A stretch of 64,000 bases of DNA from Prevotella sp. Lineage in GTDB: Bacteria > Bacteroidota > Bacteroidia > Bacteroidales > Muribaculaceae. Position 1 is the first letter of the stretch. Each line of letters begins with the position of its first letter. Positions 1-64,000 of the stretch are shown in pieces. The notes beneath the pieces were generated by a model, which was given only the letters and a program-made list of their open reading frames with translations, was not told the origin of the DNA and made no database searches. The position numbers and the translations under genes are program-made. The stretch is taken from the NCBI GenBank assembly GCA_023666665.1, contig JAMPBN010000001.1, positions 82,946 to 146,945 on the forward strand, given 5' to 3'.

Positions 1-52
1 ACCCTCACAGGCGGAACCAGAATCCGACGTGCTACCATTACACCACAAGGCA
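1..52 (-). tRNA. tRNA-Gln (anticodon CTG), 3' part outside the window
   Basis: Read on the minus strand, the segment starts with acceptor strand TGCCTTG at 52-46. A D-arm with the usual TGGTAGCAC-type loop and a seven-base anticodon loop TTCTGGT (anticodon CTG, glutamine) follow, and the window edge cuts the T-stem after AGGGT. The 3' half of the T-arm, the acceptor and any CCA lie before base 1. The outermost anticodon-stem pair looks mismatched. A good promoter sits just upstream at 76-107. Confidence 0.85.
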
Positions 53-75
53 GTGGCTTGTTCGTTTGAACGGTG

Positions 76-107
76 CAAAGGTAGGGAGTTTTTTTGAGTC
101 TGACAAA
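76..107 (-). promoter_or_regulatory. Promoter for tRNA-Gln
   Basis: On the minus strand a -33 TTTG (107-104) is followed after 20 bases by the -7 element TACCTTTG (83-76). This is the Bacteroidota housekeeping-sigma pattern. The tRNA starts about 23 bases downstream. Confidence 0.75.
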
Positions 108-124
108 TTTTTTGGCAAGTTTTT

Positions 125-343
125 TTAGGATTCTGCGTCGTAGTGGAGTATTGTGGGGCTTTGAATGTGGACTCCAAAACGCCGGGCTGCGGCGAGGATT
201 GCTTTGGCGAGGCGCGGTTTGAGGTCTTCGGGGCAGTAGCGGAAGTATGCTTCGGCGGCGCGTACGTGGGCGGCATCGATGAGGGGATATTCGCGGCGTT
301 CTGGGAGTCCGAAAGCGGAGTCAGGGAGAAGGGAGCGGGTCAT
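125..343 (-). CDS. Small conserved-looking protein, 72 aa
   Basis: This is the last gene of the leftward operon. It starts directly after a heptad repeat that begins at the stop of the thioredoxin-like gene. The protein is soluble, with no signal peptide or membrane segment. It has an N-terminal block with LPDSAFGLPERREYPLID, then AHVRAAEAYFRYC and a helical basic stretch ending FGVHI. The pattern (short Pro-rich block, then His-x-x-x-Ala) reminds me of DUF6582-type small proteins, but that is from memory only. No function can be given. Reality is supported by its operon position and protein-like composition. The plus-strand ORF over the same bases looks like a shadow. Confidence 0.6.
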   Translation of the reverse strand: MTRSLLPDSAFGLPERREYPLIDAAHVRAAEAYFRYCPEDLKPRLAKAILAAARRFGVHIQSPTILHYDAES

Positions 344-378
344 AGTTAGGAGTTAGGAGTTAGGAGTTAGGAGTTGAG
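344..378 (-). repeat. Heptad tandem array, unit CCTAACT (coding strand)
   Basis: On the plus strand AGTTAGG is repeated four times exactly (344-371), followed by the variant AGTTGAG. On the coding (minus) strand the unit is CCTAACT. The stop codon TAA of the thioredoxin-like gene (369-367) lies inside the first unit, and the ATG of the next gene follows the last unit directly. The same unit occurs at 34789-34809. Confidence 0.9.
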
Positions 379-1329
379 GTGGGTGGCGACGAAGTCGGCG
401 AGTTCGGTGCCGCGGATGTCACGGGCTATGATGGTGCCTTCGGAGTCAATTACGAGGATAGTGGGGATGCCGGCGATGCCGTAGATGTCGGTGGTGGCTT
501 GTGTGCCGCCATACATTATGGGGTATGGGATTCCCATTTCTTTTACGGCATTGGGGCCGTCTTCTTCGCCGCGTTCCCAAACGTCAACGCCAACTACCTG
601 AAGGCCTTTGTCTTTGTATTGGTTGTAGAGGCTGATGAGGTTGGGGATTTCGGCGCGACATGGTCCGCACCAGCTTGCCCAGAAATCTACGATGGTGAGC
701 TTTGAGCCGGCAACGTATTCGGCGAGGCTGACTTCCTTGCCGTCGGCATCGGTGAGTTCAAAGTCTATGTAGTTGCCGCCGGTTGAGGTTTTTTCACGTG
801 CTTCGGCGGTGGTGCGCATAGCGGCGACGTATTGGTTGTCTTTCAACTCAGGGTTGGCATCTACGATTTTGTCAATGATGCCGATGTTGGTCAGATATGG
901 GAACTGCGCCATAAGCATAAATGACTGGGGATTGGTGGGATATTTGGTCATAAAGCTGACAATGAGGGAGTCCATCTGTTCGGGGTTTGCCTCGATGCTA
1001 TCAGAGAGTGCGGCGTAGTTATTGTTTGATTCAGTGCCTTTTGCGAGGCCGTCGGTCAGGGTTATGTTGCCGGGTTCAACAACGAATTGAGCCAGGGGAA
1101 TGGAGTTGCAGACCACTGTGGCGAGCGTTGGTTTTTCAATTTCGCCCTTTATGCTTACAATGGTGTCGGTTGCGGTAGAGAGTCCGAGAGTATCGGCATT
1201 GATGGTATTCAGCAGAACAACGGTCTGACCTTTAAAGTCTTCGGGGACATTGAGTGTGACATCGAATTTTTTGTTTGAGCATCCGGTGAGGATTGCCAAA
1301 GCCATAATGGCGGGAAAGATTTTCTTCAT
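367..1329 (-). CDS. TlpA-like thioredoxin-fold lipoprotein with DUF4369-type N-terminus
   Basis: The 320-residue protein starts with a lipoprotein signal (lipobox LTGC, Cys17). An N-terminal beta-rich part typical of DUF4369 follows, and from about residue 185 a thioredoxin/AhpC-TSA domain with the redox motif WASWCGPC near residue 220 and a cis-Pro region IAGIPTILV. Such proteins are tethered in the periplasm and act as thiol-disulfide oxidoreductases, in cytochrome maturation or stress defence. The physiological partner is not visible here, although a CcsA-type cytochrome maturation gene lies at 43 kb. The gene is separated from the SPOUT methyltransferase by 27 bases, so it probably belongs to the same leftward transcript. 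Confidence 0.9.
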   Translation of the reverse strand: MKKIFPAIMALAILTGCSNKKFDVTLNVPEDFKGQTVVLLNTINADTLGLSTATDTIVSIKGEIEKPTLATVVCNSIPLAQFVVEPGNITLTDGLAKGTESNNNYAALSDSIEANPEQMDSLIVSFMTKYPTNPQSFMLMAQFPYLTNIGIIDKIVDANPELKDNQYVAAMRTTAEAREKTSTGGNYIDFELTDADGKEVSLAEYVAGSKLTIVDFWASWCGPCRAEIPNLISLYNQYKDKGLQVVGVDVWERGEEDGPNAVKEMGIPYPIMYGGTQATTDIYGIAGIPTILVIDSEGTIIARDIRGTELADFVATHLNS

Positions 1330-1356
1330 TTTGGTTATGATTAAAGTTTCAGAATA

Positions 1357-1902
1357 TTAAACGTTGCGGGTGGGTAAAAGGTTGGATGCGAGGTGCCAAA
1401 GGAGTATTCCGGCTGTAACGGCCACGTTGAGGGAGTGTTTGGTGCCGAACTGCGGGATTTCGATGGTGAGGTCGCAGGCATCGACCACGGTCTGGTCCAC
1501 GCCGTAGACTTCGTGGCCGAGTACTATGGCGTATTTTCCGCCGGGTTCGGGGCGGAATTCTTCCAGGGAGATGGAGTCTTCGGCCTGCTCTATGGCGCAG
1601 AGCGTCCAGCCGTCGGTGCGGAGTTCGGCGAGGGCATCTGCAGTATTTTCAAAATGTTTCCAGCTGACGGAGTCTTCAGCTCCGAGAGCGGTTTTGTGGA
1701 TTTCGACCGAGGGGGGTGACGCTGTAATTCCGCACAGGTAGAGCCGGTCAACGCAAAATGCATCACTCGAGCGGAAAATCGAGCCGATGTTGTTGAGCGA
1801 GCGGACGTTGTCGAGCACCACTGCAATGGGAAATTTCTCTTTTTTATGAAATTCTTCGGTACTTATGCGGCCGAGGTCGGCCATTGTTTTCTTTCGATTC
1901 AT
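1357..1902 (-). CDS. TrmH/SpoU-family RNA 2'-O-methyltransferase
   Basis: The 181-residue protein shows the SPOUT pattern in order: motif 1 VLDNVRSLNNIGSIFRSSDA, motif 2 AIVLGHEVYGV and motif 3 IEIPQFGTKHSLNVAVTAGI. The knotted C-terminal domain binds S-adenosylmethionine, and the conserved Arg and Asn of motif 1 are present. The substrate (tRNA or rRNA 2'-OH) cannot be told. The protein is short, with no extra RNA-binding domain, as in the TrmH-like class. Its ATG overlaps the TGA of the glycosyltransferase by four bases (ATGA). A second possible start, Met7, lies 18 bases downstream. Confidence 0.9.
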   Translation of the reverse strand: MNRKKTMADLGRISTEEFHKKEKFPIAVVLDNVRSLNNIGSIFRSSDAFCVDRLYLCGITASPPSVEIHKTALGAEDSVSWKHFENTADALAELRTDGWTLCAIEQAEDSISLEEFRPEPGGKYAIVLGHEVYGVDQTVVDACDLTIEIPQFGTKHSLNVAVTAGILLWHLASNLLPTRNV

Positions 1903-3020
1903 AGTAGTTCGTTGTAAACGTTAACGAGTCCCTGACCAAATTTTTCAGGGGCAAAACGCTGAATGTATTGCCGCCCGCGGGCCACCATTTCCTCGCGCAG
2001 CATATGGTTATCTATCAGCGACTTTGCAGCCTCGGCATATTCTTCTGCGCTGTTGGGGTCAACGTAGAGTGCGCCGGGTCCTCCGGCTTCTTCTAGACAG
2101 GAACCCTTGGCTGCGACCAACGGCACTCCGGCGGCAATGGCTTCAAGCATTGGAATGCCAAAGCCCTCATAAAAAGAGGGATACGAAGCACACTGCGCAG
2201 CTGCATACAGCGCCGGGATTTCTGCCATTGGCACATTTTCAAGCCAGAAGATGCGATTATTAAGCCCCAGACGTTTGGACTCCTCGAGTATCTCCTTGGC
2301 GTAGGCGGTCTTGCGCCCCACGAGCACGAGGTTAATATCCGCTGGAATCGCGGCGAGCGCCCGCACCGTAAGCAACTGATTCTTGCGCTTTTCAATGGTG
2401 CCGACCCCGATTATGTAGCGGCCGTAAAGTTGGCGAAGTTCTGCAATTTTTTCCGGGGCAATCGGCTTGCTGAACAGCGGTGAGCAGCCTTGATAGACAA
2501 TGCGGATTTTATCTTCGGGAATGTCATAGAGCTCGCGGAGGTCATCGGCGGTGCGCTGCGATATGGCAATGACGCGGTCGGCATTTTCGGCGGCATAGCG
2601 AAACTTGCGGTCGCAGATTTCAACGTCGGCGTGATGGTAGAACTCCGGGTGGCGCAAAAAAATCAGGTCGTGAATAGTGACCACAGTCGGGACTCCGGTG
2701 GCACGGATATTGAGCGGCAGTTCGTTCGACAGGCCGTGATACAGCGCCGGGCGTTCGCGCTTCAACTGGTCGGAGAGCATTCGCGAACGCCAAACGTGTG
2801 GCATCAAGCGCCCCGCGAGAGTGTCGGGCGTGCGCAGCTCAACGCGGTCAGACTTCAGCAGTTCGCTCAGGCGTGGATTTTCGCACAGCTTGGGGGTATA
2901 AAGCCGCAATATGGCATCAGGCATAAGCGGCAAAATGCTTTCGAGCGCCAGACGCGAATAGTTGCCGATGCCGGTATAATTCATTACGGCGCGTTTGCCG
3001 TCAAATCCAATCAGTTTCAT
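1899..3020 (-). CDS. Glycosyltransferase family 4 (GT-B fold)
   Basis: The 373-residue protein has no signal peptide. The C-terminal Rossmann half carries the GT4 hallmarks: VGTIEKRKNQ near residue 202, a loop with NVPMAEIPALYAAAQ, and PSFYEGFGIPMLEAIAAGVP, which holds the sugar-nucleotide-binding EGFGIPMLE motif near residue 286. The N-terminal half has the acceptor-side glycine pattern TGIGNYSRLAL. It probably adds a sugar to a surface glycan; donor and acceptor are unknown. Overlap with meaB (3017-3020) and with the SPOUT gene (1899-1902) shows tight translational coupling. Confidence 0.9.
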   Translation of the reverse strand: MKLIGFDGKRAVMNYTGIGNYSRLALESILPLMPDAILRLYTPKLCENPRLSELLKSDRVELRTPDTLAGRLMPHVWRSRMLSDQLKRERPALYHGLSNELPLNIRATGVPTVVTIHDLIFLRHPEFYHHADVEICDRKFRYAAENADRVIAISQRTADDLRELYDIPEDKIRIVYQGCSPLFSKPIAPEKIAELRQLYGRYIIGVGTIEKRKNQLLTVRALAAIPADINLVLVGRKTAYAKEILEESKRLGLNNRIFWLENVPMAEIPALYAAAQCASYPSFYEGFGIPMLEAIAAGVPLVAAKGSCLEEAGGPGALYVDPNSAEEYAEAAKSLIDNHMLREEMVARGRQYIQRFAPEKFGQGLVNVYNELL

Positions 3021-4111
3021 TGCTTGAAGCGGCTGAAGTAGTTTTGCAGAACCTCGTTGGCGGCGGTAAACGAACTCAGACGGTTGGCGAGGACCTCGGA
3101 TTGCAGCGACTGCAACAATTTTTCGATTTCGGGATTGCGATAAAAGTGGTTGCGCAGCTGCTCGTCGATGGTTTCGCGCATCCAGTATTTTGCCTGAATG
3201 CGGCGGCGTTCCTCAAAATATCCGTTGGCGCTGACATAGGCAAAATAGCGGTCAATCATATCCCAAACTTCTTCAATGCCAAGTTCATAGTAGCCGGAAT
3301 AAGTAAGAACTTCAGGCACCCAACCGCTCGCCGTGGGCGGAAAGAGATGCAGCGCCGAGCGGAACTGCGCCTGGGCAAGTTGGGCGCGGTGAATATTGTC
3401 GCCATCGGCCTTGTTGATAACTATGCCGTCGGCCATTTCCATGATGCCGCGCTTAATGCCCTGGAGCTCGTCGCCCGTACCGGCAAGCTGAATCAGCAGG
3501 AAGAAGTCGACCATGGAGTGCACGGCGGTTTCGCTCTGCCCTACCCCAACGGTTTCAATAAAAATGTTGTTATATCCGGCGGCCTCGCAGAGTACCACGG
3601 TTTCGCGCGTCTTGCGCGCAACGCCACCGAGCGACCCTGCCGAGGGGGAAGGACGAATAAAAGCTCCCGGGTGGGTTGACAGTTTCTCCATACGGGTTTT
3701 GTCGCCGAGTATGGAGCCGTTGGTTCGTTCGCTAGAGGGGTCTACAGCCAGAACGGCGAGCTTGCCTCCCGACTTCAACACGTGCAGGCCGAATGCGTCG
3801 ATGCTGGTGCTCTTTCCGGCACCTGGTACGCCGGTGATGCCGATGCGGCGCGAGTGGCCGCTGTGAGGCAGACACTTCTCGATAACCTCCTGGGCCAACG
3901 CATAATGCGCGGGGTTAACGCTTTCAACCAGAGTCACGGCTCGCGACAGCATTGTAACATCGCCCTTGAGGATACCCTCAACGAGCTCACTCGGTGATGG
4001 TAGCGGCTTGCGGCGCAGGCGCGTCAGGTAGGGATTCACTGATGGCGGCTGGGCCACCCCGGAGTTTACGGTCAGGCCCTTATAGTCTTCGGCATTTTCC
4101 GGATGGTTCAT
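3017..4111 (-). CDS. meaB: MeaB/ArgK-type G3E GTPase, methylmalonyl-CoA mutase chaperone
   Basis: The 364-residue protein has Walker A GVPGAGKST near residue 97, the conserved LAVLAVDPSS block, switch region TVGVGQSE and NKADGDN as the base-specificity motif. This is the MeaB/ArgK family, which loads and protects the B12 cofactor of methylmalonyl-CoA mutase. Propionate formation through succinate and methylmalonyl-CoA is standard in Bacteroidales. The mutase genes are not in this window, so here the chaperone is separated from its client and sits in a mixed operon. Start and stop overlap the neighbours by ATGA on both sides. Confidence 0.93.
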   Translation of the reverse strand: MNHPENAEDYKGLTVNSGVAQPPSVNPYLTRLRRKPLPSPSELVEGILKGDVTMLSRAVTLVESVNPAHYALAQEVIEKCLPHSGHSRRIGITGVPGAGKSTSIDAFGLHVLKSGGKLAVLAVDPSSERTNGSILGDKTRMEKLSTHPGAFIRPSPSAGSLGGVARKTRETVVLCEAAGYNNIFIETVGVGQSETAVHSMVDFFLLIQLAGTGDELQGIKRGIMEMADGIVINKADGDNIHRAQLAQAQFRSALHLFPPTASGWVPEVLTYSGYYELGIEEVWDMIDRYFAYVSANGYFEERRRIQAKYWMRETIDEQLRNHFYRNPEIEKLLQSLQSEVLANRLSSFTAANEVLQNYFSRFKQ

Positions 4112-5172
4112 AATTCGGCAGTTAAACGTGAGGTAAGGAGTGAATTTTCCGGGTCGTTGGTAATGACCGTGAGGCGTGTGTTGAGAAACTCCGTCGTTGC
4201 TTTTGCGGGGTCAATGGTCAGCGTAATTTTTGCGGTTTTGCCGGGTTTTACCTTATCGGCAGAGGTTTTGATGCCGACCACTGCCGGGTCTTCGGCCTGG
4301 ACGCGACGCAGCAGCAGCGGCGACTTGCCGGAGTTTGTGACTTTAAATTCTGCCGTAAACGGTTCAAGCGACTCAAGTTTATCGAACACAATGCGTTGCG
4401 GCTCGAGTTTAGCGACCGGAGCATTTAGGCGCTGGCCGGGAGTGAGACGCGAAAAGTCCTCGCTGACAATGGTGAAGAAATCCATCTCCACCGGTTCCTC
4501 GCCGGCATTTGGGGTCAACGTAAACTTTTCGGCCGAGATTCCCCATTGCGGAGAGCGGAGGGTCTGCAACGTGAACGCAAAATGTACCTGCTCGCCGGGA
4601 GCGACTTCCTCGGGCGTAATGCTCACGTCAATATAGTCGGGCAGATTGCTGATGGTGGGATAAAGCGTATCTGCGGTCTGATTATAGCCCTCGATGAAGA
4701 TAGTTTTCTGCTTGCCGCGCAACACTTCACCGAACCCCACGGTGGAGGTTTTGAGCCTAAGAGGGCCGGCAGTCACCGGGAAGCGCGATGCCAAAGTTGC
4801 CGACGCTCCGATTACAGTACCCGAAATGGTCAGCGTGGTGCGCTCGGTGCGGTTGTCGGAGGTGCGCACATATATGTTTTTGTCAAATCTGCCCGGTCGA
4901 CCGGAGGCGAGATATGTAACTTTAAGCCGCGCAGTATCGCCGGGAGCAATTTCGCCGGTGGGATAGTCGGGCTGTGTGCATCCGCAGGTTGCGCGTGCTT
5001 CAATTATGGTAATGGGTTTGGGGGTTTCGTTAACCACCTCAAACACGGCATCAACTGCTCCAAGCTCCTCCTTGAAAGCACCAAAATCGTGAGCGGTTTT
5101 GAGCCAGCGGGCCTGGGCCGAGAAGCATAACGCGATGCAGGATAATGCGATGAATGTTAGCTTTCGGTTCAT
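4108..5172 (-). CDS. Exported DUF1573 protein, long form
   Basis: The 354-residue protein has a signal peptide (MNRKLTFIALSCIALCFSAQA). The first DUF1573 unit contains HDFGAFKEE and the signature ATCGCTQPDY. Further Ig-like beta-sandwich units end with a fragment resembling ASH-type repeats (ITNDPENSLLTSRLTAEL). DUF1573 proteins are periplasmic or surface Bacteroidota proteins of unknown function. It is followed by meaB and preceded by a short DUF1573 paralogue, both with four-base overlaps. The two paralogues probably arose by duplication; the long one has extra domains. Confidence 0.85.
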   Translation of the reverse strand: MNRKLTFIALSCIALCFSAQARWLKTAHDFGAFKEELGAVDAVFEVVNETPKPITIIEARATCGCTQPDYPTGEIAPGDTARLKVTYLASGRPGRFDKNIYVRTSDNRTERTTLTISGTVIGASATLASRFPVTAGPLRLKTSTVGFGEVLRGKQKTIFIEGYNQTADTLYPTISNLPDYIDVSITPEEVAPGEQVHFAFTLQTLRSPQWGISAEKFTLTPNAGEEPVEMDFFTIVSEDFSRLTPGQRLNAPVAKLEPQRIVFDKLESLEPFTAEFKVTNSGKSPLLLRRVQAEDPAVVGIKTSADKVKPGKTAKITLTIDPAKATTEFLNTRLTVITNDPENSLLTSRLTAEL

Positions 5173-5564
5173 TTTTTCGGAATGACTACACCGGTGATTG
5201 TCAGGTTAATGATTTTCTTTTTCCCTTTTTCGTCTTTAACGTTGGTGCGAACCTTGATATTGCTCAGAAATTCGCCTTTCTTGCCGGTAGGGTCAAAGGT
5301 GATTTTAATCTTTTCAGACTTGCCGGGAGCAAGGGGTTTGGCTGAAAATTCGCGGTCGGTGCAACCACACGGTGCCGACACCGTAACCAGCGCCAGCGGT
5401 GCATCTCCGGTGTTGGTATAGTTGAAATAACAGGTTACTTCGCCGTCTTTTTCGCGAATGGTTCCGAAGTCGTGGTTAGTTTTCTCAAAGGTGATTTCGG
5501 GAGCTTTGGCCAAAGCGACAAAGCTGCATATCAAGCCGATTGTCAGCAATATAATCTTTTTCAT
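5169..5564 (-). CDS. Exported DUF1573 protein, short form
   Basis: The 131-residue protein has a signal peptide ending near ALA-KAPE and a single DUF1573 domain. The domain has HDFGTIREKDGEV and the Cys signature APCGCTDREF, closing with IINLTITGVVIPK. It is a compact version of the N-terminal domain of the next gene. Function is unknown; the family is exported and common in gut Bacteroidales. It overlaps both neighbours by four bases. Confidence 0.88.
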   Translation of the reverse strand: MKKIILLTIGLICSFVALAKAPEITFEKTNHDFGTIREKDGEVTCYFNYTNTGDAPLALVTVSAPCGCTDREFSAKPLAPGKSEKIKITFDPTGKKGEFLSNIKVRTNVKDEKGKKKIINLTITGVVIPKK

Positions 5565-7150
5565 GGGCGTAAGAGCGAGTTATATTCTTCAGGGTCGTTA
5601 ATCAGGCGCAGAGCCTCCTTGTAGAGCGCGTTCATCGGGTTCATAACGCGATAGTAGGTTGATGGCGCGAACAAATCGCGGCCTATCAGCCCCTTGATGT
5701 TGCCGACAATAAACGGCTTGCATTCCTCCAATTGTATGGTATCGGGCTCTACTCCGAGTTTTTCGCCAAGGGCAACGAAGTCATCAATCATTTGAGGTGT
5801 GACCTCAAATTTTTCAAGGAAGGCGTCTTCGTTTTTATACGTGGCGTTCAGCTGCTTGCGGTGATTTTCAACGTAGTCAACCACATATTGATTCATCACG
5901 TTCTTGGCCCGCAGCTCGCGGAAGTATTTATTGATGCCGGTGGTGTCGGCACCCACGAATTTGTCGGGCATAATGCCTCCGCCGCCATAAACCGAGCGCC
6001 CGCTGTTGGTCTTGAACTCATGACTCTTGTCGAGCTTTATGGAGTCGGCCGAGTAAAACTCGCCGTGTTCGTAGCGCTGCTTGATGTCGAGTTGATAATC
6101 GTCGCTCTTACCTTTTTCATACGGCTTCTGAATGTTGCGCCCCGAGGGAGTGTAATAATGCGCGGTGGTGAGGCGTATCATCGAGCCGTCGGGGAATGGG
6201 AACGGACGTTGCACCAGTCCCTTGCCGAACGTTCTGCGGCCAACAATGACTCCACGGTCATTGTCTTGCATCGCGCCCGAGAGGATTTCAGATGCCGAAG
6301 CGGAATATTCATTGACCATCACCACGATGCGTCCGTCGGTGTCGGGGTGGAAGTTTTCCGACTTGAAATACTGCGTAGGTTGCTTCAGACCGCCGGTGTA
6401 AACTATTGTGGCACCGTGAGGCAGGAATTTTTCGGCCACCTCGACCGATGCGTTCAAGAAGCCTCCGCCATTGTCTTGAAGGTCAATGACGAGGTTTTTC
6501 ATTCCCTTTTTGCGCAGCTCCTTGAGCGCGGAGTCAAACTCCTTGGCGGTTTCCGCGCCAAAAGAGGTTATGCGGATATAGCCGGTCTGCGGGTCGGCCA
6601 TATATGAGGCATCTACGGTGTAGAGGGGGATATCGTCGCGCTTTACTCTGAACACCAGGGTGTCAGGCTCGGATCGGCGCACCACTTTGAGGTTCACAAC
6701 CGTGCCCTTGGGGCCGCGCAGGTATTTCATCACATTGGTGTTCAGGAGTTTTTGTCCGGCAATCACGGTGTCGTTGGCGGCAACTATGCGGTCGCCGGGA
6801 ATGATGCCGACTTTTTCCGACGGTCCGCCGGCAACGGTCTGAATCACGTAGACCGTGTCCTGCACCATCTGGAACTGCACTCCGATTCCGGAAAAGTTGC
6901 CGTTAAGCGGCTCGGTCAGAGCTTTGGTTTCGGCGGCAGTGGTGTAGCTCGAATGGGGGTCGAGCTCCTTGAGCATGGCAATGATACCCTGCTCCACCAC
7001 GCGGTCAACGTTGAGCGTGTCAACATAATAGTTTTGAATAATATGCTCGGCAACCTGCAACTTCTGCGCAGGGCCGAACTGCATCTGGGCGGCTGCGCCC
7101 AGGCCGATAAAGCAGGCGGAAAATATGGCTATGAGTTTTCTATGTGACAT
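5561..7150 (-). CDS. S41-family C-terminal processing peptidase
   Basis: The 529-residue protein has a signal peptide. It has a PDZ domain around residues 85-170 (GIGVQF, GPSEKVGIIPGDRIVAAND, LRGPKGT). The S41 protease core follows, with DLQDNGGGFLNASVEVA, NEYSASASEILSGAMQDN holding the catalytic Ser, and GRRTFGKGLVQ holding the catalytic Lys. It acts in the periplasm on C-terminal tails of exported proteins; targets are unknown. The start ATG shares one base with the TGA of coaD. About 150 residues follow the core, as in the longer Bacteroidota forms. Confidence 0.92.
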   Translation of the reverse strand: MSHRKLIAIFSACFIGLGAAAQMQFGPAQKLQVAEHIIQNYYVDTLNVDRVVEQGIIAMLKELDPHSSYTTAAETKALTEPLNGNFSGIGVQFQMVQDTVYVIQTVAGGPSEKVGIIPGDRIVAANDTVIAGQKLLNTNVMKYLRGPKGTVVNLKVVRRSEPDTLVFRVKRDDIPLYTVDASYMADPQTGYIRITSFGAETAKEFDSALKELRKKGMKNLVIDLQDNGGGFLNASVEVAEKFLPHGATIVYTGGLKQPTQYFKSENFHPDTDGRIVVMVNEYSASASEILSGAMQDNDRGVIVGRRTFGKGLVQRPFPFPDGSMIRLTTAHYYTPSGRNIQKPYEKGKSDDYQLDIKQRYEHGEFYSADSIKLDKSHEFKTNSGRSVYGGGGIMPDKFVGADTTGINKYFRELRAKNVMNQYVVDYVENHRKQLNATYKNEDAFLEKFEVTPQMIDDFVALGEKLGVEPDTIQLEECKPFIVGNIKGLIGRDLFAPSTYYRVMNPMNALYKEALRLINDPEEYNSLLRP

Positions 7151-7596
7151 CAGGGCAGAAATTCTGTTATGTCCGCGCCGTGGCGCTGAAGGTCGCGCAC
7201 CAGCGAGGAGCTGATATATGAATGTTCGGGTAATGTAAACAATATAACGGTTTCGAGCCCGGAAAGGTTGCGGTTGGCATCGGCCATATTTCGCTCATAT
7301 TCAAAGTCAGCCACCGAGCGCACTCCGCGCAGCAGGTGGGTGCAACCGAGCCGGCGGGCTGCCTCCCAGGTGAGGTCGTCGTAGGGTTCCACTTCAATGC
7401 GCGGGTCATCGCCAAACACATCAAGGATGTCGGCAACCCGCGACTCCACGTCTTCGCTTGCAGTTTTTCCGGCATTCACGCCGATTCCGATTACTATGCG
7501 GTCAAAAATTTGCAAACCACGCTCAACCACTGACTGGTGGCCGATGGTAAAGGGATCGAACGACCCAGCGAAAAATGCGATTCTTTCCGGTTCCAT
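7150..7596 (-). CDS. coaD: Phosphopantetheine adenylyltransferase
   Basis: The 148-residue protein makes dephospho-CoA from 4'-phosphopantetheine and ATP. The nucleotidyltransferase motif GSFDPFTIGHQSVVERG is at the N-terminus, LLRGVRSVADFEYE in the middle, and the family's EHSYISSSLVRDL at the end. I chose the ATG at 7596. A longer TTG start at 7617 exists, but a promoter -7 element TATCTTTG lies at 7612-7605 within that extension. This is the first gene of the leftward operon. Confidence 0.95.
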   Translation of the reverse strand: MEPERIAFFAGSFDPFTIGHQSVVERGLQIFDRIVIGIGVNAGKTASEDVESRVADILDVFGDDPRIEVEPYDDLTWEAARRLGCTHLLRGVRSVADFEYERNMADANRNLSGLETVILFTLPEHSYISSSLVRDLQRHGADITEFLP

Positions 7597-7604
7597 AACA
7601 GCTG

Positions 7605-7612
7605 CAAAGATA
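7605..7612 (-). promoter_or_regulatory. -7 element for the coaD operon
   Basis: TATCTTTG on the minus strand, eight bases before the coaD ATG. No clear -33 TTTG is seen at the usual distance, so the promoter is weak or the leader is very short. Confidence 0.45.
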
Positions 7613-7653
7613 AGCAAAAATTCGCGATATAAGATGCCCAGGAGGAATTTTCT

Positions 7654-7686
7654 GTTTGCGCTGACGCGGATTTTTTCGTAACTTTG
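7654..7686 (+). promoter_or_regulatory. Rightward promoter upstream of small ORFs
   Basis: TTTG at 7654-7657 and TAACTTTG at 7679-7686, spaced 21 bases. It points away from coaD into the sparse region, so a transcript is expected there. Confidence 0.6.
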
Positions 7687-7715
7687 CAGCGCCGTTCACA
7701 AAGAGCGACACTTGA

Positions 7716-7811
7716 ATGAACGCAAAAAACACCGAATCGCGGGCGTTGGTTGCCCACGTACAGAATTTCGCCTTTAAAGAAAACCGGAAAAGTACGGCAT
7801 GCAGGTTATAA
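7716..7811 (+). CDS. Possible small ORF, 31 aa
   Basis: An ATG 30 bases past the promoter opens a 31-codon frame starting MNAKNTESRALVAHV and ending TACRL. It has no signal peptide or known motif. The stop falls inside the hairpin at 7805-7834, as it would for a leader peptide. It may equally be chance. Confidence 0.25.
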   Translation: MNAKNTESRALVAHVQNFAFKENRKSTACRL

Positions 7812-7876
7812 TCACTGTATCAGCGTGATATAACCAAATTCATTATCGTTTCATCTCCCCAAACCTTTTTATTTTT

Positions 7877-7996
7877 ATGAACAAACTGCGATTGCTCGCA
7901 GGGCTGCTTTGCATTGCGTCCCTGCCGAGCGCCGGAGTGCGTGCTTACTGTCAGAAATCCACGGCAGGCTGCTCATCGTGGCGTTGCTGTCGCTAA
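7877..7996 (+). CDS. Possible small exported Cys-containing peptide, 39 aa
   Basis: The frame begins MNKLRLLAGLLCIASLPSAG, a textbook signal peptide (basic N-region, hydrophobic core, small residues), with probable cleavage at VRA-YC. The mature part would be about 16 residues with Cys at 25, 32, 37 and 38 (the signal has Cys12) and it ends CRCCR-like as WRCCR. The leader is T-rich, like other Bacteroidota translation starts. The alternative is the surviving 5' end of a longer exported protein whose frame broke after residue 30. Confidence 0.4.
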   Translation: MNKLRLLAGLLCIASLPSAGVRAYCQKSTAGCSSWRCCR

Positions 7997-8083
7997 CGGT
8001 GATTTTAGTCAGCTACGGGCCGATTCGCCCCAGGGCAATCTTCCCCAAGTGGAAAACAATTCGCCGAGGACTCAAGCACGCGC

Positions 8084-10384
8084 TCAGAATGGGTAACCAA
8101 CTGAAAAGTGGAAAGCTGCATCCCGTCCCCAGTTTGGATGAATGAGGGGCCAGCGCTCCTGATTCATCGCGGGGTTGTAAGCCTTGATGCCAAGATCAAG
8201 GCGAATCAGAAAGTAGGTAAAGTCCAGACGGATACCAGCGCCGTAGCCCCAGGCAATCTCCTGAGCAAACGTGCGGAATGAGAATTGACCGCCCGGCTGG
8301 GTCTCGTAGTTGCGTATGGTCCAGACATTGCCGCCGTCAACGAACAGCGCACCCTCCACAACCCAAAAGAGCTTGCAGCGGGCTTCGAGGTTAATGTCAA
8401 GGCGAATGTCGCCACACTGATTTATAAAGTTGCTCACCGTGTTACGCGCATCATAGCGTCCGGGGCCGAGGGTGCGAACGCCCCAGCCTCGGACGCTGTT
8501 GGCTCCGCCGGCATAGTAGCGTTTTTCAAACGGCACCATCGAGGAATTGCCATAGGGCACGGCCACGCCCGCACCGACGCGAAACGCCAGCGAAGTGCGC
8601 CGCGTGAAGCGCCGGTTAATCATATAGTCGGCCTCGGCCTTGGCATATTGCGCATATTGCGTGCCGAAAATTTTATATGCACCGTCGCTCTTATGCTGGC
8701 CAACGATGTTGGATATTGCGTAGAGCAGGTTGCCGGCAATTTCGGCAGAGCCTCTGAACGTCCATATCAGTCGCTGCGCCGCAGGGGCTTTGACCCCGGG
8801 CAGAGGGGTTTCCACGCGCTTGTTGGTGAGAAATGCCGAGTAGCCCATACGCATAATGAAGTGGTCTTCATAACTGTAACGCAACAGAGGATTGGAGCCG
8901 GCCACTTCGTCAAGAAAATTAATGGTTGAGCGCGGCAAAAACACGTAGCTGATGTCCAGTAGGTCAAACACGCGGCGATTGTTATTGCGGCGGTTGTTCC
9001 ATTTGTAGCGCCACCCCGCCCCGGCAATCACGCGGGTGTATTCGGGGCGTTCCTGATAGTTACCGTTGATGCTGAACTCCGTCGAGGCCAGCATTTTGCG
9101 TTTGTAGTTGCGGCTTAGAAACGGCGCGGAAAACTTTGGCAGCGTCAGCGCCACCTCGGCGGCAGCTTCGGTGTAGTGGTTGTTGATGAGACCCTCAAGA
9201 TTGCCCGAGAGGCTCTCATAGCTGCCGCGGGCCTTGACCGAGAGGGTCTCCGAGCCGCGAAAAAGGTTGCGGTGCTGATACGTCAGCCCCACGCCGGCGC
9301 CGAGGTCGCCCTCGGAGTTGGTGCCCTCGAGTTCGGCAGTGATGCCCTGCAGGGAGTTGCGCGTCAGCCGTACCACGGCATCCATCTGATACAGCCCGGC
9401 AGAGTCGAGCGCCACGGTTATTGAGCGCACGATGCCCAGACGGCCCAATGACTCATACGTGCGGTTAAACTCCTCGGCGTTATACGGCTGCCCCGGCTGA
9501 ATCCAGTTGTTCTGCTCAAGAACCGACGGCGCGATAAACGACTTTTCGCCACGGGGTGTAATGAGGTAGATGTTTTTATATGCCGTGGTGTCAAAACTCA
9601 GGCTGTCGGCCGGCGTGGGGTCATAGCCCGGCTGAAAAAGCACGTTGCGAATGGTGTAGCGGTGATGCAGACCGCTGACCTTGAGGGTGAGCGCCACGTT
9701 GCGGCTGCCGGACACCGTGTCGGCAAGATACGAGATTTTATCTTTGGCAAAACCGTAATAACCGCACCGCTGCAGGGCATTGGTTATGCGGGTGCGCTCG
9801 GAGTCGAGCAGTGTCAAATCCAGATTCTCGCCCGGTTGAAGCAACGACTCTTCCCACTCGTCGGCTATATGGCGGGCAAGCGCAGAATCTTGCACCTCGC
9901 GGGTCACCGACGCGATTTTATGCGCCAGACCGGGAGCAACGTTATATGTCACCTCAATTTTCTTATCACCGCGATGCACCGTGTCAACCGTCACCCGCGG
10001 GTTCATATACCCGCGATTGAGCAGCGCAAGGTTCAGCTGACGCGCCGAAGCATCCGTAAGGCGCTGAGAGTAAATCACCGGCGGCTCGCCCAGGCGGCGC
10101 AGCCAGCGGTTATACCACTTGGTTGAATCCGCGCCCGACAGCGAATAAGTATGCAGGCGCATCGGCGCAAGCCCCAGGGTGCGGGCATTAGGCTTCTGGC
10201 GCAGATAGTTATTGAGGTCGGAGGCTTTGAGATCGCCATCGGCAGGCATCTCGATTCTGGTGCGCGACAGCAGCCGCTCACCCGGCGGAACGTGCTTGGT
10301 CGACGAGCAGGCACACAACAACAGCAGCGCCAGCCCCGCAAGGCCGACCCCGCCCCTAAACCGCTTCACACTGCGCTCAAACAT
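8084..10384 (-). CDS. tamL: TamL-type outer-membrane lipoprotein, BamA/TamA family
   Basis: The 766-residue protein has a lipobox (LLCAC) followed by POTRA-like repeats over about residues 40-330. A C-terminal 16-strand Omp85-type barrel follows. It contains the conserved RGW block (NSVRGWGVRTLGPG) and ends in an aromatic residue (SVGYPF). Bacteroidota have this lipidated TamA relative, thought to help insert outer-membrane proteins together with TamB; no tamB lies nearby. The -7 element is only four bases before the ATG at 10384. A GTG at codon 6 (10369) would give a more typical signal starting MKRFRGGVGLAG with a normal leader, so that is a serious alternative start. Confidence 0.88.
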   Translation of the reverse strand: MFERSVKRFRGGVGLAGLALLLLCACSSTKHVPPGERLLSRTRIEMPADGDLKASDLNNYLRQKPNARTLGLAPMRLHTYSLSGADSTKWYNRWLRRLGEPPVIYSQRLTDASARQLNLALLNRGYMNPRVTVDTVHRGDKKIEVTYNVAPGLAHKIASVTREVQDSALARHIADEWEESLLQPGENLDLTLLDSERTRITNALQRCGYYGFAKDKISYLADTVSGSRNVALTLKVSGLHHRYTIRNVLFQPGYDPTPADSLSFDTTAYKNIYLITPRGEKSFIAPSVLEQNNWIQPGQPYNAEEFNRTYESLGRLGIVRSITVALDSAGLYQMDAVVRLTRNSLQGITAELEGTNSEGDLGAGVGLTYQHRNLFRGSETLSVKARGSYESLSGNLEGLINNHYTEAAAEVALTLPKFSAPFLSRNYKRKMLASTEFSINGNYQERPEYTRVIAGAGWRYKWNNRRNNNRRVFDLLDISYVFLPRSTINFLDEVAGSNPLLRYSYEDHFIMRMGYSAFLTNKRVETPLPGVKAPAAQRLIWTFRGSAEIAGNLLYAISNIVGQHKSDGAYKIFGTQYAQYAKAEADYMINRRFTRRTSLAFRVGAGVAVPYGNSSMVPFEKRYYAGGANSVRGWGVRTLGPGRYDARNTVSNFINQCGDIRLDINLEARCKLFWVVEGALFVDGGNVWTIRNYETQPGGQFSFRTFAQEIAWGYGAGIRLDFTYFLIRLDLGIKAYNPAMNQERWPLIHPNWGRDAAFHFSVGYPF

Positions 10385-10388
10385 TCCG

Positions 10389-10396
10389 CAAAGTTA
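10389..10396 (-). promoter_or_regulatory. -7 element for tamL
   Basis: TAACTTTG on the minus strand, four bases before the first possible ATG of tamL and about 19 before the GTG at 10369. Transcription from here would be leaderless for the ATG, which argues for the GTG start. Confidence 0.55.
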
Positions 10397-10454
10397 CAAA
10401 AATTCCCGCAACTTCAAGCTAACGCTCTCCCGCCCCGCCAAAAAATTTGGAGCC

Positions 10455-10475
10455 GCGTCAGGGCATAAGCCCCGC
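10455..10475 (-). repeat. REP-like bulged hairpin directly after the RAYT gene
   Basis: On the minus strand it reads GCGGGGCTTATGCCCTGACG plus C. GCG pairs with CGC, and GGGC with GCCC around loop TTAT, with a bulged TGA on one side. It begins one base after the transposase stop codon. REP elements recognised by RAYT enzymes are bulged GC-rich hairpins of this size. It may also act as a terminator. Confidence 0.5.
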
Positions 10476-10476
10476 A

Positions 10477-11418
10477 TTATCTAATTCGATTGGCGGCAAT
10501 TTCCGCAGCCATCGCGTTCATATCGAGGCATTGCTGCCGCGTCAGCTGGTCGCTATTTTTAAGTTGCAGAGAATCAAGCGCCGAGACCAACAGAAGCCGC
10601 CCATCAGCGCAGAGCTCAAAATCATGGAGAGCCGGCTTCTGCCTGTCCTTAAACGGCCGATTGTGCACAACAATCATTCGTCCGCCAATCTCCTCAATCT
10701 CCCTCCTTATCATCTTTTCTCGCGGAGAAATAAACGCAGAAACCACAACGCCGCCATTTGCCGCTGCATAAAGGCACCGTTCTCGCTTATTCTCAAAATC
10801 TTGCGCCGAATCGCTGCGATGCACCACCAGTAGCTCCTTAAACGGATTACGCAACAAAAAGAGATTGCCATAAGCTTGATGCTCGCGCTCACCGATAAAT
10901 ATATTTCGCGCCCTGCTGAAAAATTCCGGCTTCAACCTCCGTATGGCCAAACGATAAGGATTCTGCCGGATATAGCGAAAAATATCATCCAAATTGCGGC
11001 TTGTGTAGATTATTTGGTCATTAAAGCCTTCAGTAAAGATTTGAGCATCGGGATTATTGATTTTTGCACGCCATTTCTTAGCAATACCGGTTTTAAAGCC
11101 TCCAATGAAATTTCCGATAGGTCTCTCTAATGGCTCAACAACGTTAATAAGCAAATGAACGTGGTCGGGCATTATGATGTATTGATACACCTTAATTCGC
11201 GGCTCAAATTCCGGCAGCGCGTATATTGCTTGCTGAATAAGCTTACCGAGTTCAAGTAACTCCACGTCAACGCCATCAGGAAGCAGACTGCCGACTTTTA
11301 ACTGCGAGAAGTCAGGAGCGGCAGAAGCTTTGCCGATGGTCAGGTGATATTTCCAGGGGGCGGAGTAATCGTGGCCGAATTTGCGCCGGTTGTTCTTATG
11401 TATAAAATCTTCGCTCAT
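10477..11418 (-). CDS. REP-associated tyrosine transposase (RAYT), Y1/HUH family
   Basis: The 313-residue protein has the HUH metal motif in IIMPDHVHLLINV near residues 83-90. The catalytic-tyrosine helix is FRYIRQNPYRLAIRR near residue 150. It lacks the features of mobile IS200/IS605 and carries a C-terminal extension of about 150 residues, as in Bacteroidota RAYTs. RAYTs are domesticated single-copy HUH nucleases that cut single-stranded REP hairpins. GC-rich hairpins flank the gene at 10455-10475 and 11586-11607. A -7 element lies upstream at 11462-11455, so the gene is probably expressed. The ORF is intact. Confidence 0.85.
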   Translation of the reverse strand: MSEDFIHKNNRRKFGHDYSAPWKYHLTIGKASAAPDFSQLKVGSLLPDGVDVELLELGKLIQQAIYALPEFEPRIKVYQYIIMPDHVHLLINVVEPLERPIGNFIGGFKTGIAKKWRAKINNPDAQIFTEGFNDQIIYTSRNLDDIFRYIRQNPYRLAIRRLKPEFFSRARNIFIGEREHQAYGNLFLLRNPFKELLVVHRSDSAQDFENKRERCLYAAANGGVVVSAFISPREKMIRREIEEIGGRMIVVHNRPFKDRQKPALHDFELCADGRLLLVSALDSLQLKNSDQLTRQQCLDMNAMAAEIAANRIR

Positions 11419-11454
11419 TAAAATTGGTTAAACTGAAAGCGGCATTATTATCCG

Positions 11455-11462
11455 CAAAGTTA
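11455..11462 (-). promoter_or_regulatory. -7 element for the RAYT gene
   Basis: TAACTTTG on the minus strand, 36 bases before the RAYT ATG. It lies back to back with the rightward promoter at 11481-11512. Confidence 0.55.
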
Positions 11463-11480
11463 GCGATTTCAGAAGATTTT

Positions 11481-11512
11481 TTTGTATTGTTGCGAAAGAA
11501 TGCTTATCTTTG
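11481..11512 (+). promoter_or_regulatory. Promoter of the large secreted-protein gene
   Basis: TTTG at 11481-11484, a 20-base spacer and TATCTTTG at 11505-11512. The start codon at 11673 is 160 bases away, so the 5' leader is long. It contains a GC-rich hairpin and a 12-bp direct repeat. Confidence 0.7.
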
Positions 11513-11585
11513 CTTTGCAATTCATATCAATTAAACTCTTGAACACTCCTGGTAATCAATTAATTACCCATTCCCCGCCTATGCT

Positions 11586-11607
11586 GCGGACGCATTTTTG
11601 CGCCCGC
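11586..11607 (+). repeat. REP-like hairpin in the leader between the RAYT gene and the secreted-protein gene
   Basis: The sequence starts GCGGACGCATTTTTGCGCCC and ends GC. GCGG pairs with CCGC, an A/C mismatch follows, then CGC pairs with GCG around an ATTTTT loop. Its outer part (GCGGAC...CCCGC) resembles the element at 45767-45790 read in reverse. It may act on the transcript leader instead of, or as well as, being a REP. Confidence 0.4.
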
Positions 11608-11629
11608 CGTTTCCGCATATCCCAACAAC

Positions 11630-11654
11630 ATCAATCAACCAATCAATCAACCAT
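11630..11654 (+). repeat. 12-bp direct repeat in the leader
   Basis: ATCAATCAACCA occurs twice in tandem just before an AT-rich run leading to the ATG at 11673. The period is 12 (internal 4-bp rhythm ATCA), so it differs from the 7-bp arrays elsewhere. Function unknown. Confidence 0.6.
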
Positions 11655-11672
11655 TTAATTAATTCACATAAC

Positions 11673-14600
11673 ATGAAAAAACATTTACTAACCGCTGCCC
11701 TGGGCCTGCTGGCAGTGCTTTGCGGGGCAGCTCAAACTCCACCGGAGTCAATAATAGTGGAGGTTAAAACATCAACCGGCTCTATTTCCGGTAATACTTG
11801 GACTTCAAGTACTCAAAATGTTCAGGTTTCTACGACCGGCTCGATGATTCAGAATGCAGACACCAATGCAGGAGAGAATTTGGGCTTTGGAACAACTCGC
11901 GGAGAACGCACAATCAAAATTTCCGCTGATGTGCCGGGATATTATGTATCGCAAATCAGCGCTCGGGCACGTGGTGTTTCCGGTGACAAAGTTCGCATTT
12001 CCGTAGATGGCTCTAAGCGACTGGCAACATCTGCAAATGCGCAATTATTCAATTTGTTAGTGGCAGATAATTATATCACTCCGGAACTGACCATACGTGG
12101 CGATGAAAACAATTACCTTTCCAACAACAAAAAAGCTATTTTTGAAGATTTCACAATTGTTTTGTCTCCCATCGTAACGTCAGAAACCAGCTGTTTCCTT
12201 TCGTGGAGTTCAGAACTTACGCCGGCAACTGAATTAGTTGATGGCGGCAAATATCTTCTTTACGACGCATCAAAAATTTACGGCTCCGACGAACAAACAG
12301 GCCGTGGTGGTTTCAACTATGTAAATGTTGATAATAACGAAATTTATTTACAACGTGAGCGAACTACCACAAATGCCAGCGGAAAAGTTGATGCCTCAAA
12401 ATATGTATTTATCGCTCATAAATCTGGCGATAATTGGATGTTTGAACATTTGGGAACGCATAAATTTCTGCCTGGTGTTGGCTCTCGAATGGAACCTGTG
12501 GTTCTAAGTGATTATGCCGGAGAGTTTACCTTGACCTCAGGCGAAGATTCCGCTGCATTTCTTGTTAAGAGCACTTCATCAACAGAATATCTTGACGGAA
12601 ATGGTAATACTACAGTAACATGGTCTACTACTGATACCTCGGATTTGCACTGGTTCCGCTTCTTTTCAGTTAACGAAAGCAATATTGTAGAAGAAGATTC
12701 ATATAAACAATATCACGTTGTTGTAAATTCAAGCTATGAAGATAATACATGTTCAATAAAATTTTGGCTTAAAAAAAATGTAGATTTAGCATATGTTACC
12801 GCATTTACAACTTGTACAAATCCCGATTATATAGTCAGGGAGGGGAATACCGAATTCAATATCACATGGAATTATCCTCTTGAACTCAATCACGTTTACC
12901 GCGTAAATCTCAAACCAACAGCTTCTAACCGTTATACTCTCAAATTTGATGGCACAAATGCTCTTAATAGCTATACTGTAGATGATACATCTTTCTTGGG
13001 AGAAAAATATTTATGGTACTTCAAACATAACGGATTCAACAAAACCGGAGTTCCTTTAGTATCTCTCTATACTTTAGTAGGTAATGAGGAAAAAGGCGCA
13101 ATATTTGGAACCGGCGGCAATTCTATAGCAACCTTCGGAACCAATCCAACCGGACTGATGCCGATGCCTTCAACTTATGGAAGCAAACAAGAAGGAGACT
13201 TTTGCCTAAAACATCCCGATGCCAACGACTGGATAAATGAATTCGGCAATAAAGGCAAACTTTCGACTTGGTCAGATTCTGAAGCGCAAGGAAACGATGG
13301 ATCTGTTATAAGAATTTCTTCTTTAACCGACGATGACTATGCTGCATTGTCAGACACAGAAGAAAACAAAAATGCAGCCAAGGCTAATCCTACTCCTGAA
13401 AATATTAAAAGCTTATTCAGCACCAATGCCACTGTAACATTTAACTTCCCGGCACTCAATGGCAATGCGGTTAGTGCGACGGCAAGCGTTACAAAAGGTT
13501 CCACTTACGCTCAGGCTCTTACGTCTTTTGAAATCCCGGAGTTTACGGTATCTGATGCCGATAAAGACAAAATAATTGTCGGCTCCGCCTCCTTGCCTAT
13601 TACCGGTACTTGGGGATTCCCTGAAATTGAGTTTGGTCGCGTTTATCGTATGGCTCTTCGCAACAAAAGCCAACATAACTGTAATTACTTCTATGCAAAT
13701 CCCGCTACGAAAGTAATTTCAACTCGAGATGCAGTTGCTGCCGATGTTCTTTCGCCCGACCGTTTGTTCTATTTCACCGAAGCCGAGGGCTCAACCCCGG
13801 AAGTTCGCTTGGTTCATCTCCACTCGGTTGCTCTTGGCGACAACTATGGATTTACTACTGCTAAGCCGACAGACTCCAAAGGCGAACTCAGTGAAAATCA
13901 GATGACGTTTAAAGTTGTAAGCAACTCTCAAGGAAATGATTATTATGGTTTTTCATTGCAACACCCCGATGAGAGTGAAAAACTTGGCCATGTTAATGAT
14001 ATTGGCGGTACTTTAGGTTGCTATACTGAAAACGGTACCAGTCAAAACGATCGCGGTTCTTGTTTCCGACTCTATAGCCTTTCTGATAGCGAAATCGACG
14101 CTATTGAGGGTGCTTCCGATGAGGAAAAAGCTGCTGCCAAGGCTAACCAAAACGTTGAAAACGTGCTTGCCCTCTGCAAGTACACTATGGAGCCTGAAAG
14201 GGCAGCGATTTGGAACAGCACAGCCGATGCGCGCGCTCAGCTTTCAGGCGAAAACGTGATTAAACTTCCCGGCCGTCTTGCTATTGAGTTCTTTACTGAA
14301 CAGGAGACCAACTACGCCAACGCCACCGATCCCATCGAAAAGGCAATGATTCTCGGTAATCTCAAGGCTTATAATCTGATGGGTAAGTCGTTTGAGACTA
14401 CTGATGGCGCTGTTTTGACACTCCGCAGCAGCGATTTTGGCGGCAATCAGAATCGCGGTTATCTCACCAATAACGGGAGCGGCTATCTTATGACCACTGC
14501 TGCTATGGGTGTGACCAACAATGCTGCCGAGGTCACCAATGATAATTTCAAGTTCACTTTCGTTACCGTTGACGGCAAGAAGTACCTGTATAACCTCGGT

Positions 14601-15626
14601 GCTGATAAGTTCCTGAATGCGTTTGGCAAAAAAACTGACCAAACATGGCCTTCAACCAACGCTGCCGGCGATTATACCTGGCGTTTTGCTTTCATTCCCA
14701 CAGAGATTGAAGAACTGCTGCCTTTCAATGGTGATAACGCTTTCACCCTGCGTGCAGGTCTGACTCCTACCAACCATAGCTATTGGGCGGAAGATAACGA
14801 CACCCACGTTGGCGGCATGAGCCTTATCGACGCCGGTGTTCGCCCGGTAATCGTTTCAATGGGTCTTACCTCTCGCGCCGATGGCAACGGCCTGGTTGCC
14901 GAATATGCTAACGCAAAGCTTTCTGACCAGGAGGTTGAGGCACTGCGAGGCCGCATCTCTGACGCAATTGCCGAGGTGACTGCCGAACTGCCTGAAATCA
15001 CTGAGGACAAGCACATTGTTAACCACTACATCCCCGGCACCGTCTCCAACATCAACACCGCCGAGACTCCCGACCATAAGCATTACTTTATGGAGAACGG
15101 CGAGATTCAAAACTTTGTTGAGAACACCGCTTACGTTCTGCTTCAGGATGCCGAAGAGGGCGAAACCGAGCCGAAAGCTTGGGCCGTGTGCAAGACCTAT
15201 GGCGACATCAAGCTGATTCCCTACGTTGAGCCTAACGACACTGCTTCATATGCCTGGAAGCCAACGTTGGTTGTTCCTGAAACCGTAGAGACCGAGGGTG
15301 AGGGCGAGGAAATCGCCGCCCGGTCGCTTGCTCCGGCATCATATAAGTTCAGCCACGTGGTTGACAACAACCCCAAGCTGCTGACGATTGACAACGTTAC
15401 CGACCACGAGATTGGCACCGACACTCTCGGCAAGGTAACCATTGCCGGCAAGAACTACACCGTAACCTCGACCAGCGCCCAGGCCAACACCACGACCACG
15501 GAAATCACAGAGATTACCGCCAATGGTGATGAGGCCACTGAAGTCTACGATATGTTGGGGCGCCGCCTGGCCAAGCCGGTACGCGGCATCAACATCATCA
15601 ACGGCCGCAAAGTACTCCGCAAATAA
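11673..15626 (+). CDS. Large secreted repeat protein with T9SS-like C-terminal sorting domain
   Basis: I place the start at ATG 11673 (1317 aa), where a clear signal peptide begins (MKKHLLTAALGLLAVLCG); an in-frame upstream ATG at 11598 gives no signal. The C-terminus, EVYDMLGRRLAKPVRGINI followed by INGRKVLRK, matches the Por/type A sorting-domain style that sends proteins through type IX secretion. The middle holds at least two divergent copies of a roughly 200-residue unit. Each copy opens with VYR and ends in an Asp-rich helix such as LTDDDYAALSDTEENK or LSDSEIDAIEGASDEE. A shorter third copy ends KLSDQEVEALRGR. No catalytic motif is recognised. The first 2.3 kb are clearly more AT-rich than the last 1.4 kb. 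Confidence 0.82.
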   Translation: MKKHLLTAALGLLAVLCGAAQTPPESIIVEVKTSTGSISGNTWTSSTQNVQVSTTGSMIQNADTNAGENLGFGTTRGERTIKISADVPGYYVSQISARARGVSGDKVRISVDGSKRLATSANAQLFNLLVADNYITPELTIRGDENNYLSNNKKAIFEDFTIVLSPIVTSETSCFLSWSSELTPATELVDGGKYLLYDASKIYGSDEQTGRGGFNYVNVDNNEIYLQRERTTTNASGKVDASKYVFIAHKSGDNWMFEHLGTHKFLPGVGSRMEPVVLSDYAGEFTLTSGEDSAAFLVKSTSSTEYLDGNGNTTVTWSTTDTSDLHWFRFFSVNESNIVEEDSYKQYHVVVNSSYEDNTCSIKFWLKKNVDLAYVTAFTTCTNPDYIVREGNTEFNITWNYPLELNHVYRVNLKPTASNRYTLKFDGTNALNSYTVDDTSFLGEKYLWYFKHNGFNKTGVPLVSLYTLVGNEEKGAIFGTGGNSIATFGTNPTGLMPMPSTYGSKQEGDFCLKHPDANDWINEFGNKGKLSTWSDSEAQGNDGSVIRISSLTDDDYAALSDTEENKNAAKANPTPENIKSLFSTNATVTFNFPALNGNAVSATASVTKGSTYAQALTSFEIPEFTVSDADKDKIIVGSASLPITGTWGFPEIEFGRVYRMALRNKSQHNCNYFYANPATKVISTRDAVAADVLSPDRLFYFTEAEGSTPEVRLVHLHSVALGDNYGFTTAKPTDSKGELSENQMTFKVVSNSQGNDYYGFSLQHPDESEKLGHVNDIGGTLGCYTENGTSQNDRGSCFRLYSLSDSEIDAIEGASDEEKAAAKANQNVENVLALCKYTMEPERAAIWNSTADARAQLSGENVIKLPGRLAIEFFTEQETNYANATDPIEKAMILGNLKAYNLMGKSFETTDGAVLTLRSSDFGGNQNRGYLTNNGSGYLMTTAAMGVTNNAAEVTNDNFKFTFVTVDGKKYLYNLGADKFLNAFGKKTDQTWPSTNAAGDYTWRFAFIPTEIEELLPFNGDNAFTLRAGLTPTNHSYWAEDNDTHVGGMSLIDAGVRPVIVSMGLTSRADGNGLVAEYANAKLSDQEVEALRGRISDAIAEVTAELPEITEDKHIVNHYIPGTVSNINTAETPDHKHYFMENGEIQNFVENTAYVLLQDAEEGETEPKAWAVCKTYGDIKLIPYVEPNDTASYAWKPTLVVPETVETEGEGEEIAARSLAPASYKFSHVVDNNPKLLTIDNVTDHEIGTDTLGKVTIAGKNYTVTSTSAQANTTTTEITEITANGDEATEVYDMLGRRLAKPVRGINIINGRKVLRK

Positions 15627-15643
15627 CCCTTAACCCTTAACCC
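15624..15643 (+). repeat. Heptad tandem array, unit TAACCCT
   Basis: TAACCCT, TAACCCT, TAACCC. The first TAA is the stop codon of the secreted-protein gene. The terminator follows five bases later. Confidence 0.85.
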
Positions 15644-15647
15644 AAAA

Positions 15648-15687
15648 AGAATGGCTGCCCGGCAAAGGCAGCCATTCTTTTTTATGG
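15648..15687. terminator. Bidirectional terminator between convergent genes
   Basis: AAGAATGGCTGCC and GGCAGCCATTCTT form a perfect 13-bp stem around CGGCAAA, followed by a T-run. An A-rich stretch on the other side lets it serve the leftward protease gene as well. Confidence 0.9.
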
Positions 15688-15695
15688 ATTAAAAA

Positions 15696-17120
15696 TCAGT
15701 CGGCCAGGTCTACTGCATAGTAGGTTTTGCGGCCGGTGGGGTAGAGGCCGGTGATGAAGAGCACTTTGTCGTCGGAGGAAGAGTTGCGTACAGCGTCGTA
15801 GAGCTTTTCGAGGTCTTCAACCGTGCGGATTCGCTGGCCGTTCACGTCAATGATGATGAAGCCCTTGCGGATGCCCGCATCGCGGAATTTGCCGTCGGTC
15901 AGTCCGGTAACCTGCAGTCCGGCGGTGAGGCCGAGGCGGCGCAGCTCCTGAGAGTCGAGGGCCTTGAGGGCGCAGCCGAGTTCGGCGAAGTCGCCGGGTT
16001 GCTGCAGCGTAGTGGTGCCGTTGTTGTTGCGCAGTTTGGCGGTGGCGTGATGCTTCTTGCCCGAGCGCAGATAGGCAATTTCAATGTCGTCGCCGGGACG
16101 CTTGCGGGCAATTTGCTCCTGGAAGGCTGCACCCGAATGGGTGGGCTTGCCGTCAACCTCAATAATGATGTCGTCTTTCTGCAGTCCGGCCTCGAATGCG
16201 GCAGAGCGCTCGAGTACTTCGGCCACGTAGATGCCGTCGTTGGTCTCGGTAATTCCCTTTTCCTTAGCGAGTTCGGGGGTTAGTTCCATAAATGAGATGC
16301 CCAATACGCCGCGCTGCACTGTGCCATAGTCTTTCAGGTCGGCAACAATTTTAGTCACGATGCTGGCCGGAATGGCAAACGAGTAGCCGGCATAGTTGCC
16401 CGTCTGAGAATAGATTGCGGCATTGATGCCCACGAGTTCGCCCTTTGTATTGACCAGGGCACCGCCCGAGTTGCCGGCATTTACGGCAGCATCGGTCTGG
16501 ATATATGACTCAATCGACATTTTTGCCTTTGAGCCGCCGCTGATGCCACGAGCCTTGGCAGAAACAATGCCGGCGGTAACGGTAGAGGTAAGGCCAAAGG
16601 GATTGCCCACGGCCAGTACCCATTCGCCAACGCGGAGGTCGTCGCTGTTGCCCATCGGGATGACCGGGAGGCCGGTAGCATCAATCTTAAGCAGGGCAAG
16701 GTCGGTAGCCTCGTCGGAGCCGATAACGGTGGCATCGTAGATGGAGTTGTCGTTGAGAGTCACCTGCAGGCGTTCTGCACCCTGGATAACGTGGTGGTTG
16801 GTGGCGATGTAGCCGTCGGAGCTGAGAATCACGCCCGAGCCGAGGCCGAGCTGCTGCTCCTTGGGCGACTGCTGCTGGCGGGGCTGCTGACGCTGCTGCG
16901 GAATGCCGAAAAAGTATTCCAGCAGAGGGTCGTAGCCCTGGCTATATTGCTGCTGACGCTGCTGCGGGGTGGCATAGCTCTTGATTGACACCACGCCATT
17001 GATGGTGTTTTCGGCAGCCTGTGTAAAGTCAGGATAAGGAGAATCGGAAGAATGTTGGGCCGTGCAACTCAAAGTTGCAGCAGCCAGAATGATTGATAAT
17101 GTAAGTGCTTTCAGTTTCAT
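15696..17120 (-). CDS. htrA: HtrA/DegP-type periplasmic serine protease
   Basis: The 474-residue protein has a signal peptide or lipobox-like N-terminus (LSCTAQ). Trypsin-like motifs follow: GSGVILSSDGYIATNHHVI with the catalytic His, EATDLALLKI with the Asp, and AAVNAGNSGGALVN with the Ser. Two PDZ domains come next (about 270-360 and 375-470). A Gln/Arg-rich low-complexity stretch near residues 50-85 precedes the protease domain, as in DegP LA-loop-like regions. It would refold or degrade damaged envelope proteins. It has its own promoter at 17171-17202. Confidence 0.93.
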   Translation of the reverse strand: MKLKALTLSIILAAATLSCTAQHSSDSPYPDFTQAAENTINGVVSIKSYATPQQRQQQYSQGYDPLLEYFFGIPQQRQQPRQQQSPKEQQLGLGSGVILSSDGYIATNHHVIQGAERLQVTLNDNSIYDATVIGSDEATDLALLKIDATGLPVIPMGNSDDLRVGEWVLAVGNPFGLTSTVTAGIVSAKARGISGGSKAKMSIESYIQTDAAVNAGNSGGALVNTKGELVGINAAIYSQTGNYAGYSFAIPASIVTKIVADLKDYGTVQRGVLGISFMELTPELAKEKGITETNDGIYVAEVLERSAAFEAGLQKDDIIIEVDGKPTHSGAAFQEQIARKRPGDDIEIAYLRSGKKHHATAKLRNNNGTTTLQQPGDFAELGCALKALDSQELRRLGLTAGLQVTGLTDGKFRDAGIRKGFIIIDVNGQRIRTVEDLEKLYDAVRNSSSDDKVLFITGLYPTGRKTYYAVDLAD

Positions 17121-17170
17121 AAATCTTTAACTATAAGGAGTGTGAGTTAAAAGGTGATAAATTGTGAACG

Positions 17171-17202
17171 CAAAATTATATTGGTTATTGTTTCTGTGCA
17201 AA
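17171..17202 (-). promoter_or_regulatory. Promoter of the HtrA-type protease gene
   Basis: On the minus strand TTTG (17202-17199), a 20-base spacer and TAATTTTG (17178-17171), about 50 bases before the ATG at 17120. Confidence 0.7.
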
Positions 17203-17249
17203 CTTCTTAACCCTAATTAAGTTAATAAACATAAATCGGCCTGAAGCGT

Positions 17250-17280
17250 TTTGGCGTGGGTGAATTTTTTTGTACCTTTG
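17250..17280 (+). promoter_or_regulatory. Promoter of the GH31-LRR-GH110 operon
   Basis: TTTG at 17250-17253, a 19-base spacer and TACCTTTG at 17273-17280. The GH31 ATG follows 32 bases later. No regulator gene of the SusR or hybrid two-component type is adjacent. Confidence 0.75.
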
Positions 17281-17311
17281 TGGTGCAATAAAACCTTAAA
17301 ACTAATTATTG

Positions 17312-20300
17312 ATGAGAAACTTCTATTCCGTTCTGGCCGCCGTAGCCGCTACCCTCACGTCGGTTAGCGTCCAGGCCGAAACCACCGCCAAAGCCCTGAA
17401 TCCCACCACTGTAGAGGTGGCTCTCGACGGCGATTCCTCGCCGCTGGTCATTGACTTCTACAGCCCGAATATCTTCCGAGTGTTCCAAGACCCGCAAGGG
17501 GGCATTGTCCGCGACCCGCAGGCCACCCCTCCGGCCCTAATCCTCGTTGACTCCCCTCGCGTTTGCCCCGGCCAAGTCACCGTGAATAAAGAGGGTGGCA
17601 ACATCACCATCAGCTCCGCCCGCATCAAGCTCACATTCCCTGCCGACGGCAAGACGTTCAGCGTCACCGACCTGCAGACCGGCAAAACAGTGGTGAAATC
17701 GCTGAAACCCATTGAATACACCGCCAAAAACACCACCCTGGCCCTCAGCGAGGAGCCGGACGAATACTTCTATGGCGGCGGTGTGCAAAACGGCCGATTC
17801 TCCCACAAGGGGAAGCAGATTGACATTGTCAACACCAACTCGTGGGTTGACGGCGGAGTTGCCTCCCCCACCCCATTCTACTGGAGCACCGACGGTTACG
17901 GCGTGATGTGGAACACTTTCGCCCCCGGCGCATACGACTTCGGGGCAAAAGAAAAAGGAGAAGTTACTCTGACCCACGAGTCGCCCTATCTCGACATCTT
18001 CGTGATGGTCAACGACCAACCCACCGCGCTGCTCAACGACTTCTATCAGCTCACGGGCAACCCTGTTTTGATGCCAAAGTTCGGCTTCTACGAGGGTCAC
18101 CTCAACGCTTACAACCGCGACTACTGGCAGGAAGACCCCAACGGCATACTCTTTGAAGACGGCAAAACCTACAAAGAAAGCCAAAAAGACAACGGCGGCA
18201 TCAAAGAGAGCCTCAACGGCGAACAGCCCGGCAACTACCAGTTCAGCGCCCGCGCAGTGATTGACCGCTACAACGCCCACGATATGCCATTGGGCTGGGT
18301 GCTTCCCAACGACGGCTACGGTGCCGGTTATGGTCAGACCTCAAGCCTCGACGGAAATATCCAAAACCTCAAGAAATTTGGCGACTACGCCCGCAAGCGC
18401 GGAGTGGAAATCGGCCTGTGGACGCAAAGTTCCCTCCACCCCAAGGAGGGGATTGAACCGCTGCTGCAGCGCGACATTGTCAAGGAGGTGCGCGATGCCG
18501 GAGTGCGCGTGCTCAAAACCGACGTGGCTTGGGTTGGCTCAGGCTACTCGTTCGGCCTCAACGGCGTGGCCGACGTTGCCGAGATTATGCCTTATTACGG
18601 CAACGATGCACGCCCGTTTATCATCTCGCTCGACGGCTGGGCCGGCACGCAGCGCTACGCAGGAATCTGGACCGGCGACCAAACCGGCGGACAATGGGAA
18701 TACATCCGCTTCCACATCCCCACCTACATCGGCTCCGGACTCTCCGGCCAGCCTAACATCAGCTCGGATATGGACGGCATTTTCGGCGGCAAAAACCCGG
18801 TGATGAACACCCGCGACTACCAGTGGAAAACCTGGACCCCCATGCAGCTCAATATGGACGGCTGGGGCGCCAACCCGAAGTATCCCCACATTTTCGGCGG
18901 CGAATATGAAAAGATTGTACGCGGCTATCAGAAGCTCAAGAGCGAACTTCTCCCCTATGCTTACACGTATGCCCGCGAGGCCGTTGACGGCAAACCGCTG
19001 GTGCGCGCAATGTTCCTTGACTATCCCAACGACTACACCCACGGCGTTGCCACCAAATATCAGTTCCTCTACGGCCCCGACTTCCTCGTGGCACCGATTT
19101 ATCGGGAAACGCGCCTGCAGGCCGACGGCACCGACGTGCGCAACAATATCTACCTCCCCGCCGGCACCTGGTATGACTACTTCACCGGCAAGGCATATGA
19201 GAGCGATGGCACCGTGGTGCTCAACAACTTCGACACCCCGCTGTGGAAGCTCCCCGTCTTTGTCAAGGCCGGAGCAATCATCCCGATGGTGAACCCCAAC
19301 AACAACCCCTCGCAGATTGACCACTCGCTGCGCATCTACGAAATCTGGCCAATGCAAGGCAAATCGGAAATGACCGAATACGACGACGACGGCACCACCC
19401 AAGCCTGGCAGCACGGCCAATTTGCCACCACAAAAATCGGCGCTGACCTCAACGCCAAGGGAGTACTGACAGTCACCGTTAACCCCACCGCCGGCAATTT
19501 TGACCGCATGGCCATATATCAGGCAACGGAGCTGCGCATCCCCGCAACCGCAGCGCCCAAGCAGGTCACCGTCAAGGTCAATGGCAAGAAAGTCGCTGCC
19601 GACTGGAAGCTCGAAGATGCCCATAACCGCCTCACCGCCGGCGGAGTTGACAGCGCCGGCTCCCTGCCGATGCTGGTAATCACCACCCCCTCGATCAACC
19701 GCACAAACTCCACCCTGAGCGTTGAAATCAAGGGCTACGATTTCAACCCCGCTGCCGCCGAACCGGCAATGACAGCGCTGACCGCGCCGTCGACCCCCAT
19801 GCTTGCCATCAAAGACGGCGACGTCAAGCCCTACGACCTGACCGTGCGCTGGGAGCCGCTGGCAGATGCCTCGCAGGTGCAGATTCTCCACGACGGTATG
19901 CTCTACACCAACCTCGGCACCGCCGAGGGCGAGACCTACGCCACCTTTGAAGACCTCACCCCCGAAACCAAATACGACTTCAAGATTCGCGCCGTTAATC
20001 CCGCCGGAGAATCGGAATGGGCCGACCTGGCACTCGTAACTGCCGCCAACCCGCTGGAATTTGCAATCTCCGGCATCAAGGCCACGGCAACGATTCCCGA
20101 CCAGCCCGGTATGGGCCTGCGCCGCGCATTCGACCTCAAAGACGGCAACGACATCTGGCACAGCATCTACTCAGGCGCGGATATGCCGTTTGACCTGACC
20201 ATTGACCTCGGTTCGTTCAACACCCTTGACCGCCTCGAATACCTGCCCCGCCTCGATGCCGGCAACGGCACCATTCTCGGCGGTACATGGCAAGTCAGCG

Positions 20301-21043
20301 AAAACGGCACCGACTGGACCGAACCGCAGCCGTTTGAATGGCAGCGAAATGCCGACACCAAGGTCATCAAGTTCTCTGAAACCCTGCCCATGCGCTACAT
20401 CCGCCTGCACGTTGACAACACAGTGGGACGCTTTGCATCCGCACGCGAAATCTTCGTATTCAAAGCTCCCGGCACCCCCTCATATCTGCCCGGCGACATC
20501 AACAAAGACGGCCTCATCGACTCCAACGACCTCACTTCATATACCAACTATATGGGTCTGCGTCGCGGCGACGGCGACTTTGACTACGTCAGTATGGGCG
20601 ACGTGAACCGCAATGGCCTGATTGATGCCTGCGACGTATCTTACGTTGCCACCCGCCTTGACGGAGGCATTGAAAACCCCGCAGCAGGCATTGACGGCGA
20701 ACTCGCCATCACCACCGCCAAAAACGGCGATGAAATCACCGTTACCCTCTCGGGCAAGAACCTCAGCAACGTCAACGCCCTGAGCGCCGCCATTCCCTAC
20801 GACTCCAACTCGCTGGAATACGTTGGCATCGAGCCGGTTGCCACCTCATCAATGCAGAATCTTACCTACGACCGTCTGCACACCTCCGGCGACAAGGTGC
20901 TCTACCCCACATTCGTTAACCTTGGCCATAAGCCCACGCTCAACGGCGACCAGACCATTGCAGTCATACGCTTTAAGGCGCGCAAAAAAGCCGCCGTCAG
21001 CCTCACGCTGACGCATCCCATACTCGTTGCCCCCGCACTATGA
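17312..21043 (+). CDS. Secreted GH31 glycosidase with Fn3, F5/8C, dockerin-like and cohesin-like modules
   Basis: The 1243-residue protein has a signal peptide. The GH31 (alpha/beta)8 core has the nucleophile region VLKTDVAWVG (Asp near 404) and the acid/base region GIWTGDQTGG (Asp near 456). A GH31-type C-terminal beta-sandwich follows, then an Fn3 domain (about 820-910), an F5/8 type C (CBM32-like) domain (about 915-1050) and paired EF-like calcium loops GDINKDGLIDSNDL and GDVNRNGLIDACDV, which are dockerin-like. A last domain has the cohesin-like pattern NALSAAIPYDSNSLEYVGIE. GH31 enzymes act on alpha-linked sugars. The company of GH110 and the carbohydrate-binding domain suggest a mucin-type substrate, perhaps alpha-GalNAc; the subfamily is not proven. 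The start is ATG 17312, not the TTG before it. Confidence 0.9.
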   Translation: MRNFYSVLAAVAATLTSVSVQAETTAKALNPTTVEVALDGDSSPLVIDFYSPNIFRVFQDPQGGIVRDPQATPPALILVDSPRVCPGQVTVNKEGGNITISSARIKLTFPADGKTFSVTDLQTGKTVVKSLKPIEYTAKNTTLALSEEPDEYFYGGGVQNGRFSHKGKQIDIVNTNSWVDGGVASPTPFYWSTDGYGVMWNTFAPGAYDFGAKEKGEVTLTHESPYLDIFVMVNDQPTALLNDFYQLTGNPVLMPKFGFYEGHLNAYNRDYWQEDPNGILFEDGKTYKESQKDNGGIKESLNGEQPGNYQFSARAVIDRYNAHDMPLGWVLPNDGYGAGYGQTSSLDGNIQNLKKFGDYARKRGVEIGLWTQSSLHPKEGIEPLLQRDIVKEVRDAGVRVLKTDVAWVGSGYSFGLNGVADVAEIMPYYGNDARPFIISLDGWAGTQRYAGIWTGDQTGGQWEYIRFHIPTYIGSGLSGQPNISSDMDGIFGGKNPVMNTRDYQWKTWTPMQLNMDGWGANPKYPHIFGGEYEKIVRGYQKLKSELLPYAYTYAREAVDGKPLVRAMFLDYPNDYTHGVATKYQFLYGPDFLVAPIYRETRLQADGTDVRNNIYLPAGTWYDYFTGKAYESDGTVVLNNFDTPLWKLPVFVKAGAIIPMVNPNNNPSQIDHSLRIYEIWPMQGKSEMTEYDDDGTTQAWQHGQFATTKIGADLNAKGVLTVTVNPTAGNFDRMAIYQATELRIPATAAPKQVTVKVNGKKVAADWKLEDAHNRLTAGGVDSAGSLPMLVITTPSINRTNSTLSVEIKGYDFNPAAAEPAMTALTAPSTPMLAIKDGDVKPYDLTVRWEPLADASQVQILHDGMLYTNLGTAEGETYATFEDLTPETKYDFKIRAVNPAGESEWADLALVTAANPLEFAISGIKATATIPDQPGMGLRRAFDLKDGNDIWHSIYSGADMPFDLTIDLGSFNTLDRLEYLPRLDAGNGTILGGTWQVSENGTDWTEPQPFEWQRNADTKVIKFSETLPMRYIRLHVDNTVGRFASAREIFVFKAPGTPSYLPGDINKDGLIDSNDLTSYTNYMGLRRGDGDFDYVSMGDVNRNGLIDACDVSYVATRLDGGIENPAAGIDGELAITTAKNGDEITVTLSGKNLSNVNALSAAIPYDSNSLEYVGIEPVATSSMQNLTYDRLHTSGDKVLYPTFVNLGHKPTLNGDQTIAVIRFKARKKAAVSLTLTHPILVAPAL

Positions 21044-22056
21044 ATAAAATCATCCTGACTCTAATATCCGCTACCGCCATATTTGCCGCATCCGCTCGCG
21101 AATATGGCGGTACGCTTGGCAGCAACATTTCCTGGCAGCTGCGCGACAGCATCCTGACCGTAAGCGGCATCGGCGCGATGCCGTCATACACCACCACCGA
21201 TTGGACCCGCAACCCCTTTATGGAGGAGCGTATGGCCAAGGGGGTCAGAGACATTGTGATTGAAGAGGGAATCACCGAAATCGGAGCGTTCTCGTTCGGT
21301 TTCCGGGGCAACACTCAGGAGAATACCGAACTATACGCAAACCTCCGCTCAGTGACCCTGCCGCAATCGCTGCGCAAAATCGGCCACCACGCCTTTACGC
21401 GCATCCCGGTCAGGGTAATCAACATCCCCGACGGGGTTGAAGACATCTCGGCGGCAGCGTTTGCCAATACCGGGTTGCGCTACGTCAAGCTCCCTGCCTC
21501 GCTAATGCGCATCGGTCCGGAGGCTTTTCTGCAATGCCGCAACCTCATCGGCGTGGACCTCAACCACCTTGACCTGGCGCTGGGCACCGGAGTGTTTTTC
21601 AACTGCGAGCAGCTGCAGATTGTTTGCCACACCGAAAACATTCGCGACATAGCGCCCTCAACGTTCGATGCCACGCGCCTCACCGGCTCCACTGCTGAAT
21701 ATCTGCTGAAATACTTCAAGGAAGACGGCCTGTCGTACAGCCTGGCCAACGGTCGCAGCGCCGCCGACTTCTACAAGTCCGAGGCCGAGAACCTCACCAC
21801 CCTGTTTATTCTCGACGACTTCACCCTCTCGCCCTACGACCCGGAGAGCCGCACCTGCCGGCTGCAAAGCGTGTGCCACGGCGACTTTATTCTTTCACTC
21901 ACTCCCGACCAGGAGCAACTGCTTCGCACCTCGCTTTATAAAACCGTACGCGAATGTCAGCCGGCATTCGTTCCCCGCAAGGGTCGGCTCATCATGCAGT
22001 CGCTCACGCTGACTCTCCCCGACAAAACCAAGCTCATTGCCGCACCAATTCAATGA
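21040..22056 (+). CDS. Exported BspA-like leucine-rich repeat protein
   Basis: The 338-residue protein has a signal peptide (MNKIILTLISATAIFAASA). The early part has SWQLRDSILTVSGIGAMPSY, the usual lead-in of such proteins. LRR_5 units follow: LRSVTLPQSLRKIGHHAF, VRVINIPDGVEDISAAAF and LRYVKLPASLMRIGPEAF. The C-terminal 130 residues lack clear repeats. BspA-type LRR proteins usually bind ligands or host surfaces. It overlaps both the GH31 stop and the GH110 start as ATGA, so it belongs to the glycan operon and may be a non-catalytic helper. Confidence 0.85.
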   Translation: MNKIILTLISATAIFAASAREYGGTLGSNISWQLRDSILTVSGIGAMPSYTTTDWTRNPFMEERMAKGVRDIVIEEGITEIGAFSFGFRGNTQENTELYANLRSVTLPQSLRKIGHHAFTRIPVRVINIPDGVEDISAAAFANTGLRYVKLPASLMRIGPEAFLQCRNLIGVDLNHLDLALGTGVFFNCEQLQIVCHTENIRDIAPSTFDATRLTGSTAEYLLKYFKEDGLSYSLANGRSAADFYKSEAENLTTLFILDDFTLSPYDPESRTCRLQSVCHGDFILSLTPDQEQLLRTSLYKTVRECQPAFVPRKGRLIMQSLTLTLPDKTKLIAAPIQ

Positions 22057-23798
22057 TTATGACTAAAAAGCTGCTACTTTTGGCTCTTGCCGCCGCCTGT
22101 ACTCTTGGCTCCACGGCGCAAATACGCATTTCAATGTATAAAGACTATGGCATTCACCCCAACCGCAAGGAAAACGTGTCGCCCAAGGTGAGCCGCGCCA
22201 TGGCCGACATCAAGAGGCACCATGCCGGTCAGCCGGTGATAATCAGCTTCGACCCCGGGACATACAATTTTCACCCCAAAGGCTCGGAGCAGCGTGAACT
22301 CTACATCTCCAACCACGACCAGGTCAACCCGAAGAACGTCGGCATAGCCATTGAGCAATGGCACGACGTGACCATCGAGGCCCCCGGCGCGGAATTCGTT
22401 TTCCACGGCACTATGCTCCCGATTGCAGTTATCGGCTCGGCAAACTGCACCCTCAGCGGCTTCAGCATCGACTTTGCCAATCCGCCACACATCACTCAGG
22501 TTGAAATTCTCGACAACGAGGCCGACGGCATAATCTTCAACGCGCCCTCCGGAGCCGAAGCGCTCAGAGGCAAAAGCGCCGGCATTGCCTTCAATAAGCT
22601 GACGCACCACCTGATTTATCGTACCAGCGACCTGTGGTGTCCCATTGACAGCCTGATACCTCTTGCGGAGCGCAACACATTCCGCGCACCCAAGTGGAGA
22701 GACAAGCGCCTGACTCCCGGCACCATAGTGGCGCTGCGCAGCTGGGGCCGCCCCGCGCCGGGCATCTTCCTCAGCGAAGACTCCGCCACGATGATCAGCA
22801 ACGTTAAAGTTCACTACGCCGAGGGCATGGGGCTGCTGGCGCAGCTCTGCAACGGAGTTACGCTCGAGGGCTTCGGCGTTTGCCTGCGTGGCGATGACGA
22901 CCCGCGCTATTTCACCACACAGGCCGATGCCACCCACTTTTCAGGTTGCAAGGGCTTGATTAAATCCGTGGGCGGACTCTACGAGGGAATGATGGACGAT
23001 GCCATCAACGTGCACGGCACCTACCTCAAAGTCACCGGCCAACCCGACAGCCGAACACTCTCCGCCCGCTATATGCACAGCCAAAGCTACGGCTTCAAAT
23101 GGGGAGAACCGGGCGACACCATTCAGATTATCCTGGCGCAGACAATGGAGGCGCTGCCGCAAAAATTCGTGATTGACGCAATTTCCGAAGCCACTCCCGG
23201 AGTCAAAGACTTCACTATCCGCTTCACCGAAGAGTTGCCCCAAATCAGCGGCGACTGCGGCATTGAAAACCTGACGTGGAGCCCCGAAGTGTATTTTGCC
23301 GACAACACCATACGCAACAACCGCGCCCGAGGCTCGCTGTTCAGCACTCCGCGACGCACCATAGTGGAACGCAACCTCTTTGACCACACTTCAGGCACTG
23401 CCATTCTGCTCTGCGGCGACTGCATGGGGTGGTATGAAACCGGAGCGTGTCGCGACGTTACCATCCGCCACAACCGATTCATCAACGCCCTCACCAACCA
23501 ATTCCAGTTCACCGAGGCCGTGATTTCCATATATCCCGAGATTCATAACCTCGCCGACCAACGCGAATACTTTCACAGCGGCATACGCATCGAAAACAAT
23601 GAGTTTCACACTTTTGACTCCCCGCTGCTCTATGCCAAATCAACCGACGGAGTTATCTTTCAGGGCAACAAAGTGGTCTGCAACAGCGACTTTGCTCCCT
23701 ATCACCCTAACCACTACAACTTCCGCTTTGAGCGCTGCCGCAACGTTGAGATCTCCGGCAATCAACTCCCGCAGGAGCCCAGCATTAAATTCGACTGA
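22053..23798 (+). CDS. GH110-type alpha-1,3-galactosidase (parallel beta-helix)
   Basis: The 581-residue protein has a signal peptide ending GSTAQ. Right-handed beta-helix coils run throughout. Blocks that I recognise as GH110 are VTIEAPGAEFVFHGTMLPIA, FSIDFANPPHITQV, QADATHFSGCKGLI and GMMDDAINVHGTYLKV with its adjacent acidic pair. Known GH110 enzymes of gut Bacteroides remove terminal alpha-1,3-galactose from blood-group B or linear host glycans. The start is ATG 22053, which overlaps the LRR stop; a second Met two codons later is possible. It is the last gene of the operon, followed by a terminator. Confidence 0.85.
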   Translation: MIMTKKLLLLALAAACTLGSTAQIRISMYKDYGIHPNRKENVSPKVSRAMADIKRHHAGQPVIISFDPGTYNFHPKGSEQRELYISNHDQVNPKNVGIAIEQWHDVTIEAPGAEFVFHGTMLPIAVIGSANCTLSGFSIDFANPPHITQVEILDNEADGIIFNAPSGAEALRGKSAGIAFNKLTHHLIYRTSDLWCPIDSLIPLAERNTFRAPKWRDKRLTPGTIVALRSWGRPAPGIFLSEDSATMISNVKVHYAEGMGLLAQLCNGVTLEGFGVCLRGDDDPRYFTTQADATHFSGCKGLIKSVGGLYEGMMDDAINVHGTYLKVTGQPDSRTLSARYMHSQSYGFKWGEPGDTIQIILAQTMEALPQKFVIDAISEATPGVKDFTIRFTEELPQISGDCGIENLTWSPEVYFADNTIRNNRARGSLFSTPRRTIVERNLFDHTSGTAILLCGDCMGWYETGACRDVTIRHNRFINALTNQFQFTEAVISIYPEIHNLADQREYFHSGIRIENNEFHTFDSPLLYAKSTDGVIFQGNKVVCNSDFAPYHPNHYNFRFERCRNVEISGNQLPQEPSIKFD

Positions 23799-23883
23799 AC
23801 CTTTTGGCAGACCCGCGCGTTATAAAAACGTAACGAGTCAACAATACCATTAACGATATCATAACCCTAATTCAAGTATGTAA

Positions 23884-23918
23884 GGCCGTCCACCGCCATC
23901 CGGACGGCCCTTTTTTTT
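23884..23918 (+). terminator. Terminator of the GH31-LRR-GH110 operon
   Basis: GGCCGTCC (23884-23891) and GGACGGCC (23902-23909) form a stem around ACCGCCATCC, followed by eight T. The bases between 23799 and 23883 show nothing else. Confidence 0.9.
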
Positions 23919-23947
23919 GCCCGCCCCGATTCTACGGTTGATACATC

Positions 23948-25309
23948 TCATAACAGCCCGGCCATATAAACCGGCAAATAAATGTATTCCCCTTCCTTTC
24001 GCAGATCTTTAGTATAAAGTATATAGCGGTTTTTAATTCGAGCAGAATACTTTTGGCAAAAAAGATCCATTGACTTATGGCTCTTATATCCCGAAGATTT
24101 TACCTCTATCGGCGAAATCTTATCTTTTTGATTAATCAGGAAATCAATCTCATAAGAGCGCGGGGATGCCGTATCGTCACTTTTGTCCCTGAATGTATAG
24201 TAATATAAATCGTGTCCCGCGGCTACGAGCAGCTGAGCAACGACATTTTCGAAAACGTAACCCAAATCAGTTGGCAATTTGTCAAACCATAGCTTGCGAT
24301 ATATTTCGTTTTCTGCATAATACTTATCTTTAAATGCCTGTGTAATAAACAAACCGGTATCGGACATAAATAACTTAAAGACATCGAAATCAGCTCGAAA
24401 AGCCAGCCCGACTCCTGGGTCATTGCTGTGGAATGCAAAGTTTACCGTTTTTGAATCCGCCAAGTCCGCGAATACCTCACCCATACGTGAGGGCTTTGCT
24501 CCATCAATAACGCTACCAACTTTATATCGAACAGTATTGCGAGAAAGTTCCGAAGGTATATTCATAAAGATTGTTGATGCACGCCCTCGTATATCTATTT
24601 TTCTAAAATCTGCTTCATAGAGTTCAATGATTGCACGCTTAACATTGTCAACACGAGTAAAGTCGTTGGTGGCAAGATATGCGTTAATCGCTTGCGGCAT
24701 ACCACCAACGAGCATATAAAGCCTGAAATCTTTCAAGATTACGCGGTTCATAGCATCTCCCATAGGAGAAAGGTTCTCAAAACTATGTCTGATCAAATCA
24801 TATGTTGGCTTCTTGTTGACTGCCCAAAGAAATTCTTCAAAATCCAGCGGATACATTTCAATGCGCATCTCTTCGCTCGGAATCAATATATCTTTGACGT
24901 TCTTCTTTATGGAAATCAACGAGCCGGTTTCAATATAATCGTAACGGCCGTCTTTCACGAGATATTTAATTGCTTGTCGGGCTTTAGGACAGAACTGTAC
25001 CTCATCAAAAATTATAACGGATTTGCGTATAGGCAATACCTTTGAGGTAAGAGTTTGCAATCCGAGAAAAAACAAATTTATGTCGGACAAAGAGTTAAAC
25101 AGTTCAACAACCCTTTCGTCGGCATTCGCAAAGTCTATTATGAGATAATCGTCATATTCATTGCGTGCAAATTCCTCAGAAATAGTAGATTTACCTATGC
25201 GCCTGGCGCCCTCAATCAATAAGGCATATTTCCCCTCTGATTCAGCTTTCCACCGAAGCATACGGTCGTAAATTTTGCGTTTGAATATTGTTTCGTTTAC
25301 CGGTGTCAT
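23948..25309 (-). CDS. AAA+ ATPase with DUF4143 C-terminal domain
   Basis: The 453-residue protein has Walker A IEGARRIGKST near residue 35, Walker B KSVIIFDEVQFCPKARQAI near 95-113, the sensor GSLISI, and the family's MYPLDFEEFLWA block. The C-terminal half is DUF4143-like, with a nuclease-type strand set EIDFLINQKDKISPIEVKSS (E-D/E-x-K pattern as in PD-(D/E)XK folds). These ATPases are very common in gut Bacteroidales, often in many copies, and their role is unknown. The gene is more AT-rich than its neighbours and stands alone with its own promoter, consistent with transfer. Two 33-bp repeats overlap that promoter. Confidence 0.88.
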   Translation of the reverse strand: MTPVNETIFKRKIYDRMLRWKAESEGKYALLIEGARRIGKSTISEEFARNEYDDYLIIDFANADERVVELFNSLSDINLFFLGLQTLTSKVLPIRKSVIIFDEVQFCPKARQAIKYLVKDGRYDYIETGSLISIKKNVKDILIPSEEMRIEMYPLDFEEFLWAVNKKPTYDLIRHSFENLSPMGDAMNRVILKDFRLYMLVGGMPQAINAYLATNDFTRVDNVKRAIIELYEADFRKIDIRGRASTIFMNIPSELSRNTVRYKVGSVIDGAKPSRMGEVFADLADSKTVNFAFHSNDPGVGLAFRADFDVFKLFMSDTGLFITQAFKDKYYAENEIYRKLWFDKLPTDLGYVFENVVAQLLVAAGHDLYYYTFRDKSDDTASPRSYEIDFLINQKDKISPIEVKSSGYKSHKSMDLFCQKYSARIKNRYILYTKDLRKEGEYIYLPVYMAGLL

Positions 25310-25331
25310 TTTAATTCGTTAGTTTTAAGCG

Positions 25332-25362
25332 CAAAGGTAAGACTTTTGTCCGAAAACGCAAA
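25332..25362 (-). promoter_or_regulatory. Promoter of the AAA+/DUF4143 gene
   Basis: On the minus strand TTTG (25362-25359), a 19-base spacer and TACCTTTG (25339-25332). The -33 element lies in the first 33-bp repeat, so anything binding the repeats could control the gene. Confidence 0.7.
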
Positions 25363-25437
25363 ATGTTTTTCGCAATTTTTGCACCAAAATGTAAAATGTT
25401 TTTGGCCGTTTTTGCACCAAATTGCGAAATGTTGAGG
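25358..25437. repeat. 33-bp direct repeats over the ATPase promoter
   Basis: Unit A (25358-25390) and unit B (25391-25423) match at 28 of 33 positions, and a partial third unit begins GCGAAATGTT at 25424. Each full unit contains AAAATGTTTTT and TTTTTGCACCAAA. There are no spacers, so it is not a CRISPR array. Confidence 0.85.
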
Positions 25438-25533
25438 TTTAAAAAGGCTATAACAGCGCCAACAATGGTAAAAGCAATTGGTATTGACTTAATTCTACGG
25501 TTGATGGCTGCCCGAAGTGAGTATTTTTGCGGT

Positions 25534-25725
25534 ATGGAAAAACGCAATAATAACTTTCAACTTTGGGCAGCCATGGCAGTAACCGCAGTGGGCTGCTGCA
25601 TGTTAGTGGCCGGTTTCATCGTGAAACCTCCCGGCGAAATTCACCAGTCGGTGCTCATAGGCTTTGGCGAGTGCCTTACCTTTGCCGGCTCACTTCTTGG
25701 CATTGATTACCGCTACCGCAAATAG
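25534..25725 (+). CDS. Small membrane protein, two helices, 63 aa
   Basis: The frame starts MEKRNNNFQLW. It has one hydrophobic helix, WAAMAVTAVGCCMLVAGFIV, a KPPGEIHQSV turn, a second helix with LIGFGECLTFAGSLLGI, and a basic tail DYRYRK. This helix-turn-helix membrane layout resembles small holin-like or mobile-element-linked proteins of Bacteroidales, by memory only. A strong terminator overlaps its last codons, which supports a real gene. A -7-like TATTTTTG at 25522-25529 is only four bases before the ATG. An internal Met at codon 14 would lose most of the N-terminus. Function unknown. Confidence 0.65.
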   Translation: MEKRNNNFQLWAAMAVTAVGCCMLVAGFIVKPPGEIHQSVLIGFGECLTFAGSLLGIDYRYRK

Positions 25726-25745
25726 CGGTAATCAATTTTTATTTC
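25702..25745 (+). terminator. Terminator overlapping the end of the small membrane protein gene
   Basis: ATTGATTACCGCTA (25702-25715) pairs perfectly with TAGCGGTAATCAAT (25723-25736) around CCGCAAA, then TTTTATTTCTT follows. The 3' arm begins with the stop codon TAG. Confidence 0.85.
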
Positions 25746-25768
25746 TTGATAAAATAGTGGCTGGGGAA

Positions 25769-26401
25769 TTATAAGAAAGCGGTTATTGTGCCTACCAAAG
25801 CAAAGGCAATCAGGATGCTGCCAATAATGCGGTTGACAAGGTAGAGGGAGCGGACGTTAAAGTGAGAGCGCATCTTGTTGACAATAAGGGTGATGAGAAA
25901 CCACCACGCCGTGGCTCCGGCAGCGATGCTGAGATAACCGGAAATATAATGGTAATATCTAAACTCGGGGAGCAAGAAGTTAAACCGCGCAAACAGACCG
26001 ATAATAAAGAAGAGAATCAGCGGGTTGCTCACGGTGAGCAGAAAGCCGGACACCACATCTTTCCAATAAGAGTTGGGCGTCGGGACATCCTTGCGCCGCA
26101 ACTGCCGGGTGGGATTTTTGCGGAAAAGATAGATGCCGAAAATCGCTATGGCCACCGACCCGAGAATCTGCAACCACAGCTGCTGCGCCTCAATGAAGTC
26201 AGTAATAAACGCAATGCCCGCGCCCGTGAGTATGCAGTAAAACATATCGGAGATTGAGGCGCCGATACCCGTAAAAAATGCGGGCCAACGTCCCTTATTC
26301 AACGTGCGCTGAATCACGAGCATACCTATCGGCCCCATAGGGGCGGAAATCAGCACGCCGATGGCAAAACCGCGTAGCAATACGTAGAAAAGGCCTTCCA
26401 T
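25769..26401 (-). CDS. LysE-family amino-acid exporter
   Basis: The 210-residue protein starts at ATG 26401, 10 bases below the -7 element. A longer frame to 26461 would include the promoter. It has about six hydrophobic helices. The LysE/RhtB signature is GVLISAPMGPIGMLVIQRTL, with GIGASISDMFYCILTGAG in the next helix. Such proteins export amino acids through the inner membrane; the substrate is unknown. It is divergent from ndk, with 117 bases between the starts. Confidence 0.9.
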   Translation of the reverse strand: MEGLFYVLLRGFAIGVLISAPMGPIGMLVIQRTLNKGRWPAFFTGIGASISDMFYCILTGAGIAFITDFIEAQQLWLQILGSVAIAIFGIYLFRKNPTRQLRRKDVPTPNSYWKDVVSGFLLTVSNPLILFFIIGLFARFNFLLPEFRYYHYISGYLSIAAGATAWWFLITLIVNKMRSHFNVRSLYLVNRIIGSILIAFALVGTITAFL

Positions 26402-26410
26402 AAAACTCGG

Positions 26411-26418
26411 CAAAGTTA
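26411..26418 (-). promoter_or_regulatory. -7 element for the LysE-family gene
   Basis: TAACTTTG on the minus strand, nine bases before the ATG at 26401. It sets the start codon choice. Confidence 0.6.
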
Positions 26419-26502
26419 ACAATTTTCGCTGAATTGGCAATATCCCGATGGCGTTTAACAAAATTTAGACGTTGGCGGTTAGGACTTTTAAGGGAATTTT
26501 TG

Positions 26503-26510
26503 TAACTTTG
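26503..26510 (+). promoter_or_regulatory. -7 element for ndk
   Basis: TAACTTTG, eight bases before the ndk ATG. No clear TTTG is found 19-21 bases upstream; the leader would be very short. Confidence 0.55.
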
Positions 26511-26518
26511 CGGTCATT

Positions 26519-26986
26519 ATGGAAACAACCCTCGTTATACTCAAACCCTCAGCAGTGCTCCACGGCTACGTTGGCCAAGTCATTCAACGCTTTCAGCAAA
26601 AAGGCCTCGTTGTCAGAGGTATGAAAATGATGCAACTCGACGAAGCGATTCTCCGCGAGCATTACGCCCACCTCGTTGACCGTCCCTTCTTCCCCACTTT
26701 GGTGAAGTCAATGATGCGATGCCCGGTGATTGTAATGGCTCTGTGGGGCAAAGATGCCGTTGAGGTAGTAAGAATGATGACGGGAGTGACCAACGGCCGC
26801 AAAGCAGCGCCCGGAACCATTCGCGGCGACTTCAGCATGAGCGGTCAGGAAAACATAATCCACGCCTCCGACTCAGTAGAAAATGCCGAAATTGAGCTGA
26901 AACGCTTCTTCCGCCACGGCGAGATTTTCGACTACACACCCTCCTGGGTTGAATACACCTACGAACCCGACGAAATGAATTGCTAA
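26519..26986 (+). CDS. ndk: Nucleoside diphosphate kinase
   Basis: The 155-residue protein balances NTP and dNTP pools by moving the gamma phosphate through an active-site His. The signature NIIHASDSVENAEIELKRFF contains the catalytic His near residue 122, and TLVILKPSAV is the N-terminal strand. The length is slightly above the usual 140-150. The stop codon TAA is the first triplet of a heptad repeat. Confidence 0.96.
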   Translation: METTLVILKPSAVLHGYVGQVIQRFQQKGLVVRGMKMMQLDEAILREHYAHLVDRPFFPTLVKSMMRCPVIVMALWGKDAVEVVRMMTGVTNGRKAAPGTIRGDFSMSGQENIIHASDSVENAEIELKRFFRHGEIFDYTPSWVEYTYEPDEMNC

Positions 26987-27011
26987 TGCATAATTCTTAA
27001 TGCATAATTAT
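26984..27011 (+). repeat. Heptad array A after ndk (TAATGCA/TAATTCT)
   Basis: Four heptads: TAATGCA, TAATTCT, TAATGCA, TAATTAT. They can also be read as two 14-mers. The first TAA is the ndk stop. Confidence 0.85.
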
Positions 27012-27014
27012 TTC

Positions 27015-27077
27015 GCCTAAAACCTAACGCCTAAAACCTGACGCCCAAAACCTAAGGCCCAACGCCCAAAACCCAAA
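27015..27077 (+). repeat. Heptad array B before the M23 peptidase gene
   Basis: Nine heptads in phase: GCCTAAA, ACCTAAC, GCCTAAA, ACCTGAC, GCCCAAA, ACCTAAG, GCCCAAC, GCCCAAA, ACCCAAA. They alternate mostly as 14-mers. Three bases (TTC) separate them from array A, and the GTG start of the next gene is four bases downstream. Confidence 0.88.
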
Positions 27078-27081
27078 CACC

Positions 27082-28062
27082 GTGCAATCAATCATAAAAT
27101 CTCTCATCCTCGCTGCGGCTGCAGCTCTCGCCGCTCCTCTCTGCGCAATGGCCGACGATGCCATTGTGCCCCCCGCAGCACACGCCCGCTCTCACTCCGA
27201 ACTAATTGCCGGGCAGCTCAACATCGGCAACCAAATCAAGGTTGACGATACCGAGGCATTCCTCGGCAACCTCTTCCCCGAAGAAGAAGAACCCGAACTC
27301 GACATCTTCACCGAGGGCTGGGACTCTCAGGCCGTGAACTGCTTCGTCGGCATGAGCGTGCCCGACGAAATGACCATCAACGTCACCGGTTTCCATATGC
27401 CCACGGCTCCCACCTACGTAACCTCGCCCTACGGCTATCGCCGCCGCTTCCGCCGCATGCACAAGGGCATTGACCTCAAAGTGCAGATTGGCGACACCAT
27501 TTACGCCGCATTCGACGGCCGTGTGCGCATTGTCCGCAACCAAGGCCGCCGCAAAGGCTACGGTCTCTACGTGGTGATTCGCCATAACAACCAGCTCGAA
27601 ACCGTCTATGGCCACCTGTCAAAATTCCTTGTGCAGCCCAATGACTACGTCAAGGCCGGCGACCCCATAGCCCTTGGCGGCAACACCGGACGCTCCACCG
27701 GCCCCCACCTCCACTTTGAAACGCGCTATATGGGCTACGCAATCAACCCGGCGGCAATCTTCGACTTCGCCAACCATACCACCCACACCGACACGTATAT
27801 CTTCACCAAAAATACATATATGAACGCCCGCGACTACACGCCGAGCGCCAGCGCATATGCCAGCGCCGACCCCGCGCCCGCAAAGTCAGCCGCTGCGTCA
27901 TCATCGTCAAAAGGCCGTTCGAAATACTACACCATACGCCGGGGCGACACCCTCAGCCGCATTGCCGCACGCCACGGCACCAGCGTCAGCAAACTCTGCC
28001 GCCTCAACGGCCTCTCCACCTCATCTAAACTCTCAATTGGCAAGAAAATCCGCCTGAGATAA
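27082..28062 (+). CDS. Exported M23 metallopeptidase with LysM domain
   Basis: The 326-residue protein starts with GTG and has a signal peptide ending APLCAMA. The M23 (LytM) domain spans about residues 112-235, with zinc ligands in MHKGIDL (His, Asp) and HLHFET, and the catalytic His in YGHLSKF. A Ser/Ala-rich linker leads to one C-terminal LysM domain (YYTIRRGDTLSRIAARHGTS). It should cut peptidoglycan cross-links or activate amidases. All catalytic residues are present, so it is probably an active endopeptidase, unlike EnvC/NlpD-type activators. Confidence 0.92.
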   Translation: MQSIIKSLILAAAAALAAPLCAMADDAIVPPAAHARSHSELIAGQLNIGNQIKVDDTEAFLGNLFPEEEEPELDIFTEGWDSQAVNCFVGMSVPDEMTINVTGFHMPTAPTYVTSPYGYRRRFRRMHKGIDLKVQIGDTIYAAFDGRVRIVRNQGRRKGYGLYVVIRHNNQLETVYGHLSKFLVQPNDYVKAGDPIALGGNTGRSTGPHLHFETRYMGYAINPAAIFDFANHTTHTDTYIFTKNTYMNARDYTPSASAYASADPAPAKSAAASSSSKGRSKYYTIRRGDTLSRIAARHGTSVSKLCRLNGLSTSSKLSIGKKIRLR

Positions 28063-28064
28063 CA

Positions 28065-29078
28065 ATGCAGAAACTTATCGGAATGACCCTTGAGCAGCTT
28101 CGCCAGGTTGCTGCCGAATGCGGTCTGCCCTCATTTGCCGCCAAGCAGATTGCAAGGCGGCTTTATGTTAACCGCGCCCAAAGCTTCGACGAAATGACCG
28201 AGCTGAGCAAGCGCGGACGCGAACTACTCTCCCAAAATTACTGCATCGGCCTCACCTTCCCCAAGGCCGAAGCCCGCAGCTCCGACGGCACCATCAAATG
28301 CCTATTTGAGGGGCGCGGAGGCCGCGACGTTGAGGCCGTCTACATCCCCGACCACGACCGCGCAACCCTCTGCGTCAGCTCACAGGCCGGCTGCAAAATG
28401 GGCTGCAAATTCTGCATGACAGGCCGTCAGGGCTTCCACGGCAACCTCGATAGCGCCGACATCATCAACCAGATTCTCAGCATTCCCAACTCCGAGTCGC
28501 TCACAAACATAGTATTTATGGGTATGGGCGAGCCGATGGACAACCTCCCCGCAGTGCTTCAGGCCATTGAGGTACTCACCGCACCATGGGGATTCGCCTG
28601 GAGCCCCAAGCGCATCACCGTCAGCACCATTGGCAAGATTCCCGAACTCAAGCGCCTGCTCAACGAAACAAAAGTCCACATAGCCATCAGCGTTCATTCC
28701 CCCTACCCCGGCGAACGCGCCGAGCTGATGCCCTCCGAAAAGGCCTGGCCGTTAAGCGAAGTGATTGAGCTGCTGCGAGGCTACGACTTTGCCCACCAGC
28801 GACGCCTCACGCTGGAATACATCATCTGGCGCGGCATCAACGACGACCTGCGCCACGCCGATGCCCTGGCCCGACTGGTCAAGGGAGTTGACTGCCGCGT
28901 GAACCTCATACGCTACCACTCGTTGCCCGACAGCGACCTCCAAACCGCCTCCGAAGCCACCATGACGGCCTTCCGCGACCGTCTCAACGCCCTCGGAGTC
29001 ACCGCCACAATCCGCGCCTCCCGAGGCGAAGACATCCAAGCCGCCTGCGGCATGCTCGCCGGCCAACAAAACAAATGA
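28065..29078 (+). CDS. rlmN: Dual-specificity 23S rRNA/tRNA m2A methyltransferase RlmN
   Basis: The 337-residue radical-SAM enzyme has the cluster motif CKMGCKFCMTGRQGFHG near residue 110, the following VFMGMGEPMDN, and the Cys-containing C-terminal strand with SRGEDIQAACGML, which holds the methyl-carrier Cys. It methylates A2503 of 23S rRNA and A37 of some tRNAs. It starts two bases after the peptidase stop, and its TGA overlaps the ATG of the GT2 gene. Confidence 0.95.
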   Translation: MQKLIGMTLEQLRQVAAECGLPSFAAKQIARRLYVNRAQSFDEMTELSKRGRELLSQNYCIGLTFPKAEARSSDGTIKCLFEGRGGRDVEAVYIPDHDRATLCVSSQAGCKMGCKFCMTGRQGFHGNLDSADIINQILSIPNSESLTNIVFMGMGEPMDNLPAVLQAIEVLTAPWGFAWSPKRITVSTIGKIPELKRLLNETKVHIAISVHSPYPGERAELMPSEKAWPLSEVIELLRGYDFAHQRRLTLEYIIWRGINDDLRHADALARLVKGVDCRVNLIRYHSLPDSDLQTASEATMTAFRDRLNALGVTATIRASRGEDIQAACGMLAGQQNK

Positions 29079-29917
29079 TTTCCGTAGTTATCCCGGTTCG
29101 AAATAGGGAACGGCTCGTAAAGCGAACGCTTACCTCGCTAAAAGAGCAAACCTTAGCTCCCGATGCCGTTATCCTCGTAGACAACGGCTCCACCGACGGC
29201 ACTCTCGACGTGCTTCGCCAATACCCGGGCGCAATAGTGATTGAAGAACCCCGCCCGGGAGCTACCACCGCCCGCAACGCCGGACTCGAACGAGTAAATA
29301 GCGAATACGTGCTCTTTTTCGACAGCGATGACATAATGCCACCACGACATATCGAGGAACTTACCGCCGCACTCCGCGCTGCCAATATGCCAGAAATCGG
29401 AGCATTCGACATGGAACTGATAAACCTTGACGGCACACGCTCGCCGAAACCGTTCCGCCACGGCGACCCGATGAAAATGCAGATTTTTCACTCCATACTC
29501 TCCACTCAGCGATGTGTAATATCCACCGAGCTGGCCCGCCGAGTGGGCGGATGGAACGAAACTCTACCGGTTTGGGATGATTTGGAATTTGGTGTGCGCC
29601 TGCTTGCGTCCTGTGCAAGAATGACCCGACTGAAAATCTCTGAGCCGGTTCACACTTACGCTCAGGCAGAGAGCATTACCGGCACAGACTTCGCTTCAAA
29701 AGCCGGGAAATGGGAAAAATCGCTCGATGCGTGTGCCGATATTGTCAAGGGAACTAAATATGAACGAATGATAAATATGCGGCGGGCAATTCTTGCAGGG
29801 ATGTACCGCCGCGAAAACAGACCCGACCTTGCAAAATCAATAAAACTGACACCCTTTCAAAGACTCATTTCCCGCTACGTGGCTTTGGGCGGACGCGGTG
29901 TCGCATATTTGGCTTGA
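29075..29917 (+). CDS. Glycosyltransferase family 2
   Basis: The 280-residue protein has the GT-A start ISVVIPVRNRERLVKRTLTS, the nucleotide-binding VDNGSTDGT, the DxD motif in LFFDSDD near residue 89, and WNETLPVWDDLEFGVRLL as the acceptor-side block. It transfers a sugar, probably onto a surface polysaccharide or lipid; the substrate is unknown. It overlaps rlmN by four bases. No other polysaccharide gene is next to it. Confidence 0.9.
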   Translation: MISVVIPVRNRERLVKRTLTSLKEQTLAPDAVILVDNGSTDGTLDVLRQYPGAIVIEEPRPGATTARNAGLERVNSEYVLFFDSDDIMPPRHIEELTAALRAANMPEIGAFDMELINLDGTRSPKPFRHGDPMKMQIFHSILSTQRCVISTELARRVGGWNETLPVWDDLEFGVRLLASCARMTRLKISEPVHTYAQAESITGTDFASKAGKWEKSLDACADIVKGTKYERMINMRRAILAGMYRRENRPDLAKSIKLTPFQRLISRYVALGGRGVAYLA

Positions 29918-29938
29918 GCAAGGAACTCTCAAACTTGA

Positions 29939-30355
29939 CTATTCAGCGCATTTGGGGCAGATTCCTTTGATAACGTATTCGGCATCGGTGGCTGTGTAGC
30001 CCTCGGGGATTTTAACCGACGGAATGAACGTATGCTCCAGGCAGTATGAGGTATGGCAACGTGTGCAGTAAAAATGCACGTGGCGCTCATTGAGTGCACA
30101 TTCGTGGTCGTGATGACACACGCAATATTTTTTTGAGCCGGAGCCGTCTTCGGTTTCATGGAGCAGATGATGCTCGGCAAAGAGGGTGAGGGTTCTGAAA
30201 ATCGTTGACTTGTCTATCGTGTCAAGTTCCTCTTCGAGTTCCATAAGGTTGAAAGTATTGGCGTGATTTTCAGCGGCTTTATATATCAGGATGCGCACTG
30301 CCGTTGGTCGCACTCCGTGGTTTTCGAGTATGCGTTCAATGTCTGATTTTTCCAT
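29939..30355 (-). CDS. Fur-family metal-dependent repressor
   Basis: The 138-residue protein has a winged helix (VRPTAVRILIYKAA, DKSTIFRTLTLF) and a dimerisation/metal part with CVCHHDHE, HVHFYCTRCHTSYCLEH and the terminal CPKC. The two Cys pairs form a structural zinc site. Fur, Zur and PerR cannot be separated by eye; the many Cys/His residues could suit Zur. It is the last gene of the rho-rbfA-permease run, seven bases or less after the permease start side. No Fur box was identified. Confidence 0.88.
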   Translation of the reverse strand: MEKSDIERILENHGVRPTAVRILIYKAAENHANTFNLMELEEELDTIDKSTIFRTLTLFAEHHLLHETEDGSGSKKYCVCHHDHECALNERHVHFYCTRCHTSYCLEHTFIPSVKIPEGYTATDAEYVIKGICPKCAE

Positions 30356-30361
30356 ATGCGT

Positions 30362-31558
30362 TCAGTTTCGGCGCCCGGTGGCAATCAAGGCGGTAAGGAT
30401 TCCTACTATAACAGCAATAGCCGCAACGGCAAGGAGGTCGGCGGGGTGAAAAACCACCGGATAGGCCTCAATGGTCAGCGATTCGGAATCGCCGGCAAGT
30501 TTCACCCAGCCGAAGTGCTGCTGCCCGAGGCTCAAAAGAGTTCCCAAAATGAGTCCGCCAATGGTTCCTATCGCGGTAATGAGCATTGATTCAATGCGAT
30601 AAATATTGCGTATGCGCTTGCGCGTGGCTCCGAGAGCCATCAGAGTGGCAGCATTCCGGCGTTTCTCAATAATCAGCAGCGAGAGTGAGGAAACGACGTT
30701 GAATGAGGCGATTATGAGTATGAACCCGAGCAGAAGAAATGTGAGCCACTTTTCCATATTCACGATGCGGAAAGTGGAACTTTGCTGCTCATCAAGGGTC
30801 AGCACTCGCCCGCGTTCGCCTAAAATTGCAGCGGCAGCGCGTTGGGCAGCTTTCGCGTCGGCTGTCGGGTAAATATAGATTTGGGTGGCGGCATCTTCTT
30901 GCTGCAACAGGTTCTCAACCAACGTCAAGGGCGCGTAGACCAAGTCGGCATCGACCTCCGCCTGATTGAGAATGAACACTGCGCTCGGAGCTACCGAGTC
31001 GGCGCGGAATGCCGACATAGGATTTGCGGGATTGATGCGCCCGAGCCTGCGCGGCACGTAGAGTCCCAGAAGTTCTTCGCCGCCAACCGGGAGCTGAAGA
31101 GTGTTGGCCACTCCGACGCTGACCACTGCGGGACTCGCAGCCGGGTGATAATAAGCCCACGGCTGTCCATAGGGACTTATGGAGTCAAAGCACGAATAGA
31201 GCGCGGGGGTGATTCCGCGCAACCTTATGGCCATTTGCCGCCCACCAAACATTGCCAGGGCGCGCTCCTGAAGCATTGGCTGCGCATCGGCAATTGCCGG
31301 CGAAGATTTGAGCGCCTCACACAGCGAATCTGCCCCCTCCAGGGTCTTGCCCTCAACGGCAACGGCGGCAAGCGGAGGGTCAAGCACTGAGATGCGTTCC
31401 TCAATCAACGAGTGGAAACCATTAAAAACGCTCATGACCACAACCATAGCGGCCGTGGCCAGGGCAATGCCGGCAATCGAAACGATAGAGATAACGTTGA
31501 CAACCGAGTGGCTCTTTTTCGCCAGAAGGTACCGCAGCGCGATTCGCAGATTCAGCAA
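30362..31558 (-). CDS. FtsX/LolC-type ABC permease
   Basis: The 398-residue protein has one N-terminal helix (VVNVISIVSIAGIALATAAM), a large periplasmic domain of about 220 residues and three C-terminal helices, including FLLLGFILIIASFNVVSSLS. The layout and the N-terminal RYLLAKKSHSVVNVIS block match LolC/LolE-type permeases, which lift lipoproteins from the inner membrane. A LolD-type ATPase is not next to it. It starts five bases after rbfA ends. Confidence 0.88.
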   Translation of the reverse strand: MLNLRIALRYLLAKKSHSVVNVISIVSIAGIALATAAMVVVMSVFNGFHSLIEERISVLDPPLAAVAVEGKTLEGADSLCEALKSSPAIADAQPMLQERALAMFGGRQMAIRLRGITPALYSCFDSISPYGQPWAYYHPAASPAVVSVGVANTLQLPVGGEELLGLYVPRRLGRINPANPMSAFRADSVAPSAVFILNQAEVDADLVYAPLTLVENLLQQEDAATQIYIYPTADAKAAQRAAAAILGERGRVLTLDEQQSSTFRIVNMEKWLTFLLLGFILIIASFNVVSSLSLLIIEKRRNAATLMALGATRKRIRNIYRIESMLITAIGTIGGLILGTLLSLGQQHFGWVKLAGDSESLTIEAYPVVFHPADLLAVAAIAVIVGILTALIATGRRN

Positions 31559-31563
31559 GGCGT

Positions 31564-31911
31564 TCAGGCGTTGGGAGTCTGACCTAAGAGGCGGTCAATA
31601 TTTTCGAGGTAGTCTATCGAGTCATCGAGGTAGAACTGCAGCTCAGGGCAACGACGCAACTGGAAGCGAACGCGCTGCGCCAGGTCGTAGCGTATAGTTT
31701 TTGCCTGGGCATTGACGCTTTCAATCACCTCGGGAGCCTGCTCGGAGGGAAACACCGAGAGGTATGCTTTGGCCACGCTGAGGTCAGGCGACACCTTGAC
31801 GGAGCTGACCGACACCATTGTACCATGCATCTTGGCGGTTTGCTGACGGAATATTTCGCTGAGCTCTTTCTGAAGAAGCCGGGCAATTTTTGCTTGACGT
31901 GTTGATTCCAT
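31564..31911 (-). CDS. rbfA: Ribosome-binding factor A
   Basis: The 115-residue protein has the KH-like fold signatures RQAKIARLLQKELSEIF and VSPDLSVAKAYLSVF, and the closing PELQFYLDDSIDYLENID. It helps mature the 5' end of 16S rRNA on the small subunit. It starts two bases after the rho stop codon. The linkage rho-rbfA-permease suggests one transcript. Confidence 0.95.
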   Translation of the reverse strand: MESTRQAKIARLLQKELSEIFRQQTAKMHGTMVSVSSVKVSPDLSVAKAYLSVFPSEQAPEVIESVNAQAKTIRYDLAQRVRFQLRRCPELQFYLDDSIDYLENIDRLLGQTPNA

Positions 31912-31913
31912 AA

Positions 31914-33866
31914 TTAATCGTTCATTGTTCGTAGAAGCTCGTCATTGCTCTGCGTGCGTTCCATGCGATCCTTGATAAATTCCATGGCTTCAATGGAGTT
32001 GCGGTCGGAGAGAAACCTGCGCATAATCCACATTCGCTGAATGGTCTCCTTGGGGAGCAGGAGGTCGTCGCGACGCGTTGACGATGCCATTATATCAACG
32101 GCGGGGAAGATGCGTTTGTTCGAAAGCTTGCGGTCGAGCTGCAGCTCCATGTTACCGGTACCCTTGAACTCTTCAAAAATCACCTCGTCCATCTTTGATG
32201 ATGTTTCGGTCAGCGCGGTGGCAATGATGGTCAGCGAGCCGCCGTTTTCAATGTTGCGGGCGGCACCGAAAAAGCGCTTGGGCTTCTGCAGGGCGTTAGC
32301 ATCCACACCGCCGGAAAGGATTTTGCCGGAGCCGGGAGCCACGGTGTTGTACGCGCGAGCAAGGCGGGTAATGGAGTCGAGGAGAATCACCACGTCGTGG
32401 CCGCTCTCAACCATGCGTTTGGCCTTTTCGAGGACTATGCCGGCGATTTTTACGTGGCGGTCGGCAGGTTCGTCGAAAGTTGAAGCAATCACTTCGGCGT
32501 TGACCGTGCGCTTCATGTCGGTAACCTCCTCGGGGCGCTCGTCAATGAGCAGAATCATAATGTAGGTTTCGGGATGATTCTCGGCTATGGCGTTGGCAAT
32601 GTCTTTAAGCAGAATGGTTTTACCGGTTTTGGGCGGAGCCACGATGAGAGCGCGCTGACCCTTGCCGATGGGGGCGAACATATCAACCACGCGGGTGGAG
32701 AGGTTGGTGGTCAGCGGCGAGCCGCAGAGGCGGAATTTCTCATCGGGAAAGAGGGGGGTGAGATGCTCAAAGTTTTGGCGGTCACGCAGGAAGCGCGGGT
32801 CGCGGCCATTTACGCTGAGAATCTCGGTGAGGGGATAGTATTTTTCGCCTTCATGGGGCGGACGCACGCGCCCTTCCACAACGTCGCCGGTCTTTAGACC
32901 GAACTGCTTGATTTGCTGCTGGGTGAGAAGCACGTCGTCGGGCGAGGTCATATAGTTATAGTCGCTTGAGCGGAGGAAGCCGTGGCCCTGGGGCTCCACC
33001 TCGAGCACGCCGCTGGCATCAATGATGCCGTCATAGCGGGCAAGCTCCTGAGCGCGCTGTTGCTGCTGTTGCTGCTGGTTGCGGCGTTCAAACTTGTTTT
33101 TCTTCCCCTGAAGTTGTGGCTGCTGGTGACCCGGTTCAGTCAAAACTACCGGCGCAGATTCATTTGTCGACTGAGCAACCTGGGACTCAGGATGTTGCTG
33201 ATAAGCCTGCTGCTGACGCTCCTGCTCGCCACGCGGCTTAAACTGCTTGCCCTGGCGACCGGCCGGAAAAAATTCGCTCAGCGGCGAGTCAGGACGCGGA
33301 CGGAAGTCGCGCTTGGGCTGCTCGGGAGCTTTTTCGGCGTTGAGTTCAGCGGCTTCGGGTTTGTCGGTCTTTTCTTCCACCGGAGCAGTCATTTCAGGCA
33401 GCTCGGGACTCGGAGCCTTTTCTCCCTTGGGTTTGCGGCCACGCTTTTTAGGTTCGGGCTTAACTTCTTCGGGCTTTTGTTGCTGAGGTGCGGCAGCCTC
33501 TTCAAGCTTTGCCTCCGGCTTTTCAGCCTCGGCGAGCTTTTCGCTTTTGGGCTTGCGGCCACGCTTTTTCGGTTCAGGCTTAACCTCGTCTGCATTCGTG
33601 TCTTTTTTCTCCTCTACTCCCTGTGATTGTTTTGCATCCTCAGCCGACTGCTCCTTGGCCTTCTCGGCCTTGGGTTTGCGTCCGCGCTTTTTCGGAGTCT
33701 TTTCGGGTGTGTTGGCTGATGCCGCAAGAGCTGCCGCATCAATAATCTCAAAAGCCATTTGCTGAGGTTCGGCAGAGTCAAACTTCTTGATGCCATATTT
33801 GGCACCAATTTCCTGAAGCTGCTCCACACTCATGTTTTCAAGTTGGTCTAATTTATAATTTTCCAT
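31914..33866 (-). CDS. rho: Transcription termination factor Rho with long basic disordered insertion
   Basis: The 650-residue protein starts at ATG 33866. The upstream in-frame part has no Rho character. The N-terminal helix bundle is [17 protein letters not shown]. Residues about 65-270 form a low-complexity insertion with four copies of an AT-hook-like motif KKRGRKPK and Gln runs. RNA-binding and ATPase domains follow: [12 protein letters not shown], Walker A PPKTGKT and [15 protein letters not shown]. Bacteroidota Rho proteins are known for such insertions, and in Bacteroides thetaiotaomicron the disordered region drives condensate formation. The long leader (about 165 bases) with a GC palindrome at 33990-34004 may be regulatory. 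Confidence 0.95.
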
Positions 33867-33989
33867 ACATATTTCATTTACCGCTACCAAGGGGAAATCT
33901 GCCATCCATTATAATAACGACTACGAGGGGAAACTTGTTTTTGGTTAGTACTCTGCAACTTGAATCCTGGCGCAAGGTACTTTTCGGGG

Positions 33990-34004
33990 CGCTGCCCGGC
34001 AGCG
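33990..34004 (-). promoter_or_regulatory. GC-rich palindrome in the rho leader
   Basis: CGCTGCCCGGCAGCG, symmetric about its centre, lies about 30 bases into the expected rho transcript. In RNA it could form a short hairpin. Rho often limits its own synthesis through its leader; here that is inference. Confidence 0.4.
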
Positions 34005-34034
34005 AATAGCTGAATCAAGTTATAATTGTGACCG

Positions 34035-34042
34035 CAAATTTA
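34035..34042 (-). promoter_or_regulatory. -7 element for rho
   Basis: TAAATTTG on the minus strand. No TTTG at the -33 position. The distance to the rho ATG is about 170 bases. Confidence 0.5.
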
Positions 34043-34166
34043 CACATTTTTTTTTACTTTTCCAAGGCACCCCGCTATTTCTTAATGCATCGGGAGCCAG
34101 CAACATCCCGTGGTGATGGGAAATATACCGGCTGATGCAATTATTGAGAGATATTGACCGGGGGGA

Positions 34167-34787
34167 TTAGCGGCGGAGGGAGGTGCCGAAGGGGGTGCGG
34201 TTGAGCAGGGAGCGGCCGAGGGTTATTTCGTCGGTGTATTCGAGTTCGTTGCCTACGCTGACGCCTCGGGCGAGTTGTGTGATTTCAACGGGGAGTGTGC
34301 CGAGTTTGCGGTAGATGTAGAAGTCGGTGGTTTCGCCTTCCATGGTTGCGGAGAGTGCGAGGATTATTTCTTTGATTCCTCCGGCTTTGACGCGGTCAAC
34401 GAGGGAGTCAATTTCGAGTTGGTCGGGTCCGATGCCGTCGATGGGCGAGATTACGCCGCCGAGCACGTGGTAGAGTCCGTGGAATTGTCCGGTGTTCTCA
34501 ATGCTCATGACGTCTTTGACGGTTTCGACGACGCAGATTGTGGAGGAGTCGCGTGCGGGGTTGGAGCAGAGGGGGCAGACGTTGGTTTCGGAGATGTTGT
34601 GGCAGATGGTGCAGTATCTGACACCGCGCCGCATTTCGGCTATTGCTCGGCTGAGGGTTTCGGCTTGTTCGGGTTCGCGCCGGAGCAGATAGAGTGCAAG
34701 CCGGAGGGCTGTTTTGCGGCCGAGGCCGGGTAGGCGGCTGAGTTCGGTTACGGCGGCTTCAAGCAGGGGTGAGGAGAGGGGTTCCAC
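34167..34787 (-). CDS. recR: Recombination mediator RecR
   Basis: The 206-residue protein has an N-terminal helix-hairpin-helix ([20 protein letters not shown]), a four-Cys zinc finger with [16 protein letters not shown], and a Toprim domain beginning [14 protein letters not shown]. RecR works with RecO/RecF to load RecA at gaps. The start is GTG 34787, immediately after a heptad repeat that follows panD. Confidence 0.95.
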
Positions 34788-34788
34788 G

Positions 34789-34809
34789 AGTTAGGAGTTA
34801 GGAGTTAGG
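34789..34809 (-). repeat. Heptad tandem array, unit CCTAACT, between panD and recR
   Basis: Three exact copies of AGTTAGG on the plus strand (CCTAACT on the coding strand). The panD stop TAA (34807-34805) is inside the first coding-strand copy, and the recR GTG is one base past the last. The unit is identical to that at 344-378, 34 kb away. Confidence 0.9.
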
Positions 34810-35161
34810 CCTTGGGGAGAAGGTTGGTAGCGGTGTCGGGGAAGACGAGGCGGGGAGTGAGGGTGGCGCCTTCGTCGGGGGTGACGAGGGCGTAGGCCAT
34901 GATGATGACGATGTCGCCACGGTGTACGCGCCTTGCTGCTGCGCCGTTGAGGCAGATTACTCCGCTGCCGGCAGAGCCGGGGATGGCGTAGGTGTCGAAG
35001 CGTTCGCCGTTGTTGTTGTCGACGATGAAGACCCTCTCGCCCGGGATGATTCCGGCGGCTTCCATAAGGGTGGAGTCAATGGTAATGCTGCCGATGTAGT
35101 CAAGGTTTGCTTCGGTAACGGTGACGCGATGAATTTTGGATTTGAGTACCTGAATCAGCAT
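34805..35161 (-). CDS. panD: Aspartate 1-decarboxylase proenzyme
   Basis: The 118-residue protein makes beta-alanine for pantothenate. The self-cleavage site Gly-Ser that yields the pyruvoyl group lies in [10 protein letters not shown] (residues 24-25). [20 protein letters not shown] is the family's core. It overlaps the end of panC by seven bases, so panC and panD are translated together. Confidence 0.96.
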
Positions 35162-36012
35162 TGTGGCATGAATTTTATATTATCGATAAGGCGTACGTCG
35201 CCGGCGTATACGGTTACACAGCCTACGGGTTGGCTGCTTTGGTTCCAGTGGTTGATGGGGAGGCAGGTGGGGCCGTCGACTATCTGAAAGTATTCGGTTT
35301 CAAGGCCGGGGATGGCGTTGATTTGGTCGATGACGTAGGCGGCGGTTTGGGCAACGTCGTGGTTGCGGGCGTAGTCAACGCCTCGGGTGAGTGCTTGGTA
35401 GATTTGGGGGGCTGCGGCGCGCATTTGGGGGGTGAGGCGCACGTTGCGTGAGCTCATTGCGAGGCCGTCGGCTTCGCGTTTGATGGGGACGTCGACGATT
35501 CGGAGGCCGTTGAAGCCGCCTTCGAGTTCTACCATTTTGCGGATTACGGCAATTTGCTGAAAGTCTTTTTCGCCGAAGTATGCCCGGGTGGGTTGCGCCA
35601 TATTAAAGAGGCGGCTCACTACCTGGGCCACGCCGTTGAAGTGGCCGGGGCGCATTTTGCCCTCCATGACTTTGGCAACGGGGCCGAGGTCAAAGATGCG
35701 GGTATCGGGTTCGGGATACATCTCCTCGACGGTGGGGACGAAGGCTACGTCGACTCCGGCAGCCTCGAGGGCGCGGAGGTCGGACTCTTCGGTGCGAGGA
35801 TATGTGCGGAGGTCGTCGGGGTTATTGAATTGCGTGGGATTAACGAACACGCTGACGGCAACGAGGTCATTATCATTACGCGCACGCGCAACGAGCGACA
35901 GATGCCCCTGATGTAATGCTCCCATAGTGGGCACGAAGCCAATCGAGCGGCCTGCGGCGCGTTGCTCTGCACTCCACTGTCGGAGTTCGTTGGCTTTACG
36001 GATAACTTTCAT
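35155..36012 (-). CDS. panC: Pantothenate synthetase
   Basis: The 285-residue protein joins pantoate and beta-alanine with ATP. Motifs are [16 protein letters not shown] with the HxGH-type nucleotide site, [14 protein letters not shown], and [14 protein letters not shown]-like MSSRNVRLT follows. The start is ATG 36012; the upstream extension runs into the promoter. The last residues ([12 protein letters not shown]) match the family's usual RLIDN ending. Confidence 0.96.
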
Positions 36013-36045
36013 TTTGCGAATAGAAATGTAATCGTTAAAACGCCG

Positions 36046-36053
36046 CAAAGTTA
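36046..36053 (-). promoter_or_regulatory. -7 element for panC-panD-recR
   Basis: TAACTTTG on the minus strand, 33 bases before panC, with TTGC about 19 bases upstream as a weak -33. Confidence 0.6.
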
Positions 36054-36156
36054 CGCAAAAAATCCAACGTGAGCAACTCTGCAATTACTGATTTGAGGGT
36101 ATATGTCGGAGTGATTTTACTAAAATTTGAGTATTTCGGGAGCGGAAATGTCGCCG

Positions 36157-36164
36157 TAACTTTG
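36157..36164 (+). promoter_or_regulatory. -7 element for the first porin gene
   Basis: TAACTTTG, 39 bases before the ATG at 36204. It is divergent from the panC promoter within a 190-base spacer. Confidence 0.6.
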
Positions 36165-36203
36165 CACCGGTTAAAAAAGTTTATTTGGAACGAATCACAC
36201 ATT

Positions 36204-37496
36204 ATGCAGCTTTCTAAACAACTATTGTTGAGCGCAGCCATCGCAATCGCCGCTCCTGCATTTGGTCAGGAGGCCGCCGACACTGCGGGATATAACAAGT
36301 TCCGCTTCGGCGGCTATGGCGAGATGCTGGCTTCGTACAAAAACTACACTGACAATCATTTCGGCAAGTATGGGGCCGTGCGCACCAAGCGCGGCACTAT
36401 AGAAATACCCCGCGCGGTGCTTGCTTTCGATGCTAAATTTACGTCGAAGTGGATTCTCGGCGTGGAGGTTGAATTTGAAGCCGGAGGCACCGGTACCGCT
36501 CTTGAACTCGAAAATACCGAAAACGGCGAGTATGAGGCTGAAATCGAAAAAGGCGGCGAAGTCGCTTTGGAGCAGCTTCACATTACGCGCCTCATCATTC
36601 CGCAAATCAACGTGCGCGCGGGTCATTTGATTCTGCCGCTGGGCCTGACCAATTCCCACCATGAGCCGATAAACTTCTTCGGCAGCTCGCGTCCGGAGGC
36701 GGAGACGTCAATGCTTCCCTCAACCTGGCACGCCACGGGCTTGGAACTCTTCGGCACCATAGGCCATTTCAATTATCAGGTCATGGTAACTGCCGGACTG
36801 AATGCTAATGGCTTCAGCCGCGACGAATGGGTGGCACCCGGCAAACAGGGGCTATTTGAAAAAGACAACTTCACCGCCCCGGGCTACACCCTGCGCGTTG
36901 ACTACACGGGCGTTAAGGGCCTGCGCACGGGAGTTTCGGGATATTGGTGTGGCGACGCCGGAGCGAATGCCGACAAAGAGCAGCACTACTCTGCCTACGG
37001 TAAAATTCCGGTAAAAATTATCACCTGCGATGCTCAATATCGCAATCGCTACGTTGCCGCCCGAGGTAACTTTATGATTGGCGCAATCGAAAACAGCAAA
37101 GCCATCAACATGCGCAATGGCCGTCTGCCCAACGCCTCGCCTTACTCACGCAAGACTCCCGTGGGTTCCACGGCCATGAGCTATGGCGCAGAAGTGGGCG
37201 TGAACCTCAAGTCGGTGTTTGGCGTGCATAAAATGCCGGTACTCTATCCCTTTGTGCGCTATGAATATTTCAACCCGCAATACCGAGTGGCCAAAGGCTA
37301 TAGTCGCGAAGACCGTCTGGAGGTAAGCAAGTGGACTGCCGGCATTAACTGGTATGCGCTGCCCAATCTCGTGGTGAAAGCCGACTATACCCACCGCGCG
37401 CGCGGCACTCAGGGCGTCTTCTCCTCCGGCAAGTACAACTCCGAGAGCGAAGTAAGCATCGGCCTGGCCTACATCGGCTGGTTCATCTCGAAATAA
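36204..37496 (+). CDS. Outer-membrane beta-barrel, porin-like
   Basis: The 430-residue protein has a signal peptide (MQLSKQLLLSAAIAIAAPAF, cut after GQ). It is rich in alternating beta strands, with AGHLILPLGLTNSHHEP and GTIEIPRAVLAFDAKFTSKW, a pattern seen in phosphate-selective-porin-like (OprO/OprP) and other Bacteroidota barrels. The start is ATG 36204, as the upstream in-frame sequence holds the promoter. It does not end in Phe, but the last strand is YIGWFISK. It precedes the imelysin/cytochrome genes, separated by an inverted repeat, so it may or may not share their function. Confidence 0.8.
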   Translation: MQLSKQLLLSAAIAIAAPAFGQEAADTAGYNKFRFGGYGEMLASYKNYTDNHFGKYGAVRTKRGTIEIPRAVLAFDAKFTSKWILGVEVEFEAGGTGTALELENTENGEYEAEIEKGGEVALEQLHITRLIIPQINVRAGHLILPLGLTNSHHEPINFFGSSRPEAETSMLPSTWHATGLELFGTIGHFNYQVMVTAGLNANGFSRDEWVAPGKQGLFEKDNFTAPGYTLRVDYTGVKGLRTGVSGYWCGDAGANADKEQHYSAYGKIPVKIITCDAQYRNRYVAARGNFMIGAIENSKAINMRNGRLPNASPYSRKTPVGSTAMSYGAEVGVNLKSVFGVHKMPVLYPFVRYEYFNPQYRVAKGYSREDRLEVSKWTAGINWYALPNLVVKADYTHRARGTQGVFSSGKYNSESEVSIGLAYIGWFISK

Positions 37497-37510
37497 CGCC
37501 CACAAAACAG

Positions 37511-37589
37511 GAGGGCGGGGTTCTTTAGACCCCGCCGGTGCCAACCAAAAACGCCCGACGTGTCGCGGTCTAAAGAACCGCTTCCTCCT
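37511..37589. repeat. REP-like inverted hairpin pair with complementary loops
   Basis: The first arm has GGCGGGGT (37514-37521), loop TCTTTAG, then ACCCCGCC (37529-37536). The second arm has GCGGT (37565-37569), loop CTAAAGA, then ACCGC (37577-37581). The loops are exact reverse complements, and the flanks AGGAGG and CCTCCT are also inverted. Together they form either two hairpins or one long interrupted stem. It lies after the porin gene and may also terminate transcription, though no T-run follows. Confidence 0.8.
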
Positions 37590-37630
37590 ATTCGCCTAAC
37601 GTAAATAAATAATAAAACCATAAAATCACA

Positions 37631-38773
37631 ATGAAGAATTTCGGAAAATTTTTGATGATGGGCGCAGTAGCCCTGAGCCTTTGCGCTTGCGATGACAAGA
37701 GCAACGAAGAAGAAAAAGATGGCGGCATCAGCATTGAGCTGAACAAGGAAACCATTGCCAACTGGACAACATACGCCGAACAGGTAGCCAAGCTCCTGGA
37801 AAAGGATGCCTCCGACCTGCTCAATGCCTGGGAAAAATCCTACGAAGGCAATCAGGCCTTTGCCACCACCTTCAAGGAACACACTTCGCCCTACAGCAGC
37901 GCGCTGAGCTGCATCGAGGAAATCATCGACGGCTGCGCCGACATTGCCAATGAAGTGGGCGAAGCCAAAATCGGCGATCCCTATAACCTCTACCTCGACG
38001 GCCAAACCGAAGAAGCCCTCTACGCCGTAGAATCATGGTATAGCTGGCACTCACGCGAAGACTACGCCAACAACATCCTCTCAATCCGCAACAGCTACTT
38101 CGGTTCGCGCGACAACTCCACTGCCGAGCACTCTATGTCGGCTCTCGTGAAGAACCTTAATCCTCAGCTCGATACTGAGCTCAGGGCTGCAATCGCCACC
38201 GCTCAAACCGATATCATGGACATCCCCGCACCCTTCCGCAACAACATCAACTGCGGCGAAGTGGTAACCGCCATGGAATCCTGCGCAGCCCTCGAACAGC
38301 TTCTCAGCCAGACCCTCAAAGGCTTCTTCCTCGGCCTTGGCGATGAATATGATGCCGAACTCGACGCCATTGTCGACAACTATGTTGAAGTGGTAATTCT
38401 TCCCACCTATCGCGACCTGGCCGCCAAGACCAAGGATCTCGCAACTGCCGTGAAAGCCCTCAACGCCAACCCCACCGACGAAACCTTCGCCGCCGCCGCA
38501 CAGGCATGGTTCAATGCCCGCACACCCTGGGAGCAGAGCGAAGCATTCCTCTTCGGCCCGGTAGATGAACTCGGCCTCGACCCCAACATGGACTCCTGGC
38601 CCCTTGACCAGACGGCTATCAGCAACCACATCGGCAACGCTGACTTCTCCGACCTCGAAACCACCGACGAAGACGGCCTCGTAACCGAAGCTTCGCAGAG
38701 CATCCGCGGTTTCCACACCCTTGAGTTCCTAATTTTTGACAGCGGTTATCCCCGCAAAGTCAGCAACTTTTAA
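37631..38773 (+). CDS. Imelysin-family (M75) lipoprotein
   Basis: The 380-residue protein has a lipobox (LSLCAC) and an all-helical body. Imelysin signatures are ARTPWEQSEAFLFGPVDELG near residue 299 and the GxHxxE motif in RGFHTLEFLIF near residue 360. Imelysin proteins (IrpA, ICMP, EfeO-type) are periplasmic or surface proteins tied to iron uptake; peptidase activity is doubtful. It is followed two bases later by a di-heme oxidoreductase, a pairing seen in other bacteria's iron loci. It starts a run of haem-c genes. Confidence 0.9.
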   Translation: MKNFGKFLMMGAVALSLCACDDKSNEEEKDGGISIELNKETIANWTTYAEQVAKLLEKDASDLLNAWEKSYEGNQAFATTFKEHTSPYSSALSCIEEIIDGCADIANEVGEAKIGDPYNLYLDGQTEEALYAVESWYSWHSREDYANNILSIRNSYFGSRDNSTAEHSMSALVKNLNPQLDTELRAAIATAQTDIMDIPAPFRNNINCGEVVTAMESCAALEQLLSQTLKGFFLGLGDEYDAELDAIVDNYVEVVILPTYRDLAAKTKDLATAVKALNANPTDETFAAAAQAWFNARTPWEQSEAFLFGPVDELGLDPNMDSWPLDQTAISNHIGNADFSDLETTDEDGLVTEASQSIRGFHTLEFLIFDSGYPRKVSNF

Positions 38774-38775
38774 TA

Positions 38776-40209
38776 ATGAGATATAGGCAACTATCACCAC
38801 TGATAATATTGCTTCTGCTGACATCAGCCTGCCAACAACTCGGCGACGGCCTTGATGTTACCGATATGGAGGTGCCCGAGGGCTATGAGCTCTCGGCGGG
38901 TACCTCCACTATCTTTATGAATTCGTCGAAGTCGTATGACTCGCCGGCGGATTGGGTCAGCGGAACGTATTCGCAGCGCTTTATTCGCGGCGACAAACTC
39001 TACGACGATATGCGCACGTCGGCCAACGGCTACGGCGGCGGTCTCGGCCCGGTATATGCCGGCTTTAGCTGCGGCAGCTGCCACTCCAACGCCGGGCGCA
39101 CCAAGCCTGCCGGCTGGGCCGATGGCGGCACCGGCTCCTATGGCTTCTCGGCGCAGTTGGTCTACATCACCCGCCGCAACGGCCAGTTCTTCCGCGAGTA
39201 TGGCCGAGTGCTCCACGACCAAGCCATATACGGCGTCAAGGCCGAGGGCAAGCTGAAAGTTGACTGGACATATCAGACGTTTAAGTTTGATGACGGCACC
39301 CCCTACGAACTTGCCCGCCCCACCTACACGATTACCGACTGGTATGACACGGCCATAGATCCGAAAGACCTGTTCTGCACCGTGCGCATACCCTTGCGCC
39401 ACGTAGGCATGGGCCAAATCATGAGCCTCGACCCCAACGAAATCGAAGCCCTTGCGCGCCAAAATCAGTTCCCCGAATACGGCATCTCCGGCCGTTGCAA
39501 CTATATCAGCGAACGCGGCGTGCAGAGCCTCGGAGTCAGCGGCAACAAGGCACAACACGCCGACCTGACCGTTGAGCTCGGCTTTTCGAGCGACATGGGC
39601 TGCACCAACTCGCGCTACCCCGAGGAGATTTGCGAGGGTCAGGTGCAGATGAGCCAAGGCTCGATGATGGGCCTGCTCTACGACAAACTCGACGTTTCGA
39701 CCGAAGACATGGAAAACGTTGACCTCTACATGCAGAGCCTCGGTGTTCCCGCCCGCCGCGACGTTAACGACCCGCAGGTCAAGCGCGGTCAGCAAATGTT
39801 TTACGAGGCGAAGTGCCACCTCTGCCACGTTACCACGCTCCACACCCGCCCGCGCGGCTCCACGCTGCTCAACGGCACCCAGCTCCCCTGGCTCGGCTCG
39901 CAGACCATTCACCCCTACAGCGACTTCCTGCTCCACGACATGGGATCGGAAATTATGGGCGTGGGTCTGAACGACAACTACGTCAGCGGCCTGGCCATGG
40001 GTAACGAATGGCGCACCACGCCGCTCTGGGGCATCGGCCTCCAAGAGAAAGTCAACGGCCACACCTACTTTCTCCACGACGGCCGTGCCCGCAACCTGAC
40101 CGAAGCCATCATGTGGCACGGCGGCGAAGGCGAAGTCTCCCGCAAGCTCTTTGCTCGCATGAGCGCCGACGACCGCGCCGCGCTGATTCGATTCCTTGAG
40201 TCGCTTTGA
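38776..40209 (+). CDS. Di-heme c-type oxidoreductase (DUF1111 / thiol oxidoreductase)
   Basis: The 477-residue lipoprotein (lipobox LTSAC, Cys19) has two haem-c sites: CGSCH at residues 99-103 and CHLCH near 347-351. The DUF1111 style blocks GGGLGPVYAGFSC, IPLRHVGMGQIM and LHDGRARNLTEAIMWHGGE are present. Relatives are encoded next to imelysins and are thought to do periplasmic electron transfer linked to iron; no substrate is proven. It needs cytochrome c maturation, and a CcsA gene is 2.8 kb downstream in the same direction. Confidence 0.9.
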   Translation: MRYRQLSPLIILLLLTSACQQLGDGLDVTDMEVPEGYELSAGTSTIFMNSSKSYDSPADWVSGTYSQRFIRGDKLYDDMRTSANGYGGGLGPVYAGFSCGSCHSNAGRTKPAGWADGGTGSYGFSAQLVYITRRNGQFFREYGRVLHDQAIYGVKAEGKLKVDWTYQTFKFDDGTPYELARPTYTITDWYDTAIDPKDLFCTVRIPLRHVGMGQIMSLDPNEIEALARQNQFPEYGISGRCNYISERGVQSLGVSGNKAQHADLTVELGFSSDMGCTNSRYPEEICEGQVQMSQGSMMGLLYDKLDVSTEDMENVDLYMQSLGVPARRDVNDPQVKRGQQMFYEAKCHLCHVTTLHTRPRGSTLLNGTQLPWLGSQTIHPYSDFLLHDMGSEIMGVGLNDNYVSGLAMGNEWRTTPLWGIGLQEKVNGHTYFLHDGRARNLTEAIMWHGGEGEVSRKLFARMSADDRAALIRFLESL

Positions 40210-40210
40210 A

Positions 40211-40245
40211 TAATTAGTAATTAGTAATTAGCAATTAGTAATTAG
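40211..40245 (+). repeat. Heptad tandem array, unit TAATTAG
   Basis: TAATTAG three times, CAATTAG, TAATTAG. It starts one base after the TGA of the di-heme gene, and the ATG of the porin gene at 40252 follows one heptad later. Units carry both TAA and TAG. Confidence 0.9.
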
Positions 40246-40251
40246 AAATTT

Positions 40252-41463
40252 ATGTTTAGAAAGTTCATCATAGCAACTGCAATGGCTTGCGCATTGAGCG
40301 CATCCGCACAGTATGAATCAGATACCGAAAACGGTGTGGTATCTTTTGCCGGGCGCAACGGCTTCAGCTGGGGCACCAAAGACGGCAAGTTCGTGTTCAA
40401 GCCCTACCTGCTCGTACAGGCTTCGGCCAACTTCAACTACTACGATGACCAGGGTCTCGACCCGGCATACAATCAGGATAACGTGGCCAAATCCGGCTTC
40501 GCCATTCCCTACGCCGTGCTCGGCTTCACGGGCAATGCCTTCGGGTTCATAACTTACAACCTCTCAATCAACGCCGCCGCTTCCGGCCAGGCTATTCTGC
40601 AACAGGCCTGGGCCGATATGAAGGTTTGCAACGAGTTTGCTGCCCGCGTGGGTAAGTTCAAGACCCCGTATTCCCACGCCTACCTGACTACCTTGGGCGA
40701 AACGATGTTTTCCACCCTGCCGGAGTCACTGACGCAGTCGGTGATTCTGCCATATTCGCTCAACGCCGTGGCTCCGAATATGGGCACCGGCTTTGACCTC
40801 GGCGTGGAACTCCACGGTTTGGTAGCCAAGAAATTCGGCTATCAGGTGGGCGTTTTCAACGGCACCGGCCCGACCATCAACACCGCCACCAAAACCTGGA
40901 GCGACGACTGGCACATCCCCTCGATGCTCTATGCCGCCCGCCTCACCTATCAGCCCTTTGGCGTGATGCCCGCAACTCAAGGCAACCCCAATCAGCTCAA
41001 CCTCAACAAGATGCTCATAGGCCTGAGCGCCAATATGAACGTGGAGAGCGAAAACGAGAGCACCAACGACTTCCGCGCCGGAGCGGAGTTTGCCTGGCTC
41101 TATAATCGCCTGTACGTAGGCGCAGAGATGTATTACATGCACGTGGGCTTCACCAAGCGTCAGAAAATCAGCGAATCATACAACTATATGGGCGGCTACG
41201 TTCAGGCCGGCTACTTTGTGCATCCGCGAGTGCAATGCTGCCTGCGCTATGACCTCTTTGACCGCAACGGCCTCGACGACGGCGGCTTGCTCAACATGCC
41301 TTCAGTTGGCCTGAACTACTTCGTCAAGGGTGCGAACCTGAAACTCCAGGCAATGTATCGCTACATGGGCCGCACCGGCCACGCCACGCAGCTCGACCGC
41401 GACAACGATGCCCTCGGCATGTCGACCCACTACGCCCAAGTTCAGCTGCAATATACTTTTTGA
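40252..41463 (+). CDS. Outer-membrane porin, OprO/OprP-like
   Basis: The 403-residue protein has a signal peptide (MFRKFIIATAMACALSASAQ). Beta-barrel repeats include EFAARVGKFKTPYSHAYLTT, the trait of phosphate-selective-porin-like barrels, and it ends YAQVQLQYTF with a terminal Phe for BAM recognition. In the middle of an imelysin/cytochrome run it probably admits a small metal complex or anion; the substrate is inferred only from neighbours. Confidence 0.85.
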   Translation: MFRKFIIATAMACALSASAQYESDTENGVVSFAGRNGFSWGTKDGKFVFKPYLLVQASANFNYYDDQGLDPAYNQDNVAKSGFAIPYAVLGFTGNAFGFITYNLSINAAASGQAILQQAWADMKVCNEFAARVGKFKTPYSHAYLTTLGETMFSTLPESLTQSVILPYSLNAVAPNMGTGFDLGVELHGLVAKKFGYQVGVFNGTGPTINTATKTWSDDWHIPSMLYAARLTYQPFGVMPATQGNPNQLNLNKMLIGLSANMNVESENESTNDFRAGAEFAWLYNRLYVGAEMYYMHVGFTKRQKISESYNYMGGYVQAGYFVHPRVQCCLRYDLFDRNGLDDGGLLNMPSVGLNYFVKGANLKLQAMYRYMGRTGHATQLDRDNDALGMSTHYAQVQLQYTF

Positions 41464-41486
41464 CCCCTATGCTGCGTTATATAAAC

Positions 41487-41903
41487 ATGAAATGTCTCTT
41501 AAGCCCCTTAGCCTCGGCCATGCTTTTGGTCGGGCTATCGGCGTGTGATGAGGGTAGAATTACCGAAACGACAACGGTGGTGGAACCCGTGGTAGCCTCC
41601 GAGCGCCTGACTATGGAGCAGAAGGTGCAGAAACGCATCTTCGAAGCCCATTGCGTGCAATGCCATGGTGGCCGCGAAACTGCCGCCGCCGGCCTCTTCC
41701 TCACCGAAGGACACGAGTCGCTGAGCAACCGCGAGTCGAACGTGGCTGAGGGCGAAGTGGTAGTTATTCCCGGCAATCACTCCGAGAGCCTTATATACAA
41801 GGCGGTTGCTACCGACATTTCAAACTCCTGGGCCGTGCCCCACAATAATTTTCTCGACGAATCTGAAAAATATCTTTTGGCAACTTGGATAGACCTCCAA
41901 TGA
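41487..41903 (+). CDS. Small monohaem cytochrome c lipoprotein
   Basis: The 138-residue protein (start ATG 41487) has a lipobox (VGLSAC, Cys20) and one haem-c site CVQCH at residues 56-60. The later HNNFLDESEKYLLATWIDL block is typical of cytochrome c domains of the planctomycete-type class. Upstream in-frame starts (TTG 41460, ATG 41469) would spoil the lipoprotein signal. The axial Met is not obvious. Its stop overlaps the next start as ATGA. Confidence 0.85.
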   Translation: MKCLLSPLASAMLLVGLSACDEGRITETTTVVEPVVASERLTMEQKVQKRIFEAHCVQCHGGRETAAAGLFLTEGHESLSNRESNVAEGEVVVIPGNHSESLIYKAVATDISNSWAVPHNNFLDESEKYLLATWIDLQ

Positions 41904-43000
41904 ATATCATCACAAGAACTAAACTTTTCACCTCTTCAGCAGGGAAGAAAGAGCTTCACGCAATAGTGCGCCCGGCAGAGCGAGGCCTTTTTGGCAACCA
42001 GCTCGCGGCGATTTTCGATGCCGTCAAGGAGCTGGAAGCCTCATCGGGACTGACGCCCATAATGGTTCGCTACTTTTTGAGCGACGCGGCAAATCAGGCT
42101 GCTGCCGTCCGCGACCTGCCTCACGGTTGCGCAGTCAGCGTGGTTGAGCAGCGACCCCTTGGCGGCGAGAAAGTTGCCGCGTGGATATGGCTGCAAGAGG
42201 GCGTTGAAGTCAAGCGCGAAAAAGACGGCTTCTACGCAGTGAAACACGGCGCCTACACCACGCTGCTGCAAACCTCGGCGTGCGAGCCGGGCTTGCAGTC
42301 ATCAACGGCTACCCGCGCAATTCTCGGCGACCTGGCGCTGAAGCTCGATGACCGAGGCGGCTCGATGCTCGATAACTGCCTGCGCACGTGGTTGTTTGTG
42401 CGCGATGTCGACGTAAACTACGCCGGCGTGGTTGCCGGGCGCAACGAGCTGTTTGCCCTCAACGGCCTCTCGACCGACACCCACTTTATTGCCTCCACGG
42501 GCATCAACGGCGCACACGAGGATTACACCGTCAAGGTGCAGATGGACTCGCTGAGCTGCCTGGGCATCAAGCCCGAACAGGTGCGCCAGCTCGAGGCGCG
42601 CACCCACCTCAACCCCACGAGCGAATATGGCGTGGCGTTTGAACGCGCCACGGCAGTGGACTTCGGCGACCGCCGCCACGTTCTCGTGTCCGGCACCGCA
42701 AGCATCAACAACAAGGGCGAGGTGGTTCACGTCGGCGACATTACGCGTCAAACCGAGCGCATGATTGAAAACGTCGGCGCTCTATTGGCGCAGGCCGATT
42801 GCGACTTCTCCAACGTTGGTCATCTGATTGTATATCTGCGCGATATTGCCGACCGACCCGAAGTCGAGGCGATTTTTGCCGACCGTTTTCCCGACATCCC
42901 CTACGTGCTTGTCCACGCCCCGGTTTGCCGCCCGACGTGGTTGATAGAAATGGAATGTATGGCATTCAAGCCCATTGAAACCGGCTATGCGGCTTATTAA
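41900..43000 (+). CDS. Chorismatase-like protein with C-terminal Rid (YjgF) domain
   Basis: The 366-residue protein lacks a signal peptide. Its C-terminal half is Rid-like (HVLVSGTASINNKGEVVHVG, VGHLIVYLRDIADRPEVEA) and ends with CRPTWLIEMECMAF. This resembles the Glu-containing active-site strand of chorismatases such as FkbO, Hyg5 and XanB2, which also have this two-domain shape. If so, it would turn chorismate into a hydroxybenzoate or dihydrodiol. The assignment is from memory of the fold pattern. It overlaps cytochrome c by four bases and ccsA by 14, so it is translated with the haem-c genes. Confidence 0.7.
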   Translation: MNIITRTKLFTSSAGKKELHAIVRPAERGLFGNQLAAIFDAVKELEASSGLTPIMVRYFLSDAANQAAAVRDLPHGCAVSVVEQRPLGGEKVAAWIWLQEGVEVKREKDGFYAVKHGAYTTLLQTSACEPGLQSSTATRAILGDLALKLDDRGGSMLDNCLRTWLFVRDVDVNYAGVVAGRNELFALNGLSTDTHFIASTGINGAHEDYTVKVQMDSLSCLGIKPEQVRQLEARTHLNPTSEYGVAFERATAVDFGDRRHVLVSGTASINNKGEVVHVGDITRQTERMIENVGALLAQADCDFSNVGHLIVYLRDIADRPEVEAIFADRFPDIPYVLVHAPVCRPTWLIEMECMAFKPIETGYAAY

Positions 43001-44561
43001 GCTGCTGCTCCACAGCCCCGCGCTGATTATTCTACACCTCTCTCTGTTGCTGATAATTGCGGGAGGTGTTACCACATGGCTCACAGCCGAAGACGATATA
43101 GTTGCGCTCAAGCCGGGTGAGCCGGTCGAGGTTCACGGCATCAGCCTGGAACTGAGCGAGTTTGAGACTATTTATTACCCCGGCGGCGAAATGCCGCGCA
43201 ATTATCAGTCGCACCTTATTGTGAATAATGAGGAGCGGACTCTTGCCGTCAATGAGCCGTTGACCGTGGGCCGTTGGCGGCTATATCAGCAGAGTTTCAC
43301 CCCCGACGGCTGCTCGGTAGTGGCTCTCCGCGCCGACCGCCCCGGCACAGCGCTGACTTTCAGCGGCTATGCGCTTTTTGCCATAGGCGGACTGTTTGCG
43401 CTCATTCGCAAAAGGAAGAAGAAATATCTTCTCTTTTCTCTATTATCTATTACCTCTATATCTTCCCGGGCAGTCCCTGTGGTTAAGCCGGAGATTGCCG
43501 ACTCGCTCGAGCGGGTACAGGTGGTGTATCAGGGTCGCGTGGTGCCATATGCCACCGTGGCTCACGATGCCCTGCAAAAAATCTACGGCAAGTCGTCCTA
43601 CAAGGAACTTTCGGCAGCACGTACCGTGCTTTCGCTGACGCTCTTTCCCGAAGAATGGAACTCCGAACCGATAATCAAGACCAAGGCGGGGAAGATTTCG
43701 CTGCTCGATTGCTTTGACAATCAGGGGAATTACCTGATGTATGACGACGTTGATGCCGATGAGCGCGTGGGGGTGATATTGCTGCTGCGCAGCGGCGAGT
43801 TTTTCAGCAAATCAGACGAGCAACCGCTTTCGCCACTGAGAGTTAACGCCGAAATTTGGTACAACCGCATCCCCTCCACGCTGATAATCTTCATATTGCT
43901 TTTCATTGCCGCCGCGCTGAGCTTTTTGGGGTGGAAGCCGGTGCTTGCGTGGGCGGCCTTGGCGCTGCAATTGGCGGTAATCGGGGTGCAGTGTTGGCTG
44001 CTGGGGCATGGGCCGTTCGCGTCAACGTTTGAGACCCTGCAATTCCTTGTTGCCGTGGTCGTTATCTTCGCCCTGTGCGTCAAAAACGCACAGGCTCCGA
44101 TATTGCTTGCCGCCGGGTGTATGGCCTTGGTGGCGCATCTGCAACACGCCAACCCGATGGTAACGCCACTGATGCCGGTGTTGCACTCGCCGTGGCTGTC
44201 GCTCCACGTGAGCCTCGTCATGACCTCCTATGCCATGCTGCTTGTTGTGGCCGTAATGGCCGCCGTGGGTCTTTTCCGCAACCCCGACCAGATGCGCCGC
44301 CGTGCTTTGGCACTGCTTCGCCCGGCTGTTTATCTGCTTGGTTTGGGCATAATTACCGGTTCCGTGTGGGCCAACGAGGCATGGGGACGCTACTGGGGCT
44401 GGGATCCCAAGGAGACCGCCGCACTCGTTACTTTTTTGATTTACGTCATTCCGCTTCATCTGCGCAAGCCCTCACTGTGGTGGCTGATTTTGCCGCTGCT
44501 GAGCGTTGCAATGACCTACTTCGGAGTGAATCTTCTGCCCTCGCTCCACGCATATTCTTAA
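42987..44561 (+). CDS. ccsA: CcsA/ResC-type cytochrome c biogenesis protein with ResB-like N-terminus
   Basis: The 524-residue membrane protein has an N-terminal helix, a periplasmic ResB-like part, then a CcsA domain of about eight helices. The tryptophan-rich WWD signature is in NEAWGRYWGWDPKETAALVT near residue 466, with conserved His residues around it (LHVSLVMTSYAML, IPLHLRKPS). System II proteins move haem to the periplasm and attach it to CxxCH Cys residues. Here ResB and CcsA parts are in one chain, as in many Bacteroidota. The start is ATG 42987, inside the previous gene. Confidence 0.92.
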   Translation: MRLIKLLLHSPALIILHLSLLLIIAGGVTTWLTAEDDIVALKPGEPVEVHGISLELSEFETIYYPGGEMPRNYQSHLIVNNEERTLAVNEPLTVGRWRLYQQSFTPDGCSVVALRADRPGTALTFSGYALFAIGGLFALIRKRKKKYLLFSLLSITSISSRAVPVVKPEIADSLERVQVVYQGRVVPYATVAHDALQKIYGKSSYKELSAARTVLSLTLFPEEWNSEPIIKTKAGKISLLDCFDNQGNYLMYDDVDADERVGVILLLRSGEFFSKSDEQPLSPLRVNAEIWYNRIPSTLIIFILLFIAAALSFLGWKPVLAWAALALQLAVIGVQCWLLGHGPFASTFETLQFLVAVVVIFALCVKNAQAPILLAAGCMALVAHLQHANPMVTPLMPVLHSPWLSLHVSLVMTSYAMLLVVAVMAAVGLFRNPDQMRRRALALLRPAVYLLGLGIITGSVWANEAWGRYWGWDPKETAALVTFLIYVIPLHLRKPSLWWLILPLLSVAMTYFGVNLLPSLHAYS

Positions 44562-44568
44562 ATTTTAA

Positions 44569-44600
44569 TTTGCGGAGTTGCGGGGAATTTCGTAATTTTG
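44569..44600 (+). promoter_or_regulatory. Promoter of fba
   Basis: TTTG at 44569-44572, a 20-base spacer and TAATTTTG at 44593-44600; ATG at 44650. Confidence 0.75.
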
Positions 44601-44649
44601 CGGTTGGAAATTAAACACAATAAATTTTTCTAACACTTTTCAAACCAAA

Positions 44650-45651
44650 ATGGTAAGTTACAAAGAATTAGGTCTCGTAAACACCCGCGAGATGTTTGCC
44701 AAGGCCATCAAGGGCGGCTATGCCATCCCCGCTTTCAACTTCAACAATATGGAGCAGCTCCAGGCTATCATCAAGGCTGCTTCTGAAGAAAAATCTCCCG
44801 TAATCCTCCAGGTTTCCAAGGGCGCACGCAACTATGCCAACGCTACCCTGCTCCGCTACATGGCCCAGGGTGCCGTTGCCTACGCTAAAGAACTCGGTTG
44901 GGAACACCCCCAGATTGTTCTTCACCTTGACCACGGCGACAGCTTCGAGCTCTGCAAGAGCTGCATCGACAACGGCTTCTCAAGCGTGATGATCGACGGT
45001 TCTCACCTCCCCTACGAGGAAAACGTTGCTCTGACCAAGAAAGTAGTAGACTATGCTCACCAGTATGACGTAACCGTTGAAGGCGAACTCGGCGTGCTTG
45101 CAGGCGTTGAAGACGAAGTTTCCAGCGACCACCACACCTACACCGACCCCGAAGAAGTTATTGACTTCGCTACCCGCACCGGCTGCGACTCTCTCGCCAT
45201 CTCTATCGGCACCAGCCACGGCGCATACAAGTTCACCCCCGAACAGTGCACCCGCGACCCGAAGACCGGCCGTCTCGTGCCCCCGCCGCTGGCATTCAAC
45301 GTACTCGACGCCGTTATGGAGAAACTCCCCGGCTTCCCCATCGTGCTCCACGGCTCCAGCTCCGTGCCTCAGGAATATGTTGACACCATCAACAAATATG
45401 GCGGCAAACTTCCCGATGCAATCGGTATTCCCGAAGAAGAACTCCGCAAGGCTGCAAAGAGCGCCGTTTGCAAAATCAACATCGACTCCGACAGCCGTTT
45501 GGCTATGACCGCCGCCGTTCGCGAAGTCTTCGCCACCAAACCCGGCGAATTCGACCCCCGCAAATACCTCGGTCCGGCTCGCGACGAAATGGAGAAACTC
45601 TACAAGCACAAAATTGTCAACGTGCTTGGCTCCAACGGCAAAGCCGAATAA
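44650..45651 (+). CDS. fba: Class II fructose-1,6-bisphosphate aldolase
   Basis: The 333-residue zinc enzyme splits fructose-1,6-bisphosphate in glycolysis. Metal and substrate motifs are LHLDHGDSFELCKSCID, DVTVEGELGVLAGVED and the His-containing FPIVLHGSSSVP. The following KINIDSDSRLAMTAAVREV is class IIB-like. Codon use is strongly biased to C-ending codons, as in a highly expressed gene. It has its own promoter and terminator. Confidence 0.96.
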   Translation: MVSYKELGLVNTREMFAKAIKGGYAIPAFNFNNMEQLQAIIKAASEEKSPVILQVSKGARNYANATLLRYMAQGAVAYAKELGWEHPQIVLHLDHGDSFELCKSCIDNGFSSVMIDGSHLPYEENVALTKKVVDYAHQYDVTVEGELGVLAGVEDEVSSDHHTYTDPEEVIDFATRTGCDSLAISIGTSHGAYKFTPEQCTRDPKTGRLVPPPLAFNVLDAVMEKLPGFPIVLHGSSSVPQEYVDTINKYGGKLPDAIGIPEEELRKAAKSAVCKINIDSDSRLAMTAAVREVFATKPGEFDPRKYLGPARDEMEKLYKHKIVNVLGSNGKAE

Positions 45652-45705
45652 TTTCACCCCACACAACCACAAAGCGGCTGTATAGAAATACAACCGAACG
45701 ATATG

Positions 45706-45736
45706 AAAGCGGCGGACTTTTGTCCGCCGCTTTTCG
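45706..45736 (+). terminator. Terminator of fba
   Basis: AAAGCGGCGGAC pairs perfectly with GTCCGCCGCTTT (12 bp) around TTTT, ending in a short T-run. Its core resembles the hairpin at 45767-45790 in the opposite orientation. Confidence 0.88.
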
Positions 45737-45766
45737 TATAGTACCTCCAATCAAGCACATTGTTAG

Positions 45767-45790
45767 CGATGCGGGCAAGAGTCCGCATCG
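45767..45790. repeat. Hairpin, inverted relative of the fba terminator core
   Basis: CGATGCGG and CCGCATCG form an 8-bp stem around GCAAGAGT. The reverse complement of its core, GCGGACTCTTGCCCGC, differs from the terminator core GCGGACTTTTGTCCGC at two of 16 positions. No T-run follows. Confidence 0.6.
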
Positions 45791-45891
45791 TCCATATTAT
45801 TGGTATGGGATCGTGCGTATGTGGCATTTTTGCAACATATGCAAAAAATAATTGTTTGTGGGGTTATTGCGGAAAAATTTGTAACTTTGCA

Positions 45892-45899
45892 GTCTGATA
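45892..45899 (+). promoter_or_regulatory. -7 element for valS
   Basis: TAACTTTG, about 90 bases before valS. A weak TTG lies about 22 bases upstream. The leader carries a heptad array and a small hairpin. Confidence 0.6.
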
Positions 45900-45917
45900 T
45901 GGCTGGACTTTGTTTTG

Positions 45918-45945
45918 CCATTAACCATTAGTCATTAATCATTAA
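45918..45945 (+). repeat. Heptad tandem array in the valS leader
   Basis: CCATTAA, CCATTAG, TCATTAA, TCATTAA. It lies between the promoter and valS, so unlike the others it is not next to an upstream stop codon. Confidence 0.85.
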
Positions 45946-45990
45946 CCTTACAACCCCATAACCCTGCAGCACAGGCGCTGCAATCAGATT

Positions 45991-48627
45991 ATGAACGAAT
46001 TGCCTACGAAGTATTCACCCGCAGAGGTTGAAGACCGCCTTTATAGCTTTTGGATGGAGCACGATCTTTTTCACTCCGAGCCCGATGGGCGTGAGCCTTA
46101 TACGATAGTGATTCCGCCGCCAAACGTTACGGGTGTGCTGCATATGGGTCATATGCTGAACAATACGATTCAGGACATCTTGGTGCGCCGCGCCCGAATG
46201 GAGGGCAAGAACGCGCTGTGGGTGCCCGGCACAGACCACGCATCTATTGCCACGGAGACCAAGGTGATTGCGAAACTTGCAGCCGAGGGAATCAAGAAGA
46301 CAGACCTGACCCGCGAGGAATTTTTGGAACACGCGTGGGATTGGACCCGCACCCACGGCGGCATTATTTTGCAGCAGCTCAGAAAGTTGGGCGCCAGCTG
46401 CGACTGGAAGCGCACGGCATTCACTATGGATGAGGAGCGCTCGAAGTCAGTGACCCGCGTATTTTGCGACCTCTACAACAAGGGGCTGATATACCGCGGA
46501 TTACGTATGGTAAACTGGGACCCGAAGAACCTGACGGCCATATCTGACGATGAGGTAAACTACGTTGAGGAACATTCGAAGCTGTATTATCTGCGCTATT
46601 ACGTAGCGGGCGACCCGGAGGGGCGTTATGCAGTGGTTGCGACCACACGCCCCGAAACGATACCGGGCGATACGGCAATGTGTATCAACCCCAAAGACCC
46701 GAAAAACGAATGGCTCAAGGGTAAGAGAGTGATAGTGCCCCTGGTAGGGCGTGAAATTCCGGTGATTGAAGACCGCTACGTTGAGATAGAGTTCGGCACC
46801 GGCTGCCTGAAAGTTACTCCGGCCCACGACAAAAACGACTATATGCTCGGCAAGACCCACAATCTGGAGACGATAGACATCTTCAACGATGACGCCACGC
46901 TCAACGAGAACGGCGGCAAATATGCGGGTATGGATCGCTTTGCCTGCCGCAAGCAGATAGCCGCAGACCTCGAAGCCGCCGGGCTGATGGAGAAGGTTGA
47001 AGACTACACCAATAAGGTTGGTTACAGCGAACGCACCAAGGTAGTTATCGAGCCGAGGTTGTCGCAGCAGTGGTTTATCAACATGAAGCACTTTGCCGAC
47101 ATTTCGCTTGCTCCGGTAATGGATGACCTTATAAAGTTCGTACCCGAAAAGTATAAGACCACCTATCGCGTATGGCTTGAGAATATCCAAGACTGGTGTA
47201 TATCGCGTCAGCTGTGGTGGGGCCACAGGATTCCGGCATATTATTATGCCGGCGCCGATGGCGAGGTGAAAATTGCCGTGGCCGAGAGCGCCGAACTTGC
47301 CCTCGAAAAGGCGCGCAAGGATAGCGGCCTCGACCTGAAAGCTGAAGACCTCATGCAAGACGAAGACGCACTGGACACGTGGTTTTCGTCGTGGCTTTGG
47401 CCGATAACGCTATTCAACGGCATACTCAACCCCGGCAACGAAGAACTGAAATATTACTATCCGACGTCGACCCTGGTGACCGGTCCGGACATTATATTCT
47501 TCTGGGTTGCACGAATGATAATGGCGGGATATGAATACGTTGGCGAAATGCCGTTCAAAAACGTATACTTCACCGGCATAGTGCGCGACAAAATCGGCAG
47601 AAAGATGTCGAAGTCGCTCGGCAACTCTCCCGACCCGCTGGAACTTATCGCCACGTATGGCGCTGACGGCGTGCGTATGGGTATGATGCTTGCGGCGCCT
47701 GCCGGAAACGACATTATGTTTGACGAAAAACTCTGCGAACAGGGCCGCAACTTCTGCAACAAGATTTGGAACGCCTTCCGCCTTGTGCAGGGCTGGGAGG
47801 TTGACGAAGCCGCCGAGCAGAGCGAGGCCGCAAAAGTTGCGGTAGAATGGTTTGACGCCAAGGTGCGCGAAGCTGCCGCCGAGGTTGCCGACCAACTTGG
47901 AAAATTCCGCATTTCGGAGGCTCTGATGACCGTCTACAAGCTCTTTTGGGATGAGTTTTCGTCGTGGTATCTTGAAATGGTGAAGCCCGCATACGGCTCG
48001 CCGATTGACGGCAAGACGCTACGCGCCACGCTTGATTACTTTGACCGCCTGTTGCGTCTGCTGCATCCGTTTATGCCGTTTATTACGGAAGAACTGTGGC
48101 AACACCTGAGCCAACGCGCTGAGGGTGAGAGCATAATGTATGCTCCGCTGCCCGAAGCCGGAGAGTGTGATGCCGAAATTCTCGAGCTGATGAACCACGC
48201 CAAGGAGGTGGTTAACGGCATTCGCGGCGTTCGCGCCCACAAGCAGATAGCGCCGAAAGTAGCTCTGACGCTCGAAGTTGTCGGGGCGCTCGATAGCCGC
48301 GAGGCTGCCGCCGTGAGCAAGCTCGCCAACCTTGAGGCCGTAAACTCGGTAGAGAGCAAGGCGGCAGGGTCGGCAGTGTTTATGGTTGGCACTCAGGAGT
48401 TTGGCATCCCGATGGAGGCTGCCGGAGTAGACACCGAAGCCGAACGCGCCAAGCTTCAAAAAGAGCTTGACTATCAGCGCGGATTCCTTGCTGCCGTAGA
48501 GAAGAAACTTGCAAACGAGCGCTTTGTGAGCGGCGCACCGGCAGCCGTGGTTGAGGCAGAACGCCGCAAACAGTCTGACGCCCTGAGCCGCATCGCGGCG
48601 CTGGAGTCGTCGCTGGCAGCACTGTAA
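45991..48627 (+). CDS. valS: Valyl-tRNA synthetase
   Basis: The 878-residue class I synthetase has the HIGH-type motif [20 protein letters not shown], the editing domain ([19 protein letters not shown]), KMSKS as [14 protein letters not shown], an anticodon-binding domain, and a C-terminal coiled coil from about residue 810 ([20 protein letters not shown]). Full length for the family. It charges tRNA-Val and edits threonine. Confidence 0.97.
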
Positions 48628-48645
48628 GAGAAAATTTGCGAAAAA

Positions 48646-48677
48646 TTTGGCCATAATTGCGAAAAGTAGTAACTTTG
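48646..48677 (+). promoter_or_regulatory. Promoter of the coiled-coil/zapA/rny run
   Basis: TTTG at 48646-48649, a 20-base spacer and TAACTTTG at 48670-48677; ATG at 48697. Confidence 0.75.
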
Positions 48678-48696
48678 TGGTGAAAATTCGGCAATT

Positions 48697-48993
48697 ATGG
48701 CCAAAAACGTTCAGGACATAGCAAGCAGAATCCGCGAGAAAGTGGCAGCGATAGCTGACCGCCAGCGGATGCTTGCTCAAGTAGTTGAGTCAGAGCGTGC
48801 TGAAAAGGAGCGTCTGACAGCCCGCGTGGCAGAGCTTGAGGCGGAAATCAGCCGCCTGAAAGCCGACAACGAGTATCTGACAGTGATGCGCGCCGTTTCG
48901 GTGACCCCTGAACAGGCGGAGCAATCGCGGGCTATGCTGGCCGGATTAGTGCGTGAAATTGATCGATGTATTGCTGAACTCAAAGCTTGCTGA
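48697..48993 (+). CDS. Small coiled-coil protein next to zapA (ZapB-like position)
   Basis: The 98-residue protein is almost wholly helical. A central coiled coil has heptad hydrophobics and charged residues (ERLTARVAELEAEISRLKAD), with a helix at each end. There is no signal peptide. Because zapA begins six bases later, a role at the division ring is likely, comparable to but not provably homologous with ZapB. Confidence 0.75.
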   Translation: MAKNVQDIASRIREKVAAIADRQRMLAQVVESERAEKERLTARVAELEAEISRLKADNEYLTVMRAVSVTPEQAEQSRAMLAGLVREIDRCIAELKAC

Positions 48994-48999
48994 TAAACG

Positions 49000-49305
49000 T
49001 TGACCGACAAACAAAACATAACCATCCAACTCGCCGGACAGCCGAAGATACCGCTGGCGGTAGAGCGCTCGGAGGAGGAGCTTGTCCGAAAGGCCGAGAA
49101 GATGGTCAACGACCTTTGGCATCGCTGGGCTTCACAGACTTTTGCGGCAGAGTCGCAGATAAAAGTAATGGCTCGCGTGGCCTTTCAATTTGCCCTGCTC
49201 TACCTGCGCGGCGAGCGTTCGCTTCTGGAACTCGAAGCGCTGGAGCAGAAACTTGACGATACGCTCCGGAATCTTCCGGGACTGGAATCGGCGCCGCATC
49301 ACTGA
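49000..49305 (+). CDS. zapA: Cell division protein ZapA
   Basis: The 101-residue protein has a ZapA domain (NITIQLAGQPKIPLAV, then EELVRKAEKMVNDLW) and a C-terminal helix AFQFALLYLRGERSLLELEA that forms the coiled-coil tetramer in the family. It bundles FtsZ. No ATG is available; the best start is TTG 49000, six bases after the previous stop. Confidence 0.85.
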   Translation: MTDKQNITIQLAGQPKIPLAVERSEEELVRKAEKMVNDLWHRWASQTFAAESQIKVMARVAFQFALLYLRGERSLLELEALEQKLDDTLRNLPGLESAPHH

Positions 49306-49455
49306 TCATAACCAACATATGGAACTCCAAGCGAGGAGCCGCACACGCACCAACCCACCTGACCGCCAAAGAGATGAAGCGGCTGAGCGGGTTGTTGTCA
49401 TTTAATGAAATAACTCTTAGAAACCCAATTAATAAACCAATCACTAACTAAACAA
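49306..49455 (+). other. zapA-rny spacer with possible RNA structure or small ORF
   Basis: Complementary pairs AGCCGC/GCGGCT and CAACCC/GGGTTG are interleaved, giving either a pseudoknot or two exclusive hairpins. An ORF of 28 codons from ATG 49319 to 49405 (MELQARSRTRTNPPDRQRDE...) covers the same bases. No promoter is seen. In other bacteria 6S RNA lies next to zapA; here that is only a hint. Confidence 0.35.
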
Positions 49456-50991
49456 ATGATAGTATCAGTAATAATAGCAATCGTTGCGCTGGCCATCGGG
49501 GCGATAGCCACGCTGGTGGTTCAGCGCACTATGGCAAACTCCAGCGCCAAAGCAATAATCACCGAGGCCGAGGTTAAGGCCGAAGGTCTGAAAAAAGACA
49601 AAATTCGCGAAGGCGAGAAAGAGGCTCAGAAGATAACCTCAGAGGCAGAACGTCAGGCTAACCAGCGTCTGCAAAAGGTGCAGCAAAACGAAGCCCGACA
49701 AAAGCAACGCGAGCTGCAGCTCAACCAGCAACAGAGCGAAAACCAACGCGCCAAGAACGAGAACGAGCAAACCCGCACTCACCTCGACGCCCAATTGGCC
49801 ATTTGCGAGGAGAAAAAAGCTGAACTCGACAAGATGCACCGCTCGGCCATAGACACTCTCGAGCATCTTAGCGGACTAAGCTCGGAAGAGGCCAAGGAGA
49901 AGCTCGTGGAGAGTATGAAAGACGAAGCCAAAACCGCAGCTCAAAGTTACATCAACGAGATAATGGATGAAGCCAAGCTGACAGCCAACAAGGAGGCAAA
50001 GCGCATTGTGATACAAACGATTCAGCGCGTAGCAACGGAGACGGCGGTTGAAAACTCCGTGACCGTGTTCCATATAGACAGCGACGAAATCAAGGGTCGC
50101 ATCATTGGTCGCGAAGGCCGCAACATCCGCGCCCTCGAAGCCCACACCGGCATCGAAATAATAGTTGACGACACCCCGGAGGCAATCGTTTTAAGCGGCT
50201 TTGACCCGGTGCGCCGCGAGATTGCACGCCTGGCTCTGCATCAGCTGGTTGCCGATGGACGCATTCACCCCGCCCGCATTGAAGAGGTTGTAGCCAAGGT
50301 GCGCAAGCAAGTAGAGGAAGAAATCATTGAAACCGGCAAGCGCACGGCCATAGACCTCGGCATCCACGGCCTGAACCCCGAGCTTATACGCCTGGTAGGC
50401 AAGATGAAATATCGCTCGAGCTACGGTCAGAATCTGCTGCAACACGCCAGGGAGACGGCCAACCTCTGTGCGGTTATGGCATCGGAACTCGGCTTGAATC
50501 CGAAGAAAGCACGTCGCGCCGGCTTGCTGCACGACATAGGCAAGGTGCCCGACGAAGAGCCCGAACTGCCCCACGCACTGTTAGGTATGAAGCTGGCCGA
50601 AAAATATAAGGAGAAGCCCGATATTTGTAACGCCATAGGCGCCCACCACGATGAAGTCGAGCCCACAACGCTGCTGGCTCCCATCGTGCAGATATGCGAC
50701 GCCATTTCCGGTGCCCGCCCCGGTGCCCGCCGCGAAATCGTCGAGGCATATCTCAAGCGCCTGAACGACCTTGAACAGCTCGCTCTGAGCTATCCGGGCG
50801 TAATCAAAACCTATGCCATCCAGGCCGGCCGCGAGCTGCGCGTGATTGTTGGCGCCGACAAGATTGACGATGCCGAAACCGAAAAGCTCTCGGCCGAAAT
50901 AGCCCAGAAGATTCAAGACGAGATGACATATCCCGGACAGGTTAAAATCACCGTAATTCGCGAGACACGCTCGGTAGCCTTCGCCAAATAA
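49456..50991 (+). CDS. rny: Ribonuclease Y
   Basis: The 511-residue protein has an N-terminal membrane helix ([20 protein letters not shown]), a long coiled coil (about residues 30-150), a KH domain around [20 protein letters not shown] near 213, and an HD phosphodiesterase domain with [14 protein letters not shown] near 357. It is the membrane-bound endonuclease that starts mRNA decay. The next gene resembles RicT, a known partner of RNase Y in Bacillus. Their TAATG junction overlaps by one base. Confidence 0.95.
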
Positions 50992-52127
50992 TGGAAGAGA
51001 TAGACGATCTTAACATCATCCCCGACAGCGAGATACGCCACCACCGCACGGTTGACTGTCCGCGAGGCAAGCTCCACAGTTACAACTGGCTCGACGACGT
51101 GCCGGGGGCAATGGAGCAGTGTAACATCGTGGAGGTTCAGTTCAAGAACACCCGCAAGGGATACTTTTTGAATTCCTTAGGCCTCGACGTTAACATCGGC
51201 GATATGGTAGCCGTAGAATCGCAGCCCGGCCACGACATCGGCACGGTGACGCTCACCGGACCGCTGGTGTTGATTCAGATGAAACGCTCGGGAGTAAGAC
51301 GCGATGCGGAGCTGAAGCGTCTGTTCCGCGTTGCCAAGCCTGCGGATATTGAGAAATATGAGGAATCGCGAGCCAAGGAAGACGAAACGATGATTCGCGC
51401 CCGCAAGATTGCCGTGGAACTCGGTCTGAATATGAAAATCGGCGATGTGGAATATCAGGGCGACGGCCAAAAAGCGATATTCTATTATATTGCCGACGAG
51501 CGCGTAGACTTCCGTCAGCTGATTAAAGTATTGGCCGACACGTTTAAGGTACGCATAGAGATGCGCCAGATTGGTGCCCGCCAGGAAGCGGGCCGCATCG
51601 GCGGCATCGGTCCGTGCGGGCGGCCGCTCTGTTGCTCGACGTGGATCAACAACTTTGTGAGCGTAAGCACCGGGGCTGCAAGATTTCAAGACTTGTCGCT
51701 GAATCCGCAGAAACTGGCCGGACAGTGCGCCAAGCTGAAATGCTGCCTAAACTTTGAGGTTGACGCATATATGGAAGCGGGACGCAAGCTGCCGCCCAAG
51801 GATATTCACCTCGAAACGGCCGACGCTACCTGGTATTACTTCAAGGCCGACATTTTCAAGGGCGAAATCACCTACTCGTCAGACCGCAAGATTCCCGCAA
51901 ACCTCACCACGATTGACCGCGAGCGCGCCTGGGAAATAATTGAGCTGAACAAGGCCGGCGAAAAGCCCGCGCAGCTCAAGAGCGACGAAGATGCCGAAGC
52001 AGAAGCCCGCGAGAACCGAAAGGTAGACCTTCTCGACCAGGACAACATTAACCGCTTTGACCGCAAGAAGAAAAAGAAAAAGAAGAAAAAGCCAGCCAAC
52101 AAGCCTCAAGATGAAAAACCGGAATAA
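50991..52127 (+). CDS. PSP1-domain protein (RicT/YaaT-like)
   Basis: The 378-residue protein has the PSP1 C-terminal region in the middle, with conserved Cys: GPCGRPLCCSTWI and QCAKLKCCLNFEVDAYME, which in RicT relatives help hold an iron-sulfur cluster with partners. The C-terminus is a Lys-rich tail (nine or more consecutive Lys), probably disordered and RNA-binding. In Bacillus subtilis RicT belongs to the Y-complex that guides RNase Y, and here it follows rny directly, which supports the same role. Confidence 0.88.
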   Translation: MEEIDDLNIIPDSEIRHHRTVDCPRGKLHSYNWLDDVPGAMEQCNIVEVQFKNTRKGYFLNSLGLDVNIGDMVAVESQPGHDIGTVTLTGPLVLIQMKRSGVRRDAELKRLFRVAKPADIEKYEESRAKEDETMIRARKIAVELGLNMKIGDVEYQGDGQKAIFYYIADERVDFRQLIKVLADTFKVRIEMRQIGARQEAGRIGGIGPCGRPLCCSTWINNFVSVSTGAARFQDLSLNPQKLAGQCAKLKCCLNFEVDAYMEAGRKLPPKDIHLETADATWYYFKADIFKGEITYSSDRKIPANLTTIDRERAWEIIELNKAGEKPAQLKSDEDAEAEARENRKVDLLDQDNINRFDRKKKKKKKKKPANKPQDEKPE

Positions 52128-52605
52128 CGGAATATTTCTGATTTTGACGGCATTGATTTTTGCCTGCTCGTGCAGCTATAACAAAAACAGTTATAGCTGC
52201 TTCAGCGATATTGACCCGATTGAAGGCTGGGACTACGGCAAGACCTACGTGTATCTGCCCGAAATCGGCGACTCGCTTGCCGACGGCACCTTGGCGCTGC
52301 TGGTGCGCCACACCAACGACTACCCCTACAGCAACCTGTGGGTGGAAGTAGAGAGCCAGAGCGTCAAGCCCGACGGGCATCTGAAAATCAGCTGCGACAC
52401 TTTTTGCATCGACCTTGCCGACGTGTATGGCAACTGGTATGGCCGAGGTCAGGGCACAACCTTTGAAAAAACAGATACGTTATACATTAACTATACTCTG
52501 ATAAACCACGCTCCGATACGGCTGCGCCATGTGATGCGCCCGGAGCGGGTCATGGGTATAGAAAAAGTGGGTTTAATCTTTACAGCCAACAGCGATGAAA
52601 AATAA
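52111..52605 (+). CDS. gldH: GldH-family lipoprotein
   Basis: The 164-residue protein has a lipobox (LIFACSC) and the GldH pattern: WDYGKTYVYLPEIGDS, LLVRHTNDYPYSNLWVEVE, then a C-terminal RLRHVMRPERVMGIEKVGL. GldH is required for gliding or type IX secretion in Flavobacterium but is kept in non-gliding Bacteroidales, where its role is unclear. It starts inside the previous gene (17-base overlap). Together with the sorting-domain protein at 11.7 kb it hints at a T9SS. Confidence 0.9.
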   Translation: MKNRNNGIFLILTALIFACSCSYNKNSYSCFSDIDPIEGWDYGKTYVYLPEIGDSLADGTLALLVRHTNDYPYSNLWVEVESQSVKPDGHLKISCDTFCIDLADVYGNWYGRGQGTTFEKTDTLYINYTLINHAPIRLRHVMRPERVMGIEKVGLIFTANSDEK

Positions 52606-53749
52606 AGTCTGCCTTCTTAGTGCCGCCGAGCAGCAGCTGCGCATCAGCAAGTTGCAGCTGAACTTGCCCGCCCTGATTTGCGACAACGCCAACCTGTTTT
52701 ATCTGACGGGGCGGGTGTTTGCCGGCTACGTGTATCTGCGCCCCGGCGAGGCTCCGCATTATTACATCAAGCGCCCTCTTGAGCTTGACGGCGAGAATAT
52801 TACGTATATCCACAAGCCGGAAGAAATCGGCCAAAGCGTTCAGACCTTGGGGCTGGAGCTGAATTCTCTGCCATATGTCGATGCAGCGAGGCTTCAAAAG
52901 GCTTTCGGAGCCGAAGATGTGGTCAACATCTCGTCGGCAATAATGGCCGCCAGGGCAGTGAAAAGCGCTGAGGAGATTAGACTGCTGAAAGAAGACGGCG
53001 TGAAGCAAACGGCAGTGTATCAACGCATACCGCGTCTGTTCCGCCAGGGGATGACCGACCTTGAACTTCAGGCGGCGATTGAATACAACTCGCGTCTGGA
53101 GGGTTGTCTGGGCATTTTTCGCGTGAATGGCCCGGGCATGGAGCTGCATATGGGTTCGGTGCTGACCGGCGAAAACGCCGACACACCCTCGCCATATGAT
53201 TTCGCTATGGGGGGCGCGGGAATAAGCCCGGCATTGCCCGTAGGGGCCTCGGGCGAGGAAATCAAACCGGGCCACGTGGTAATGGTTGATATGAACGGCT
53301 GCTACAACGGATATATGACGGATATGACCCGAATGTATATCAACGCCGAATCAACCGACAATGCCGACCCCAAAGTGATGAAAGCGTGGGAATGCTCGCA
53401 GAAAATCTGCCGCGAGCTCGCCGCCGCCGGAAAGCCGGGCGTTGAAGCCAAGGCGCTCTATGACCGCGCTATGGAGATTGCCCGGGCGGAGAAGCTGGAA
53501 AGCTACTTTATGGGCCATCGGCAGCACGCCGGATTCGTTGGCCACGGCATTGGCATTCAGGTCAATGAGTTGCCGGTATTGTCGCCGCGCTCCAAGGCGG
53601 TGCTTGAGGAAAGTAACGTCATTGCCATCGAGCCGAAGTTCGTGATTCCCGGCTGTGGAGCAATCGGTATAGAAAACACATATGTGGTGACTGCACACGG
53701 CCTTGAATGCCTGACCAACGCCTCCGAAGAAATAACCCCGCTGATATGA
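52595..53749 (+). CDS. M24-family aminopeptidase / Xaa-Pro peptidase
   Basis: The 384-residue protein has an N-terminal creatinase-like domain and a pita-bread catalytic domain. Metal ligands are in MVDMNGCYNGYMTDMTRM (two Asp), GFVGHGIGIQ (His), AIEPKF and GIENTYVV (two Glu). It likely cleaves X-Pro peptides in the cytoplasm. It starts inside gldH (11-base overlap) and overlaps cca by four bases. Confidence 0.92.
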   Translation: MKNKVCLLSAAEQQLRISKLQLNLPALICDNANLFYLTGRVFAGYVYLRPGEAPHYYIKRPLELDGENITYIHKPEEIGQSVQTLGLELNSLPYVDAARLQKAFGAEDVVNISSAIMAARAVKSAEEIRLLKEDGVKQTAVYQRIPRLFRQGMTDLELQAAIEYNSRLEGCLGIFRVNGPGMELHMGSVLTGENADTPSPYDFAMGGAGISPALPVGASGEEIKPGHVVMVDMNGCYNGYMTDMTRMYINAESTDNADPKVMKAWECSQKICRELAAAGKPGVEAKALYDRAMEIARAEKLESYFMGHRQHAGFVGHGIGIQVNELPVLSPRSKAVLEESNVIAIEPKFVIPGCGAIGIENTYVVTAHGLECLTNASEEITPLI

Positions 53750-55173
53750 ACATTCCGGAAAAGGACATACCGACGCTGCGACTCGTAGGCGACGCCGCCG
53801 ACGAGCTCGGACTCGACGCTTATACCGTTGGGGGATACGTGCGCGACTGCATACTTGAGCGCCACTCCAAGGATATTGACTTCGTGACCGTGGGTTCTGG
53901 AATTGAGCTGGCTAAAGCCGTGAGCAAGCGTCTGGGCAAGGGGGTACACCTGAGCGTGTTCAAAAACTTCGGCACGGCGCGGGTGACCTGTCACAATCTG
54001 GAACTGGAGTTTGTCGGAGCACGTAAGGAAAGCTACTCCCACGACTCGCGCAAGCCGATAGTGGAAGACGGCACTCTGGAAGACGACATTTCGCGCCGCG
54101 ACTTCACGGTAAACGCCCTGGCCATGCGCGTCAATGCCGACGGCTTCGGGGGGATTGTAGACCTCTACGGTGGCCTGTTAGATATTGAGCGCCGCGTACT
54201 CCGGACTCCTCTCGACCCCGACGTGACGTTCTCTGACGACCCGCTGCGCATGATGCGCGCCGTGCGCTTCGCAACGCAGCTGCGCTTTGCAATCGACGGC
54301 ATAACCTATGAGGGGATATGCCGCAACGCCTCGCGACTTGAAATCATATCGCGCGAACGCATTGCCGACGAGCTTAACAAGATTATGCGCTCCGCAAAGC
54401 CGTCGATTGGCTGGCGCCTGCTCCTTGACACCGGCCTGCTGCGCTACATTCTTCCGGAGTTGGAAGAGATGCAGAAAGTTGACGTGGTCAACGGCCGCGC
54501 CCATAAAGACAACTTTGACCACACGATGAAGGTGCTTGACAAAGTTGCCGAAAAGTCTGACGACCTGTGGCTGCGCTGGGCTGCGCTGCTCCACGACATT
54601 GCCAAGCCGCGCACCAAGCGTTGGGACCCGAAAATCGGCTGGACATTCCATAACCACAACTTTGTGGGGGCGAAGATGGTGCCGGGGATTTTCCGCGACC
54701 TCAAGCTGCCGATGGGCGAGCCGATGAAGTTCGTGCAAAATATGGTGGAGCTGCATATGCGCCCGATAATCCTGTCGGAAGAAATCGTTACCGACAGCGC
54801 CGTGCGCCGACTGCTTTTTGACGCGGGCGACGACATAGACCGGCTGATGACGCTCTGCGAGGCCGACATCACCACCGGGCGCCCCGAGAAGCTGCGGAAG
54901 TGTCTGGACAACTTTGCGATAGTGCGCCGCAAGCTCGTGGAGCTTGAAGAGCGTGACCGGATACGCAATTTCCAGCCGCCCATCACCGGCAACGACATTA
55001 TGGAAGTGTTCGGCATTCCACCCTCGCAGCCCATCAAGGTAATCAAGGAGGCCATCAAGGATGCGATTCTCGACGGCAAGATTCCCAACGACCGCCGCGC
55101 CGCCTACGAATATATGCTCCCGATAGCCCGCGAAATCGGACTTACACAACAGAAAGAACTATGTATCGAGTAA
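53746..55173 (+). CDS. cca: CCA-adding tRNA nucleotidyltransferase with HD domain
   Basis: The 475-residue protein has the polymerase-beta head (AYTVGGYVRDCILERHSKDI and DIDFV carrying the catalytic Asp pair), the RRDFTVNALAM block, the DPLRMMRAVRFATQL neck, and an HD domain with LLHDIAKPRTKRWD. It repairs or adds the 3' CCA of tRNAs. The start is ATG 53746 in the ATGA overlap with the peptidase gene. Confidence 0.95.
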   Translation: MNIPEKDIPTLRLVGDAADELGLDAYTVGGYVRDCILERHSKDIDFVTVGSGIELAKAVSKRLGKGVHLSVFKNFGTARVTCHNLELEFVGARKESYSHDSRKPIVEDGTLEDDISRRDFTVNALAMRVNADGFGGIVDLYGGLLDIERRVLRTPLDPDVTFSDDPLRMMRAVRFATQLRFAIDGITYEGICRNASRLEIISRERIADELNKIMRSAKPSIGWRLLLDTGLLRYILPELEEMQKVDVVNGRAHKDNFDHTMKVLDKVAEKSDDLWLRWAALLHDIAKPRTKRWDPKIGWTFHNHNFVGAKMVPGIFRDLKLPMGEPMKFVQNMVELHMRPIILSEEIVTDSAVRRLLFDAGDDIDRLMTLCEADITTGRPEKLRKCLDNFAIVRRKLVELEERDRIRNFQPPITGNDIMEVFGIPPSQPIKVIKEAIKDAILDGKIPNDRRAAYEYMLPIAREIGLTQQKELCIE

Positions 55174-55490
55174 CCAAACGATTAGAAATATCCGCATCAC
55201 ATTCGCTGACACTCAATTATCAGAGCAAGTGCAGCAATCTGCACGGCCACAACTGGATAATCACAGTAACGTGTCAAGCCGAGGAGCTTAACGCCAACGG
55301 TATGGTTGAGGACTTTTCGGAAATCAAGCAGCGCATAACCTCGCAGCTTGACCACGCCAATCTCAACGAGGTGTTGCCGTTTAACCCCACGGCCGAAAAC
55401 ATTGCCCGCTGGATTTGCGACCAAATCCCCACCTGCGTGCGCGTCGACATCCAAGAATCCGAAGGCAACACTGCCTCATACTTCGTATGA
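55161..55490 (+). CDS. queD: 6-carboxy-tetrahydropterin synthase
   Basis: The 109-residue protein has SASHSLTLNY with the first zinc His, CSNLHGHNWIITV with the other two, and the catalytic Cys before them. The C-terminal PTAENIARWICDQI is also conserved. It makes 6-carboxy-5,6,7,8-tetrahydropterin in queuosine synthesis. It overlaps cca by 13 bases and the queE start by four. Confidence 0.94.
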   Translation: MYRVTKRLEISASHSLTLNYQSKCSNLHGHNWIITVTCQAEELNANGMVEDFSEIKQRITSQLDHANLNEVLPFNPTAENIARWICDQIPTCVRVDIQESEGNTASYFV

Positions 55491-56074
55491 ACAACTCCCC
55501 ACTGCCCACTGCCCACTGCCCACTTTATAGGGTAAACGAGGTTTTTTATTCCCTGCAGGGCGAGGGCGTTTGGACAGGATGCGCTGCGGTTTTTGTGAGG
55601 CTGAGCGGGTGCAACAGGGCGTGTGAGTTTTGCGACACGGATTTTCGCTCGTTCACCGAGATGAGCGAGGCGGAGATTGTGGCCGAAGTTTGCAAGTATC
55701 CCGCGGAGATGGTGGTGATTACCGGCGGAGAGCCCGCGCTGCAACTCACGGAATCACTGGTTGATGCTCTACACGCGGCATCAAAGAAAGTTCACGTTGA
55801 AACCAACGGCTCGCTGCCTCTGCCAGCCAACGTTGATTGGGTAACCTGCTCGCCCAAATTACCTCCCTACGACATTACGCGCATCGACGAACTTAAAGTG
55901 GTGCTGACTGCCGACTGCGACCCCGAGGCCGTTGCCGCACAACTGCCCTCGGCATCAGCTTATTGCCTTCAGCCACTAAGTTGCACAAATACGGCAGAAT
56001 GCGTCGGCTACATCAAGGCGCATCCGCGCTGGCGGCTCTCGCTCCAAACCCACAAACTCATAGACATTCCCTAA
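55487..56074 (+). CDS. queE: 7-carboxy-7-deazaguanine synthase
   Basis: The 195-residue radical-SAM enzyme has VNEVFYSLQGEGVWTGCAAV, the cluster motif CNRACEFCDTDF near residue 46, and VITGGEPALQ. It performs the ring contraction in queuosine synthesis. The start must be ATG 55487, since no other normal start codon exists before the conserved block. The first 14 residues (MNNSPLPTAHCPLY) are therefore encoded largely by a heptad repeat, an unusual N-terminus for this family. Confidence 0.94.
   Translation: MNNSPLPTAHCPLYRVNEVFYSLQGEGVWTGCAAVFVRLSGCNRACEFCDTDFRSFTEMSEAEIVAEVCKYPAEMVVITGGEPALQLTESLVDALHAASKKVHVETNGSLPLPANVDWVTCSPKLPPYDITRIDELKVVLTADCDPEAVAAQLPSASAYCLQPLSCTNTAECVGYIKAHPRWRLSLQTHKLIDIP
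55494..55521 (+). repeat. Heptad tandem array, unit ACTGCCC, inside queE
   Basis: ACTCCCC followed by three exact ACTGCCC units. It lies within the first codons of queE, directly after the queD stop, and has no in-frame stop codon. Confidence 0.88.
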
Positions 56075-56086
56075 CCTCTTGGATAG

Positions 56087-57244
56087 ATGAAAAGGGTTGC
56101 CATAATATTTCCGAATTATGCCGTAGGGGGAGCCGAAACGGTGACCAATATGCTGGCGGAGGCTTTGCGAACTCGCGGTTTTGAATTTGTTTTGGTCACA
56201 TCAGGCTCTAAAGCTGAGGTTAAATCAGCTGCTTTTTCTGAAGTATTGGCACTTGACTTCCTGACATCGCGCTATGACCCGACCGTGACCGCACGTCTTG
56301 CCGAGGCTTTGCAACCACTTAACATTGACATTATCTGGCTGGCTGTGGACGAACTTGCCGCTATTCGGAGTTTGCGCAAGGCGCTGAGCCCCGGAGGAAA
56401 GATAATTTATCACCTGCACGGCGTACCGTTTTATCAGGCCACCATCAAGGCGGCTTATCACGACAACCCTAACAATCCGGTGGCAATAGCCAAGTGGTTC
56501 TTTTTCAAACACCTGCGCGAAAATCTGTTTAAGTCTTACACCCGGCGCTACATTAAGCGCACGCGCCAAACGGCATCCGATGTAGATTCATTCATCACAC
56601 TATCAGAAGGCTACACCCGGGAACTGGTCGATAAATTCCCTGAATATGCCGCAAAATTTCAGACGATACACAACCCGATTGCCGAAAGTGGCGACATTGT
56701 AGTTCCGGAGAAGAAGACTGAAATCCTCTATCTTGGCAGATTGACCCGCGCAGACAAACACCCGGATTTACTGCTTAAAATCTTTGCCAAAGTTGCTGCC
56801 GCGCATCCGCAGTGGACGCTGAAAATTGTTGGCGACGGCCCTGAGCGCGAGCACCTTGAGCGACTGGCCAAGAAACTTCATATAGACCGACAGACGCAGT
56901 TCACCGGTTTCACCTCAACACCGGCGGAACATTTGGCCACAGCATCAATTCTTTGCCTTACCTCGAAATGCGAAAGTTGGGGGATGGTACTGATTGAAGC
57001 TATGCAATATGGCGTTACGCCAGTGGCATTCAACTGCTCTGCCGGGGTTGAAGAAGTGCTTTCAGACGGACGCGGCATATTGGTGCCACCCGGCAAAATC
57101 AACACTTACGCCGACGAAGTCAACAGACTGATTGACAACCCTAAGAGTAGGCAACAGATTTGCAGCAATCACGCAGATTTCATCAAGTCATTATCCATTA
57201 AAAACATTGTAACGCAATGGGAGAAACTTCTGCAAAATCAATAG
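56087..57244 (+). CDS. Glycosyltransferase family 4, first tandem copy
   Basis: The 385-residue protein has an N-terminal FPNYAVGGAETVTNMLAEAL (glycine loop) and a GT-B C-terminal half with ILYLGRLTRADKHPDLLLKI, VGDGPEREHLERLAKKL and the donor-site stretch CESWGMVLIEAMQYGVTPVA. It starts 13 bases after queE. The following gene is a close paralogue with the same motifs, pointing to tandem duplication. Donor and acceptor are unknown. Confidence 0.9.
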   Translation: MKRVAIIFPNYAVGGAETVTNMLAEALRTRGFEFVLVTSGSKAEVKSAAFSEVLALDFLTSRYDPTVTARLAEALQPLNIDIIWLAVDELAAIRSLRKALSPGGKIIYHLHGVPFYQATIKAAYHDNPNNPVAIAKWFFFKHLRENLFKSYTRRYIKRTRQTASDVDSFITLSEGYTRELVDKFPEYAAKFQTIHNPIAESGDIVVPEKKTEILYLGRLTRADKHPDLLLKIFAKVAAAHPQWTLKIVGDGPEREHLERLAKKLHIDRQTQFTGFTSTPAEHLATASILCLTSKCESWGMVLIEAMQYGVTPVAFNCSAGVEEVLSDGRGILVPPGKINTYADEVNRLIDNPKSRQQICSNHADFIKSLSIKNIVTQWEKLLQNQ

Positions 57245-58413
57245 CGCGGGTTAGGGTTGCGGCAGTACTGCCCTCATACTTCGGAGGGGGCGAAACGGTG
57301 ACCAACGCATTGGTTAAAGCCCTCAGACCGAAGGGTTATGAGTTCATTTTAATCACCCACGCCGCAAATGCTGAAAAACGCTCCGAAGTAATCCGGGAGA
57401 TGTTTGACGACTGCGTTGGCGTTGATATTGACCTGGCGCACTATTCGTTAAGCACGACCAAGGTGTTGACCGAGATTCTGCGTCCGCTCAAGATTGATAT
57501 TCTTTGGCTCATCGGCGATGAGTTCAGCAATATTCCGACTTTACGCGAAGCGCTGAATCCCGGTGCAAAAATATTTTACCACCTTCACAGCGTGCCATTT
57601 TATCAGGCAAAGTTAAAAGACACTTTCCACGGCAAGAGGTCAAACATCGCGGCATATGCGGGCTGGTTTTTAATTAAGCACTTGCGCGAAAAGCTGTTTA
57701 ACTCATACCAACTGAGGTATATGCAGCGCTCGCGCCAAACTGCCGCCGATACCGACCGCTTCATAACCATTAGCCAGGGCTACACCCGGCAACTTGCAGC
57801 GTTGAATCCCGACTTGGCAGCAAAATTCCTAACCATACATAACCCTCTGATTCAGCGCACCGGAACGTTTTCGCTGATAGAAAAGCAGAATGAAATACTG
57901 TTTCTCGGTCGCTTGACCCGGGCAGACAAGCGCCCGGATTTGCTGCTTAAAATATTTGCCAAGGTAGCTTCGTCACATCCTCAATGGCAGCTGAAGATTG
58001 TTGGCGACGGCCCTGAACGCCAAAATCTTGAGCAACTCGCCCGGGAACTTCACATTGACCGTCAGACTCAGTTTGTCGGCTATTCCGCAAACCCGGCCGA
58101 ACACCTTGCTGCGGCATCAATTCTATGTATGACTTCGGCATTTGAGGGCTGGGGAATGGCGCTGGTCGAGGCGCTGCAATATGGAGTAGCACCAATGGCA
58201 TTCAACTGCTCGGCCGGGGTTGAGGAAATTCTGACTGACGGCAGAGGCATACTCGTGCCACCCGGCGAGATTGACCGCTACGCAGCCGAACTCGCCCGGC
58301 TAATGGACTCAGCCGTACTGCGTCAAGAACTTGTTGGCTCGGCATCAAAATTTTTGAAGTCACTTTCAATCACCAATATTGCTCCGCAATGGGAACAGCT
58401 TTTTAATGAGTAA
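57217..58413 (+). CDS. Glycosyltransferase family 4, second tandem copy
   Basis: The 398-residue protein aligns over its whole length with the previous gene, for example ILFLGRLTRADKRPDLLLKI and AEHLAAASILCMTSAFEGWG. Glu in FEGWGMALVEA keeps the GT4 E-x7-E pattern, whereas the first copy has CESWGMVLIEA. It begins 28 bases inside the previous gene. It probably acts on the same glycan at another step. Confidence 0.9.
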   Translation: MGETSAKSIARVRVAAVLPSYFGGGETVTNALVKALRPKGYEFILITHAANAEKRSEVIREMFDDCVGVDIDLAHYSLSTTKVLTEILRPLKIDILWLIGDEFSNIPTLREALNPGAKIFYHLHSVPFYQAKLKDTFHGKRSNIAAYAGWFLIKHLREKLFNSYQLRYMQRSRQTAADTDRFITISQGYTRQLAALNPDLAAKFLTIHNPLIQRTGTFSLIEKQNEILFLGRLTRADKRPDLLLKIFAKVASSHPQWQLKIVGDGPERQNLEQLARELHIDRQTQFVGYSANPAEHLAAASILCMTSAFEGWGMALVEALQYGVAPMAFNCSAGVEEILTDGRGILVPPGEIDRYAAELARLMDSAVLRQELVGSASKFLKSLSITNIAPQWEQLFNE

Positions 58414-59641
58414 GAAAGAAGAAAACCACCTTATCCGCAATCTGCGCCGCGCGCCCGGTTCTGCTGCGCTGAAGATGAAAAAATGGTATTACCGACACAT
58501 TTTTATGCCGGCAAAGCTACGCTCCGTTCGTAAGAAAGAGCGCATCAGGGTGGTTTTTGTGGTTGCCAATCTCAGCTGCTGGAAAACGGAGTCGCTCTAT
58601 CAGGCAATGTTGGCCAACAAACGCTTCGAGCCGATATTGCTGGTTCTCGGATTTATCGGAAAACCGGACTTTGAAAACATCGAAACATATTTCCGCACCA
58701 AGGGCTACGACTACAAAAAGATTTCAGACGAACAGACAATTTGCAGCGCACTGCATCCGGATATTATTTTCTATCAGCAGCCATATGAGGATATACTTCC
58801 GGTCAAACATATGTATTACAACAATATGGGTGCGCTGTTTTGCTACGTATCGTACTCAATGCGTAGCACGCTCAACATACTGAACACAAACATAAAGTTC
58901 AACCGAATTTGCTGGCAAGTGTATTACGAAAATGAGCTGAATCTGACGACGTATAGCAACATCAACCCCAAATACACTGCCGCCGGATTGGTTACCGGCC
59001 TGCCGGTAATGGACGACCTGATACAGCCGAGCGAAAACTTTCCGGACCCATGGAAACCATCGCCCGGGAAGAAACGCATAATCTACGCACCACACCACTC
59101 TATCGACAATGACCCGCTGTTCCATACGGCAACATTTCTTGAAACCGGGCCGGTAATGCTCGAAATGGCCGAGAAATATGCCGACAGGGTGCAATGGGCA
59201 TTCAAGCCGCACCCGTTTTTGCGCGTCAAGCTCGAAAAAGTCTGGGGCAAAGAAGCCACCGACGAATATTTCAACCGCTGGGCAAACGTAGAGTGGAGCC
59301 AATATGAATCAGGCGAATATATGGGACTGTTCAAGCACTCGGATGCGATGATTCACGATTGCGGATCGTTTACCATAGAATACCTCTACACGGAAAAGCC
59401 GGTGATGTATCTGACACTTGACCACAAGCTGCCTCAGGAATACAACGAGATGAATCTGCGGGCGCTCGACGTTCACTATCAGGGCAATACCCGCGAGGCC
59501 ATTGAGCAGTTCATCTGCGACGTGCTGGCCGGCAATGATCCCAAGCGCTATGAGCGCGAGGCTTATCGCCGCAATTATCTCGTTCCGCCGGGCAACACCT
59601 CTGCCTGCCAAAACATCATCACCGCCATTCTCGGAAAATAA
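58406..59641 (+). CDS. CDP-glycerol glycerophosphotransferase-like protein (TagB/TagF family)
   Basis: The 411-residue protein starts at ATG 58406, eight bases inside the previous gene. The C-terminal half shows RIIYAPHHSIDNDPLFHTAT, WAFKPHPFLRVKL, SDAMIHDCGSFTIEYLYTEK and PVMYLTLDH, the His and Ser/Asp rich blocks of TagB/TagF enzymes. These link glycerol- or ribitol-phosphate in teichoic acids. In a Gram-negative organism the product is more likely a phosphorylated surface polysaccharide. It is coupled to two GT4 genes, so the three form a small glycan cassette. Confidence 0.85.
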   Translation: MSKKEENHLIRNLRRAPGSAALKMKKWYYRHIFMPAKLRSVRKKERIRVVFVVANLSCWKTESLYQAMLANKRFEPILLVLGFIGKPDFENIETYFRTKGYDYKKISDEQTICSALHPDIIFYQQPYEDILPVKHMYYNNMGALFCYVSYSMRSTLNILNTNIKFNRICWQVYYENELNLTTYSNINPKYTAAGLVTGLPVMDDLIQPSENFPDPWKPSPGKKRIIYAPHHSIDNDPLFHTATFLETGPVMLEMAEKYADRVQWAFKPHPFLRVKLEKVWGKEATDEYFNRWANVEWSQYESGEYMGLFKHSDAMIHDCGSFTIEYLYTEKPVMYLTLDHKLPQEYNEMNLRALDVHYQGNTREAIEQFICDVLAGNDPKRYEREAYRRNYLVPPGNTSACQNIITAILGK

Positions 59642-59661
59642 GGTGCATTGTTTGCAAAAAA

Positions 59662-59693
59662 TTTGGAAATTTAAGCAAAAATGCCTACCTTTG
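59662..59693 (+). promoter_or_regulatory. Promoter of the GNAT module
   Basis: TTTG at 59662-59665, a 20-base spacer and TACCTTTG at 59686-59693; ATG at 59724. Confidence 0.75.
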
Positions 59694-59723
59694 CGTTATT
59701 CAATAATATAGACAATAATCGCA

Positions 59724-59921
59724 ATGATACGTTCAATTCCTAATCCACCTATGGGTCGTGAAGATATTTCACGATTTAGAGCCACCTTGGAGAAGCATCT
59801 CCGGGAACGCTACAGTATGGAAGAACAACGCCAGATAGAACGCCGAAGGATTCGGTCTAAAGCTATTGCGAATAAAATAATATCAAATTGCGGTGGCAAG
59901 AATCCCCTACTCGGAAATTGA
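59724..59921 (+). CDS. Small basic protein upstream of GNAT, possible antitoxin
   Basis: The 65-residue protein starts MIRSIPNPPMGREDISRFRA. A helical, very basic middle (REDISRF to RRRIRSKAIANK) is predicted. It is not a ribbon-helix-helix that I can recognise. It has its own promoter and overlaps the next start by 29 bases. Pairing of a small basic protein with a GNAT enzyme resembles toxin-antitoxin gene order, but nothing more supports that. Confidence 0.6.
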   Translation: MIRSIPNPPMGREDISRFRATLEKHLRERYSMEEQRQIERRRIRSKAIANKIISNCGGKNPLLGN

Positions 59922-60459
59922 TTTTCACATAAGACTTATGACTGATGCAGACTATGAAAATATGTCTGCATTTTCTTGCGGCGACACTGAATTGGATAAT
60001 TTTTTCAGAAATGAGGTCAGAGAATGCGTTAATAAGCATTATCTGGCAGCTTACTCTGTGCTATCCCCAAAGGAAGAAATAATAGCCGCATTTACTCTAA
60101 TGAACGATGCCCTCATGATAGAGAGCCAAACCGCCAAAGAAGATTTCATAGATGATATGCGGTTTGAAACAGAACCCGACATCGTTGATTTTTTCAAACG
60201 ACAAACTTCTTATCCGGCAATCAACATCGGACACCTTGGCACAGCGTCCCCTCACCAATGCAAAGGAATTGGAATGGCCATCATAGAACTGGTGGCAAAT
60301 ACCTTTCAAGAATATAAGCAGGCGGGTTGTCAGTTTATCACGGTAGATGCCCTAAATAATAGCCGAACAACCAGGTTTTACCTTGATAACGGTTTTTATT
60401 TTCAGACCAACAAAGACTTTTATTCTTCAACCAGGCGAATGTATAGAATCCTAAATTAA
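59893..60459 (+). CDS. GNAT-family N-acetyltransferase
   Basis: The 188-residue protein starts with GTG 59893; ATG 59938 is an alternative that would cut the first strand. The early FSCGDTELDNFFRNEV block is typical of the GNAT group that includes TacT/AtaT-type tRNA-acetylating toxins. The acetyl-CoA loop is HQCKGIGMAIIELVANTF near residue 120. The C-terminal strand RFYLDNGFYFQTN is also present. This patch is AT-richer than the flanking genes. It may be a toxin or an ordinary acetyltransferase. Confidence 0.82.
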   Translation: MARIPYSEIDFHIRLMTDADYENMSAFSCGDTELDNFFRNEVRECVNKHYLAAYSVLSPKEEIIAAFTLMNDALMIESQTAKEDFIDDMRFETEPDIVDFFKRQTSYPAINIGHLGTASPHQCKGIGMAIIELVANTFQEYKQAGCQFITVDALNNSRTTRFYLDNGFYFQTNKDFYSSTRRMYRILN

Positions 60460-60461
60460 AT

Positions 60462-63400
60462 ATGAAACAGTTATTTTTTGCTATTGCTATTGCCGCTACG
60501 GTTGCGGCATCGGCAGCCGACGCGCCTCTGTGGCTGCGCAATGCGGCAATTTCGCCTGACGGCACCACTATTGCATTTACCTACAAGGGAGATATTTACT
60601 CCGTGCCGGTTGGCGGCGGCCGCGCCACGCAGCTGACTTCCGACCCGGCATTTGACACCAAGCCTTTCTGGAGCCCTGACGGCAAGCAGATTGCATTCAA
60701 CTCCGACCGCCAGCAGGGTATGGACGTTTTCGTGATGCCCTCAACGGGCGGCACTCCGCGCCGCATCACCACCAACTCTGCCAAAGAGACGCTGCTGGGC
60801 TGGTCGGGCAATGACACAATCCTGTTTTCAGGAAATCTGATGCCCGCAGTCAACGCCATGCAGGGGGCATTTCAGACGCAGGTCTACAAGGTGGGAGTTT
60901 CCACCCCCTCGCGCCCCGAAATGCTGGCATCCTGGCCGATGCAGGCAGCCAGCGTGGACCCCAAGGGCCGCATTCTCTATCAAGACCGCAAGGGATATGA
61001 AGACGTGCTGCGCAAGCACGAACACTCGTCGGGTACGGCAGACGTTTGGCTCTACGAAAACGGTAGATACACGCAGCGAACCCACTCAAACGTTCAGAAT
61101 CAAAACCCCATATGGGCCTCAGGCAATGACTTTTATTACCTGAGCGAGGAGAGCAACGGCACGATGAACGTGCATCGCCGCACATTGGGAGCAACCGCCG
61201 CCACTGCGCTGACAAAGTTTGAGCGCCACCCGGTGCGTTCACTTTCGGCAGCCGACAACGGCACTCTGGCATTCTCGTGGAACGGCGAACTCTACACCCT
61301 GGCTCCCGGAGCCACAGAGCCGCAGAAGGTCAATGTTGAAATCATTGCCGATAAATATCGCCCCGAAATCGAGAAATCGAACTCGGGCTACAGCGCATCG
61401 TCGGTGTCGGTAAGTCCCGACGGCGAAGAAGTCGCGTTCATTCATCGCGGCGACGTTTACGTCACCTCGGTAAAATATAAAACCACCAAGCGCATAACCA
61501 ACACTCCGGAGCAGGAGCGCAACGTTGACTTTGCCCCCGACGGCCGTTCGTTGGTCTACGACTCGGAGCGCGGCGGCCTGTGGCAACTCTTCACCGCATC
61601 GCTCACCGACAAGAACGAGAAGCACTTCACCTATGCCAACTCCATTGAGGAGAAGCTGCTTTATGCCTCGCCCGACGCTCTGCCGGCATTTCAGCCGGCA
61701 TATTCGCCCGACGGCAAAAAGGTGGCATTTCTTGAAAACCGCACCGCGCTGCGCACCATTGATGCCGACAACGGCAAACACGCGACCACGGTGCTTGACG
61801 GCAAATATAACTATTCTTATACCGACGGTGACGTGTCATATGAATGGGCACCCGACTCGCGTTGGTTCCTGATTGACTATATTGGCATCGGCGGCTGGAA
61901 CAATACCGATATCGCACTGGTTAGCGCCGACGGCAAAGAGGTTATAGATCTGACCGAGAGCGGCTATTCCGACGGCGGAGCCAAGTGGGCAATGGGCGGC
62001 AAAGCGTTGCTCTGGAGCACCGACCGCAACGGCTATCGCAGCCACGGCTCATGGGGTTCGCAGCGCGATGTTTATGCGATGTTTCTTGACCCCGAAGCGT
62101 ATGACCGCTTCCGCATGAGCGAGGAGGAAATTGCCCTTGCCGACGCCGACAAGAAAGATGACAAAAAAGACGACGACAACAAGGACGAAGACAAAGAGAA
62201 AAAAGAAAAGGTTAAACCCCTCGAATTTGAATTGCCAAACGCCAAATATCGCACAGTGCGCCTGACTCCCGGAGCGGGCAGCTATGCCGACTATCTGCTC
62301 AACAAAGACGGCTCCAAGTTCTACTATCTGAGCGGCGGCGACCTGTGGGTGAAAGACACCAAGAAGGGCGACACCAAGGTGCTGACCAAAGGAGCCGGCT
62401 ACAGCTCGCTGGTACCCGACAAGAAGGGAGAAAACGCCTATCTCGGAGGCTGGCAGATTGCCAAAATCAACCTTGGCAGCGGCGGCAAGGAAACAGTAGA
62501 GTTCGATGCCGAGCGCGACTACTCTCCGGCCCGCGAACGCGAATATATGTTCGACCATATGCACAAGCAAGTGAAAGACAAGTTCTACGACCCGAATCTC
62601 CACGGAGTTGACTGGGAGTTCTATGGCCGGGAATATCGCCGCTTTTTGCCTCACATAGACAATAATTATGACTTTGCCGAATTGCTCTCGGAGATTCTCG
62701 GCGAGCTGAACGCCTCGCACACGGGCGGTCGCTACGGCGGCAGCTATGCTTATCGTCAGACTGCCTCGTTAGGTGCTTTCTTCGATCCTAATTACGACGG
62801 CAAAGGACTGAAAGTCACCGAAGTGATAAATCGCGGACCGTTGGCCACCAAGAGCGCCTCGGTTAAGCCCGGCGACGTAATCATAGCAATTGACGGCACT
62901 GAAATTGCTCCCGGAGCCGACTATTATCCGCTGCTCGAAAACAAAATCGGCAAGCGCACACGCCTCACCATCAAGCGCAAGGGGGGAAAGACTGAAGACA
63001 TCACCGTGAAACCCACCTCGCAGGGAGCAGTTTCCAACCTGCTCTATCGCCGCTGGGTTGAGCGCAACCAGGCCTATGTTGACTCCCTGTCGGGTGGCCG
63101 TATCGGCTACGTTCACGTTGAGGGAATGGACTCGCCGAGCTTCCGCGAGGTATTCTCCGAACTGCTCGGCAAGTATCGCAATCGCGATGCCGTGGTGGTT
63201 GACACGCGCTGGAACGGCGGCGGCTGGCTCCACAACGACATTGCCGTCCTGCTCAGCGGCAAGGAATACGTGCGCTTCACTCCGCGAGGCCAGTATATCG
63301 GTTCGGAGCCGTTCACGCAGTGGACCAAGCCGTCGGCAATGCTAGTCAACGAAAGCAACTACTCCGATGCCCACGGCACTCCCTTCGTCTACAAGACCCT

Positions 63401-63650
63401 GGGAATCGGCAAACTTGTGGGCGCACCGGTGCCGGGAACAATGACGGCGGTATGGTGGGAAAATCAAGTTGACCCGACCATCATATTCGGCATTCCGCAG
63501 GTAACGTCGCGCTCAATGGACGGCACGGTGCTTGAAAACACCCAGCTGAACCCCGACATAGTGGTCTACAACAATCCCGCAGAGGTAATCAACGGCGCTG
63601 ACCGTCAGCTTGAAGCGGCAGTGCGCTCGCTGCTCGACGAGCTGAAGTAA
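60462..63650 (+). CDS. Tricorn-like S41 protease
   Basis: The 1062-residue protein has a signal peptide, so it acts in the periplasm or outside. PD40/WD40-like propeller repeats run from about 25 to 550 (AISPDGTTIAFTYKGDIY, FWSPDGKQIAFNSD, SVSPDGEEVAFIHRGDVY). A Lys/Asp-rich acidic-basic linker spans about 563-585. A helical C1 domain, a PDZ (LATKSASVKPGDVIIAIDG) and the S41 core follow. The catalytic Ser lies in NESNYSDAHGTPF, with the nearby DTRWNGGG strand. It likely degrades peptides produced by other proteases. Confidence 0.93.
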   Translation: MKQLFFAIAIAATVAASAADAPLWLRNAAISPDGTTIAFTYKGDIYSVPVGGGRATQLTSDPAFDTKPFWSPDGKQIAFNSDRQQGMDVFVMPSTGGTPRRITTNSAKETLLGWSGNDTILFSGNLMPAVNAMQGAFQTQVYKVGVSTPSRPEMLASWPMQAASVDPKGRILYQDRKGYEDVLRKHEHSSGTADVWLYENGRYTQRTHSNVQNQNPIWASGNDFYYLSEESNGTMNVHRRTLGATAATALTKFERHPVRSLSAADNGTLAFSWNGELYTLAPGATEPQKVNVEIIADKYRPEIEKSNSGYSASSVSVSPDGEEVAFIHRGDVYVTSVKYKTTKRITNTPEQERNVDFAPDGRSLVYDSERGGLWQLFTASLTDKNEKHFTYANSIEEKLLYASPDALPAFQPAYSPDGKKVAFLENRTALRTIDADNGKHATTVLDGKYNYSYTDGDVSYEWAPDSRWFLIDYIGIGGWNNTDIALVSADGKEVIDLTESGYSDGGAKWAMGGKALLWSTDRNGYRSHGSWGSQRDVYAMFLDPEAYDRFRMSEEEIALADADKKDDKKDDDNKDEDKEKKEKVKPLEFELPNAKYRTVRLTPGAGSYADYLLNKDGSKFYYLSGGDLWVKDTKKGDTKVLTKGAGYSSLVPDKKGENAYLGGWQIAKINLGSGGKETVEFDAERDYSPAREREYMFDHMHKQVKDKFYDPNLHGVDWEFYGREYRRFLPHIDNNYDFAELLSEILGELNASHTGGRYGGSYAYRQTASLGAFFDPNYDGKGLKVTEVINRGPLATKSASVKPGDVIIAIDGTEIAPGADYYPLLENKIGKRTRLTIKRKGGKTEDITVKPTSQGAVSNLLYRRWVERNQAYVDSLSGGRIGYVHVEGMDSPSFREVFSELLGKYRNRDAVVVDTRWNGGGWLHNDIAVLLSGKEYVRFTPRGQYIGSEPFTQWTKPSAMLVNESNYSDAHGTPFVYKTLGIGKLVGAPVPGTMTAVWWENQVDPTIIFGIPQVTSRSMDGTVLENTQLNPDIVVYNNPAEVINGADRQLEAAVRSLLDELK

Positions 63651-63685
63651 TTGTGTGAAAAACATTTAAAAACCCTCGGGCGTTT

Positions 63686-63716
63686 ATTGTATAATTGCAA
63701 AAATTACGTACTTTTG
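63686..63716 (+). promoter_or_regulatory. Promoter of rsfS
   Basis: A weak ATTG at 63686-63689, a 19-base spacer and TACTTTTG at 63709-63716; ATG at 63727. Confidence 0.6.
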
Positions 63717-63726
63717 CCATTCGATT

Positions 63727-64000
63727 ATGAAAATAGACAATTCATCATTGGCCGGAAAAATCATTGCCGGCATACAGGAGCGCAAAGGGCGCAAAATCAC
63801 TCACATAAACCTCGAAGCCCTTGAGTCAAGTCCAGCGCCGGACTTTATAATCTGCGAGGGAACCTCTGCCACCCACGTGGGGTCCATCGCCGATTCAGTC
63901 CGCGATTATCTGCTGGAACACGGCCACATCAAGCCGTATAACTACGACGGCTACGGCCAGTCGCAATGGATAGTGCTGGACTACGGTTCGGCGCTGGTTC
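63727..64000 (+). CDS. rsfS: Ribosomal silencing factor RsfS, cut by the window end
   Basis: The visible 91 codons start MKIDNSSLAGKIIAGIQERK. They contain DFIICEGTSATHVGSIADSV and end near GYGQSQWIVLDYGSALV, the RsfS/YbeB/Iojap pattern. It blocks subunit joining on L14 when nutrients are scarce. The family is about 105-130 residues, so only the last part is missing. Confidence 0.93.
   Translation, partial: MKIDNSSLAGKIIAGIQERKGRKITHINLEALESSPAPDFIICEGTSATHVGSIADSVRDYLLEHGHIKPYNYDGYGQSQWIVLDYGSALV

Follow-up and report, generated by a model that had tools for sequence, protein, structure and literature searches.

All characterised members of GH31 subfamily 18 (GH31_18) act on alpha-GalNAc (PMC13096917, PMC11790493). 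In gut Gram-negative bacteria BT3169 of B. theta, a GH31_18 enzyme of B. caccae and Amuc_1008 of Akkermansia release the core GalNAc of mucin. BT3169, which frees core GalNAc from desialylated mucin and has no action on blood-group A (PMC11992087), and Amuc_1008 (PMC11790493) are both described as periplasmic enzymes. The Enterococcus faecalis GH31 alpha-GalNAcase, known from several solved structures (6m76, 7f7q, 7f7r), is an enzyme of a Gram-positive and according to its PDB name an LPXTG cell-wall protein. GH31 enzymes that carry both a dockerin and a cohesin have already been described in two species. The A. muciniphila enzyme has a single module of each type, and in C. perfringens, where NagJ, NagH, NanJ and GH31 are host-glycan hydrolases with non-cellulosomal cohesin-dockerin modules, AlphaFold3 pairs the GH31 cohesin with the dockerin of the same enzyme and with that of a GH2; in ELISA, however, this cohesin failed to bind any dockerin protein (PMC12997984). 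The same study called the co-presence of dockerins and cohesins in Bacteroidetes MAGs surprising. Among GH110 enzymes, PpaGal of Pedobacter panaciterrae belongs to GH110B and is active on the blood-group B antigen (PMC12002104).

The window analysed here, a 64,000-nucleotide stretch of Prevotella sp. DNA, holds a three-gene unit (17312-23798) that encodes a GH31 enzyme with both modules, a leucine-rich-repeat (LRR) protein and a GH110 enzyme (Table 1). The GH31s of A. muciniphila and C. perfringens share the two modules, and what is notable here is that they would form a single, self-sufficient pair. The reading we favour, with moderate confidence, is that the GH31 protein acts in the periplasm as a core alpha-GalNAcase and that its dockerin and cohesin fill each other, either in cis or in a dimer, so that it does not serve as a docking point for other enzymes. 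Inspection of the ORFs and their overlaps confirms the extent, start and end that a preliminary description of this DNA had given for the operon. The first gene starts at the ATG at 17312, the mechanical ORF call beginning 3 bases upstream at a TTG, and both junctions between the genes are overlaps of the ATGA type. The Bacteroidota promoter consensus used for the matching is general knowledge; nine matches were observed in the window versus 0.79 expected, which makes them about ten times commoner than in shuffled sequence. No such match lies on the plus strand inside the operon (17312-23798), and the flanking HtrA-like and AAA genes have one match of their own each. Since both bounding genes thus have their own promoter match, the operon looks self-contained with three genes.

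Table 1. Features of the GH31-LRR-GH110 operon and its borders (positions in the window).
Feature	Position	Strand	Remarks
HtrA-like gene	15696-17120	minus	Divergent; bounds the operon
Promoter match TTTG-N19-TACCTTTG	17250..17280	+	Bacteroidota-type; 31 bp 5' of GH31 start
GH31 enzyme	17312..21043	+	1243 aa; probable subfamily 18 alpha-N-acetylgalactosaminidase
Sec signal peptide MRNFYSVLAAVAATLTSVSVQA	17312..17377	+	GH31; without lipobox cysteine; read by eye
Codon of D404	18521..18523	+	GH31; predicted catalytic nucleophile, LKTDVAWVG
fn3 domain	19820..20023	+	GH31 residues 837-904; Pfam
F5/8 type C (CBM32-like) domain	20108..20452	+	GH31 residues 933-1047; Pfam, 46.6 bits
Type I dockerin	20489..20659	+	GH31 residues 1060-1116; Pfam Dockerin_1; two calcium loops (20495-20530, 20600-20635)
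Cohesin domain	20711..21001	+	GH31 residues 1134-1230; Pfam and fold comparison
LRR protein	21040..22056	+	Secreted, BspA-type, 338 aa; ATGA overlap with GH31 stop
GH110 alpha-1,3-galactosidase	22053..23798	+	Closest to GH110B PpaGal; ATGA overlap with LRR stop
QADATHF motif	from 22920	+	GH110 catalytic motif
MMDD motif	from 22989	+	GH110 catalytic motif
AAA gene	23948-25309	minus	Bounds the operon

The GH31 protein contains three GH31 domains and a DUF5110 domain above the curated Pfam cut-offs. Its best match among solved structures is the E. faecalis alpha-GalNAcase (6m76), which aligns over residues 47-905 with 827.5 bits, the next GH31 structure scoring 128.4 bits, and D404 falls on the aspartate that is changed to N in 7f7r and to A in 7f7q. 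The gap between 827.5 and 128 bits, together with the conserved nucleophile, makes it probable that the enzyme belongs with the subfamily 18 alpha-GalNAcases. The preliminary description had proposed a subfamily assignment, for instance against GalNAc-releasing members, and had thought of mucin-type glycans; the nearest solved relative lends this support, and by best match, as judged from the score gap, the enzyme lies closest to the GH31_18 alpha-GalNAcases. Plain alpha-glucosidase activity appears unlikely from the same comparison, because the characterised subfamily 18 members act on alpha-GalNAc. The likeness to the E. faecalis enzyme comprises the catalytic core with its nucleophile and the fn3 domain, where the alignment stops, whereas the F5/8C-dockerin-cohesin tail is unmatched. 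Unlike BT3169, the B. caccae enzyme and Amuc_1008, the window GH31 has the genes of an LRR protein and a GH110 as its operon partners. That the protein might be truncated was considered and rejected, its stop lying within 3-9 residues of where most relatives end, which shows it to be complete.

In the GH110 protein the beta-helix and the GLAA-B barrel II are found above the Pfam cut-offs and barrel I just under. Its best PDB match, over nearly the full length, is PpaGal (9i4f/9i4g; E 4.5e-191, 639 bits), and the motifs bearing the catalytic aspartates (ADATHF, MMDD) are intact. Judged by best match, the enzyme is closest to the GH110B alpha-1,3-galactosidases, and the three catalytic aspartates of the family, for which the source of comparison was PMC7939477, can all be recognised in its sequence. 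At the level of the family this agrees with the preliminary assignment to enzymes attacking alpha-1,3-galactose of host glycans, although the specificity of the window enzyme, unlike that of PpaGal, is a prediction. The LRR protein matches LRR_5 in Pfam with 72.3 bits, and its family would lead one to guess at a role in ligand or partner binding. The F5/8C domain sits on GH31 and not on GH110.

The N-termini of all three operon proteins look, by eye, like Sec signal peptides. In the GH110 signal a cysteine after AAA could fit a loose lipobox, with no acidic residues following it, and inspection of the three proteins by eye revealed neither a Bacteroidota surface-lipoprotein signal nor a tail resembling those of type IX secretion (T9SS). 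Together with the periplasmic homologues, the Sec-type signals point to a periplasmic location of the operon enzymes and do not support the surface complex that had been suggested for them. Both enzymes belong to families acting on host or mucin glycans. On mucin-type glycans GH110 would first trim terminal alpha-1,3-galactose, as found in blood-group B or linear alpha-Gal caps, and GH31 would then act on imported glycopeptides that have already lost their outer sugars, freeing the core alpha-GalNAc from their Ser/Thr residues. A neighbouring gene (11598-15626) encodes a secreted protein with no Pfam match, some 1.3 thousand residues long, which ends in YDMLGRRLAKPVRGINIINGRKVLRK; this ending is reminiscent of the C-terminal signals of type IX secretion, and a similar one occurs beside GH110 in two further loci (L112, L113).

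Both modules of the tail score above their Pfam cut-offs, Dockerin_1 with 30.9 bits (cut-off 22.9) and Cohesin with 34.5 bits (cut-off 24.1), and the dockerin has the two F-hand-type calcium loops of type I. In an AlphaFold2 model of the tail the cohesin half adopts a jelly-roll fold and can be superimposed onto 6kge (Z 10.8, rmsd 2.0 over 112 residues), 1ohz (Z 10.3) and the C. perfringens module 2jh2 (Z 9.8), the Foldseek and VIA-align comparison covering in effect the cohesin half of the model only. In a contig search the alignments of the best 80 GH31 relatives, which come from Bacteroides, Phocaeicola, Prevotella, Pedobacter, Elizabethkingia and others, extend into the tail without exception, in a sample picked by similarity to the full-length query and hence one in which tail-less relatives would be under-represented. 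Dockerin_1 is present in 56 of the 56 C-terminal tails scanned and Cohesin in 45, and the calcium-ligand positions 1, 5, 9 and 12 of the dockerin are conserved in 89-90 of 90 aligned sequences. The Pfam matches, the cohesin fold and the conserved ligands show that the two modules, which the preliminary description had placed on GH31, are genuine. In a Rikenellaceae relative (L064:11112-12431) the whole dockerin-cohesin unit is tandemly duplicated in nearly identical form, which is either a true duplication or an assembly artefact.

A different explanation would be that the cohesin and dockerin are non-binding relics which have been retained as spacer domains. This would account for the low Pfam score of the cohesin, for its absence at E 0.01 from the tails of 11 of the 56 relatives scanned, and for the weak matches of the tail profile to solved structures including cohesin-dockerin pairs, the best having an E of 0.005. 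Spacers of this kind are nevertheless improbable in view of calcium ligands that vary little or not at all among 90 sequences and of the cohesin block around NLTYDRLHTNG and YPTFVN, one of the most strongly conserved stretches of the tail.

Binding would imply a partner, and the whole genome (2.16 Mb, 99.97% complete) encodes one cohesin and one dockerin above cut-off, both in the same GH31 protein; used as a query against its own genome, the tail matches only itself. The search for other dockerin or cohesin proteins that the preliminary description proposed returned no second one above cut-off from the whole genome, by phmmer and HMM methods that can miss divergent partners, and the LRR protein and GH110 carry neither module. 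Two weak dockerin-like hits (E 0.02-0.03) were considered as extra dockerins and rejected, each being a SusC protein that has only one EF-like loop. The combination that defines a cellulosome or mucinolysome, a multi-cohesin scaffoldin with several dockerin enzymes, is not found in this genome. It has been suggested that the protein could dock to other proteins, and the modules might indeed serve to recruit further enzymes, or a scaffold at the surface, in the manner of a mucinolysome or of the C. perfringens hydrolase pairs, given that the C. perfringens hydrolases pair in trans and that a mucinolysome has been predicted in Limousia (PMC12997984). The counts in this nearly complete genome make such recruitment very improbable, and they also set it apart from C. 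perfringens, where several partner proteins occur per genome as opposed to one protein here. As the sole cohesin and the sole dockerin of the genome are on the same chain, the partner would be that chain or another copy of it. What weighs against this reading is that a divergent partner may exist below the Pfam cut-offs or come from another species.

The GH31 enzyme is present in 24 of 297 genomes of the family, in two genera, and exactly one dockerin (E 1e-4) was found in 21 of these 24, two in two and none in one. Another genus of the family (g18) presents a different picture, with at least 10 dockerin matches, scored up to a ceiling of 21, in each of the genomes listed, up to 318 first-look candidates and, in many, cohesins. 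One of its proteins (G192:C7:125482-127275, L134) has four cohesins and a C-terminal dockerin and another (G271:C1:272755-275412, L135) several cohesin-like units and a dockerin, both being scaffoldin-like, so that Bacteroidota may here possess a genuine system of the cellulosome type.

The second calcium loop and the NAL motif of the cohesin are 62-64 residues apart in 79 of 90 sequences, which range from Bacteroides to Pedobacter. The tail model has a pLDDT of 88.8 and a pTM of 0.81, with linker blocks above 90, and the model of the F5/8C-dockerin-cohesin arm has a pTM of 0.81 over 340 aa. The high pTM suggests a fixed placement of the dockerin relative to the cohesin in the model, although pTM alone would be compatible with packing through a face other than the usual binding face of the cohesin. 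The near-constant spacing and the ordered linker favour a contact within the chain. GH31 copies might instead be joined in trans, head to tail or as swapped dimers, into a homo-oligomer, in line with the preliminary idea that copies could chain together; one module of each type per genome, on the same protein, fits this homotypic contact equally well, and a head-to-tail or swapped dimer would leave the same conservation. The short, near-constant spacing and the confident single-chain model with its ordered linker do not support chaining, nor does the failure of the C. perfringens GH31 cohesin to bind any dockerin protein in ELISA (PMC12997984), and an oligomer of this kind is rather unlikely. 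In the favoured arrangement the dockerin and the cohesin that follows it would occupy each other within one chain, or else between two copies, and through their contact the F5/8C module would be held on a rigid arm dependent on calcium.

There may be an even chance that this holds across Bacteroidota, in that on mucin GalNAcases a dockerin and a cohesin of cellulosome type were joined in tandem and became a self-contained, calcium-locked intramolecular module with no partner protein. If so, it would explain two observations, namely that some Bacteroidota genomes contain dockerins together with cohesins although they lack cellulosomes, and that the C. perfringens GH31 cohesin showed no binding to any dockerin. 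The presence of the two modules in one Bacteroidota genome need not signal a multi-enzyme complex, and the counts offer an explanation of their co-presence for genomes like this one. A pair locked in cis would be a naturally occurring cohesin-dockerin unit on a single chain. It would be of use in structural studies and in correcting automated searches that list genomes of this type among the carriers of a cellulosome or mucinolysome.

A conserved GH31-LRR-GH110 operon was considered and rejected, as the LRR neighbour recurs in one congener only (L007 and L030, apparently of one species) and the GH110 neighbour in none of the loci fetched. In the other congeners the LRR relatives lie elsewhere, in three of them beside a helicase gene. 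GH110 adjoins GH31 in no other locus fetched, and in the other family genomes in which both enzymes were found and listed they are on different contigs. The linkage to LRR and GH110 is therefore lineage-specific and the operon a local assembly. At the level of genomes GH31 and GH110 co-occur, GH110 being found in 19 of the 24 genomes with GH31 versus 42 of the other 273 (Fisher p ~1e-10, a statistic that ignores relatedness).

The SusC/SusD pair expected of a polysaccharide utilisation locus is lacking among the flanking ORFs scanned, which are part of those in the window, and SusC genes are present elsewhere in the genome. The preliminary description had recorded this absence, correctly for the ORFs scanned, and taken it to indicate a complex of a different style. 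SusC and SusD are both found in the flanks of 2 of the 60 GH31 relatives with enough upstream sequence (by BLAST, which would miss a distant SusD), so that absence is usual in this enzyme family and no sign of another style of system. In one locus (L031:474-11684) a SusC/SusD pair and another secreted protein are encoded immediately upstream of the GH31 of a close relative, an arrangement which shows that GH31 can belong to a polysaccharide utilisation locus.
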